Source: Phycisphaerae bacterium (GTDB lineage Bacteria > Planctomycetota > Phycisphaerae > SM23-33). Taken from it: DNA of 49,194 nucleotides. The position numbers and the translations under genes were made by a program. The DNA lies in NCBI GenBank assembly GCA_021108335.1, contig JAIORC010000132.1, forward strand, positions 1-49,194, written 5' to 3'. The notes beneath the pieces are model-generated. The model was not told the origin of the DNA and did no database searches. It was given only the letters and a program-made list of their open reading frames with translations. Positions 1-49,194 of this stretch are shown piece after piece. Every line of letters starts with the position of its first letter. Position 1 is the first letter of the stretch.

Positions 1-442
1 ACCCGACCCCCCAGAACCAATCGCCGAAAGTTCGCGTGATGGTCATGGAAAGAATCGCGACGAACGCGGCGATGGTGCTGCTGCGACACTGCCGCCACAG
101 CAGGGCGTACATGCCGCAGAGATACAGAAACCCCACCACCCCAGCCATCACGCGAAACGGCAGCAGCAGGTCGGTATAGCTGGTGGGGGTCAGTACCATC
201 TCCATCATTGAGAGAAATACCGGCGTGTGCAGCTCCCGCAGCCGCCCCTGGGCGTGCACCTCACCGTAGACCGAGTCGTACTTCATCAAGTCCGGGTCGT
301 GTCGCCGGGCGGCGGCAGCGGCGAAATTGAGTTGCTCGTCACTGAAGCGGTCATCCTGCCAAGCGAGATAGCCGCTGGTAACAGCGACCGCCGCGAAGAT
401 CACGATGGACAGTATATGTTTTGATGCCGGCGCCGGCTTCAT
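1..442 (-). CDS. Membrane protein, partial (runs off the left edge)
   Basis: Reading the complement from ATG at 442 gives an open frame to the window edge (MKPAPASKHILSIVIFAAVAVTSGYLAWQDDRFSDEQLNF...), with hydrophobic TM-like segments. Absent from the ORF track because it has no stop inside the window. Confidence 0.6.
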   Translation of the reverse strand, partial: MKPAPASKHILSIVIFAAVAVTSGYLAWQDDRFSDEQLNFAAAAARRHDPDLMKYDSVYGEVHAQGRLRELHTPVFLSMMEMVLTPTSYTDLLLPFRVMAGVVGFLYLCGMYALLWRQCRSSTIAAFVAILSMTITRTFGDWFWGVG

Positions 443-570
443 CTATCCGATTTCCTTTGGCGAGGCGTCTCCAGGGATGTTCCTTCCTTTAACGAATCGC
501 TCCGGCATGATAGTATACGGACTGTTACGATGGGCTGGCAACAGCCTAATTCGGTTCTGACGAGGAAAAT

Positions 571-1686
571 ATGACATCATCAGCCGCCAACCTGGACCCG
601 TTCGAGCTTCGATTCGCCGAGGCGATCGACTCCGGGGAGCTTTTGGCTGCCGGGACGAAGGTGGTTGTGGGCGTCTCCGGCGGGGCCGACAGCGTAGCCC
701 TGCTGACGGGGTTGCACGCCTTGGCTGGCCAGCCGAGCCGACGATACGAGCTTACGGTCGCGCATCTCGACCACGGTCTGCGGGACGAATCCGCAGCCGA
801 TGCGGAATTCGTAACCGGGATGGCCGACCGATGGGGCCTGCGATGCGTTATCGAACGGGTGGAAACCACCGCCGAAGCGGAACGGCTGGGCGAAGGAATC
901 GAGCACGCCGCACGCAGCCTGCGGTATGACTTCTTCGCACGCGTCGCCAAAAAATGCTCCGCCGACGCCGTCGCCACCGCCCACCACGCCGACGACAACG
1001 TCGAGACCATCCTCTTCCGCCTGCTGCGGGGCACCGCCTTGCGAGGCCTGGGGGGAATGGCGGCTGCCCGACCGCTGAACGATTTGCGGGGGCAAGCTGG
1101 AGATTCGAGTTCCGCAGATCTGCCGGCAGGGGAGGCAGGGGAGTCAGAGCCGGCAGGGGGGGCAGCTCCGGCGGCGGTGAGTCTCATTCGCCCGATGCTC
1201 GGTTTCCGGCAGAGTGAGATTCTCGAATATTGCCGGCGGCGGGATATGCCGTGGCGCGAGGATCATACCAACGAAGATACGACTTATCGGCGGAATTTCA
1301 TCCGGCACGAGCTGCTGCCGCTTATCCGCAAGCATATCAATCCGCAAGCCGACGAAGCCCTGCTGCGGCTCGGCAGTCTGGCAGCCGAGACGGAAGCGTT
1401 TCTCGTCGCCGAGGCCCGGCGGCTGCTTGAGCAATCCGTCAGCCTTGGGCGGGCGGACAAGACCATGCTGGACATTACGATGTTCGCCCCAGCCAAGCCC
1501 GTAGTCCGCCGGACTGCACTGCGGCTGGTGTTGGAGCAATTGGGCGCGCCACAGCGGGATTTATCGGCGGAACATCTCCAGGCTATCGACGCGCTGTTGA
1601 CCGAACCGGCGGCGACGGTAAATCTACCAGGCGGCTTCCGCGCCCACCGCAAACGCAACCAATTGATTATCGGTTGCCAACATTAG
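571..1686 (+). CDS. tilS: tRNA(Ile)-lysidine synthetase
   Basis: PP-loop SGGADSVALL, HLDHGLRDESAADAEFV, ATAHHADDNVETILFRLLRGT motifs; 371 aa. Confidence 0.93.
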   Translation: MTSSAANLDPFELRFAEAIDSGELLAAGTKVVVGVSGGADSVALLTGLHALAGQPSRRYELTVAHLDHGLRDESAADAEFVTGMADRWGLRCVIERVETTAEAERLGEGIEHAARSLRYDFFARVAKKCSADAVATAHHADDNVETILFRLLRGTALRGLGGMAAARPLNDLRGQAGDSSSADLPAGEAGESEPAGGAAPAAVSLIRPMLGFRQSEILEYCRRRDMPWREDHTNEDTTYRRNFIRHELLPLIRKHINPQADEALLRLGSLAAETEAFLVAEARRLLEQSVSLGRADKTMLDITMFAPAKPVVRRTALRLVLEQLGAPQRDLSAEHLQAIDALLTEPAATVNLPGGFRAHRKRNQLIIGCQH

Positions 1687-1763
1687 CCAACCGGCAGGAA
1701 ACTCTGTATACTTGCCTGCCTGTTTGGTAGATTCAACAAAATTGAAATCGGGAGAATTTTACG

Positions 1764-2102
1764 ATGAAGAATCGATTTATTGCATGTACCGGTCTCGTTC
1801 TTGTACTTTTGGGATTGATCGCCACCATTTGTCTTGTTGCCTTTGCAACAAGTGCTCGCCAATGGGTTGACATTGACGTGGCAGTCTTGGGCGCGTGTTT
1901 TATCGGCCTTGTTGGCTGTGTCTTTGGTTGGATTTCGTTTAAGACGGTAGAGGGAAAAGCAGCGGCGATTCTGGGTACCTGCCTTCTGCTGTTTTTTGGT
2001 TACCTGTTAATAGCACCTGGTGCTGATCTTCCCCAGCAGTTACCTCAAGAAGCCTTGCATCTAACAGGCGATTCGCCTGATACCATTACTCTTGATCCGT
2101 AA
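1764..2102 (+). CDS. Hypothetical small membrane protein
   Basis: 112 aa with several hydrophobic segments; preceded by GGGAG. Confidence 0.55.
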   Translation: MKNRFIACTGLVLVLLGLIATICLVAFATSARQWVDIDVAVLGACFIGLVGCVFGWISFKTVEGKAAAILGTCLLLFFGYLLIAPGADLPQQLPQEALHLTGDSPDTITLDP

Positions 2103-2241
2103 CCTGCGACCTTCACGCGGCGAATGCGCCGTCCTTCATGGCGACCCCTGCGGTGTCGCCATGCCACCCAGTGTGAAGCAAATTCGAAATCCGAATATCG
2201 AAATTTGAAACGTGAAGGGTGTCGCGAAGCAACGGGTTTTT

Positions 2242-2405
2242 GTAGGCCGGGTCTTGACCCGGCAATTGCATGGCACATGCAACAAGTTCGTCCCATTCGG
2301 GGCAGTAGCGGCGAAAAACACGTTTTTCCATAGACGTGTTATCGGAGGGGATTTTCATGTAAGAAGGCTGTCGCCTTCTTATCGCCGGGTCAAGACCCGG
2401 CCTAC
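2242..2405. repeat. REPIN-like doublet, CCGGGT family
   Basis: GTAG-GCCGGGT-CTTG-ACCCGGC ... AAGAAGGC-TGTC-GCCTTCTT ... GCCGGGT-CAAG-ACCCGGC-CTAC. Confidence 0.93.
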
Positions 2406-2521
2406 CAGAAACGGGTAAAAACACATGGCCCCCAAGGGACCATGCCACCCGACATTAGACATCTTGGGCATTAAACATTGGACATTGGTCTATCGGGCGG
2501 GTGCTCCCGCCCACGCGGAAA

Positions 2522-3595
2522 CTATCCTGGTATTACGACCTCTTTGTTGGTTTCGCTTGATGTGTAGATGGCGTCGATTAGTTTCATTACCGTCAGGCCT
2601 TCTTTGGCGGTGGCGACTGGGGGGATTTCGCCGCGACAGGCGGCTGCGAATTTCAGCATTTGCTGATCGTAGCTCGTCGCCTCGGTGTGGAAGCCGTATT
2701 TCACGTCCGTAAGCCGGCTGCCCTCTTCGCCGAAAACAACGAGGTCGTCCGAATCTACAATCCGTGCGCCGCCCTTATCGCCGAGAATCTCCACGAATGC
2801 TTTGCCCTCGGTGTTCGCCGCCCATGCGATTTCAAAACTCAAGGTGGCTTTGTCGCCGAATCGCACGAAGCCGGTGGCGTAATCTTCCACGTCGCAAACG
2901 CCGTCGAGCTTCGGCGGGCCGGCCCACATGCTGACGTACGTGTAGTCCTTGATCGGCGAGCCGAATTTCGCATACGTCTTCGCGCTGACGGCTGTGGGAT
3001 TCCAGTGCCCGCTGATGTGCATCGCCAGGTCAAACCAGTGTACGCCCAGGTCGATCAAAGGCCCGCCGTTCGACATCGCCTTTGTCGTAAACCATCCGCC
3101 CAGGCCGGGTATCCCACGACGGCGAATAAGCACGGTGTGCATGTGATAAATCTCGCCCAGCTTGCCTTCGGTTACCAGTTTTCGCAGCTCCGCCGCCTGG
3201 GCCTGCTGCCGCTGAACCATACCCATCTGAAGAACGCCTTTGGCCTTCTCTGCCGCCGCCAGAATTTCCGCACCTTCGGCGGCACTCATAGCCATCGGCT
3301 TTTCGAGAAAGACGTGCTTGCCGGCCTCGAGAGCCGCGATCGCCATTTCCTTGTGGAACACGTTGGGGGTGCAGACCGCAACGGCGTCGATGTCGGCTTC
3401 GGCGAGCATTTTGCGATAGTCTTTGAAGCAGGCCGAAGCGGAAACATCGTATTTTTTCGCAGCCTCTTCGAGCGGCTCGGCGGCGACATCGCAAATCGCC
3501 GCGATTTCCATCGCCCCCGTCTTGACACACGCGTTGGCGTGGGTTGCCCCGATACTGTTAATCCCGATGATGCCCAGCTTCACGTTCTTCGCCAT
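2522..3595 (-). CDS. Gfo/Idh/MocA family oxidoreductase
   Basis: N-terminal KLGIIGINSIGATHANA Rossmann motif, VCTPNVFHKEMAIAALEAGKHVFLEKPMA motif; 357 aa. Confidence 0.93.
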   Translation of the reverse strand: MAKNVKLGIIGINSIGATHANACVKTGAMEIAAICDVAAEPLEEAAKKYDVSASACFKDYRKMLAEADIDAVAVCTPNVFHKEMAIAALEAGKHVFLEKPMAMSAAEGAEILAAAEKAKGVLQMGMVQRQQAQAAELRKLVTEGKLGEIYHMHTVLIRRRGIPGLGGWFTTKAMSNGGPLIDLGVHWFDLAMHISGHWNPTAVSAKTYAKFGSPIKDYTYVSMWAGPPKLDGVCDVEDYATGFVRFGDKATLSFEIAWAANTEGKAFVEILGDKGGARIVDSDDLVVFGEEGSRLTDVKYGFHTEATSYDQQMLKFAAACRGEIPPVATAKEGLTVMKLIDAIYTSSETNKEVVIPG

Positions 3596-4488
3596 TATTT
3601 TTGACTCCCTGTGCCCGCCAGCAGTTCGCGGAGAAAGCTGACCGCCAGTTCGATATCTTTTCTCGGCTGATCGCCGACTTCGCGTTCTATTGTAAGGTAT
3701 CCGTCGAAGCCGACCTCTTCAAGTGCCCGAAGATATTCTTCAAAGGGCACGGCACCTTCTCCCAGTGGCACCTCGCGGATGTAATCGTCGAGATTGTAGC
3801 CAGCCGGCCTTTCGATACCCGGAACGCCGTACAATAATTCCGCGTCGACCGGTTGAAGGTTCAAGCCGTCCTTGGCATGGGTATGCACGATGTAACGACC
3901 TAGCAATTTCGTTGCCGCCGGGATATCCTCGGCAGTAACCATCGCCAGGTTGGCAGGGTCGAAATTGACGCCGATGCCTTTGGGCAGGGCAATGTCGTCC
4001 AGAAATTCGCACAATACCGCCGCCGGCTCCGGGCCTGTCTCGATGGCGAAGGTCGCCCCGACCGAATCGCCGTATCTGCCCAGCTCTTCGCACGCCTTGG
4101 CAAGAATGGCGTAGCGGGGGTGCGACTTGTCGGCGGTCTGGTTTTTCTCGCCGCGGGCCGGTAAGACGCCGATGTGAGTGGTTACGACATTGCAGCCGAG
4201 TACCAACGCCAGGTCCATGACCCGCTTTGAATCATCGATACGCGTAGGATTGTCTTCTGGAATCTGGAAGCCATGGCCGCCGAAGTCCGCGCAAATGGCT
4301 GAGAATTCCAATCCAAGATCGGCGGCTTTGGTTTTTAATTCCCGGCCGGCCTGCCCCGCCAGTTTGTCCACGTGAGTTTCGCCTTTTGTGGCGTACATCT
4401 GCACGCCGTCGGCACCGAGTTCGGCAGCGGCTTTGAGGCCTCCGTCCAACCCCGCACGAAACGATTCCACCATAACGCCAATTTTCAT
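3595..4488 (-). CDS. Sugar phosphate isomerase/epimerase (AP endonuclease 2-like TIM barrel)
   Basis: MKIGVMVESFRAGLDGGLKAAAELGADGVQMYA..., GVNFDPANLAM, HTHAKDG, FDGYLTIERE. Start taken at 4488. Its stop overlaps the start of the downstream oxidoreductase (TAATG), suggesting coupling. Confidence 0.88.
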   Translation of the reverse strand: MKIGVMVESFRAGLDGGLKAAAELGADGVQMYATKGETHVDKLAGQAGRELKTKAADLGLEFSAICADFGGHGFQIPEDNPTRIDDSKRVMDLALVLGCNVVTTHIGVLPARGEKNQTADKSHPRYAILAKACEELGRYGDSVGATFAIETGPEPAAVLCEFLDDIALPKGIGVNFDPANLAMVTAEDIPAATKLLGRYIVHTHAKDGLNLQPVDAELLYGVPGIERPAGYNLDDYIREVPLGEGAVPFEEYLRALEEVGFDGYLTIEREVGDQPRKDIELAVSFLRELLAGTGSQK

Positions 4489-4578
4489 AGTTCCATTCCT
4501 TTTGCAATTCGTACCTGTAAAATCCGTAAAAAAATCCACCCGCCAAGACGCAGGTGGTATCGCCTTTCTAACACATAT

Positions 4579-4624
4579 GATACAAAGCTATGCATATTGT
4601 ATCGATTTGTTTTATCGGCGTCAA
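4579..4624 (-). promoter_or_regulatory. Sigma70-like promoter (TTGACG-17 nt-TACAAT) with a dyad GATACAA-N11-TTGTATC over the -10
   Basis: Complement of 4596-4601 is TACAAT and of 4619-4624 is TTGACG with a 17-nt spacer; inverted repeat 4579-4585/4597-4603. Confidence 0.55.
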
Positions 4625-4771
4625 TAGCCATTTTGCGAAACTTCCTTAACTCCAGATATAATAGGGACATAGCGAGACTCGCCTGCTTATGGATGGTGGT
4701 GAGTGGGCCATTTTGCCGGAATTGGCGCGCGGAGAATTTTCCCAAACAGAGCTTAAGGCGGCCGAGAGAGT

Positions 4772-5527
4772 CTAATGCGGTGAATTATCGAATGCTTCGA
4801 GGCGGTCGCGAAGGGCGGCGGCTTCTTCGTATTGTTCGTCGGCGATGGCCCGCTGGAGCTTGGTGTAAAGCTTCTTCCGCGGGTGGGCCGGAATGAGGGT
4901 TTCGATTTCCCGTACCAGTGTCTGAAGAATGGACAACTCCACGCTCGCTGCGGCGTCGTGATGTTGCTCTTCGAGCAGTTCCCGTATCTGCTTAGTTGTC
5001 TGCTGCACTGTCGTAAGGGCTTTGCGGGGCTTGTTCTGCTCCAGCAGTGCCCGCGACTTGGCCCGGGCGTGCATCATCATCACATATGCGCGATATTGTT
5101 CGAGCATGTCGCGGTCGTGTTCCGCGGCGGCGTATGAGACGCAGAAATCGAACATCCTCAGATTTCGCATGGTGTCGCGGGCGACCGCGTCGTAGTCTCC
5201 CAGTACGAATTGGGCTATGAATCGGCGATAGTACATTGCTCCCTCTGCCCGGAGCGATCTGCAGGCTTTTTCGTCGATCGTGAACCCTTTGTCCGAGCCG
5301 TTCTCGGCTTTGTACTGGGCCAGGATGTGCTCGTGATAATCCAGCAGGCTGTCATAGTCGAACGGCTTGGTGCCGTCGGGCCTGCCTGTTACATGCATCT
5401 GAAGAATTCCCAGGTCCAGGCGCACTTGGATCCGCTCCTGCCCGTCGTCGCCGACAATGCGGCGCACGTTGGCATCCCCTGGCTCAAACAGCCATTCCTC
5501 CAGGATATCGTTGATATCGAAAGCCAT
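4772..5527 (-). CDS. UVR (UvrB/UvrC) domain-containing protein
   Basis: C-terminal LYTKLQRAIADEQYEEAAALRDRLEAF resembles the UVR motif; 251 aa. Confidence 0.7.
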   Translation of the reverse strand: MAFDINDILEEWLFEPGDANVRRIVGDDGQERIQVRLDLGILQMHVTGRPDGTKPFDYDSLLDYHEHILAQYKAENGSDKGFTIDEKACRSLRAEGAMYYRRFIAQFVLGDYDAVARDTMRNLRMFDFCVSYAAAEHDRDMLEQYRAYVMMMHARAKSRALLEQNKPRKALTTVQQTTKQIRELLEEQHHDAAASVELSILQTLVREIETLIPAHPRKKLYTKLQRAIADEQYEEAAALRDRLEAFDNSPH

Positions 5528-6026
5528 CTACCCTACCACTGACCGCCTCTATCTTGTTTCACACAATACAAGAGGCATTACTCAATTATAGGAGCATTTT
5601 TCTTATTTGTAAAATCGGTTTAACGGCTTTTTCCCGCATTAATCAACCGGCAGCCATAGATCAGGGAAATTCCAGTCTACAATTCCCGCCCACCCATTGT
5701 CAAAACCCGTCGCCAGGCAGCCTGGCAGACGTTGGACAGTCGAGTTTCCGAGCTTTCGCGTATCGTTCCATATAATTGTGTGTGTGGAATAATTCCATTT
5801 GCCATTTACCACAACAGACGATACTGTACGCTGCGGATGACAGGCGAAAATTGATTTCATTGCCGCTCGTCGGGCGGCAGCAGCTTTTGGGCCTGGAATC
5901 CGACTCCGGCAAATGCCGCAACCTGATCTACAAAACTAAGGCAGGGCGTCTTTCCGAATCCAAAAAAGGGCACTTATGGAAGCGTCGTTCGGATATGTCT
6001 CGGTCTGCCTGGACAGTGAGCTTAAA

Positions 6027-8459
6027 ATGAACAATCAGCAGTACGGGAATTTCAGCGAAGACGGAAACGAATACATTATCACACGGCCTGATACACCCAA
6101 GCCGTGGTTGAACTATCTTACCAACGGCAGGTATACGGCGTTGCTTTCTCAAATAGCCGGCGGCCATAGCTTTTATCTGGATTTGGCGCTCAACGCTATT
6201 ACCCCCAAGGGTTTACAGGATGCCCAGGAGGGCACGCCCGGCAGGTTTGTCTATGTTCGCGACAATAGCGACGGCGAAGTGTGGAACCTGAATGTCTCGC
6301 CGATGATGAAGGAACCTGAGGCCTACGAGTGCCGCCATGGTTTCGGCTATAGCGTAATTTCCTCGCAATACAGGGGTCTGGCGGGCAAAACCACCTATTT
6401 CGTGCCGGCTGATGACGACGTGGAAATATGGCTCATGGAGCTGGAAAACAAAAGCGACAAGCCGATGGACTTAAGCCTCTATTCGTATGCGGAATTGTGT
6501 CTGGGCGACTTGACCTGCGACTCGCTCGGCTCCGGCCAGGCCCATCTGACCAAGGAAATTACGTATAAAAATGGCGTGTTGTTGGGCACCAGGAAGTCGG
6601 GCAGATTGGCGGACGGCGGGCAGGGGCATTGGCCTTATTCGGTATATTGTCTCTCCAGCCTGCTTCCCGACGGCTTCGAGGCAGAGAAGGAAAAGTTCAT
6701 CGGCATGTACCGTTCGGTTCATAATCCTTTGATGGTCGAGAAAAATGTCTGTTCCGGCAAAAACGTAGACGGCCGCCAGAGCATATGCGCGTTTAACTGG
6801 AATATAAAGCTGGAGCCGGGCGAGAAAAAGAAGTTCAACTTCGTCATGGGAATTACACCCTACAGCGACGACCTGCACGATCGTGAAGACTTGTTTGAAA
6901 AATACAAATCCATCGCCGCGACCGAAGAAGCATTGAGCAAAACAAAACAGCACTGGCAGGATCTGCTGGCGAACGTAACGATAAAAACCCCGGATGAACT
7001 GATGAATCTGGACATCAACAAGTGGGTTAAATATCAACTGTTGATTAACGGCGAAACCTGGCGGGTATCGAACCTGTATTACGCCATTTACACTTCCGGC
7101 GCGGGCGGCTATCGTAACATTATCCAGGACGCGATGGGCATGTTGCCTTTGGGGAATCCTTCCGCCAGGGAAAACCTGAAATTCATTGCCGGCTGTATGA
7201 CTCATGACGGCAGCCCGGCGCATTGCACGCCTCGCCCGGAACTTGGGGCGGCACCGGAAGCCATCGGCGACAAATCAGATGATTCCCTGTGGCTGGCGCT
7301 GGTCGTCAGCGAATACCTGAAGGAAACGGGCGACTGGGAATTCCTGAACGAAGACCTGCCGTACATCGGCGGCGAGTCCGGGCCGCTGTGGGAACATATT
7401 ATCAAAGGCGTGGACAGGGTTATCATAGACAAAGGCGCCCGCGGGCTGCCCCTGATCGGGCGTGGCGACTGGAACGACGCCTTGAACTGCGTCGGCGACA
7501 AAGGCAAGGGGGAAAGCCCCTGGCTGGGCATGTTCCTGTATTACGGCCTGCTGGAAACCATTAAGCTCTTCGACTACTACCTCGACAAATCCGCCTGCGG
7601 CAAACCTGAGCATGTTGCGCAGATAAAAGGCCAATTGCAAAAGTATCAGGAAAAGGCGGATGACTTGAAAAAGGCGATCAATGAATTTGCATGGAACGGC
7701 AGCTATTTCATTCGGGCGTTTGGCGACGACGGTTCGTTGGTGGGCGACGAATCCTGCGAGGAAGGGAAGATATATCTCAACCCGCAGACGTGGGCGGTGA
7801 TTTCCGGCGTTACCGACAAAGATCGCATGGCCAAAGCGATGGACGCCGCGGATAAAGAACTCGGTACCGAATTGGGTTTGAGTTTGTTAAGCCCGGCGTA
7901 TTCGCGTTACGACCCGAAGATCGGCATAATTTCCGGTTTCGCGCCGGGGCTGGCTGAAAACGCGGCTGTTTTCTCGCACGCCAACGTATTTACCATATTG
8001 GCCAAGGCTATGCTCGGCAGGGGAAATGACGCATACAAGCTCTACAAGCAGATATGCGCGATTGGCAAGACGGAAGAACAACTGCGGCAGAGGGAGTATG
8101 AGCCGTTCGTATATTGCCAGTTTGCCGAAGGGCCTGAGTCCGCGGATTTCGGCAAGGGCAACTGCTCATGGCTGACGGGCACGGCGGCTTGGGTTTTCAA
8201 GGGCGTGATAAACTGGATGCTGGGAATCCGGCCCAAGTACGACGGCTTATTGATCGATCCCTGTATTCCCTCCGAATGGCCGGGCTATGAGATTGAATAT
8301 CCATTCCGCGGCGCGGTTTACAATATCAAGGTCAAAAATCCGCAGCACGTGCAGACGGGCGTAAAAGAAATTATCGTAGATGGCGAAAAAATCGATTCCA
8401 CGATAATTACAGGAATCGCCGACGGCAAAACCCACGACGTGGAAGTAATAATGGGCTAA
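6027..8459 (+). CDS. GH94 family glycoside phosphorylase (cellobiose/cellodextrin/chitobiose phosphorylase-like)
   Basis: GRGDWNDALNCVGDKGKGESPWLGMFLYYGLLETIKL, YRNIIQDAMGMLPLGNPSARENLKFIAGCMTHDGSPAHCTPRPELG, and the C-terminal GIRPKYDGLLIDPCIPSEWPGYEIEYPFRGAVYNI. Start taken at 6027 (ORF extends to 5976). Confidence 0.93.
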   Translation: MNNQQYGNFSEDGNEYIITRPDTPKPWLNYLTNGRYTALLSQIAGGHSFYLDLALNAITPKGLQDAQEGTPGRFVYVRDNSDGEVWNLNVSPMMKEPEAYECRHGFGYSVISSQYRGLAGKTTYFVPADDDVEIWLMELENKSDKPMDLSLYSYAELCLGDLTCDSLGSGQAHLTKEITYKNGVLLGTRKSGRLADGGQGHWPYSVYCLSSLLPDGFEAEKEKFIGMYRSVHNPLMVEKNVCSGKNVDGRQSICAFNWNIKLEPGEKKKFNFVMGITPYSDDLHDREDLFEKYKSIAATEEALSKTKQHWQDLLANVTIKTPDELMNLDINKWVKYQLLINGETWRVSNLYYAIYTSGAGGYRNIIQDAMGMLPLGNPSARENLKFIAGCMTHDGSPAHCTPRPELGAAPEAIGDKSDDSLWLALVVSEYLKETGDWEFLNEDLPYIGGESGPLWEHIIKGVDRVIIDKGARGLPLIGRGDWNDALNCVGDKGKGESPWLGMFLYYGLLETIKLFDYYLDKSACGKPEHVAQIKGQLQKYQEKADDLKKAINEFAWNGSYFIRAFGDDGSLVGDESCEEGKIYLNPQTWAVISGVTDKDRMAKAMDAADKELGTELGLSLLSPAYSRYDPKIGIISGFAPGLAENAAVFSHANVFTILAKAMLGRGNDAYKLYKQICAIGKTEEQLRQREYEPFVYCQFAEGPESADFGKGNCSWLTGTAAWVFKGVINWMLGIRPKYDGLLIDPCIPSEWPGYEIEYPFRGAVYNIKVKNPQHVQTGVKEIIVDGEKIDSTIITGIADGKTHDVEVIMG

Positions 8460-8479
8460 GGCCGTCCGAAAAAATTGTT

Positions 8480-8509
8480 GGGTGCCATGCTTCTGCTTGC
8501 AGAAGCATG
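8480..8509 (+). repeat. CATGCTTCTG-CTTG hairpin with GGGTGC handle
   Basis: GGGTGC-CATGCTTCTG-CTTG-CAGAAGCATG. Confidence 0.9.
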
Positions 8510-8575
8510 TTTTCGCACAGCAGTTACATCGTGGCTGTCGCTTCGCTCTCGCCACCCGGCATCGTGGGAAATTAC

Positions 8576-8599
8576 GCGGCGGCCCGGGAAGGCCGCCGC
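8576..8599. repeat. GC-rich hairpin GCGGCGGCC-CGGGAA-GGCCGCCGC
   Basis: 9-bp perfect stem; near-identical copy at 17431-17454. Confidence 0.85.
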
Positions 8600-8634
8600 G
8601 CGGGAATGCGCCCGGGCATATTGAATCAATTGCC

Positions 8635-10101
8635 CTACGAATTATTCCGGTTGCGGATTACGGGCGTGAAGAACGTCAGTATCAGCCAGAACGCCACCGC
8701 GCCGCAGGCTATGAGAAATACGGGCCAACCGCCGTATAGCGCCAGCAGCGGAATGGCGGTGCTGGTCCACAGCCCGCCGCCCATGAACGGCTCGTGCAGT
8801 ATCTGTTTGTAGGCGAACGCATTGGCGGCGGGGGTTTTGTAGTCCGGGTCTACCACGCGCAGCAGCAACAGGCCGGTGGAGGTTACGCCCATGGATTGGC
8901 CCATCTCGGCGATGGATCGCTCGAACCACGCGTCGGGCAACATCCGGCGGGACAGAATCAGTACGCAGAAAACGTTCCACAGAATAGCCATGCCGATGAT
9001 GATGCAGAACGGCTGCCAGCTGGCAACCACGGCCTGGATGCAGATCATCGCAATCGCCGGGACTACCAGAAAATCCAGCGAAGTATTCTGAATCCGCCGC
9101 GTCAGGCCGAGGTCCAGCAGCTTCTTTTTGTCCCATTTCTGCTCCCATATCTGCACAAGCAGCCCGCCGATCATGCACAGCGGGAACGTCGGGAAGCTTT
9201 TGGTTATTATCCGCAGCGAATTGCCCTGATAAGCCTTTTGGGCCAGTGCGAGCGCTTCGGCGTCGGCGGTTTTTTTGGCGGCGCTGATCGCCTGTATCAT
9301 GTCGCTGTTGACGAACTGCTCGCCGCTGGTCATGCCCCACTTGATAAGGTATCCGATAGCGACGGCAACGCCCACGAAGACAAGGTGCAGCGTGAAGGTT
9401 TCGATGGCGTCGGCTTTGACGGTCAGTTTGCCGGCGATGGGACGTTGATCCAGGGGGATCACTCCGATGGTGTCGTCTTCCGGGAATGCCGACGGTTCTG
9501 CCTGGTGGACAGTATACTTGCGTCGGGCAGCCCAGTTAACCAGCCCCATGCCGATAATGATCGCGCTGGCCATTCCGATCGTCGCGCTGGCCAGGCCGAG
9601 GTCTTTACCCTCCGACCAGCCCAGCGCCTCGAAAGTCGGCCCCATTCCGCCGGCGGTACCGTGGCCGCCCTCGAAACCCACCGGTACGATGGCGCCGAAC
9701 ATCATCGGCACGCCGAAGATCGGCCCAAGCAGGAACAGCACAAGTCCTATGCCGACAACATATTGCCCCCACGCGACGACCTGCCCGTAAGCCAATTGAG
9801 GCCCCGCGCGTCGCCATACCTTTTTGAGGCTGGGTATCTCCACGCCAAGGAACAGGCACGCGAAGACTACGTTAATGAGGACACCCGGCAGTTTACCCCA
9901 GCCGGCTGTCCAACTGGCGGGAATCGACACGCCGAATTTCGGGGCAAGTTGTATCACCGCCAGTCCGACAAGCCCGGCGATGACGCACGAGGGAAGGTAC
10001 AGCCATTGAAGTATCTTGATCTTACTACGCAGGAAATGACCTATCATCAATAGAACGCACAACGCGATAAACGAAACCATAACCAGTCTCCACAATATCA
10101 A
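8635..10101 (-). CDS. Sodium/glutamate symporter (GltS/ESS) family transporter
   Basis: Multi-TM; PVGFEGGHGTAGGMGPTFEALGWSEGKDLGLASATIGM and SMGVTSTGLLLLRVVDPDYKTPAANAFAYKQILHEPFMGGGLWT. Confidence 0.87.
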   Translation of the reverse strand: MILWRLVMVSFIALCVLLMIGHFLRSKIKILQWLYLPSCVIAGLVGLAVIQLAPKFGVSIPASWTAGWGKLPGVLINVVFACLFLGVEIPSLKKVWRRAGPQLAYGQVVAWGQYVVGIGLVLFLLGPIFGVPMMFGAIVPVGFEGGHGTAGGMGPTFEALGWSEGKDLGLASATIGMASAIIIGMGLVNWAARRKYTVHQAEPSAFPEDDTIGVIPLDQRPIAGKLTVKADAIETFTLHLVFVGVAVAIGYLIKWGMTSGEQFVNSDMIQAISAAKKTADAEALALAQKAYQGNSLRIITKSFPTFPLCMIGGLLVQIWEQKWDKKKLLDLGLTRRIQNTSLDFLVVPAIAMICIQAVVASWQPFCIIIGMAILWNVFCVLILSRRMLPDAWFERSIAEMGQSMGVTSTGLLLLRVVDPDYKTPAANAFAYKQILHEPFMGGGLWTSTAIPLLALYGGWPVFLIACGAVAFWLILTFFTPVIRNRNNS

Positions 10102-10167
10102 GTCTCAGTAAATTACCGGGTCTTTTGATATCGTGTATGGCGGCAAAAGGCAAGAGAACCTTGAAAA

Positions 10168-10563
10168 TCAGGTAACTTCGCTACGCTGGTCCTGTTGCAT
10201 GGAGTCCAGAACTTTTTGAATCGTTTCCTTCAGGGTTTGGGCGCAGACTGGTTTGGCGATATAGCCGTCCATGCCGGCGGCGAAACATTTTTGGCAACTT
10301 CCTTCCACAGTGTGGGCGGTCAGAGCGACTATCGGAGTCCGCCTGCCGTCCTGTTCACGGCGGCGGATGGCGGCGGTTGTCTCGAAGCCGTCCATGCCCG
10401 GCATGTGGATGTCCATGATAATCACGTCGTACTGAGAGTTCGCCATTCGGATCAAAGCGTCCCGGCCGCCGGAAACAGCCGTTACCGAATCCCCCGCCTT
10501 TTCCAGCACCCGCTGTACCAATGTCCGGCTTACCAATTCGTCTTCGACTACTAAAATTTTCAT
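10168..10563 (-). CDS. Stand-alone response regulator receiver (REC) domain protein
   Basis: MKILVVEDELVSRTLVQRVLEKAG...VIIMDIHMPGMDGFETTAAIR...PIVALTAHT...GYIAKPV; no output domain. Confidence 0.93.
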   Translation of the reverse strand: MKILVVEDELVSRTLVQRVLEKAGDSVTAVSGGRDALIRMANSQYDVIIMDIHMPGMDGFETTAAIRRREQDGRRTPIVALTAHTVEGSCQKCFAAGMDGYIAKPVCAQTLKETIQKVLDSMQQDQRSEVT

Positions 10564-10829
10564 GGCCTCAGGGTTCCCTGTGTCCGAGATTCCCCGCGAG
10601 ATCCCCTGAATTAAAGAAAGGAAGGATCAATTCAGCGCGGGCCTGGCGAAAAACCTCGAAACACTATCACTGAGGAATACCCCGACGCCTTTATTGCCTT
10701 CCTGATAGTCGTCTACACCAAATATCGGAATTTTGCCCGGCAAGATTGACGGATATCCGCGGAATTTCACAAATTTCTGCGGAAATGGATTGCACCCCCA
10801 ACCTGCAAAAACTGCGGAGCATCAAGACC

Positions 10830-11171
10830 CTACTCTCCCCGCAAAATCTTCAAAGACTCTTCTCTGGTATCGTCGATCGCCATAATTCGTTCCATCCGTA
10901 CCAGATCGAAGATAACACGAACAGAGTCGGTTACCCGGCAGAGTCTCAGTTGTTTCTCTTCTGAGTTGGCTTTCCGCAGGCACGCCAGCAGGGCGCCAAT
11001 ACCGGAGCTGTCAATGAATTGCAACGCTCCGAGATCGATTACTACTTTCCCGGCCTCGTCCAGAATCGGGTCAAATTTTTCCCTGAACTGGCGATAGTTA
11101 CTCACGTCCAAATGCGTATTGGGATACGCTACAACGACAACACCATCAATGGTTTTCACATGCAGTTCCAT
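10830..11171 (-). CDS. STAS-domain anti-sigma factor antagonist-like protein
   Basis: KVVIDLGALQFIDSSGIGALLACLRKA (STAS Ser motif). Start taken at 11171 (ORF extends to 11213). Confidence 0.88.
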   Translation of the reverse strand: MELHVKTIDGVVVVAYPNTHLDVSNYRQFREKFDPILDEAGKVVIDLGALQFIDSSGIGALLACLRKANSEEKQLRLCRVTDSVRVIFDLVRMERIMAIDDTREESLKILRGE

Positions 11172-11445
11172 CTTCGAACCTCCTCCCACAACGGGGACAG
11201 AGACGTTAACCAACGCCTCACCTCCTGAAACATTGGGCGTTTTAAGATTTCCTGTTCAGTCCCGCCCTGCCGCAACGCCCTCTGCTGACGCCAGGCTGAA
11301 CAGCCTGTCTTAAAAATCGCCATTACATATAATCGGAACTAACTACCCACGTATTGTACCACCACATCGCGTCTTTGAAAATCTCTATCTCGCCCGCAAT
11401 AACAAATAATCGTTCGGGCACAGGCCTGGAGCTTTTTACTTTTGC

Positions 11446-11474
11446 TTGACTCCGGGAAAAGAATTCCCTATTAT
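11446..11474 (+). promoter_or_regulatory. Sigma70-like promoter upstream of the etf operon (TTGACT-17 nt-TATTAT)
   Basis: TTGACT 11446-11451, TATTAT 11469-11474, 17-nt spacer, about 110 bp before etfB. Confidence 0.6.
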
Positions 11475-11584
11475 CCGCCGTTTCCTGTGTTTCGCCTGGG
11501 TGGCGGTTATTGTGATTCTACGCGCCGAGGCGACTGTGAGTAACTGACAACGAAGACTGTTTATTTATTATAAGGAGCGACACG

Positions 11585-12475
11585 GTGGGATTTAACATCG
11601 TAGTTTGCGTAAAACAGGTGCCGGATACCAAGCGTATTACCGGCGATGCAATGAAAGAGGACGGCACGGTCAACCGGGCGGCTTTGCCGGCGATTTTCAA
11701 CCCAGAAGACCTCAATGCCCTTGAAGAGGCGCTGGCTGTTCGCGACGCCCACGGCGGAACCATTACGGTTATCACGATGGGCCCGCCCAACGCGTGCGAA
11801 GTCCTGCGGGACAGCTATTATCGCGGTGCGGATCGGTGCATTCTGGTTACCGACCGGCGGGCGGCTGCCAGCGACACGCTGGCTACCAGCTATATTCTGA
11901 GCTGTGCCGCCAAAAAGCTCAACGCCGACCTGGTTTTCTGTGGCAGGCAGGCTATCGACGGCGACACCGCACAAGTCGGCCCGCAGATGGCTGAGAAACT
12001 GGGCTTCAGCCTGGTAACCTACCTCGAAGAACTTATCGACCTCGCCGACGGGACTGTCCGTGTCCGGCGGAACGTCGGCAACGGCTGGGAAGACGTTACC
12101 GCCAAGCTGCCCGCGCTGGTAACCGTGCTGGACGCCAACACCCCGCGCCCATATGCCGCCAGGCGACAAATGAAGTACAAAAACGCCCATAGCGAAGGCG
12201 AAATCGTCGCACGGGTCAAAAAGGCCGGCGCCGACGAAGCCGAAGTCGCCAAACAGGTCGACGCACTCAAGGCCAAGGGCCTGTTCATCGAAAGCTGGGA
12301 CCTCGACGAACTCGAAGCCGACCTCCAGTGGGTCGGCATGGCGGGCAGCCCCACGAAAGTACACCGCATCCAGTCGGTAGTGCTGGCCGGCGGGGAATAC
12401 CACGAATTCCAACCCAACGACGAAGACATCGCCGAACTCGTGGGCAACCTGATCGAAGACCATACAATCGGTTAA
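11585..12475 (+). CDS. etfB: Electron transfer flavoprotein beta subunit
   Basis: NIVVCVKQVPDTKRI..., FNPEDLNALEEALAVRD, CGRQAIDGDTAQVGPQMAEKLG; GTG start after AAGGAG. Confidence 0.95.
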   Translation: MGFNIVVCVKQVPDTKRITGDAMKEDGTVNRAALPAIFNPEDLNALEEALAVRDAHGGTITVITMGPPNACEVLRDSYYRGADRCILVTDRRAAASDTLATSYILSCAAKKLNADLVFCGRQAIDGDTAQVGPQMAEKLGFSLVTYLEELIDLADGTVRVRRNVGNGWEDVTAKLPALVTVLDANTPRPYAARRQMKYKNAHSEGEIVARVKKAGADEAEVAKQVDALKAKGLFIESWDLDELEADLQWVGMAGSPTKVHRIQSVVLAGGEYHEFQPNDEDIAELVGNLIEDHTIG

Positions 12476-12519
12476 GAACCAAAAATAAAGATTAAACCAG
12501 TTAATCAAGGATAACCTGA

Positions 12520-13566
12520 ATGATTGAAATTAATAAACAAGGCGAGGTTTGGGTATTTGCGGAGCAGGAAGACGGGCATCTTTCGGATGTGCCGCTGGAA
12601 TTGTTGAGCAAAGGCCGGGAATTGGCCGACACGCTCGGCGTATCTCTCGGCGCGTGCCTGCTGGGCGACGGCGTAGCCGCGATGGCTACCCAGCTTATCG
12701 AACATGGCGCGGACAAGGTTTACCTCGCCGAGGACGCGAAGCTGGGGCACTATCAGACTGCCGGCTATACACACGCACTCTGCCACATGATCGAAAAATA
12801 CAAACCGCAGATCTGCCTCGTCGGCGCTACGCCCATCGGGCGCGACCTGGCTCCGACTGTCGCCAGCAAGATGAAGTGCGGCCTGACAGCCGACTGCACC
12901 GACCTGCAAATCGGCGACCACGAAGACAAGGCCCAGAAGCAGACCTACACCAATCTGATGTACCAGATTCGCCCCGCTTTCGGCGGCAATATTATCGCGA
13001 CGATTGTCAATCCGCAGCGATGGCCGCAGATGGCGACCGTCCGCGAAGGCGTAATGCCCATGAGCGAGGCGACGCCGGGCCGAAAGGGCGAAGTGGTTCC
13101 CGTCGATGCCGATCTGGGCAGCATCGTTCTGCCGCTGACGATCAACGAAACGCACCGCCAGGCCCGCAAGGTCAACCTCAAGGCTGCCCGAATTATCGTA
13201 GCCGGTGGCGCGGGCGTCGGCAGCAAGGAAAACTTCAAGCTGATATGGGATCTGGCCCACTGCCTCGGCGGTACCGCAGCCGGCAGCCGAGCCGCGGTAG
13301 ACCTTGGTTACATCGACCACGATCACCAGGTCGGCCAGACCGGAACGACGGTTCGCCCGGCATTGTATATCGCGGTCGGCATTTCCGGCGCGATCCAGCA
13401 CATCGCCGGCATGCAGGAATCGGCGAAAATTCTCGCGATCAACGAAGACAAAGATGCGGACATCTTCGGCGTGGCCCATTACGGTATCGTCGGCGACCTC
13501 AACGAGGTCGTCCCCAGCCTCATCAAGGCCATCCGCGGCGGCATGAGCGTCAAAACGAGTCATTGA
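12520..13566 (+). CDS. etfA: Electron transfer flavoprotein alpha subunit
   Basis: [31 protein letters not shown]; C-terminal FAD-binding [61 protein letters not shown]. Confidence 0.95.
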   Translation: [348 protein letters not shown]

Positions 13567-13621
13567 GTTAAAAAATATTAAAATTTCCGGCTTCGTGCCG
13601 AATCAGTAACAGGAAAGAAAC

Positions 13622-15391
13622 ATGGCGAACTTTTACACCGACAATGATGACATTCAGTTTCTCTTCAAGCACATGGACATCGCCAAGCTGGCGGGTATCA
13701 TCGAAGAGGATTTCTCGTTCCACGACGAATTCGACTTCGCGCCCCAGGATACCGCAGACGCCGTGGACAATTACGAGCGGATTCTCGACAACCTCGGCCG
13801 GCTGTGCGCCGAGGAAATCGCCCCCACCGCTGAAGAGACCGACAACGTCGGCAACGTCCTCAACGACGACGGCAGCGTAACCTATGCCCCCGGAATCGCC
13901 AACGCGATCAAGCGGCTGGGCCAAGCCGACGCGATGGGCTTCACCCTGCCGTACCGCTTCGGCGGAATCAACTGCCCGCAGCTCGTCTACACGATGACCA
14001 ACGACATGGTCAGCCGTGCCGACGCAGCCCTGATGAACGTCTACGGCCTGCAGGGAATCGCCGAGACAATCAACGCCTTCGCCTCGGAAGAAATCAAGCA
14101 GCAATACCTGCCGAAGATGGCCTCCGGCGACTGGACCGGCGCGATGGTGCTTACCGAACCCGACGCCGGAAGCGACTTACAAGCCGTCCGCACGAAGGCG
14201 TATCAGGACGAAGACGGCAATTGGTTCATCCACGGCGTCAAGCGATTCATCACCAACGGCTGCGGCGAAGTGCTGCTGGTGCTCTGCCGCACCGAACCGG
14301 ACATCTCCGACGGGCGAGGCCTGAGCCTGCTGGTCGCCGACCGAGGCCCGAAGGTCAAAATTCGCCGGCTGGAAAACAAGCTCGGCATCCACGGCAGCCC
14401 GACGTGCGAAATCTTCTTCGACAATACTCCGGCGTTGCTTATCGGCGAGCGGCAACGCGGGCTTATCACTTACGTTATGAGCCTGATGAACGGTGCCCGC
14501 ATCGGCATCGCGGCCCAGAGCATCGGTATCGGCGAGGCGGCCTATCGCGTCGCACGCGACTACGGCAACAGCCGCAAGCAGTTCGACGTTACCATCGACA
14601 GCTTCCCGGCTGTCCGCGAACTGCTGGTGAACATGCAGGTCGATGTCCAAGCCGCCCGGACGCTGACCTATCACTCCACCTTCTCTGTGGATATCGAGGT
14701 CGGCGCGCTGCGGAAGCAGGAGTTCGGCGAATTCGCCGACGCCGACGAGAAGAAGGCCAATCGCCAGCTCGCCCGCAAGTTCGGCCGTTACAACAAAATG
14801 CTCACACCGATGAGCAAGTACTACGCCTCGGAAATGTCGATGCGGGTCAGTAACGACTCCATCGCCGTGCTCGGCGGCAGCGGCTATATGAAGGACTACG
14901 CCTGCGAGCGGTTAATGCGGGACGCCCGCATCACGACCATCTACGAAGGCACCAGCCAGTTGCAGGTGCTCGCGGCGGTGGCTGGCGTCGTGTCCGGCAC
15001 ATGCGAAACCGTGCTGAACGAACTGATGGAAAAACCCGCGAACCTGGACGCATGGACAGCCGAGACCGCTCCGATGATCGAGCAGATCAAAGCCGGCCTC
15101 GTCGACTTGAAAGAGTGCATCGACTTCGTCAAGGCCCAGCCCGGCCAATACAAAGACCTCTACGCCCGCAAGCTGGTGGACATCGGCGTGAGCCTGATCG
15201 TCGGAACGTTGTTCTGCGACCAGGCGACCTCCACCCTGCCGATGGGCAAAACCAAGTTAGCCGTCGCCAAACGCTGGCTGGCTATGAAGTTGCCGGAAAA
15301 CCGGATGCTCAAAGAGCAAATCCTCTCCGGCGAGCAGGAAATAAACCTGAACTTCGAAACCCTCGCCGGCCCAGTACCGGTAGTGGAATAA
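13622..15391 (+). CDS. Acyl-CoA dehydrogenase family protein
   Basis: MVLTEPDAGSDLQAVRTKA, GCGEVLLVLCRTE, GGSGYMKDYACERLMRDARITTIYEGTSQLQ; 589 aa. Confidence 0.94.
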   Translation: MANFYTDNDDIQFLFKHMDIAKLAGIIEEDFSFHDEFDFAPQDTADAVDNYERILDNLGRLCAEEIAPTAEETDNVGNVLNDDGSVTYAPGIANAIKRLGQADAMGFTLPYRFGGINCPQLVYTMTNDMVSRADAALMNVYGLQGIAETINAFASEEIKQQYLPKMASGDWTGAMVLTEPDAGSDLQAVRTKAYQDEDGNWFIHGVKRFITNGCGEVLLVLCRTEPDISDGRGLSLLVADRGPKVKIRRLENKLGIHGSPTCEIFFDNTPALLIGERQRGLITYVMSLMNGARIGIAAQSIGIGEAAYRVARDYGNSRKQFDVTIDSFPAVRELLVNMQVDVQAARTLTYHSTFSVDIEVGALRKQEFGEFADADEKKANRQLARKFGRYNKMLTPMSKYYASEMSMRVSNDSIAVLGGSGYMKDYACERLMRDARITTIYEGTSQLQVLAAVAGVVSGTCETVLNELMEKPANLDAWTAETAPMIEQIKAGLVDLKECIDFVKAQPGQYKDLYARKLVDIGVSLIVGTLFCDQATSTLPMGKTKLAVAKRWLAMKLPENRMLKEQILSGEQEINLNFETLAGPVPVVE

Positions 15392-15470
15392 ACGGTTCAA
15401 ACAATCCGGGCATTAAGCCGCCTGGGTAATTCGGACATAAGCTGTCCGAGATTGGATTTACAAAACCAAC

Positions 15471-15504
15471 AAAAAGCCTGTTCCAATCGGAGCAGGCTTT
15501 TTTT
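15471..15504 (+). terminator. Rho-independent terminator after the etfBA-acyl-CoA dehydrogenase genes
   Basis: AAAAAGCCTGTTCC-AATC-GGAGCAGGCTTTTTTT: 9-bp stem (one G-U), AATC loop, T tract. Confidence 0.85.
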
Positions 15505-15535
15505 ATGGATTGGGTGCTACCGCCCGGGTGTTGTT

Positions 15536-15608
15536 GGGTGGCATGGTCCCCAGGGGACCATGGTTGTTCGACACTCGCGCGAAATGTAGGGTGGGTGCTT
15601 GCACCCAC
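15536..15608. repeat. Handle-type hairpin (CATGGTCCCC-A-GGGGACCATG) followed by a GTAG REP (GTGGGTG-CTTG-CACCCAC)
   Basis: GGGTGG-CATGGTCCCC 15536-15562; GTAG 15586-15589, stem 15591-15608. Confidence 0.9.
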
Positions 15609-15763
15609 GTGGTTTCCGCCGGCGCAGAATGCTTTGGGCATGGCTGGCAAAGTGATATCGGACGACGTATACTTTGTCGAATGTGTAAAGACATTGGCGA
15701 TTCAAGCCCGCCTGAAAGCCAAGTCGTCAACATGACGGCTGTGTTTACAAAGGATATCTTGCT

Positions 15764-17401
15764 ATGAAGATTATAAAGAAATTGGCTGTTGTCTGCCTAT
15801 TGTTGTTTGTCGCCTGGCTTGTCTACAACGCCACCAATGAGAAAAAGAAACCCGATCTCGACTCAGCAATCGCAACCCGCAAAAAAGCCGTCGAGCAGAA
15901 CCCAAATGATGCCGATGCCCACTACAACCTCGGAAATGCGTTATTTGACAAAGGCGACATTACCGAAGCTATCGCGGCATACAAGAAAGCTATCGAACTG
16001 AATCCGAAGTTTGCCGAGGCCCACTGCAATCTCGGGCGTGCGTTGGAGGACAAAGGCGACGTTGCCGGAGCAATCGCGGCATACAAGAAGGCCATCGAAC
16101 TGAATCCGAAACTTGCCATGGCCTACTCCAATCTCGGGTGTGTGCTGAAGGACAAAGGCGACTTTACCGGAGCTATCGCGGCCTGCAAGAAGGCCATCGA
16201 ATTGAATCCGAAGTTTGCCATGGCCTACTACAACCTCGGGAATGCGTTGCATGACGACGGCGACGTTGCCGGGGCTATCGCGGCGTACAAGCTGGCCATC
16301 GAATTAAATCCGAAGGATGCCGAGGCCTATAACAATCTCGGAAATGCGTTGCATAACAAAGGCGAGTTTAGCGGAGCAATAGTGGTCTTGAAGAAGGCCA
16401 TCGATCTGAACCCGAAACTTGCTGAAGCCTACTACAACCTCGGGGTTACACTGAAGAAGCAGGGCGATCTTATTGATGCAATCATAGCTTATCAGAAGGC
16501 CGTCGAACTGAATCCAAAGTATGCCGATGCCTACCACAACCTCAAGCGTGCGATGGAAGGCAAAGGCGACATTACCGAAGCTATTGCGATTGCAACCTAC
16601 AAGAAGCTCATTGATCAGAATTCGAAGGATGCCGAGGCCTACTACGACCTCGGAAATGCATTGTATTACAAAGGTGCCGATGCCGGGGCAATCGCAGCCT
16701 ATAAGAAGGCCGTCGAACTGAATCCAAAGTATACCTGGGCCTACAATAACCTCGGAAATGTGCTAATAAGAAAAGGGGACTTTGCCGAGGCAATCGTGGC
16801 CCTTAAAAAAGCCATCGAACTGAATCCGAAATTTGCCATGGCCTACTGCAACCTCGGAAATGCGTTGTATAACAAAGGCAACATTGCAGGGGCTATCGCA
16901 GCGTACGAGAAAGCCATCAAACTGAATCCGAGGTTTGCCGAAGCCCACTGCAATCTCGGGTGTGCGCTGGATAACAAAGGTGATCTTGTTGGTGCTATCG
17001 CGGCCCTCAAGAAGGCTATTGATTTGGATCCAAAGTTTGCCAAGGCCTACAATAACCTTGGAAACGCATTGAATGACAAAGGCGACATTGCCGGATCTAT
17101 CGCGGCGCACAAGAAGGCCATCGAGCTGAATCCGAAGTACGCCACAGCCTACAATAACCTTGGGTATGCGCTGAGAAAAAAGGGTACCTTTGCCGAGGCA
17201 ATAGTGGCTCTTAAGAAAGCCATTAAGCTGAATCCGAAGCTTGCCTGTGCCTACAATAACCTCGCCGAGGCATATTATTACAAGAAGGACTATGACAATG
17301 CGTGGAAAATAGTAGGGCTTGCCCGGCGGTTGGGGTTGGGCAAAGGCCTCGATCCGAAATTCATAAAAAAACTCGAGCAAGCCTCCGGCCGAAAAAAATA
17401 A
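15764..17401 (+). CDS. Membrane-anchored tetratricopeptide repeat (TPR) protein
   Basis: N-terminal hydrophobic segment ([19 protein letters not shown]) followed by more than a dozen 34-aa repeats of type [31 protein letters not shown]. Confidence 0.93.
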   Translation: [545 protein letters not shown]

Positions 17402-17430
17402 CCGCGTTACGCGGCACGATCACCGGCTTC

Positions 17431-17454
17431 GCGGCGGCCTGGGAAGGCCGCCGC
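17431..17454. repeat. GC-rich hairpin GCGGCGGCC-TGGGAA-GGCCGCCGC
   Basis: 9-bp perfect stem; copy of 8576-8599. Confidence 0.85.
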
Positions 17455-17656
17455 GCGAAATGCAGGGTGGGTGCTCCCGCCCACGGCTTTTTACCGCGTG
17501 GGAAAGAAAAATTCATTTCCGCACAATTCCTCATGGCGATCCCTATCGGCGTTGCCATGCCGCCCGCCAATTTGCCGGCGGCATAATGCCTGTCATCTCC
17601 CCCGATCCGGCGAAAAATATTATGTACTTTCGCCGCCAATGCGTACAATGTCCCGA

Positions 17657-20600
17657 ATGAGTTCGGAACGGAGATTTTGTACGGAAAGCGGCACGGAGAT
17701 TTTTACCGGCAATGAATTGCTGGTAAAAGGTGCCCTCGAAACCGATGGCGGCGTGCACCTGCTGGCGGGGTATCCCGGCAGCCCGGTGGCGGGCTATTTC
17801 GATTCGCTGAGCCTGTTGAAGGATCTGCTGAACAGCAAGGGTATTCGTGCGGCTATCAACAATAACGAGGCCCTGGCCGCGGCGATGCTCAACGGCAGTC
17901 AGACTCTGCCGTCACGGGCGATGATCGTGATGAAATCGGTCGGCGTACACGTCGCCGCCGACGCGCTGGCTTTGGGCAATCTGGCCGGTGCCAACCGCGA
18001 GGGCGGAGCTATCGTCGTCTACGGCGACGACCCGTGGAGCGACTCGACGCAAGTCCCCGCAGACAGCCGCTATATCTCCAAACACCTGTTCATCCCCACC
18101 ATCGAACCGTCCAACCCGCAGGAATGCAAGGACTTCGTGGGCCTGTCGTTCAAGCTGTCGGCAGCCAGCGAATTGTTCGCCGGATACGTCCTGACGACGA
18201 ATCTCGCCGACGGCGGCGGCACGGTAACCTGCAAGCCGAACCAGTACCCCGAATTCAACATGCTCAACAAGCTGGACCTGGACACCTCCCGGATAAACCT
18301 GGACAAACGAGTCCTGCTGCCGCCGCGTACATGGTGGCAGGAAGAATCCCTGACCAGCCGATTCCAGACAGCGATGAAAGTCGCCCGCGAGCTTGGCCTG
18401 AACAAGATAAACCACGGGCCGCCGACGGGCACGAAAGCGCCCATCGGCTTCGTAAGTGCCGGCCTGGGCCACGATTACCTCGTCCAGGCGCTTCACGACA
18501 TGGAAGTGCTGGGCGATTATCCGATTCTCAAATTCGGTATGAGCTACCCGATCGACCCCAGCCTTGTCGAAGAACTTGCCGGCATGTGCGAGCGGATTGT
18601 CGTCGTCGAGGAACGCCGCGGCTTCATGGAAGAGCAGATCGCCGAAATAATCATCGCCGGCAAACAAGCGGGCGGCCCGCTGGAAAATGTGGAGTTGTGG
18701 GGCAAGAAATTCCCCGACGGCCTGACGCCCATCCCCGATTCGCGAGGCCTGCACCCGTCGATGCTGCTTGGCGTGCTCGGGCCTTTGCTGAAAAAATTCA
18801 GCGGCGCGAAATCCACCGTCGTTATCGACCGCGAACTGACCGCCCTTGCCGAAACCGAACACGTGTCGACCGGCGGCGTGGAAATTCCGCCCCGCCTGCC
18901 GAGTTTCTGCCCCGGCTGTCCGCACCGCGACACAGCAAGCCTCTGCCTGGAAATCAAGCGGAAGTTCAGCGACCCGCACTACATGAAAACCAAAGGCCTG
19001 AAGCCGGTGGACCTGATGTTCCACGGCGACACCGGCTGTTACACGATGCTGCTGTTCCCGCCGAACAACGACCTGATGCACGATTATTCCGGCATGGGTC
19101 TTGGCGCAGGCACGGGCAGCGGCGTTGACCCGTTCATCACCAATAAGGAAGTCGTCTTCCTGGGCGACTCGACGTTCTATCATTCCGGGCTGATCGGGAT
19201 TTCTCAGGCGGTCAATCTCAATCAGGACATCACGTTTATCATCCTGGACAACAGCACCACGGCGATGACCGGCCATCAGCCCCAGCCGGGCAATAACTAC
19301 GACCTCGTCGGCAACCTCACGCCGGAAGAGAACATCGAAGACATCGTCCGCGGCATCGGCGGGGCGCTCGGCGTGCCGATTTATCGCGTAAACCCGGAAC
19401 TCCGCGAAGAATACCGCGACCTACTGGAAGATGTCTTCCTGCGGGACGGCGTGAAGATTATCATCTCGGACAAGGAATGCGGAATTACCAGCAATCGTCG
19501 CAAACGCCGCGAAGAACGGGAAATCACCCGCCAGAAGGGCTTCCTGCCGACGAAAGAATACACGAACGTCAACCAGGATATCTGCCAGTTCTGCCTGGCC
19601 TGTGCGGATATAACAGGCTGTCCCGGCCTCCGCCACGTCGATACCGATTACGGCACGAAGATGGACACCGATACAAGCTGGTGCGTCGCCGACGGCGCCT
19701 GCCACCGGCTCGGCGCGTGCGACGCGTTTGAAACCATAACCGTTACCCGCAAAAACAAGCCTCGCACCAAAGTGCCCGAACTGGATCTCGAAGACATTCC
19801 CGAACCGACGAAAAGGCCGGTGGGCGAGCTGTGGCGGGGCTGTCTTACGGGCGTCGGCGGCATGGGTATCGGGCTGGCTACGAGCATTCTCGTCCGGGCG
19901 GGCCACAAGGAAGGCTATAACGTCATCTTCCTGGACAAGAAAGGCCTGGCGATTCGCAACGGCGGCGTGGTCAGCCAGGTGGTGTTCAATATCTCGAATC
20001 AGCCGATTACCGCCCTGATTTCCTACGGCAAAGCCGACCTGCTGCTGGGCGTGGATATCCTCGAAGCCGCCCGCATTCTCGACCCGTCGCACCGCCTCCG
20101 CATCGCCAGCAAAAAGCAGACTGCCGCGGTAATCAACACCGACAAAATCGCCACGCTCAACGGGCTGATGGGCCGGGGCAGCGACTACGACCCCGCCGAG
20201 CTGGAAGCCCTCATCCGCCAGCACACCCGGCCGGACGAGTTCCTCGCCCGCGACATCTCGCGAATCTGCGAAAAGTACCTCGGCAGCAAAATTTACGCCA
20301 ATATCATGATGATGGGCTACGCGTTCCAGCAGGGGTTGATTCCCGTTTCGATGCACTCGATGGCTTGGGCGATCAAAGACTCCATCCGCGTGGACTTCCG
20401 CAAGAACCTCTACGCGTTCAACATGGGCAGGAAGTTTGTGGTCAATCCCGAGTTGTTCCTCGGCTCGCCGCAACGGCTGGGCTGGAAGGAAACCCTCGAA
20501 AACAAATGCCGCTGGACCATCCGCCGTTACGGTAAGAAAAACACGCTGGCCGAGCAGCTCCATTCGCTCGTCAACGATACCGTCGAGGCTGTCGAAGGCC

Positions 20601-22375
20601 TGGACGAATCGCTCAAGCGCGATATCGCCGTCCGGGCATACGACTGCATGCGGTGGGGCGGAATCGACTACGCCCGGCAATTTACAGCCCAGGTGGTGGA
20701 AGTCTACAAGAAGGATCGCCCGGAATACGAATACGCCGCCACGCGCACGGTTATCCAGAACCTGGCTGCGGCGATGCTGATTAAGGACACGATATTCAAA
20801 GCGGAACTGGCGACCCATCCAGAAAAGTACGCCCGCGACCGGGAAAAATACAACGTCAATCCCGCCAACGGCGACCACATAAAGTATTGCTACCCGTGGA
20901 AACGATACATAACCATCGCCGGCAGGAAATTCCGCTGGAATATCACGCTACGGGGCTGGCAACTGAATATCCTCAAGCGAAGCCGCTGGCTGCGCGCGAT
21001 ATTCAGGCCTTTCTCGAAATCCGCCCGGCGGCACCTCGAACGATACGAGCAGAAAGTCGCTGCCTTCGACTATTCCTCCGCCGACGAATACCGCACCGCC
21101 CTGCGCGTACTTTCTTCGCCATTGTGCATGGATTGCATGTCTCCGGCGTGCAGCCAGCTCGGCTGTCCGCTGTCGGGCGATATCCCTGTGTGGATGATGC
21201 TGGCCAACAGCGGCAAGTGGAAGGACGCCTCCGCCCGCCTGCACGAGAAGAACAACTTCCCGGAATTCACCGCAGCCATCTGCCCAGCTTTCTGCGAGCA
21301 GAGCTGCAAAGGCTCACTGCACGACATGCCGGTGCAGGTGCGAGATATGGAGCAGCAAATCGTGGACAAAGCCTTCGCCGAAGGCTGGGTCGCGCCCGTC
21401 CCGGCCAAGGTCAAAACCGGCAAAAAGGTAGCCGTCGTCGGTTCAGGCCCAGCCGGCCTTGCCGCCGCCCAGCAACTCGCCCGGGCCGGCCATAGCGTAA
21501 CCGTCTTCGAAAAAGACGACGCCCCGGGCGGCCTGCTGCGATACGGCATTCCGAACGCCCGCCTGGAAAAGCAACTCATCGACCGCCGCCTGAAACAGCT
21601 CGATGCCGAGGGCGTGAGATTCGAGTGCGGCGTGGAAATCGGCAAGGAAATCTCGGCTGCTACGCTGCGGCGGGATTACGACGCGATCTGCCTTGCTGTC
21701 GGCGCTTCCGAGCCTCGCGACCTGCCCTTACCCGGCAGAGACGCCGACAACATCGTATTCGCGATGGATTTCCTCAAGCAGGAGAATCTCGTTTTTGACG
21801 GCGATCACCTGGAGAAGGTTTTCAGCATCGATGCCAAGGGCAAAACGGTTATCGTTATCGGCGGCGGGCTGACCGGCGAGGATTGCGTCGAGACGGCTTT
21901 GTCGCAGGGGGCTAAGGAAGTTCACCAGTTGGAGATTCTCGCCCAGCCGCGACAACCCGCGGTAGCCTTGCCGGAAGAAACGCCCGAAAACGTGACGCAT
22001 CACTGGTGCGCCGCGACCAAGAAATTTACCGCCCAAGGCGGGCAGTTCAAGGGTATCACCGCGAAAAAGGTTAAGTACGTCCCGTCCGCCGCCGGGCCTG
22101 TCATGGAAGAAATTCCCGACAGCGAATTTTCCGTCAAAGCCGACCTGGCGATCCTGGCGATGGGATTCAAGGCGAAGATCGACCCGCGAATTGTCGAGCA
22201 GCTCGGCCTGGCGACGGACAAGGACGGCAAAGCCCTTGTCAACGAAAGCTACGCCACCAGCGCCACGGGCGTATTCGCCGCCGGCGACATCATTACCGAA
22301 GCCGCCTACGTCGCCGCCGCAATAGACTCCGGCAGAGCCTGCGCCGAACGCATCGACAAACACCTTAACCGGTAG
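17657..22375 (+). CDS. Fused indolepyruvate ferredoxin oxidoreductase (alpha + beta/gamma-type domains) with C-terminal GltD-like NAD(P)H oxidoreductase
   Basis: IorA-like N-terminus (NELLVKGALETDGGVHLLAGYPGSPVAGYFD), TPP-domain FCPGCPHRDT...GDTGCYTMLL...LDNSTTAMTGHQPQPG, Cys-rich CQFCLACADITGCPG, gamma-type GVGGMGIGLATSILVRAGHKEGY...KGLAIRNGGVVSQV, then CMDCMSPACSQLGCPLSGDIP and GKKVAVVGSGPAGLAAAQQLARAGHSVTVFEKDDAPGGLLRYGIP (GltD). Start taken at 17657; 17648 or 17639 are alternatives. Confidence 0.88.
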   Translation: MSSERRFCTESGTEIFTGNELLVKGALETDGGVHLLAGYPGSPVAGYFDSLSLLKDLLNSKGIRAAINNNEALAAAMLNGSQTLPSRAMIVMKSVGVHVAADALALGNLAGANREGGAIVVYGDDPWSDSTQVPADSRYISKHLFIPTIEPSNPQECKDFVGLSFKLSAASELFAGYVLTTNLADGGGTVTCKPNQYPEFNMLNKLDLDTSRINLDKRVLLPPRTWWQEESLTSRFQTAMKVARELGLNKINHGPPTGTKAPIGFVSAGLGHDYLVQALHDMEVLGDYPILKFGMSYPIDPSLVEELAGMCERIVVVEERRGFMEEQIAEIIIAGKQAGGPLENVELWGKKFPDGLTPIPDSRGLHPSMLLGVLGPLLKKFSGAKSTVVIDRELTALAETEHVSTGGVEIPPRLPSFCPGCPHRDTASLCLEIKRKFSDPHYMKTKGLKPVDLMFHGDTGCYTMLLFPPNNDLMHDYSGMGLGAGTGSGVDPFITNKEVVFLGDSTFYHSGLIGISQAVNLNQDITFIILDNSTTAMTGHQPQPGNNYDLVGNLTPEENIEDIVRGIGGALGVPIYRVNPELREEYRDLLEDVFLRDGVKIIISDKECGITSNRRKRREEREITRQKGFLPTKEYTNVNQDICQFCLACADITGCPGLRHVDTDYGTKMDTDTSWCVADGACHRLGACDAFETITVTRKNKPRTKVPELDLEDIPEPTKRPVGELWRGCLTGVGGMGIGLATSILVRAGHKEGYNVIFLDKKGLAIRNGGVVSQVVFNISNQPITALISYGKADLLLGVDILEAARILDPSHRLRIASKKQTAAVINTDKIATLNGLMGRGSDYDPAELEALIRQHTRPDEFLARDISRICEKYLGSKIYANIMMMGYAFQQGLIPVSMHSMAWAIKDSIRVDFRKNLYAFNMGRKFVVNPELFLGSPQRLGWKETLENKCRWTIRRYGKKNTLAEQLHSLVNDTVEAVEGLDESLKRDIAVRAYDCMRWGGIDYARQFTAQVVEVYKKDRPEYEYAATRTVIQNLAAAMLIKDTIFKAELATHPEKYARDREKYNVNPANGDHIKYCYPWKRYITIAGRKFRWNITLRGWQLNILKRSRWLRAIFRPFSKSARRHLERYEQKVAAFDYSSADEYRTALRVLSSPLCMDCMSPACSQLGCPLSGDIPVWMMLANSGKWKDASARLHEKNNFPEFTAAICPAFCEQSCKGSLHDMPVQVRDMEQQIVDKAFAEGWVAPVPAKVKTGKKVAVVGSGPAGLAAAQQLARAGHSVTVFEKDDAPGGLLRYGIPNARLEKQLIDRRLKQLDAEGVRFECGVEIGKEISAATLRRDYDAICLAVGASEPRDLPLPGRDADNIVFAMDFLKQENLVFDGDHLEKVFSIDAKGKTVIVIGGGLTGEDCVETALSQGAKEVHQLEILAQPRQPAVALPEETPENVTHHWCAATKKFTAQGGQFKGITAKKVKYVPSAAGPVMEEIPDSEFSVKADLAILAMGFKAKIDPRIVEQLGLATDKDGKALVNESYATSATGVFAAGDIITEAAYVAAAIDSGRACAERIDKHLNR

Positions 22376-22398
22376 GAGTTCGTAACATATCCAATGAT

Positions 22399-22570
22399 GG
22401 GTGCCATGCTTCTGCTTGCAGAAGCATGCGGTAATGAAACGCGATGGAGGCAAACACCCATAATGTCTAATGACCAATGTCTAATGACTAAAAAAACACC
22501 TTGGATGGGTGGCCCCCTGGGGGATGGAGTCCGTAACAAACATGCTTCTGCAAGCAGAAGCATGGCACCC
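22399..22570. repeat. Inverted doublet of the CATGCTTCTG-CTTG hairpin with GGGTGCCATG handles
   Basis: GGGTGC-CATGCTTCTG-CTTG-CAGAAGCATG (22399-22428) and CATGCTTCTG-CAAG-CAGAAGCATG-GCACCC (22541-22570). Confidence 0.92.
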
Positions 22571-22585
22571 GACAAGATAGTTTTT

Positions 22586-22630
22586 GTAGGCCGGGTCTTG
22601 ACCCGGCGAAAAGAAGGCGAAAGCCTTCTT
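22586..22630 (+). repeat. Solo CCGGGT REP-like hairpin plus AAGAAGGC-GAAA-GCCTTCTT hairpin
   Basis: GTAG-GCCGGGT-CTTG-ACCCGGC 22586-22607; second stem 22611-22630, 14 nt before the galK start. Confidence 0.9.
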
Positions 22631-22644
22631 TTATGAGAGCCCCT

Positions 22645-23796
22645 ATGAATATCGAAACCATTAAAAAGACGTTTGCCAAGACCTTTGGCCCTAAACCTGC
22701 CGGCGTGGTTGCTGCGCCCGGCAGGGTGAATCTTATTGGTGAGCATACCGATTACAACGACGGCTTTGTTTTGCCGATAGCTATCGAGCTGCGGACGCTG
22801 GCGGCCTGGTCGCCTCGCGACGACGGCAGAATTGCCCTGGCCTCGGTGCAACAGCCGGGGCGAAACGTCGAGCTTGACCTCTGCGAACCCATCGAAAAGG
22901 CCGAGCCGAAATGGGCGAACTACCCCAAAGGCGTCGCTGCCGGCCTGCGGGCAAAAGGCCTGGAGCTGCCGGCTTGCAACATACTCTTCGACAGCTCGGT
23001 CCCAATCGGCTCGGGCTTGAGCAGTTCCGCCTCGCTGGAAGTCGCTGCCGGGCTGGCTTTGCTGGCTGCCGCGGGCGGGGCCATGGACGGCTACGAGCTT
23101 GCGTTGCTCTGCCAGAAGGCGGAACACGAATTCGCCGGCACGCCGTGCGGCATCATGGATCAGGCGATCTCGGTGCTGGGCACCGCCGGCCATGCGATGC
23201 TGCTGGACTGCCGCGACGGTTCACGCAAACAGATTCCGTTCGGCTCGCCGGAAACGGTGCTGCTGGTCTGCGATACGCAGGTAGCCCATGAACTGTCCGA
23301 CGGCGGCTACGAGGCCAGGCGGTGGCAGTGTTACTCGGCTGCGGAAAAGCTGGGCATCCCCGCTCTCCGCGACGCCGACGGGCAAACCGTCGCCAAAGTT
23401 CTGGCGGACGAGAATTTCACCGAAAAGGAAAAAATGCGTGTGCGACATGTCGTAGGCGAAATCGGCAGAACCCTCCAAGCCGTCAACGCCCTCAACGCCG
23501 GCGACCTGGCAGCCTTCGGCAGGCTGATGTACGAGTCGCACGAATCGCTGCGGGACGACTACGAGGTCAGTTGCGAAGAGTTGGACGAAATCGTCGAAAT
23601 CGCACGCAGCCTCGACGGCGTACTCGGAGCACGGATGACCGGCGGCGGATTCGGCGGCTGCGCTATCGTGCTATGCCAAGCCGATCACGCCGCGAATATC
23701 CAGACGACAATCGAAGATAAGTTCCTCGCGAAATTCTCCAACCCCTGCCGCATCTTCCCCACCCACGCCGCAGCCGGCGCGGAAATCATCGAGTAA
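22645..23796 (+). CDS. galK: Galactokinase
   Basis: APGRVNLIGEHTDYNDGFVLPIAI signature, PIGSGLSSSASLEVA, GARMTGGGFGGCAIVL. Start 22645 (ORF extends to 22633). Confidence 0.93.
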   Translation: MNIETIKKTFAKTFGPKPAGVVAAPGRVNLIGEHTDYNDGFVLPIAIELRTLAAWSPRDDGRIALASVQQPGRNVELDLCEPIEKAEPKWANYPKGVAAGLRAKGLELPACNILFDSSVPIGSGLSSSASLEVAAGLALLAAAGGAMDGYELALLCQKAEHEFAGTPCGIMDQAISVLGTAGHAMLLDCRDGSRKQIPFGSPETVLLVCDTQVAHELSDGGYEARRWQCYSAAEKLGIPALRDADGQTVAKVLADENFTEKEKMRVRHVVGEIGRTLQAVNALNAGDLAAFGRLMYESHESLRDDYEVSCEELDEIVEIARSLDGVLGARMTGGGFGGCAIVLCQADHAANIQTTIEDKFLAKFSNPCRIFPTHAAAGAEIIE

Positions 23797-23798
23797 AA

Positions 23799-23821
23799 GT
23801 AGGGTGGGTGCTTGCACCCAC
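23799..23821 (+). repeat. GTAG REP, GTGGGTG-CTTG-CACCCAC family
   Basis: GTAGG-GTGGGTG-CTTG-CACCCAC. Confidence 0.88.
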
Positions 23822-23835
23822 GCGGGAACTATGCG

Positions 23836-24037
23836 AATTCCCACAATGTCGGGTGGCATGGAAATCCCGCGTTTTTTGCGGGATAGCCATGAAAGATCGA
23901 TTCACAATTTCTGCAACATCCCTTTCTCAAAACCACTCAACATACCATCTGCCGTCGTGTATCTATCTTTCATGGCCATCGGCTTCGCCGCTGACCATGC
24001 CACCCGATATTTTTTTCTGGGCCAATCATGGCGACCC
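23836..24037. repeat. Composite repeat unit (linker, handle hairpin, conserved backbone, second hairpin, tail)
   Basis: Shares its backbone with 28758-28941 but carries a different second hairpin. Confidence 0.9.
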
Positions 24038-24172
24038 AAAACTGTAGGGTAGGTGCTTGCTCCCACGCGGAAACTGCATACCAGCCGCGAAAAACCGCGA
24101 AATATTCGGGCCTTTCGTATATAATACTTATAGAGACGTTTATGTTCATTGCAGGAGAACCGCCGAAAACAC

Positions 24173-25471
24173 ATGGCTGAGATGACACGCGAAGAATTAA
24201 CCGTTCGGCAGGAGCGAGTCCTGCTGGTCGGCGTGATATTACCAGACGGAACCGCGGACCCCCGCGACCCGCTGGGCGAATTGCGATCCCTGGCGAAAAC
24301 CGCCGGGGCGAAAGTTGCCGACGAAATGGTCGCCAAACGCCGCATGCCGCACGTCAAATGCTACGTCGGCGCCGGCAAGGCCGAGGAAATCGCCCAGCGC
24401 TGCGAGCAAAACGAAATCGACGCGATCATTTTCGATAACGATTTGACACCCAGCCAAATCCGCAAGCTGGAAGAGATCACCGAGTGTAAGGTACTCGACC
24501 GCAGCGAATTGATCCTGGACATTTTCGCCAACCATGCCCAATCTTCACAAAGCCGCCTCCAGGTGGAGCTTGCCCAACTGGAATACACCTACCCGCGGCT
24601 CAGCGGCATGTGGACGCACCTCGACCGGCACGGCGGCGGGGTCGGCACGCGAGGCCCCGGCGAACGACAGATCGAAACCGACCGCCGCATCGTCCAGAAA
24701 CGCGTCGGCTTCCTCAAAAGCAAACTAGCCGATATCGACCGGCGAAAGCTCCGCGAAGTCAAAGGCCGAAACGACACGTTCTGCGTCTGCCTGGTGGGCT
24801 ACACCAACGCCGGCAAAAGCACGCTGATGAACCTGCTGACCGGCACGGGAACCTACGTCGCCGACCAACTGTTCGCCACGCTGGAAACCAAGACCCGCCG
24901 CTGGAACCTCAGCCAGCATACCGACGTGCTGCTGAGCGACACCATCGGATTCGTCCGCGATCTGCCGCACCACCTCGTCGCCAGTTTTCGGGCGACGTTG
25001 GAAGAGGCGATCCACGCCGACCTGCTGATTCACGTCGCCGACGCGTCCAGCCATCGCGTGGCCCAGCAGATCCAGGCGGTGGACAAGGTGTTGGACGATC
25101 TTGGTTGCGACCGCAGCCGCGAGCTGCTCGTGCTCAACAAGATCGATCAGATTATCGACCCGACGATTTTCACCATTCTCAACAGTGAGTTCCCCGACGC
25201 TCTGCACGTCTCGGCCAAGACCGGCCGGGGTGCCGACGCCGTTATCCAGGCGGTCGCCAAACGTGCCGAAGGCCTGCCCGTCCGCATAAAGATGGAAGCC
25301 AACTACCGCAACGGCCGGCTGATGCAGTTCATCGCCCAGCACGCCAACGTGGAGCAGCAGACCTATAACGATTCGGTAACCTGCATCGAAGCGATAATCA
25401 CCGCCGACAAACTCGAAGCCATACAATACTTCGGCAACGACGTGGAAATCCTGACACAAACGGCACCGTAA
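24173..25471 (+). CDS. hflX: GTPase HflX
   Basis: LSGMWTHLDRHGGGVGTRGPGERQIETDRR, G1 GYTNAGKSTLMN, DTIGFVRDLPHHLVASFRATLEEA, NKID. Start taken at 24173. Confidence 0.95.
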   Translation: MAEMTREELTVRQERVLLVGVILPDGTADPRDPLGELRSLAKTAGAKVADEMVAKRRMPHVKCYVGAGKAEEIAQRCEQNEIDAIIFDNDLTPSQIRKLEEITECKVLDRSELILDIFANHAQSSQSRLQVELAQLEYTYPRLSGMWTHLDRHGGGVGTRGPGERQIETDRRIVQKRVGFLKSKLADIDRRKLREVKGRNDTFCVCLVGYTNAGKSTLMNLLTGTGTYVADQLFATLETKTRRWNLSQHTDVLLSDTIGFVRDLPHHLVASFRATLEEAIHADLLIHVADASSHRVAQQIQAVDKVLDDLGCDRSRELLVLNKIDQIIDPTIFTILNSEFPDALHVSAKTGRGADAVIQAVAKRAEGLPVRIKMEANYRNGRLMQFIAQHANVEQQTYNDSVTCIEAIITADKLEAIQYFGNDVEILTQTAP

Positions 25472-25531
25472 CGCCGCAATCCGAAACCCTGATATCTAAA
25501 TCCAAAGGGTGTTGCGAAGCTACAGTTTTTC

Positions 25532-25694
25532 GTAGGCCGGGTCTTGACCCGGCAATTGCATGGCACATGCAACAAGTTCGTCCAATTCGGATTAGCAGCG
25601 GTGAAAAACACGTTTTTCCAAAGATGTATCATCGGAGGGATTTTCATGTAAGAAGGCTGTCGCCTTCTTATCGCCGGGTCAAGACCCGGCCTAC
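25532..25694. repeat. REPIN-like doublet, CCGGGT family, second copy
   Basis: Near-identical to 2242-2405 along its whole length, same terminal GTAG/CTAC hairpins. Confidence 0.93.
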
Positions 25695-25727
25695 AAAAAA
25701 CGGGTAAAAACAAGACCTGTTGGGTGG

Positions 25728-25755
25728 CATGGTCCCCTGGGGACCATGTGTTTTT
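25728..25755 (+). repeat. Handle-type hairpin CATGGTCCCC-T-GGGGACCATG-TGTTTTT
   Basis: Preceded by GGGTGG (25722-25727). Confidence 0.88.
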
Positions 25756-25809
25756 CGTCCCGCGTGGGCGGGAGTACCCATCCTACTCGCGGCGCTGGAT
25801 CACCATGAA

Positions 25810-25880
25810 GAATGGCGTAGAAATTGTGAATCGATCTTTCATGGCTACCCCGCAAAAAACGCGGAGTTTCCATGCCACCC
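25810..25880 (-). repeat. Partial composite unit in reverse orientation (CCGC-A6-GCGG hairpin with handle)
   Basis: Complement reads GGGTGGCATGGAAACTCCGCGTTTTTTGCGGGGTAGCCATGAAAGATCGATTCACAATTTCT, matching 23851-23910 and 28773-28832. Confidence 0.85.
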
Positions 25881-26001
25881 GACATCATGGGAAATTGTCG
25901 AGTGCCCCCCAAGAGGCTTTCTCGCAACCGTTACATCATGGCTGAAAGCTTCGCTTCCCGCCACGGCACCCATCAATTTAATAAGGACGCGGTACTGGCG
26001 T

Positions 26002-26949
26002 CTATCGCGCGTCGTCGAAGGCTGCCCAGATTGCTTCTGCTTCTTCGGCGTAGGGCGACTTGCCGCTTGGCTGGCTGCCACTGGTTGCCGCCCGGGGCTT
26101 TATCGACCCGAAATCCTCCGCCTGCAATACCGAGCCGTCGCCGAACACTACATTGTAACGGTCGCCGTGGCTGCGTGTGCGCAGAACGTCGAACGTGCCC
26201 GACTTGCCGGCTGACGACTGGTAATCCCACATCCAGAAATTATCCACGAGCAGCGCGCCGGCGGCGACGAAATATTCGCGGCCGGTGTTTTCGATGGTAT
26301 ATTTCCGATTGATTCGCACTTGCGGCAGCGAGCGACACGAGCGGCCGCTGGTGGAGCCGCCGTAGCCGCTGTAGGACATCGGCTGGCCGCCACCGGCCAT
26401 CCTGTAAACGTCCAGCAGCATGCGGCCGGGCTTTACGAATCCGGGACACGGGTTGAACAGGTCGCGGCTGTTGGGGAACCGCAGGCAGTACGTGCTGAAC
26501 TGGTCCGTGTACCGGAAAAAGCTCTTCGTATCGTCCAGGCCCTGCAGCTCCGCGGACGGGCAAACCAACGCTCCCCTGCTGAGATACCCGCCGGCAACCA
26601 GTGCCCACAGGTTGATATTGTCCACATTGGCCCGGCCGAAACGGTTGGGGTCGGCGGGATTCGTCGTGCCGCCCCAGTGCCCGCTGAGGGCGAGATCCGG
26701 GTTCATGATATCGCTGAACGCGAACGGCGGCAGCTTGAGTTTGTGGTCGCCGGCGTAGGTCCATAGCCCCTTCTGGGCGGCGGAGAGATTGGCTTTGCAG
26801 CTTGTCATGCGGGCCATCTCCTTGGCCCGGCTGAACGAGGGGAACAGGATGGACACGAGCAGAACGATGATGGTAATTACCACCAGCAGTTCGATCAGCG
26901 AAAATCCCCGCGCTTTGCACATAACGGCATAACTTTCTGTTATCTCCAT
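26002..26949 (-). CDS. Type II secretion-type pseudopilin with H-X9-DG domain
   Basis: Prepilin N-terminus [28 protein letters not shown]-terminal [12 protein letters not shown] fits H-X9-DG. Confidence 0.88.
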
Positions 26950-27151
26950 GTCTCTGCGAATTAACAGATGTTATTTTCGGCGATGCCCAGGGCAGTGTCA
27001 ACAGTATGGCACGGAAATACGGATTATGATTAGTATGACGGCGCCGGTTTGCAACCTGTGCTTGGGGGGCCTGATTATATATCGCGCGGCAGGCTGGGTG
27101 GCCCCCTGGGGGATGAACGGCATAGATAGACAGATCGGTTCACCCACTCGT

Positions 27152-28516
27152 TTACAGCGTCGCGGCGATTTCTTCCAGGACAGTCAGCCCTTCGCGTAGG
27201 GCGTCTTCGGTAATTGTCAGCGGCGGATTGATTTTTATCGCACAGCCGCCCACGCCGACCGGGGCGAAAAGCATCACGCCGCGCCGGACCGCCTGGTCTA
27301 CCATCTCCCATGCGAAGTCGGGTTCCGGCTCGGTCGTGCCGGGCTTGGTAAACTGAATCGCGCCAACCAGGCCCGTTACCTTCCACGTGCCGATTTTCCC
27401 GCCGGAGGCCTTGGCGATACGCCCGCAACCCTCAGCCAGCACCGGTTCCAGCTTCGCGGCGTTTTCGATCAGGCCCTGACTTTCGATAATCTCGATATTG
27501 GCAAGAGCTGCCGCCGAGCAGATCGGGTTTGCCGAGTGTGTGCTGGTCATTTCGCCGGGGCCATACATGCTCATCAGTTCTTCGGTGCCCAGCGTCGCCG
27601 ATACCGGCATGCCGCCGGATAGGCCTTTGCCACAGGCTACGAGGTCGGGCACGATTCCATAATGCATGAAGCCGAAGAGTTTGCCCGTCCGCCCGAAGCC
27701 AGCCTGTACTTCGTCGAAAATCAGCACCGCCTTGTGGGCATCGCACCACTTACGCAGGGACTGGGCGTACTCCGCGGGCATGAGCGTAGCGTTGCAGCCC
27801 TGGTACGTCTCGCTCATCACGCCGCAGACGTTGTCGGGATTGATGCCCTTGGCTGCCAGCGTTTTCTCGAACACCTCGAAGCTGGTGTCCTCCTGCCGAA
27901 AGCCATCGGGGTAAGGCACCTGGACAAAACGCGGGTCCTCGCCGCCGATCCAGCTCTTAAGCGCCGGCGAACCGCCAGCCAGTTGCGAACCCATCGTCCT
28001 GCCGTGAAACGCGTTTTCGAACGTAACGAGAATGTTCTTCTCGGCTCCACCGACCTGCATGCCCTTGGTGCGGGCCAGCTTTATGCAGCATTCGGTAGCC
28101 TCGGCGCCGGTGCTCTGCAGGAAGACCCGCTTCAGCGGCGCCGGCAGAATCGACGTGAGTTTTTCGACCAGTTTCAGGCGGATTTTCGTCGGGAAGCAGT
28201 ACGCGTGATACATACCAGACCCGGCCATCTCCTGGATAGCCTTTATAATCTCAGGCCGCCCGTGCCCCGACGAAGTAACCAGCACACCAGCGGAAAAATC
28301 CAGCCATGTGTTGCCGTACGGGTCGGAGATCGTGCAATCGTCGCCGTGATCCCAGACAATCGACGGCTGGCCGCCCATGCTTCGCGGCTCCAGGTCGCGC
28401 AGTTTTTTCAGCATCTCGATGGATTCCGGCACGGGAATCGGCGTGCAGATGTTGCGATACTTCGTCTTTACGGGTGTGGTGTCTTCCGGTGTCAGCGGGA
28501 ATTCTTTCGTAGCCAT
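27152..28516 (-). CDS. Class III (ornithine/acetylornithine/GABA-type) PLP aminotransferase
   Basis: TGAEATECCIKLAR, ENAFHGRTMGSQLAGG, LIFDEVQAGFGRTGKLFGF, GKGLSGGMPVSATLG, TSTHSANPICSAAALANIEII. Confidence 0.92.
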   Translation of the reverse strand: MATKEFPLTPEDTTPVKTKYRNICTPIPVPESIEMLKKLRDLEPRSMGGQPSIVWDHGDDCTISDPYGNTWLDFSAGVLVTSSGHGRPEIIKAIQEMAGSGMYHAYCFPTKIRLKLVEKLTSILPAPLKRVFLQSTGAEATECCIKLARTKGMQVGGAEKNILVTFENAFHGRTMGSQLAGGSPALKSWIGGEDPRFVQVPYPDGFRQEDTSFEVFEKTLAAKGINPDNVCGVMSETYQGCNATLMPAEYAQSLRKWCDAHKAVLIFDEVQAGFGRTGKLFGFMHYGIVPDLVACGKGLSGGMPVSATLGTEELMSMYGPGEMTSTHSANPICSAAALANIEIIESQGLIENAAKLEPVLAEGCGRIAKASGGKIGTWKVTGLVGAIQFTKPGTTEPEPDFAWEMVDQAVRRGVMLFAPVGVGGCAIKINPPLTITEDALREGLTVLEEIAATL

Positions 28517-28693
28517 TTTAATTTACTTACCTTTCATTTCTTTTCATTTATGAGGATATTCAATTTTGAAACATTTTTAATAAATCAACAAATCCAGGGT
28601 GCCGTGGCGGGAGCGTCAGCGACAGCCACGATGTTACAATAGCAGTATAATTCTCAGGGCGCCTTCATGGCGACCCAGCCTTGCTCGCGGGGC

Positions 28694-28728
28694 GAAAAAC
28701 ACATGGTCCCCAGGGGACCATGCCACCC
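28694..28728 (-). repeat. Handle-type hairpin in reverse orientation (AAAAACA-CATGGTCCCC-A-GGGGACCATG-CCACCC)
   Basis: Mirror image of the 15536 and 25728 elements. Confidence 0.88.
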
Positions 28729-28757
28729 AAACCAAAACACAGGTTGCAAGCTGTGCA

Positions 28758-28941
28758 AATTCCCACGATACCGGGTGGCATGGTTAGCCCGCGTTTTTTG
28801 CGGGATAGCCATGAAAGATCGATTCACAATTTCTGCGACATCCCTTTCTCAAGACCACCCAACATACCATCCGCCGTCGTGTATCTATCTTTCCCCCAGG
28901 GGGCCACCCGACATTTTTTTCTGGGCCAATCATGGCGACCC
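28758..28941. repeat. Composite repeat unit, second copy with swapped second hairpin
   Basis: See 23836-24037. Confidence 0.9.
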
Positions 28942-28982
28942 CTGCGGTGTCGCCATGCCACCCAAACCTGTGCCGCCCAATC

Positions 28983-30233
28983 TTATTCGTATTCGCGGAA
29001 TCCGACGGTGTTCTGGTCGTAATCGATTTGCACTTCTCTGCCGCTGTTGAGAATGCTCATGCGGGCAGCCTCGACTACCAGTTCGTTGTAACTGCTGTTG
29101 GCTGGCGTAGCCATGATGCCTTCGTCGTCGAACCGCTTGATAAGCTGCTGCCGCTCGGCTAAGTCCGGTATCGCCGCAGCCTCGCAGCAGGCGCGGATGA
29201 TGTACTCGGCACTGCGATGCCCATAGCCGATGGGCACAAGGCCTTCGCCGCCCTGGGCGATCATCTGGAAGTAGTCGGGGTTCGGTTCGGCGTAGATCGT
29301 ATCGCCCGGCTCGTCGCCGGCGGAGTTGTAGCTGGCTTTGACGCCCCGATACTGGTCGGAATGCACCAGCAGCGTCGCGTCGTTGTCGCCCTGTGCCCAC
29401 ATGGCCAGCCCCTGCGCGTTGCCGCCGGCGGCACCATCGGGATAGCCGATCGCGTCGGCTACGCTCAGGCAGGCGCCGTTTTCCCAGATCACCCGCCCGT
29501 CGGTCCACAGGAAGCCCTCCCGGCCGTTGGGGTACTTATCTTTGATGCCGTAAACGCTGACGGCGACGGGCTTTAAGCCGGTAACGAACGCGATGAGGTC
29601 TACGTAATGACAGCCGACGTAGGTGAACATGTCGCTGTTTTGACAGGTGCACCAATTCTGGAAGTTCGAATCGCGATAGTAATACGGTTCGATCATCTGT
29701 GCCTGGGCAAGGCGGAATTCGCCGAGCTTGCCGTCGCGGTAGGCCTTGCGGGCCATCAGGTTGCGGTAGTCGAATCGCTTGTGATACTCCACGCCGACCA
29801 CGACTCCTTGCTCGAGTGCCAGTGCGGCGATTTCCTCAGCCTGTGCGTGTTTCTGCACGAGCGGCTTTACGATGCACACGTGCAGGCCTTGCTCGACGGC
29901 TTCTTTGAGTATGGGGTAGTGCAGTTGATCCGGCACGGCGATAACCGCGATGCTACCGGGGCCGGCAGCCGCGAAAACGTCCTTGTAAATGTCCGGGAAT
30001 TTCTCATCCGCAGCCACCTTCGCCGGATCGGGATGTGGGGTGAAATCCTGGGAAGGGAAGGCGTTGCGTAACGCGGCGTCTTCCTGCAATTCCTTCAGCG
30101 GCGGCGTGTCGAGCGCGCAAATGTGGATGTCGCCCAACAGCCCCTCGCGCTGAAGCTGATAGACACTCGGCAGTAACTGAACACGCGTAATCATTCCGCC
30201 GCCGACGATACAGACCTGTGGTTTTGCACTCAT
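28983..30233 (-). CDS. Gfo/Idh/MocA family oxidoreductase
   Basis: QVCIVGGGMITRVQLLPSVYQ, VIAVPDQLHYPILKEAVEQGLHVCIVKPLVQKHAQAEEI; 416 aa. Confidence 0.88.
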   Translation of the reverse strand: MSAKPQVCIVGGGMITRVQLLPSVYQLQREGLLGDIHICALDTPPLKELQEDAALRNAFPSQDFTPHPDPAKVAADEKFPDIYKDVFAAAGPGSIAVIAVPDQLHYPILKEAVEQGLHVCIVKPLVQKHAQAEEIAALALEQGVVVGVEYHKRFDYRNLMARKAYRDGKLGEFRLAQAQMIEPYYYRDSNFQNWCTCQNSDMFTYVGCHYVDLIAFVTGLKPVAVSVYGIKDKYPNGREGFLWTDGRVIWENGACLSVADAIGYPDGAAGGNAQGLAMWAQGDNDATLLVHSDQYRGVKASYNSAGDEPGDTIYAEPNPDYFQMIAQGGEGLVPIGYGHRSAEYIIRACCEAAAIPDLAERQQLIKRFDDEGIMATPANSSYNELVVEAARMSILNSGREVQIDYDQNTVGFREYE

Positions 30234-30244
30234 GATAATCTCTC

Positions 30245-30943
30245 TTATTTTCCTTTTCCGGGAGTCGGTTTACCGGGTTTTCCGGTGTACTTTTTCAATT
30301 GATCCAGATGTCGCGACAATATTCTGCGGCTGGCTGGGGCGTTTGCGTTTTCCACCGCCGCCAGCAGCTTGCGGTGAGCCTCGATGGCAAGCCGCTCGTC
30401 TTCTTCCCGTCCGCTGGTGAAAACCGACGAGAACATATGATATTCGTAAATCGCCTCGAAAGCGGTCGCCAGCACCATATTCCCGCCGGCCCGAACCAGC
30501 ACCTGGTGAAACTGCGTATCGAACTTCAGAAATTCCGGCAAATCATCGACGGCGGCAGCCATCTTTTCAATCAGACCCGCCAGATTTTTCCGTTGCGCCG
30601 CCGTAATTCGCTTACAGGCCAGCTCAACCGCAGCCAGCTCTATCGTCTTTCTGGCAAGGACTATATCGTCCAGGCTCACGTTGTCGAAATCCGGCGGCAG
30701 GACATTCTCGGGCAACTTCGCCAGCGTGAGGCTGCTGGCGTATATGCCGGAATTCGGCTTGATCGAAACCGCGCCCAGACTCGCGAGGTTCGAAAGCGCC
30801 TTTCGCAGCGTACCCCGGCTGACGCCAAACTGCCCGCACAAAACCCGCTCGGCGGGCAGCCTTTGGCCGTCGCTGTACGTGCCCGATGCGATCAGGGATA
30901 TTATCTCCTTGACTACGACATTGTGCAGGTGCTCCTTGGTCAT
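30245..30943 (-). CDS. GntR (FadR subfamily) transcriptional regulator
   Basis: N-terminal wHTH GTYSDGQRLPAERVLCGQFGVSRGTLRKALSNLASLGAVSIKPNSGIY; C-terminal FCD-like helical domain. Confidence 0.9.
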   Translation of the reverse strand: MTKEHLHNVVVKEIISLIASGTYSDGQRLPAERVLCGQFGVSRGTLRKALSNLASLGAVSIKPNSGIYASSLTLAKLPENVLPPDFDNVSLDDIVLARKTIELAAVELACKRITAAQRKNLAGLIEKMAAAVDDLPEFLKFDTQFHQVLVRAGGNMVLATAFEAIYEYHMFSSVFTSGREEDERLAIEAHRKLLAAVENANAPASRRILSRHLDQLKKYTGKPGKPTPGKGK

Positions 30944-30985
30944 CTTCGCTCGCCGGATTGGTCTGTTTTGTGTACCATTACCATC

Positions 30986-31021
30986 TGGTTTACTTTATAT
31001 ACCAATTTCCCGGATTGTCAA
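30986..31021 (-). promoter_or_regulatory. Promoter of the GntR gene (TTGACA-16 nt-TATAAA) with overlapping dyad TGGTTTACTTTATATACCA
   Basis: Complement of 31016-31021 = TTGACA, complement of 30994-30999 = TATAAA; dyad TGGT(T/A)TA-N5-TA(T/A)ACCA at 30986-31004. Confidence 0.6.
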
Positions 31022-31027
31022 GAATAA

Positions 31028-31081
31028 AGGGAACTTCTAAAAATTGCTTTCGTAGCAGAAATGAATTTTTAGAGGTTCCCT
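31028..31081. repeat. 18-bp-arm inverted repeat (AGGGAACTTCTAAAAATT / AATTTTTAGAGGTTCCCT)
   Basis: Arms 31028-31045 and 31064-31081 differ at one position (G-U compatible), 18-nt loop, in the divergent gap between gntR and the dehydrogenase. Confidence 0.8.
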
Positions 31082-31227
31082 GCATCCCGAAGGCCCAAAT
31101 CGCAGTCGAGAAGCCTTGACTTTGCCCTCGTAGCCTGATAATTTCCCTGTTTCAATTGCCTCCCAATCGGGTTTGCCGAAAACGTTAGGGGAGGATACGA
31201 CAAAAACAATCTGGAGATTAAGATTAT

Positions 31228-32223
31228 ATGACCAAGGGACTTTACATTCTCGGCGAGAAGGCATATCCGCTCATCTACGGCGAGGAGGAGCGCAAACGGA
31301 TCGCCAAGCACGTGGATATTTACGCCGAACCGCAAACGGCTGAATCCGTCCAGCAGGATATGTCCATTCTGGCCGACGTGGAGGTTATTTTCTCCGGCTG
31401 GGGCGGGCCTCACGTAGACGCCGAATTTCTTGCGGCTGCGAAGAATCTCAAAGCCGTGTTCTATGGGGCCGGTTCCGTTCGCGGAATCGTCTCGGACGCG
31501 TTCTGGCAGCAGGGCCTCCAAATAACCAGCGCCGCATCGGCCAATGCCGTACCGGTTGCCGAGTACACGATTTCACAAATTCTCTTCTCGCTGAAGCGGG
31601 GTTGGCAGCAGGTAAGCAACCTCCGCCAAAATGGCCCGGAGGCCTGGAAACATCTTCCCATGCCTGGAGCCTTCGGCACGAAGGTGGGGATTGTTTCGCT
31701 CGGCGTGATTGCCCGGATCGTCTGCGAGAAACTCGCGGCGTATGACGTACAGATACTCGCGTATGATCCGTTTGCCGACAACCTTGTATTCGAGCAATTG
31801 GGCGCTGAACGGTGCAGCCTCGAAGAATTGTTCGCACAGGCCGATGTCGTCAGCCTGCACGCGCCGAACCTGCCGGAAACCCACGGCATGATTACCGGCG
31901 AACTTTTCGCCTCGATGAAAGAAAACACCACGTTTATCAACACCGCGCGCGGCGCTATCGTGAATGAAGCAGAAATGATCGATGTATTGACTAAACGGCC
32001 TGACATTGGGGCGATACTGGACGTAACATTTCCAGAACCGCCGGTAGCCGATTCGCCTCTTTACACGTTGCCGAATGTAGTCCTCACGCCGCATATCGCC
32101 GGATCGGTAGAAGCCGAATGCCGCAGAATGGGACAATACATGGCCCAGGAACTGGAGCGATATCTCTCCAACCAGCCACTTAAATGGGGTATTACCCGAA
32201 AACAATTTCAGACCATGGCTTAA
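31228..32223 (+). CDS. D-isomer-specific 2-hydroxyacid dehydrogenase family protein
   Basis: FGTKVGIVSLGVIARIVCEKLAAYDVQILAYDPF, FINTARGAIVNEAEMIDVL, NVVLTPHIAGS. Confidence 0.9.
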   Translation: MTKGLYILGEKAYPLIYGEEERKRIAKHVDIYAEPQTAESVQQDMSILADVEVIFSGWGGPHVDAEFLAAAKNLKAVFYGAGSVRGIVSDAFWQQGLQITSAASANAVPVAEYTISQILFSLKRGWQQVSNLRQNGPEAWKHLPMPGAFGTKVGIVSLGVIARIVCEKLAAYDVQILAYDPFADNLVFEQLGAERCSLEELFAQADVVSLHAPNLPETHGMITGELFASMKENTTFINTARGAIVNEAEMIDVLTKRPDIGAILDVTFPEPPVADSPLYTLPNVVLTPHIAGSVEAECRRMGQYMAQELERYLSNQPLKWGITRKQFQTMA

Positions 32224-32253
32224 TAAATGGCTTGAAGATAAGGAATATTTGAC

Positions 32254-33009
32254 ATGATTCAAGGCGGTTTGGTTTCCATTACGTTTCGTAAGCTTACTCC
32301 GAAGGAAGTTGTCGATCTGGTCAGCCAGGCCGGGCTGGTCGGTATTGAATGGGGCGGAGACATCCACGTACCGCACGGCGACATAGCCGCCGCCGGCGAG
32401 GCCCGCCGCATGACCGAAGATGCCGGCTTGAAAGTAGCCGCCTACGGGTCGTACTATAAGATCGGGCGCGATGACCCTGAAAAATTCGCAGCCGTGCTGG
32501 ATACCGCGGTGGAATTGGGAACGACGAAAATCCGCGTCTGGGTCGGCAACGCTTCCGCCGAAGTCGACGACGCATACCGCAAGCAGGCCGCCGACGACTG
32601 CCGGCAAATCGCAGCCATGGCCGCCGAAGCAAACGTGGAAATCGTCAGCGAGTGGCACACCAATACATTGACGGACACGAACGACTCGTCAAAGGCGCTG
32701 TTTGACGCTATCGGACACGAAAATTTCCGAACCTACTGGCAGCCGATAGGCACAACGTTCGAGGAGAACATAGCCGGGCTGGACGTAGCCTTCGACCGCC
32801 TGTCGGGGCTGCACGTTTATCACTGGGCGAATAATCAAAAGTTGGCGCTGGCGGAAGGCAAAGACCTCTGGCTACCGTATCTCGCCCGAGCCGCCCAAGC
32901 CGGCGATATGTTCGCACTGCTGGAATTCGTACGAGACGACGACCCCGCCGCCTTCCTCAAAGACGCCGAAACTCTCCGCCAATGGCTGGACGAAATCAAC
33001 CAGAAATAA
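32254..33009 (+). CDS. Sugar phosphate isomerase/epimerase-like TIM barrel protein
   Basis: LVSQAGLVGIEWGGDIHVPHGD, TKIRVWVGNASAEVDDAYRKQAADDCRQIAAMAAEANVEIVSEWHTNTLTD. Confidence 0.8.
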   Translation: MIQGGLVSITFRKLTPKEVVDLVSQAGLVGIEWGGDIHVPHGDIAAAGEARRMTEDAGLKVAAYGSYYKIGRDDPEKFAAVLDTAVELGTTKIRVWVGNASAEVDDAYRKQAADDCRQIAAMAAEANVEIVSEWHTNTLTDTNDSSKALFDAIGHENFRTYWQPIGTTFEENIAGLDVAFDRLSGLHVYHWANNQKLALAEGKDLWLPYLARAAQAGDMFALLEFVRDDDPAAFLKDAETLRQWLDEINQK

Positions 33010-33102
33010 TGGCTGCAGTTCCTGTTATTGCCGCCATGCCTCGGATTGTCCATGCCGGGCTGGGGATTGCATCAGCAGAGCGAATAGTGTATGAGGTGAA
33101 CT

Positions 33103-34221
33103 ATGGCTCCTGTTTATTATCATAAAGAAGGATTCCCACCCCGGGACATTGACTGGGCGCGTCTGGTTCCGTTGATTGGCCCGGCGAGTATGGCGTTGGC
33201 TCGATATGATGGATTACTCTCGGCGGTTCCCAATGCGTATGTGTTATTGAGTCCGTTGACAACCCAGGAAGCGGTGCTTTCCAGCCGAATCGAGGGTACG
33301 CAGGCGGCACTGAGCGAAGTTCTGGAATTCGATGCTGGCTTGTTTTCGGAAGCGGAGAATCCCGAGCGTGCCAAGGACATTCAGGAAGTGCGCAACTACC
33401 GCAACGCCATGAATCGAGCACTGGAGTTGTTGGAAGAATTTCCCATTTGCCAGCATGTTATCAAAAAGGCCCATCAAGTATTGATGTCCGGCGTTCGCGG
33501 CCAGAATCGCTCACCGGGTGAATACAGGCGGATACAGAACTGGATCGGCCCCTATGGCTGCACGGAGGCCGAGGCCCGGTTTATTCCGGTTAATTCGGCT
33601 GACCTTCCAAACGCAATTAGCCAATGGGAACGCTTCGTTCATACCGAGTATCAGGATAAACTGGTTCAACTGGCAATTTTGCACGCGGAATTTGAAGCCC
33701 TGCATCCATTTTTGGACGGTAACGGCCGACTTGGCCGAATGCTGATTCCGTTGTTCCTCTTCAAGACCGGCTTGCTTTCCAGCCCGGCTTTTTATATCAG
33801 TGCCTATTTCGAGCGCGATCGGAATGGATATTATGACAACCTGCTGGAAGTATCCCGTAGCGGCGACTGGACCAGTTGGTGCGAATATTTCCTGAAGTCT
33901 GTTGCGCAACAGGCCAATGAAAACGCAGCCAAAGCCAAAGAAATTCTTACTCTTCATGATAAGACGCTACGTCAGATTGCCGATCTGACAGTATCAAAAT
34001 CGGTGATTGATGCTGTAGATTTTATTTGTCAATGGCCGATTTTCCAAGGTTCCGATTTTGTGGCAAATCCGAAAATACGAAAACAAACCGCCAGGCGAAT
34101 CCTTAACCTCATGAAAGACAAGGGATTACTGGTGGAATTGAGACCCTCAAGCGGCCGCAGGCCAGGTATTTATGGTTTTCGCGACCTGTTGAATATCGTG
34201 GAAGGGCATGAAGTATTTTGA
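33103..34221 (+). CDS. Fic family protein (Fic/DOC), N-terminal inhibitory-motif type
   Basis: Active-site HPFLDGNGRLGRM matches HPFx(D/E)GNGRxxR; N-terminal SSRIEGTQAAL matches the (S/T)xxxE(G/N) inhibitory helix; C-terminal wHTH-like region. Confidence 0.92.
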   Translation: MAPVYYHKEGFPPRDIDWARLVPLIGPASMALARYDGLLSAVPNAYVLLSPLTTQEAVLSSRIEGTQAALSEVLEFDAGLFSEAENPERAKDIQEVRNYRNAMNRALELLEEFPICQHVIKKAHQVLMSGVRGQNRSPGEYRRIQNWIGPYGCTEAEARFIPVNSADLPNAISQWERFVHTEYQDKLVQLAILHAEFEALHPFLDGNGRLGRMLIPLFLFKTGLLSSPAFYISAYFERDRNGYYDNLLEVSRSGDWTSWCEYFLKSVAQQANENAAKAKEILTLHDKTLRQIADLTVSKSVIDAVDFICQWPIFQGSDFVANPKIRKQTARRILNLMKDKGLLVELRPSSGRRPGIYGFRDLLNIVEGHEVF

Positions 34222-34237
34222 TGCTAAGATATTAGCA

Positions 34238-34388
34238 ACAAGCTGTTTTGTGTGACATTTTCCCGGAATTTTGTCCGACAAACTGTTTTGTGATTCATTT
34301 TTCTGGAATTATGACACACAAGCCGTTTTGTGTGTCATTTGTGAACCACTATGAGTTGCTATGAACCGCTATGAGACACTATGAGATG
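34238..34388. repeat. 40-bp tandem repeat (about 2.7 copies) followed by four decamers CTATGANNNN
   Basis: ACAAGCTGTTTTGTG... 34238-34277, ACAAACTGTTTTGTG... 34278-34317, ACAAGCCGTTTTGTG... from 34318; CTATGAGTTG/CTATGAACCG/CTATGAGACA/CTATGAGATG 34349-34388. Confidence 0.85.
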
Positions 34389-34682
34389 GAACGCAAAAGC
34401 AGGCCCTTGGGCAAAATTATCCGTATGGGTCAAACAATATCGCTTAGTTGACAGTTAGTTGATTTGGGGCGACTTGCGGGCGTGCGGGGGCACGTTAGTC
34501 TCGGCATAGCAAGGGGTTACGAAGAAATCGTGGCAAAAACTCGCCAAAGGGTGGGGATAAATCGTCACCCCCCTTGAATTGGAGACGGCAGGCGGGATTC
34601 GGAATTGAATTCCTACTGGGGTACAATTTGTACCCCCTTGAAGTGTCCGAAAAAATCGGGCCGTTGAAATTAGTCTCAGCCG

Positions 34683-34764
34683 GTAGATTACGCAACTCGT
34701 TGCATGACAATTTTCCGGCACACCTTTCCACAATTCCTGTTATGCAGCAAGCTGCATAACCTAC
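34683..34764. repeat. REPIN-like doublet, TTATGCAA/G family, left arm degenerate
   Basis: Left GTAGATTACGCAACTCGTTGCATGAC, right GTTATGCAG-CAAG-CTGCATAAC-CTAC (34739-34764). Confidence 0.75.
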
Positions 34765-34780
34765 ACGTTGCCGGGAAAAT

Positions 34781-34813
34781 AAAACGCCCCCGGAATGAAC
34801 CCGAGGGCGTTTT
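34781..34813. terminator. Bidirectional rho-independent terminator between fic and the HEAT-repeat gene
   Basis: AAAACGCCCCCGGAATGAACCCGAGGGCGTTTT. Confidence 0.8.
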
Positions 34814-34838
34814 GATCGCGTTATTTACTTATCTGCCA

Positions 34839-37082
34839 TCAATCGAGTTTGTCGGTGCTTTCGATCAACTTGGGCATTTTTTCGCTGGTGAGGTTCATCG
34901 TCCCCAGCAGTTGGGCGGCGGCTTTGAGAAGCTCACCGGCCTTGGGAGCGGCAACCATTTCCACCAGGGCTTTGCACTGTGCGTCGATGCACTTGTTACC
35001 GTATCGCCGGACAGATTCGCTGGCTGCGTTGAAGGCTGCGATCCGGACAGCTTCGTCGGCGTCGGCTTTGAGGGCCAGTGCGACGATTTCCCGCTGGGCC
35101 TTGTCGCTGTTGATAACAGCCAATGCTCGCGACGCGGCGATTTGAAGTTTGGCGCTTTTGCTGCCGGCGGCGGCACTTAGCGAATCGACCGTGCGTCGCA
35201 GGTTGTAGATCGACTTGTCCCGCTCGCCGACTGTGCGGATGGCGTTGGCGGCCCGTATCGCCCATGCCAATGCCTCATCCTCGCTCAGTGCTTTGCCGGC
35301 TGACAATGCCATCGCCTTAGCTAGTGCCTTGGCAACGGCGGCTTCGTCGCCGATTTTGGTGGGATTCAGAATGACAATCTTGCCGTCTTTGGCAGCCAGG
35401 CTGTTCATTTGGGCGGTGGGCTTGGTTACCACGATCGGCATGTAGTAAAAGTTCGTGGTGCCGCGGAAACGGCGAATCACCGGCAACGTCAGCGTGTCCG
35501 GCCCTACGATAACGGCATCCAGTCCGATGGCCTGCTGCGCGACCGTCAGGGCCTGCCTGATGTCCGGCGTGCTGAGCACTTCATATCCCGCAGCCCGGAC
35601 GGCGTCCTTGAGGGTGTTGCGTTTTTTGTCGTTGGCGGCTATGACCAGAGCGTACTTTTTGCCCGACTGCCGCAAGGCTTCGTTCAACAGCGACATGACC
35701 ATCGCCGAGCCGGCGAAGTCTTTTGTAGGCATTGCCAGGGTCAGTGTTTCGCCCGCGAGGAAACGCACGTTGCGGTCGGGATAGCCCATTGCGCTTACCA
35801 GTGGCTGTGCGCCGCCGTCCAGCGGTTTGATAAGGCTGACCGGGCCGGTGGTCTTGCTCATGGAGCGGATAACCGCCTTTGCGATTGCGACGTTGCCGTC
35901 TTTCAACGCCCGCCCGAGAACCTGCTGGAGGTATCGCGGGCTGGAGGCCAACGTGTAGAACGCAGCCTTGGGTCGCTCTTTCGGCCAGAGCGGGTCGGTT
36001 TTGCCCTCGGGCAGATCGACCTCGCGTCGCACGCAGGCGCTGAGCCACAGCGGTACTGCCGGCGAAAACGTCGTGTCGTGCTTCAGGGCCAATCGGCTCA
36101 TTCGCATCGCGTAGATGTCGCAAAGAATTTCCTTGGGCACGAGTATTTGCTGGGCACCGGTCGCCGGTTTCCAGAACCATACGAACGCATTGTCGTAGCG
36201 CGGGTCTGGGCGGAGAGAGTCGTTCCTGTTGTAGTACTTCACCGCCTGTGCGTAGAACAGTTCGGCTGGGGATTTTTTCAGGGCGGAGTCGCTCCCGCCA
36301 TTGCAGGAGATAATCGCTGCGGTGATGGCTTTGCGGGTTTCTTCCGGCAGGTCTTTCCGCAGCAGGGCTTCCCGCAGTCGCGGTAGTGCGGCTGGATATT
36401 CAATCTGCTTCAGGGCGTTGGCGACAAACCCGACAAATTGCGTATCCTTGGCCTGGAGCGCCACCGAGTAGCCTCGCACCGCCACCGGCCCAAGTTTGTG
36501 GAGCATCGTTACGATCCGCTCTCGCTGAACCTGCGGAGTTTTTTCGTCCATCAGTTTCTGCAGGAGCAGGGGAATGGCGTATTCGCCGCTGTCAGCCAGC
36601 CGGGAGATGCCCAGGCGATAGCCTTCCAGGCTTCTGTGCAGCATTTTAATGGATTCTTCGATCTGCGCCGGGTCCGACCGCCACGCGAGGTAGCCTTTCT
36701 CAATGGCTTGGCGATACTTTTTGACCAGTTCGCCGAGACCTTCGAGTTTGGCGCCTTTTCGCAGCGTTTCCAGGCTGTCGGTTTTATTGATCGACAGCAT
36801 GTAGATTTCGCGGGGCGTCGTACCTGCATCGAGAATGGCCTGGCCATAAGAGGCGGCGATTTTCGGCCTGGCTATGTTGATGTAATGGAGGAAATCGCTC
36901 CATTGCTCCGCCAGGTCGGGTTTTTTCGCGGCATCGGCTTTGGCTTTGGCGATAACGTCGTCGGCCAGTTCCTTTTTGCTTTTGCCTTGAGCCGCTGCAA
37001 CCGAAGGCGGCAGAAGGAAGGAAATCATAACCACTCCAGCCATGCCGTAACGAAGTGCGATCGTAGATAATTTTGCCAACAT
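34839..37082 (-). CDS. Secreted HEAT-repeat-like protein
   Basis: N-terminal signal-like segment; repeated helical segments such as LQIAASRALAVINSDKAQREIVALALKADADEAVRIAAFNAA; 747 aa. Confidence 0.7.
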   Translation of the reverse strand: MLAKLSTIALRYGMAGVVMISFLLPPSVAAAQGKSKKELADDVIAKAKADAAKKPDLAEQWSDFLHYINIARPKIAASYGQAILDAGTTPREIYMLSINKTDSLETLRKGAKLEGLGELVKKYRQAIEKGYLAWRSDPAQIEESIKMLHRSLEGYRLGISRLADSGEYAIPLLLQKLMDEKTPQVQRERIVTMLHKLGPVAVRGYSVALQAKDTQFVGFVANALKQIEYPAALPRLREALLRKDLPEETRKAITAAIISCNGGSDSALKKSPAELFYAQAVKYYNRNDSLRPDPRYDNAFVWFWKPATGAQQILVPKEILCDIYAMRMSRLALKHDTTFSPAVPLWLSACVRREVDLPEGKTDPLWPKERPKAAFYTLASSPRYLQQVLGRALKDGNVAIAKAVIRSMSKTTGPVSLIKPLDGGAQPLVSAMGYPDRNVRFLAGETLTLAMPTKDFAGSAMVMSLLNEALRQSGKKYALVIAANDKKRNTLKDAVRAAGYEVLSTPDIRQALTVAQQAIGLDAVIVGPDTLTLPVIRRFRGTTNFYYMPIVVTKPTAQMNSLAAKDGKIVILNPTKIGDEAAVAKALAKAMALSAGKALSEDEALAWAIRAANAIRTVGERDKSIYNLRRTVDSLSAAAGSKSAKLQIAASRALAVINSDKAQREIVALALKADADEAVRIAAFNAASESVRRYGNKCIDAQCKALVEMVAAPKAGELLKAAAQLLGTMNLTSEKMPKLIESTDKLD

Positions 37083-37146
37083 TCTTTCTCCTGCGTAGAA
37101 TCCCAGCCACCCGGAAAATCATCCCGGGTTCGTTGTAAACCTTGAT

Positions 37147-37174
37147 ATTATAGAACTTACCGTAAAACAGTCAA
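37147..37174 (-). promoter_or_regulatory. Sigma70-like promoter of the HEAT-repeat gene (TTGACT-16 nt-TATAAT)
   Basis: Complement of 37169-37174 = TTGACT; complement of 37147-37152 = TATAAT. Confidence 0.65.
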
Positions 37175-37488
37175 CATAATACCACCACCCGAATCGTCAG
37201 TATAGACTCCGGGCTTTCTAAGGTTTTCATCGGGCAAAACCACTCGCGGACATTAGTACAACTCGCATTTGCCGGCAGCGTTTCAGTTGGGCCTGGAAGG
37301 CTGCGGATTACAAAACGAACGAATGCAGGCAGAACGGTTGCTCGATTTACGTTGACCCGGTACAATTCGAAACGACCGCTTTATTAGCGGTAGGTTTTGC
37401 CGCGACTTTCAGCCGCACGGATATGTAACCCGCCGACCCAACCGAATGGTGATTCAAGAAATCTCAGCAAGTCAGTTACGGGAGCCGA

Positions 37489-38493
37489 ATGATGGATGCC
37501 TTTTTTTACGAGGTTTTTGACGAAGAGCGGACTACTCTGGAGCGATTTTTCGAGGAATCGCGAAAATCCGGGGGAAATGACGTTTCGGCAGGCTATACCG
37601 AAAAGACGATTCAGGAATACGCCGCCCCACAGCCGCCCGCATCGTTAATCAGCACGCGGACACAATCGGTGTTTCCGCCGGACTGGCGAGGGCAACTGGA
37701 GGGCATTCTCACCCGCTCGACCGGCTACGAGCATCTCGCGAAATATCTTCGGGATACCAACGCGGATATTCCCGGCGGATATCTGCCTTTGTACTGCAAC
37801 CGTGCGGTGGCTGAGCAGGCTGCGATGCTGTGGCTGGCACTGCTGCGGAAACTGCCCCGGCAGATCTCGCAATTCGAGCGGTTCGAGCGGGATCATTTGA
37901 CTGGCGGAGAATGTTTCGGGCGAACGCTGCTGGTCGTCGGCGTGGGCAACATCGGCCACCAGGTGGTACAAATCGGCTGCGGGCTGGGCATGAACGTCCT
38001 AGGCGTGGATATCGTCGAAAAACACGAAGACGTAACATACACCACAATTTCCGATGGCCTGGCAAAGGCTGACGTCATCGTATGCACAATGAACCTTACT
38101 GCCGAAAACAACGGGTACTTCCACTACGACCTGCTCCGCCGGGCGCCAAAAGGCGTGATCTTCGTAAATGTCGCCCGCGGCGAACTTTCGCCCACCGCCG
38201 ACCTGTTACGACTGCTGGACGAAGGCCAGCTCGGCGGCGTGGGGCTGGACGTATATCAGGACGAGCAAATCCTGGCGGTAGAGTTGCGCAGCGGCTGGCA
38301 CCCGGAAAAACACGCCGCCGCATCCGCGATCATCGCCACCATGGAATTACAAAAACGACCCAACGCAATTCTTACGCCTCACAACGCCTTTAATACCACC
38401 GAGGCCCTGGAACTGAAGGCCCAGCAGAGCGTCCAGAGCGTGATAGCCTTCATGCAAAATGGCGAATTCCCGCATCCCGTGCCGGTCATATAG
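37489..38493 (+). CDS. D-isomer-specific 2-hydroxyacid dehydrogenase family protein
   Basis: FGRTLLVVGVGNIGHQVVQIGCGLGMNVLGVDIV, GVIFVNVARGELSPTADLLRLLDEGQLGGVGLDVYQDE, ILTPHNAFNT. Confidence 0.88.
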   Translation: MMDAFFYEVFDEERTTLERFFEESRKSGGNDVSAGYTEKTIQEYAAPQPPASLISTRTQSVFPPDWRGQLEGILTRSTGYEHLAKYLRDTNADIPGGYLPLYCNRAVAEQAAMLWLALLRKLPRQISQFERFERDHLTGGECFGRTLLVVGVGNIGHQVVQIGCGLGMNVLGVDIVEKHEDVTYTTISDGLAKADVIVCTMNLTAENNGYFHYDLLRRAPKGVIFVNVARGELSPTADLLRLLDEGQLGGVGLDVYQDEQILAVELRSGWHPEKHAAASAIIATMELQKRPNAILTPHNAFNTTEALELKAQQSVQSVIAFMQNGEFPHPVPVI

Positions 38494-38511
38494 CCCATAC
38501 TTGGCCGAATA

Positions 38512-39465
38512 TCAAAACGCTCCTTCGGCAGCGGGGTACTCGGGCGTTTTGCCTTCCAACACGGCGATGACGTCTGTAACGACCATGGACATGTTCTCCT
38601 TGGCCTTGGGCACGCAGGCTGCGATGTGCGGCGTGAGTATCACGTTGTCCAGCCCGAAAAGCGGGTAATCCGCCGGCATTGGTTCCGGGTCGTGGCAGTC
38701 GACTACGGCGAAGGATATTTTTTGTTGGTGCCGCTGAAGCGCGTCGGCAAGGGCGTGATAGTCCACGCAGCCGCCCCTTGCGGCGTTGATGAACTGCGCG
38801 CCGTTCTTGAAGTGCGCCAGCGTGCTCGCGTTTATCAGTTTGCGTGTGGAATCGGTCAGCGGCACGTGGATGGTAACAATATCGCTCTGGGCGTAGAGCG
38901 TGGCCTTCTCGACAGCCTCGGCGGGGTAGTCCAGCTCGATGTCGAGGATGTCATTGTACAGCACCTTCATGCCCAGCGCCGCCGCTGCCCGGCCGACCCT
39001 GCTGCCGATACGCCCGCAGCCGACGATGCCAAGCGTCATGTCCGACAGGAACCGCCCGAACATCTGCTTGCGGATTTTGTGGAACTGCTCGCCGCTGACG
39101 TGCCCCTCCAGCGGCCAGAACTTGCGATTCATTTCGAGGATCATCCGCATGGTGTAATCCACCACCGCCAGCGTATTGGCTGCGGGGGTATGCACCACTT
39201 CCACACCGGCAGCCCGGCAGGCCGGTACGTTTATGTTGTCCAGGGCAACGCCGGCCCGGCCGACCACCTTCAGCCTCGACGCCGCAGCCAGCAATTCCTC
39301 ATTCACCTGCGTATACGTCCGCACGACCAGCCCGTCGGCCCGGCCTATCTCCTCGAAAATCCGCTCGTACGGCAATTCGATTACATCGGCGCGGGCATGG
39401 AGATATTCCATCGCGCAAGGCTGGAGAGTTTCGGTTACCAATACCGTCGGTTTGTCATCAGCCAT
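38512..39465 (-). CDS. D-isomer-specific 2-hydroxyacid dehydrogenase (phosphoglycerate dehydrogenase-like)
   Basis: LGIVGCGRIGSRVGRAAAALGMKVLYNDI, FINAARGGCVDYHALADAL, VILTPHIAACVPKAKENMS. AGGAGAATTTAATG supports start 39465. Confidence 0.92.
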   Translation of the reverse strand: MADDKPTVLVTETLQPCAMEYLHARADVIELPYERIFEEIGRADGLVVRTYTQVNEELLAAASRLKVVGRAGVALDNINVPACRAAGVEVVHTPAANTLAVVDYTMRMILEMNRKFWPLEGHVSGEQFHKIRKQMFGRFLSDMTLGIVGCGRIGSRVGRAAAALGMKVLYNDILDIELDYPAEAVEKATLYAQSDIVTIHVPLTDSTRKLINASTLAHFKNGAQFINAARGGCVDYHALADALQRHQQKISFAVVDCHDPEPMPADYPLFGLDNVILTPHIAACVPKAKENMSMVVTDVIAVLEGKTPEYPAAEGAF

Positions 39466-39528
39466 TAAATTCTCCTGAAGCATTTTTCTAATATCTCAAT
39501 TCGGTAAATAAAAATCCGGGGGCCATAA

Positions 39529-39592
39529 GTAGGTTATGCAACTTGTTGCATAACAATTTCCCGGCACATCTCCCATAATTTCTGTTATGCAC
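39529..39592. repeat. REPIN-like doublet of TTATGCAA family, right arm truncated into the adjacent CDS end
   Basis: GTAG-GTTATGCAA-CTTG-TTGCATAAC (39529-39554), spacer AATTTCCCGGCACATC..., then GTTATGCA (39584-39591) merges with the CDS end. Confidence 0.8.
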
Positions 39593-40451
39593 CCGGCTTA
39601 TTCATTTTTTCGATTTTTCCTTCGTCACCGAATTTTTTCTTTTCATCAACTTGGTTTTCCTTCGCAGACGGAGTTTTCTGCGGGGACAACGACTTTAGAA
39701 CAGCCGACTTTAGACTGTCGGTTTTTACTGATCCTTCCGAGGGAATCGCATATTTTTTCAATTCTTCTTCAATAATCTTATCAACAATATCATCCGAACC
39801 ACTTTCTTGTTGCTCCCATATTTTTGCTTGTCCCCTCACAATGGCTTTTTTTATATCTTCTGTGGTACAGTTCTCATGTTCTTTAAAATACTTATAACCA
39901 GCCCTATATCCGGCAGCCAATGCCTTATAGGCCTGTCTTTCCAACGTTGTTTCCCCAGTACAAAAAACATACCAATTGTTGTCGTCATCATCATCACCAA
40001 TGCACAAATGAAGAGGGTTGAAAAAAGTATCGTTGAAGTAAAAGTAGGCCCTCTCCGATTCTTGTTCGAATTTTAGCGTTTTCAATTCTTCCAGCGATAT
40101 TGGCGTATCAAACAACACCGTACCTCCCGAAGGCTTAACCGCTATATCTTTCCAGGAAGCCATCCCACGTTTTTCAATCACGTGTTTTTTGAACTTATAA
40201 AATACTCCCAGTATATCAATATACAATTCACGACCTATTTTCGACCTCTCATCGTAAACATTATCCTCCGTCAGCTCGCGCAGAGCTTGTATGTCGTTCT
40301 GCTCTAAAGCTCGAACAAACTTTTCGGCAGCTTTTTGGGGAGTCTCCTGGCCGGATATGCTATTCACAGAGGGATCGCTATTTTTACTACACCCGCACCC
40401 GGCTGTTAATAACGCAACCATTATCAATCCACATAGAGTTTTGTGACTCAT
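39585..40451 (-). CDS. Hypothetical lipoprotein
   Basis: MSHKTLCGLIMVALLTAGCGCSKN lipobox; GAGGAAAACTTAATG supports start 40451. Confidence 0.7.
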   Translation of the reverse strand: MSHKTLCGLIMVALLTAGCGCSKNSDPSVNSISGQETPQKAAEKFVRALEQNDIQALRELTEDNVYDERSKIGRELYIDILGVFYKFKKHVIEKRGMASWKDIAVKPSGGTVLFDTPISLEELKTLKFEQESERAYFYFNDTFFNPLHLCIGDDDDDNNWYVFCTGETTLERQAYKALAAGYRAGYKYFKEHENCTTEDIKKAIVRGQAKIWEQQESGSDDIVDKIIEEELKKYAIPSEGSVKTDSLKSAVLKSLSPQKTPSAKENQVDEKKKFGDEGKIEKMNKPGA

Positions 40452-40480
40452 TAAGTTTTCCTCATTCAAATAGCCATGCC

Positions 40481-40566
40481 GCGTAGGTTATGCAACTTGT
40501 TGCATAACAATTTCCCGGCATGTCTTTCTGTAATTTCTGTTATGCAACAAGTTGCATAACCTACGC
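40481..40566. repeat. REPIN-like doublet, TTATGCAA family, complete
   Basis: GCGTAG-GTTATGCAA-CTTG-TTGCATAAC (40481-40508) ... GTTATGCAA-CAAG-TTGCATAAC-CTACGC (40539-40566). Confidence 0.92.
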
Positions 40567-40606
40567 GATACACGCTTATAACTTCAAGAAACACCGAATT
40601 CAATTC

Positions 40607-40660
40607 GGCAAATAAAAACCCAGGCCCAGGCGCGTCGGCACCTGGACCTGGGTATCGTCC
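40607..40660 (-). terminator. Putative terminator of dnaA
   Basis: On the minus strand CCCAGGTCCAGG...CCTGGGCCTGGG followed by TTTTTATTTG. Confidence 0.6.
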
Positions 40661-40755
40661 GTGACATTATATACCAGCCGATGCCTTCCAGCCGGTCTCG
40701 GAAGAGACGCCCTCGGGCTACGGGACGCAAGCGCCGCCAAGCCCTCGGAACTCCT

Positions 40756-42180
40756 CTAGCCGATTTGTTCTTCCAATAATTCCAGCAACGCCTCGGCAGG
40801 CATGGCTTTGTCGCCCGCCGGAGTCGTCCATCGCAACTCCTTGCCACCGAGGAGGATTTTTTTCAGCTTCTGCACCGCCAGCACAACCGAACTGTGATTC
40901 TTACCCATGAACCGCCCGATCTCGGGGAAGCTCATACGAGTATGACGCCTTCCCAGGAACATCGCAACCATTCTTGCGACCGAAACCGTCTTCGTCCGCC
41001 GCGAGGAATGGATATCGGCAGGCGTAACTCCGAAAAACGCCGACACCACCGCCTCGATATCGCCCAGCGTAATCGCGCTGTCCGTCCTTGCCAGGTGCTC
41101 AGCCAGGGCGTCGCGGGTCAATTCCAGAGTTACCGGGCTGTTTTCCAGGCTCGCCAGCGCCGAAAGCTTCACCAGTGTGCCCTCCAGTTCCCGCACCGAG
41201 CCGCGAATATGCAGCGCGATGTAGTCCAGCACGTCGTCCGGCAGCGCGAGTTTCATCGCGGCTGCCTTCTTCTGGAGAATCTCCATGCGGGTTTCTTTGT
41301 CCGGCGCGTCGACCTTCACCACCATGCCGGACATGAACCTGCTGACCAGTTGCTCGTGCAACTCGCCAACCAGCCGCGGGTGCGTGTCGGATGCGAGAAT
41401 AATCTGCTTGCCCGCCGACTCGATGGCGTTGAAGGTGTGCAGAAATTCGTCCTGCGTGCTTCGCTTGGCTGCGAGAAAATGCACGTCGTCAATCGCCAGG
41501 AGATCCAGGTTGCGATACCGCTGGCGGAACTCGCCGTTCTTTTTGTTCCGCAGCGAAGAGATAAACTCGTTGGTAAACTGCTCGCCGGTTACGTATCGCC
41601 ACTTCAGCGACTTGCCGCCATTACGGCCCTGCCCGGCCATCGCGTTACAGATTCCCTGCAACAGATGCGTTTTGCCCACGCCGCAAGGCCCGTGCAGGAA
41701 CAATTGCGAGAAATGCCTGTCGCTCCCGCCAGCGGTGATAATCGCGGACTGGTAAGCCAGGCGATTGCTCGCGCCTACCACGAAATCGTTCAGCGAATAC
41801 TTCGACAGCGGTGCGGCTGTCGGCTTGTTGCGTCGCGCCCGGCCGTGCGTCGCCCGCGAAACAATCTCCGCCTGCGTGTCCAGGTCTTTCCGGCTGCATT
41901 CGGCACTGAGATTGGTGTCGATGGTTACGATGACCGGCAGTTGCCTGGCGGTATGCTCTTCCACCGCCTGGGCGAGGTCGGCTTGGTAATGTTGCTCGAT
42001 CCAATTGGCGACGAACGGATTCGGCACGGCAACTTTGATGTGTCCATCTTCAAAAGTTACCGTCGTGCCGTGCTTGAACCACGCGTTGTATTTCTGTGGC
42101 CCGATTCGTTCCTGCAGGCTGCGAAATATTTTTCGCATGGTTTTCTTGTCGGCGAATATCGGCTCAGCGGATGTCTTCAT
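40756..42180 (-). CDS. dnaA: Chromosomal replication initiator DnaA
   Basis: LFLHGPCGVGKTHLLQGICNAM Walker A, LLAIDDVHFLAAKRSTQDEFLHTFNAI, SRFMSGMVVKVDAPDKETRMEIL, C-terminal RRHTRMSFPEIGRFMGKNHSSVVLAVQKL. Confidence 0.93.
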   Translation of the reverse strand: MKTSAEPIFADKKTMRKIFRSLQERIGPQKYNAWFKHGTTVTFEDGHIKVAVPNPFVANWIEQHYQADLAQAVEEHTARQLPVIVTIDTNLSAECSRKDLDTQAEIVSRATHGRARRNKPTAAPLSKYSLNDFVVGASNRLAYQSAIITAGGSDRHFSQLFLHGPCGVGKTHLLQGICNAMAGQGRNGGKSLKWRYVTGEQFTNEFISSLRNKKNGEFRQRYRNLDLLAIDDVHFLAAKRSTQDEFLHTFNAIESAGKQIILASDTHPRLVGELHEQLVSRFMSGMVVKVDAPDKETRMEILQKKAAAMKLALPDDVLDYIALHIRGSVRELEGTLVKLSALASLENSPVTLELTRDALAEHLARTDSAITLGDIEAVVSAFFGVTPADIHSSRRTKTVSVARMVAMFLGRRHTRMSFPEIGRFMGKNHSSVVLAVQKLKKILLGGKELRWTTPAGDKAMPAEALLELLEEQIG

Positions 42181-42350
42181 AACAATTCCCAAAAAGCAAA
42201 ACTATAAGGCAAAGAATTACCTGCCCACCCTTGTATCCAAGCCCGCATCTTTGCCGGCGGAAACGATGGCGTTCGATAACAATTAAGGATCGCTTAACAC
42301 AATCATAATCAATCGAACGAAAGCAAATGTATAAACCCCACGCGGCATGG

Positions 42351-42449
42351 TCAATCACAAACAATCAGTTTTCTTATCCACAAAACCCAACGTCTTCGTT
42401 TTGCTACGCTTGGAACGAAAAAAAAACTTTCGTCCACAACTTATTCACA
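42351..42449 (+). promoter_or_regulatory. DnaA-box cluster upstream of dnaA (candidate oriC or dnaA autoregulatory region)
   Basis: TTATCCACA 42374-42382 and TTATTCACA 42441-42449 (exact TTATNCACA), plus weaker TCAATCACA 42351-42359 and TCGTCCACA 42430-42438, all in one orientation. Confidence 0.65.
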
Positions 42450-42455
42450 AACTAT

Positions 42456-43373
42456 TCATTCAGGCCGCTCCGGGAACATCGCAAAGCACCGCCGACGATG
42501 GGTTTCATCGAAGCCGAATCGCCGGTAAAGCCCTTGCGCATAGGTGTTTTTCGCATCCACCGCCAGGCGCATCGCTTCGATATGAGCATCGCGCCCAAGC
42601 CGCTCGACACGGTCGAGCATGGCAAAACCAAGCCCCCTGCCGCGAAACTCCGGCACGACGCCCATGTACACAATCTCCGCCGTCGACGAGTGCAGCGCGC
42701 GATTGACCAGAATGCAACCAGCCGGCAATCCCCCGCACGATGCGAGCAGCCACCACTCGGGCGTGAATTTCCCCGTCGCCTGATGCGAGGCAAGCACCTC
42801 TTCCATCCGGCGAACGCCGCACAGCCGCGGACAATCCAACGTGCCCTGATAAGTAGCCCGAATCACGTCCACCAATTCCTGCCGGGTAAACTGCCCGAAA
42901 TGCCGAAAACTCCACGGAACTTCCGCCCGAGCCTCGCCCGGATTTTCAATCTTGCGCTGCATGTAGACCAACTCCGCAAGCTCCCCGAATCCCGCCTGTT
43001 CCAAAATCGGCATATTGCCGCCGGAATTCTCGTCGAGAACCGACTGCACCATGCTCCGCCCACCTTCCAGGGCGAGACGTGAAACGTGCTCCACGACGGC
43101 TAGAAGCTCGTGGCGGTCAACTTTCGACGCGTCGGGCGGGCTGTGGTACAAAAACCCCACATTCCCCCGCGAGACGACCACCATCGCCACGGCCTGTATC
43201 TCCCTGCCCCGCCTCGCCCAGAACAGCAGATTCCGCCCCGCAACGCCCGAGGTAAACATCTCCCGAGACGACTTGGCCTGCGCATCGATCCACAAGCTCT
43301 TGCCCCCGCCGCCGACAAGATGACGAAGGGCGGCAAATTGATTTCGTTTTGACACTGGCCTGATTCGAGTCAT
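42456..43373 (-). CDS. GNAT family N-acetyltransferase
   Basis: IVYMGVVPEFRGRGLGFAMLDRVERLGRDAHIEAMRLAVDAKNTYAQGLYRRFGF acetyl-CoA binding motif. Start taken at 43373; the track ORF to 44396 overlaps the opposite-strand gene and is over-extended. Confidence 0.85.
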   Translation of the reverse strand: MTRIRPVSKRNQFAALRHLVGGGGKSLWIDAQAKSSREMFTSGVAGRNLLFWARRGREIQAVAMVVVSRGNVGFLYHSPPDASKVDRHELLAVVEHVSRLALEGGRSMVQSVLDENSGGNMPILEQAGFGELAELVYMQRKIENPGEARAEVPWSFRHFGQFTRQELVDVIRATYQGTLDCPRLCGVRRMEEVLASHQATGKFTPEWWLLASCGGLPAGCILVNRALHSSTAEIVYMGVVPEFRGRGLGFAMLDRVERLGRDAHIEAMRLAVDAKNTYAQGLYRRFGFDETHRRRCFAMFPERPE

Positions 43374-43455
43374 ATTGCCGAAATTATACATGGAACGAGG
43401 GCCTTCGGGTGTGGCTTTTATTGGAGCTTTTGTTGAAATTGCCCCAAACGCCCGC

Positions 43456-43484
43456 TTGACTTGAACCGGAATAGAGCATATGCT
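43456..43484 (+). promoter_or_regulatory. Sigma70-like promoter (TTGACT-17 nt-TATGCT)
   Basis: TTGACT 43456-43461, TATGCT 43479-43484, about 65 bp before the 43548 CDS. Confidence 0.5.
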
Positions 43485-43547
43485 GTGGGACGGCGTATGG
43501 CCCCAACGTTCGTGCTGACAAGAACTTGCGACGCAGGAGAATAAACC

Positions 43548-44216
43548 ATGAAGTACAGATTGGCTGGTATGGTGTTGTTGATTGGCGTTCTTATTACCCT
43601 GAATCTGCTCCCAGCCGGAGCAGCCCCAAAACCCCACGACGCCCAGGTCGAATGGGAAATCAGCTTCAACTACAAAACGCCCCAGCCGATCATGGTCAAA
43701 ATACCCGGCAAAGACAAGCCCCAACTGTTCTGGTACCTCACGTTCCGGGTCGCTAACCTGACGGGCAAAGACCGCATGTTTGTGCCGCAGTTCGTACTGT
43801 ACACCAAAACCGGCCAGATGATCAAAGCCGGCGAGGGCGTCAACCCCATCGTCTTCTCGACGATAAAGAAAATGCACAACGCGCCACTGATGCAGAACAT
43901 GGTAAACATCACCGGCAAACTGCTCCAGGGCGATGACAATGCCAAGCACGGCGTAGCCATCTTCAAAGACTTCGACCCCAAAGCTGCAACGTTCGATATC
44001 TTCGTTACCGGACTGAGCGGAGAAATAGCCACCATCAAGCTGCCCAAGCCCATCATCATCACGGAAATCGACCCGAACGGCAAAAAAACCACGATCAAAA
44101 AAGATAAAATCCAACTCAGCAAAACGTTGGACCTCAAATACACCTTCGGCATAGAGCCGAAAAACCGAGCCCACTCCAAACTGAAACTGCTCTCCCAAGG
44201 CTGGGTCATGCGGTAA
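43548..44216 (+). CDS. Hypothetical exported protein
   Basis: N-terminal signal-like RLAGMVLLIGVLITLNLLPAGAA; 222 aa; no family recognised. Confidence 0.65.
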   Translation: MKYRLAGMVLLIGVLITLNLLPAGAAPKPHDAQVEWEISFNYKTPQPIMVKIPGKDKPQLFWYLTFRVANLTGKDRMFVPQFVLYTKTGQMIKAGEGVNPIVFSTIKKMHNAPLMQNMVNITGKLLQGDDNAKHGVAIFKDFDPKAATFDIFVTGLSGEIATIKLPKPIIITEIDPNGKKTTIKKDKIQLSKTLDLKYTFGIEPKNRAHSKLKLLSQGWVMR

Positions 44217-44262
44217 ACATCTGTTTCCATCAACATGGTGGCATGTTATAGCGGCGTCAGCC

Positions 44263-44285
44263 GTAGGGTGGGTGCTTGCACCCAC
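44263..44285 (+). repeat. GTAG REP, GTGGGTG-CTTG-CACCCAC family
   Basis: GTAGG-GTGGGTG-CTTG-CACCCAC. Confidence 0.88.
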
Positions 44286-44383
44286 GTGTTTTCCCGCCCG
44301 GCGAACACATCTACTATCGGAGTAGGCGGAAGGTCTGCAACGGAATTCTTGTACCCGTTGTTTTGTTGCATTACTATTGACGC

Positions 44384-45628
44384 ATGTCCCAACCATTAAA
44401 CAACGAGCCGTGGGTTAGGGAAATCCCACAACAGGAAGCGGATAACCCGCCAGCCTCAGCCGGAACTTTTTTCCGACATCTTCGGGAAAGAAGGCGTTCG
44501 CGGAACCTCGCGATCATTCCGTGGCCGGTACTGGCTGCCATAGTGTATGTAACGATATACCGGCTGCTGGATTTGTACCTGATGCTGATTTCTACTCAAG
44601 ACAGATTTGCTGTTCTGTGGGGCAGTGATGCTATGCCAGGATTATCCCTGGCTGCATTCTGTCAGATTTTTAATCTCGTGTTCATTTTATACGTTCTGGT
44701 GGGATTCATTTCATTTGCTGTTTATCGCAAATCCAAACGCCGCATCTCGCACTTTGTCGCATACGGTTTTGCGTTTCTGTTGCTTGGAATGTTCCAGTTC
44801 CACTTTAGCCGAATGGACTTTTACGTAAAAAACTGGGTAGACCTGACTTCCTCAAGCCCGGGGCAGTTCGAGCATGTATGTTCCGACGAGATATATGAAC
44901 TGATTAGCGCCGATGATGTACCGAAGGATAAAATAAACGTGCGGTATGCATACAACCGTACACTGCTGTATTATGCTACAAATAGGGTTCTGGATGTCTT
45001 GGCAAGCGATTCGGATTTATCCCAAACCCTCATCGAGCAGGGCGCGATTGTTAACGTCAAAGATAATGCCGGCATGACCCCGCTGCATTATGCAGTAATG
45101 GACTACCGTTACAGTGAAAATGCCGCCTTGCTTATCGTCAACGGGGCGGATATTAATGCGCGGGACAACTTCGGCCGCACACCGCTGCATTATGCGGCGA
45201 AACATTCCACGCCATCGTCGCAAAATATCGAATCAATCCTCGCGGCACCTAAGCTATCGAACCCCCGGCGCTTTTTTGGAAGCGGATCCGGCGGATGGTA
45301 TCGAGGCGGTCGGAAATCAACGCAATCGAAAACTCCACGCACCTCTGAGGCGACAAACACTGATAAGGCGGCGGGCACTGACAGCCAAACAGCAGTTGAA
45401 ACACAGGACGATAAAGTAGACTGGTATATCAAAAGATGCAAACATGAGGGCAAAACACCGGTTAGACCGATACCGGAAAGCTGGCTCGAAAAAAGCCCGC
45501 TTGAACTTCTTATTGTCAGAGGCGCCGAGATAAACGTTCGAGATAATTTCGGCCGCACGCCGCTACATTTCGCCCGCAACAACCCCGAAGCCGCCGCCCT
45601 GCTCAAAACACACGGTGCGATAAAATAA
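44384..45628 (+). CDS. Membrane protein with ankyrin repeats
   Basis: N-terminal TM segments; NVKDNAGMTPLHYAVMD, NARDNFGRTPLHYAAKH, NVRDNFGRTPLHFARNN ankyrin motifs. Confidence 0.85.
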   Translation: MSQPLNNEPWVREIPQQEADNPPASAGTFFRHLRERRRSRNLAIIPWPVLAAIVYVTIYRLLDLYLMLISTQDRFAVLWGSDAMPGLSLAAFCQIFNLVFILYVLVGFISFAVYRKSKRRISHFVAYGFAFLLLGMFQFHFSRMDFYVKNWVDLTSSSPGQFEHVCSDEIYELISADDVPKDKINVRYAYNRTLLYYATNRVLDVLASDSDLSQTLIEQGAIVNVKDNAGMTPLHYAVMDYRYSENAALLIVNGADINARDNFGRTPLHYAAKHSTPSSQNIESILAAPKLSNPRRFFGSGSGGWYRGGRKSTQSKTPRTSEATNTDKAAGTDSQTAVETQDDKVDWYIKRCKHEGKTPVRPIPESWLEKSPLELLIVRGAEINVRDNFGRTPLHFARNNPEAAALLKTHGAIK

Positions 45629-45721
45629 TACTGGAAAAGGCGGCCCCGGGCATGACTCCGGGGCCGAAGGTGCGAAGTTCCTGCTTGCAGGAATGGTACT
45701 ACTTGTTATTCAGTAATTTTT

Positions 45722-45747
45722 GTTATGCAGCAAGCTGCATAACCTAC
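45722..45747. repeat. Single TTATGCAG-family REP-like hairpin
   Basis: GTTATGCAG-CAAG-CTGCATAAC-CTAC; a CTTG hairpin TTCCTG-CTTG-CAGGAA lies just upstream (about 45678-45693). Confidence 0.8.
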
Positions 45748-45763
45748 GTACTGATGCGTTCTG

Positions 45764-48004
45764 TTATTTTCCCTTGAAGCCGCTCAGGTCGATGGTCTTC
45801 CATGAGCCGGTATCGACGGAGAACTGCTTGGAGGTTATCAGCACCGATTTGCGACCTGCCGCGTTGAAGCCAACAATTCGGAGGCGACATTTTTTCGAGT
45901 TCACTACCGGCACGGTCCACATTGCAGCCCGGCCTTTTCGCAGCCCGGTGGCAACGGTTATCCATGCCCGCCCGTTGTTCGAGGAGAACTGCAACTTGAT
46001 TTTTTTGTAGGGCCGGGATTCCGGCATCCAGTTCAGCAACCTGCTGACGCCACCGCGGAGAATCGTACCCGCCGCCGGCCAACCTTGCTGCACCCGCTCC
46101 GGGATATTGCTCAGCAAAACGGATTTTGCGGGCTTCTTTGCCGGTGCGGCGGTCTCTGAGTACAGTTCAAAGACCGGCTTGGCTTTTTTCGGAGCCGGCT
46201 TGGCTTGGGGCGACTGGGAAATTTCCGACATGTACAGTTCGAAGACGGGTTTGGGGGGAGCAACTTTCTCTTTGGGTTCTACCGCCTTGGGGGCCGGGGC
46301 AGCCTTGGGCTCGGGGCCCGTGCTCGGCACGTTCTTGTTCGTACTGGTCGAAGCGATCTCGCTAATCCTGCTGGCGTTGGCGCTTGCCTGGGCCTGGGCA
46401 GCCTGGCGGGCCTTGGCTGCTTCACGCCGTTCGAGTATGGCGAGGGAAGGAATCGGCTCTTTCACGTCGTCTTTCCCGGCCTCGACTTCGGGCTTTGTCT
46501 CGGACGTTACCGCTGCGACTTTGGGCTGGGTTTCAACCTTGGCGGGTTCCGCCCAGACGCTTTTCTGCTTCGGCGTGGTTTGCGGAGCTGCTTTGGCAAC
46601 TTTGACAATCTGCGGCTTCGGCTCGGCGGCTGGCGTGATAGCAGCGGCTGGTTCGGTCGCGACAGCCGTGGCTGTTATGGCGATTTTTTTGCGGCTGGCC
46701 GGTGGTTCCGGGCGTTTTTCCACGGAAATCGGTGCCAGCAAATCCAGCGGCGGCGTCAACTCTTCGGCACCGGGGGCCTTTGCGATCTGGATCGGGTCTG
46801 TCAGCATGGTGGTGCTTTGGATATGCTCGTCCCGGATTTTCGACGATGGCTTTTGCTTTTCCGTGTCGGCGGGGCCTTCTATGGCGTCCTGAAGTTCTTT
46901 TTCTTCGGGCGTCAGGGGCGTTTTCTTCTTCGGGGTTTCGTCTTCTTCGGGACGGGTAAGCTCGGGCTTTGGTGCGGGTTCTTCGGTTACTGCCCCGGCT
47001 ACCTTGCCTTGCGGCTTGGCTGGGCCTGTTATCCTGACGGGTTCGGTGGATTTTGCCGGCGTTTTGGGCTGAACTGCCTGCGGCTCATCGACGCGGAACA
47101 TTTTTCCTCGCGGCTTGGCGTCTTCGGCGGGGATAGGGACCGGTGCGGGTTCTATCGCCGCTGGCGGCGATACCGCTGCCGGGGGCATGGGAGTATCCAT
47201 CCGACCGGACGTGCTGACCATCATAATCGGACTCATTCCGATTCCGATATTGCCCGCCTTGTCTTTTGCGACCAAACGGAACCGCAAGCCGGCCTGGCTG
47301 GCAGCCCCGGAGGGAATCGTAACTCTCATCGAGCCGCTCGCCGACAGAACCTCTTTAAACCGCGACCAGATAACATTGTGCGGGAACTTGGCGAAACAGG
47401 TGCTCAGGCGAATTGAATTGCTGACCAGGTACGGCTCGCTGACCGTCCAGTCCAGTGTAACCGTGTCGCCGACGTGATAGACGTGCGGGATGGTTTTGTC
47501 TTCATCCTCCCACGGGCCTGGATAAACATTCAACTGAATATTCGGGGCACGAGTGTCCACGACGTAAATCTGGTTAGGCTGGCCTGGGGGCACTTCCGAC
47601 GGGCCTTGACCCGGACCTACGAAACGGATCCAAAAAGCCCCGTCCCGCTCGGCCCGGAAGAGGAAATACTTCTGCTCCAGCCCGTAATAGCCGTTTTTGC
47701 CCCAGTGCGTCCCGCCATTCTCGGAATACCAGACCGCCATGCGAGGCAGAATGTCTTTCTGTACTCCCTTCGGGTGCCGGATAAAGAAGCTATCGTCCCG
47801 ACAGTAGAAAATGGGTATGTCGTTACCGACTGTCTCGGCGGGCTTGAGTTCCTGGGCCGGCTCGTAGTACACCGGAGAATCGTACGCCCATCCAGGGAAG
47901 TCCGCCTGTGGATTCCAGGCAGGATTCTCATCCTCGGAAGTCGAAGTACAGCCGGCTAAGGCGGCTATCATTAACATTGTTCCAAACAGCAATCCGTTGC
48001 GCAT
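45764..48004 (-). CDS. Large Pro/Ala/Lys-rich lipoprotein, hypothetical
   Basis: MRNGLLFGTMLMIAALAGCTSTSEDEN lipobox; low-complexity middle (PKPELTRPEEDETPKKKTPLTPEEKEL...); C-terminal beta-like domain. Confidence 0.7.
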   Translation of the reverse strand: MRNGLLFGTMLMIAALAGCTSTSEDENPAWNPQADFPGWAYDSPVYYEPAQELKPAETVGNDIPIFYCRDDSFFIRHPKGVQKDILPRMAVWYSENGGTHWGKNGYYGLEQKYFLFRAERDGAFWIRFVGPGQGPSEVPPGQPNQIYVVDTRAPNIQLNVYPGPWEDEDKTIPHVYHVGDTVTLDWTVSEPYLVSNSIRLSTCFAKFPHNVIWSRFKEVLSASGSMRVTIPSGAASQAGLRFRLVAKDKAGNIGIGMSPIMMVSTSGRMDTPMPPAAVSPPAAIEPAPVPIPAEDAKPRGKMFRVDEPQAVQPKTPAKSTEPVRITGPAKPQGKVAGAVTEEPAPKPELTRPEEDETPKKKTPLTPEEKELQDAIEGPADTEKQKPSSKIRDEHIQSTTMLTDPIQIAKAPGAEELTPPLDLLAPISVEKRPEPPASRKKIAITATAVATEPAAAITPAAEPKPQIVKVAKAAPQTTPKQKSVWAEPAKVETQPKVAAVTSETKPEVEAGKDDVKEPIPSLAILERREAAKARQAAQAQASANASRISEIASTSTNKNVPSTGPEPKAAPAPKAVEPKEKVAPPKPVFELYMSEISQSPQAKPAPKKAKPVFELYSETAAPAKKPAKSVLLSNIPERVQQGWPAAGTILRGGVSRLLNWMPESRPYKKIKLQFSSNNGRAWITVATGLRKGRAAMWTVPVVNSKKCRLRIVGFNAAGRKSVLITSKQFSVDTGSWKTIDLSGFKGK

Positions 48005-48108
48005 AGAACACTCCCATTATATGTAGAAGCGCAGTCTCTCCAAATATTCTGTCATCAAGTTTAGTTATCGGTCGTCTCGATGAAAAATCTGCACTTTTTT
48101 TGTCAAAA

Positions 48109-48885
48109 CTATGCGGAACAGAGATGGCGGAAGGCATTTTCGAAGAACAATCTGCCGTCGGCCCGGCGAATTTCCTTACGCGTCCACTGGGGATGATGGG
48201 TGATTTCGACGAATCTTTCGGGGTGGGGCATAAGTCCCATCACCCGGCCGGTCGGGTCGCAAATTCCGGCGATATCGTCCACGCTACCGTTGGGATTGCC
48301 TCCGGGCTGGCCGCTTTCGTCCACGTAACGCAGGGCTACCTGGTCCGCCGACCGCAGCCGGTCGAGAATTTCGGCGTCGGCGGTAACGAATTTGCCCTCG
48401 CCGTGAGCTATCGGCAGCGCGATTACCTCGTCGTCCGGCAGAAAAACGCACTTGCCGCTGCCGCCGCGAAGGTGAATCCACTTGTCCACGAACATTCCGC
48501 TGTCGTTCCAGCCGAGCGTCGCGTCGCAGCCGGCTGTTTCGGAATCGACTTTGCCCCACGGCAACAATCCGCTCTTGATGAGTACCTGGAAGCCGTTGCA
48601 TATCCCCAGCATCAATTTGCCGTCGTCGACGAACTTGTTCAGCGGCTCCGCGAGGCGGTGGAGCATCTGGTTAGCCAGAATTTTTCCCGCGGCGACGTCG
48701 TCGCCATAACTGAAGCCGCCCGGAATGACCAGAAACTGGTACTCGTCCAGCAGGCTGGGGTTCTCCATGACGCGGAACACGTGCACGCGATCCGCCTCGA
48801 AGCCGGCCTGCTGAAGCGCGTACTGCGTCTCCCGGTCGCAATTCGTCCCCGCCGCCCGTAATACCAACGCCTTAGGTGTACTCAT
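48109..48885 (-). CDS. purQ: Phosphoribosylformylglycinamidine synthase subunit PurQ
   Basis: ALVLRAAGTNCDRETQYALQQAGFEADRVHV, LVIPGGFSYGDDVAAGKILANQM, GICNGFQVLIKSGLLPW, GLMPHPERF. Start 48885. Confidence 0.92.
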   Translation of the reverse strand: MSTPKALVLRAAGTNCDRETQYALQQAGFEADRVHVFRVMENPSLLDEYQFLVIPGGFSYGDDVAAGKILANQMLHRLAEPLNKFVDDGKLMLGICNGFQVLIKSGLLPWGKVDSETAGCDATLGWNDSGMFVDKWIHLRGGSGKCVFLPDDEVIALPIAHGEGKFVTADAEILDRLRSADQVALRYVDESGQPGGNPNGSVDDIAGICDPTGRVMGLMPHPERFVEITHHPQWTRKEIRRADGRLFFENAFRHLCSA

Positions 48886-48920
48886 CTTTTTGCCTATCCT
48901 TATATCTATATAGTCCACGC

Positions 48921-48958
48921 GTGGGTGAACCTGCCTTCGGCAGAACCACCCACCCTAC
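48921..48958 (-). repeat. GTAG REP with an extended two-part stem
   Basis: Complement: GTAGG-GTGGGTG-GTT-CTGCC-GAA-GGCAG-GTT-CACCCAC. Confidence 0.85.
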
Positions 48959-49059
48959 ATTTTTTGCTGTAACACATATATTTATCGTGGCGTAAAACTC
49001 GTGGCTGTCGCTTCGCTCCCGCCACGGCACCCAACACCGTGAAGCGTAACACAGTTTTT

Positions 49060-49172
49060 GTAGGCCGGGTCTTGACCCGGCAATTGCACGGTACGTGCAA
49101 CCATTTCGTCCCACGCGGTGCAACTATTTCATTTATATGGGTGGCATGGCTTGCTTGCAAGCCATGTGTTTT
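49060..49172 (+). repeat. Solo CCGGGT REP-like half-unit plus handle hairpin CATGGCTTG-CTTG-CAAGCCATG-TGTTTTT
   Basis: GTAG-GCCGGGT-CTTG-ACCCGGC 49060-49081; TTGCACG-GTA-CGTGCAA; hairpin 49145-49166. Confidence 0.9.
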
Positions 49173-49194
49173 TCAATTTCCCACGATGTCGGGT

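Follow-up and report, generated by a model that had tools for sequence, protein, structure and literature searches.

The window, which is the whole analysed stretch of 49,194 nucleotides, is contig C5 of the draft genome (G000) of a Phycisphaerae bacterium, assembled in 409 contigs with a total of 3.78 Mb and 91% complete. It contains two closely similar units bounded by inverted palindromes, which raises the question of what these repeats are and from what they were formed. A sequence-only reading had described them as REPIN-like and placed copy 1 at 2242-2405 (164 bp) and copy 2 at 25532-25694 (163 bp), and both positions were found to be correct. Each copy begins with GTAGGCCGGGTCTTGACCCGGC, and the exact reverse complement of this sequence forms its other end. 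The inner hairpins of the two halves are unlike each other, as had been reported, and the solo halves are present at 22586 and 49060. The similarity that was said to extend beyond the unit borders is real, with AAGGGTGTCGCGAAGC upstream and ACGGGTAAAAAC downstream. The two copies are closely alike, but "nearly identical" was a slightly generous description of 93% identity. All four sites in the window, two doublets and two solo halves, are intergenic. The features are listed below, with LE and RE denoting the left end and the right end.

2242..2405, minus strand (RAYT sense): REPIN copy 1, 163-bp class, 164 bp, with LE at 2405 and RE at 2242
2242..2263, plus strand: REP of the right end (RE), GTAG followed by GCCGGGTC-TT-GACCCGGC
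2266..2282, no strand: RE-specific inner hairpin TTGCATG-GCA-CATGCAA, as in the right end of the RAYT element
2291..2300, minus strand: trace of the 3' end of the RAYT coding sequence (class consensus CCGAATTGGA; copy 1 differs at one position)
2356..2358, minus strand: ATG at the RAYT start-codon position, directly after the LE hairpin
2360..2381, no strand: LE-specific inner hairpin TAAGAAGGC-TGTC-GCCTTCTTA, as in the left end of the RAYT element
2384..2405, minus strand: REP of the left end (LE)
2409..2422, minus strand: LE-side flank GTTTTTACCCGTTT of copy 1
22586..22631, plus strand: solo LE, REP and AAAGAAGGC-GAAA-GCCTTCTTT hairpin, immediately before the galactokinase ORF (start at 22633)
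25532..25694, minus strand: REPIN copy 2, 163 bp, identical over its full length to G000:C223:715-877
25698..25711, minus strand: LE-side flank GTTTTTACCCGTTT of copy 2
49060..49100, plus strand: solo RE, REP and TTGCACG-GTA-CGTGCAA hairpin, near the contig end

The solo LE (22586-22645) adjoins the galactokinase gene so closely that the ATG occupying its RAYT start-codon position (22633) shares the reading frame of the galK ORF and provides it with a start 12 bases upstream of the ATG that is probably native (22645).

Two-ended REPINs and the RAYT element

The units are REPINs: they consist of inverted REPs with outward GTAG/CTAC, occur in high copy number, fold into strong hairpins and have a cognate RAYT with the same REPs in the genome. 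The identity proposed by the earlier reading is supported by these properties. The REP core was found at 155 sites in the genome with at most two mismatches, as compared to none for the reversed control pattern. With end-specific patterns, right ends were found at 79 sites and left ends at 76, and the control patterns gave none. A DNA search of the genome with 2242-2405 gave 40 full-length places that were scored, namely the unit itself and relatives with 88–93% identity, among 109 candidates. The single-strand fold of the unit reaches −52 kcal/mol (z = −10). Double-change cells numbered 24 over the full structure, with almost all of them in the LE helix, as compared to 8.6 in shuffles, and this excess of compensatory changes indicates that the hairpins are under selection.

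The Y1 transposase family has eight matches in the genome. The gene on contig C170 is the only Y1 gene flanked by the window REP, which is found on both sides and in REPIN orientation; none of the other REP families checked flanks it. This RAYT element (G000:C170:10-639, locus L037) is approximately 630 bp long, with REPs at 10-31 (+) and 618-639 (−). The RAYT matches the NCBIfam profile NF047646 (REP_Tyr_transpos) with 181 bits against a cut-off of 80. It also aligns to the structure of E. coli TnpAREP, 4er8 (E 1.2e-36), including the HxH and catalytic tyrosine motifs, here VLPEHLH (HUH) and VDYIHYNPVKHG, respectively. The left end of the element has the order REP, AAGAAGGC-GATA-GCCTTCTT hairpin and ATG, and the right end the order TTGCATG-TGC-CATGCAA hairpin and inverted REP. 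Judged by this arrangement, each half of a window unit corresponds to a different end of the RAYT element, the side with the AAGAAGGC hairpin being the LE and the TTGCATG side the RE.

The REP core was found in two of the 398 genomes of the class, the host and G013, and the RAYT of G013 is 79% identical to the C170 RAYT. The C170 frame is open from a TTG inside the REP, and a small indel shifts the expected ATG out of frame (L037 57-75), the start region being ATGGGACTATCTCC in C170 and ATGGGAAATTACCTC in G013. Because of this shift, the C170 RAYT may be a decayed or inactive copy, or the sequence may contain an assembly error near the contig edge. The search of the genome for a second full-length copy of the element found none. 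Of the more distant RAYTs in the family, each has a GTAG hairpin of its own on its flanks, which fits the co-evolution of RAYTs and REPs as described in PMC8266576 and PMC6006769.

All of the 65 complete head-on doublets in the genome, counting the RAYT element itself, have an LE on one side and an RE on the opposite side (33 and 32 in the two orientations), and neither LE-LE nor RE-RE doublets were observed. Independent assembly from single REPs would be expected to yield like-to-like pairs in about half of the cases. In G007, which is of the same family and has an unrelated REP, 15 of 15 doublets were left-right when classified by best-scoring end types, and the four examples inspected agree. 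The pairing rule suggests that the mobilised unit is the entire element with its two ends, rather than two independent REPs.

Other repeats were also observed. A second GTAG-tagged REP family, GTAGGTTATGCAACTTGTTGCATAAC, is present in the window at 34683-34764, 40483-40564, 39529 and 45722, and forms two inverted doublets of about 82 bp. The five copies of a third REP family, GTAGGGTGGGTGCTTGCACCCAC (window 15586, 17462, 23799, 24044 and 44263), are all single and on the plus strand. A family without GTAG, GGGTGCCATGCTTCTGCTTGCAGAAGCATG (window 8480, 22399 and 22541; L036 1090, 1157 and 1814), also borders a different gene for a Y1 transposase in the genome (G000:C207), and because of this position the two may represent a second repeat-transposase pair. 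The palindrome GGCACAGGTTTGCAACCTGTGCC (L035 1276 and 1958; window 27040) borders the match to the Y1 domain on contig C213 on both sides, and several REPINs of 199–244 bp have a similar palindrome nested within them. A 102-bp tandem repeat, for which eleven overlapping register positions are listed, lies within a 545-aa ORF at 15764-17293 of the window.

RAYT sequence inside the short forms

The doublets were sorted into length classes of 120–126 bp (approximately 125 bp, n = 6), 135–149 bp (n = 4), 161–165 bp (n = 45) and 199–452 bp (n = 9), in addition to the 630-bp RAYT form. Several of the 199–452-bp doublets contain other nested repeats.

The four elements of the 135–149-bp class all align without gaps to the RAYT 3' coding end, over 38–56 nt, and none of 500 shuffles of each did so. 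One of them (C195) was matched independently by a search with the RAYT protein (68% over 19 aa, E 5.6e-4). In this class, the ATGG of the start codon is joined to an internal ATGG of the RAYT gene, which suggests that the class arose by deletion at a short direct repeat. For the 125-bp class, the match to the start of the G013 RAYT was equalled in 0–2 of 1000 shuffles in three copies and in 33 of 1000 in the remaining one; the end of the G013 RAYT was also matched well by two copies (1/1000 and 6/1000 shuffles). In the 163-bp class, the consensus has matches to the start of the G013 RAYT (2/5000 shuffles) and, over ten bases, to the end of the C170 RAYT (3/2000 shuffles, or 87/5000 with laxer gap costs). 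The RAYT matches in this class are confined to the ends: the central part of approximately 40 nt lies outside them, and the 3' match is only 10 nt long. Since RAYT gene sequence is found inside several size classes, we conclude from these alignments that the REPINs are likely to have arisen from the RAYT element by internal deletion, and to have done so more than once.

MITEs of IS200/IS605-type elements are non-autonomous: they have lost internal sequence of a Y1-transposase element but retained its two ends. The host REPINs likewise keep both ends, which they share with the C170 element, and their interior is derived from the RAYT gene in the 135–149-bp and 125-bp classes, and at the ends only in the 163-bp class. 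They differ from such MITEs in having GTAG-tagged REPs in inverted orientation at their ends, and no fixed target of the TTAC type was seen in the flanks. Classification as an IS200/IS605 insertion sequence was rejected, with one full-length copy and flanks that lack a single fixed tetranucleotide.

We consider it very probable that the repeats are REPINs that arose as MITE-like internal-deletion derivatives of a RAYT-encoding element. The parental element of approximately 630 bp would have consisted of a GTAG-tagged REP with the AAGAAGGC/GCCTTCTT hairpin, the RAYT gene, and the TTGCATG/CATGCAA hairpin with the inverted REP. Loss of most of the RAYT gene between the ends would have produced at least three short forms, of approximately 125, 135–149 and 163 bp, the last of which would be the most amplified. 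The RAYT, as a predicted Y1/HUH single-strand nuclease, would recognise the GTAG-tagged hairpin in single-stranded DNA, cut beside the hairpin and rejoin the LE...RE unit at new sites, in trans. For other RAYTs, it is established that cleavage takes place at C|T next to the REP, and a guiding role of GTAG has been demonstrated for a Marinomonas RAYT (both in PMC8266576). By analogy, we infer cutting, strand transfer and transposition by the C170-type RAYT. In many host copies, CT immediately precedes the GTAG of the LE.

Several observations speak against a deletion origin, namely the out-of-frame ATG in C170, the single full-length copy, the confinement of the RAYT matches to the ends in the 163-bp class and the structure of the G013 REPINs, which are approximately 70 bp long and consist of the outer REP only, with neither inner hairpins nor a recognisable RAYT remnant. 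The G013 REPINs would fit an ordinary mode of formation, in which separately spread REPs were joined, the RAYT is an independent neighbour and the resemblance of the interior to the RAYT ends is coincidental. It also accords with this that RAYTs of other systems are apparently immobile as a unit and that REPIN spacers are less conserved, as reported for the systems in PMC3116915 and PMC6006769. However, joining of separate REPs is difficult to reconcile with end-specific inner hairpins paired as LE and RE in 65 of 65 doublets, and with the stretches of 38–56 nt from the RAYT coding region that four elements carry in the expected position and orientation. We therefore regard it as highly improbable.

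Flanks and recent spread

Copy 2 of the window is identical at 163 of 163 positions to C223:715-877 and 99.4% identical to the copy at C4:20700, and the flanks differ. An identical core within different flanks indicates that the core has recently moved or been exchanged. Recent dissemination of the REPINs is supported by these comparisons, as identical cores at unrelated loci are consistent with mobility. They also bear on the proposal that the host retains the units mainly because they serve it, as hairpins for 3'-end termination or mRNA stabilisation, so that their number reflects selection and not self-propagation. Such a role would suit the strong folding of the units and the apparently convergent genes that bracket both window doublets. 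The strict LE/RE pairing, the RAYT remnants and the identical copies at unrelated loci are, however, what would be expected of a transposon derivative and not of a terminator, which makes this proposal improbable.

Most copies of the 163-bp class have GTTTTTACCCGTTTYT before the LE side and AAAAACTGTTGCTTCGCG after the RE side, and no single fixed tetranucleotide emerged in the element flanks. The exact sequence GTTTTTACCCGTTT was located beside an element end in 37 of its 38 occurrences in the genome (35 LE, 2 RE). Mantel tests, which are limited by the short flanks, showed no relation between the similarity of cores and that of left flanks (r = −0.007, p = 0.53) and only a weak correlation with that of right flanks (r = 0.18, p = 0.07), whereas the two halves of the core are correlated with each other (r = 0.35, p = 0.002). 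In pairs of copies with more than 94% core identity, the left flanks are still approximately 82% similar. Imperfect matches to the left flank, preceded by GGTTCC, were also found away from elements, so that a pre-existing target context is possible. A search with joined flanks against the same genome for empty sites gave two weak junction-spanning matches, neither of them a clear empty site.

Two simple accounts of GTTTTTACCCGTTT are weakened by these results: a free target by the 37 of 38 exact copies beside an element end, and a sequence always travelling with the core by the Mantel test. Because flank similarity does not follow core similarity, the core may have been swapped in place, or the flank may be a pre-existing target. 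The decoupled histories of flank and core suggest either precise GTAG-to-CTAC movement or in-place replacement. It is possible, although we consider it somewhat unlikely, that the recent spread of the core mainly represents gene conversion among resident copies, older copies having been dispersed together with their flanks and their GTAG-CTAC cores having been overwritten in situ by subsequent exchanges; this would be compatible with a deletion origin. The Mantel results for both flanks and for the core halves, the left-flank similarity that persists at high core identity and the near absence of free exact GTTTTTACCCGTTT all agree with conversion. Against it, conversion tracts are not expected to span the core so exactly from end to end, the GGTTCC-preceded matches leave room for a pre-existing target context, and short flanks limit the test. 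More doubtful is a RAYT-mediated exchange of cores as exact GTAG-to-CTAC cassettes at occupied sites, by which the population would turn over in place and the old flanks would remain.

Repeats of the form GGGTGGCATGGTCCCC...GGGACCATGTGTTTTT (window 2424, 15536, 25722 and 28702) often abut the LE flank of a REPIN at GTTTTT.

Relation to known systems

REPINs and RAYTs have been described before (PMC3116915), as have paired unlike REPs in E. coli (PMC6006769) and ends with a REP and a second stem-loop in Pseudomonas (PMC3733652). The REPINs of Pseudomonas fluorescens SBW25, as presented by Bertels and Rainey 2011 (PMC3116915), resemble those of the host in being inverted REP doublets on a scale of approximately 100 bp, with high copy number, hairpins and one RAYT per REP type. 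The GI REPINs of SBW25 are described there as symmetrical with a less conserved spacer, whereas in the host REPINs each half has a hairpin specific to its end, remnants of the RAYT gene are retained, and a complete element that encodes the RAYT and shares these ends is present. The RAYTs of P. putida 607 and P. fluorescens 4255 (Di Nocera et al. 2013, PMC3733652) similarly have a GTAG unit and a second stem-loop at the ends of the Y1 gene, with hundreds of dispersed copies. In that account, the GTAG units are called degenerated and the second stem-loop unrelated, and the available text describes no transposase-gene deletion series.

The E. coli REPtron pairs the unlike REP types Y and Z2 (PMC6006769). 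The BIMEs and REPtron of E. coli, with Y and Z REPs, are also similar in that a RAYT lies between inverted GTAG REPs and that TnpAREP (4er8) is homologous; in the host, the unlike parts are instead second hairpins inside identical REPs. We know of no RAYT coding remnants inside BIMEs. A literature search covering sources other than subscription papers and preprints found no description of REPINs that retain RAYT coding sequence.

The REPIN/RAYT kind of system is already known, and the deletion series is new evidence on the origin of REPINs. Since the parental form, deletion forms with transposase codons and an amplified short form are present in one genome with the same pair of ends, this origin would be directly readable here.
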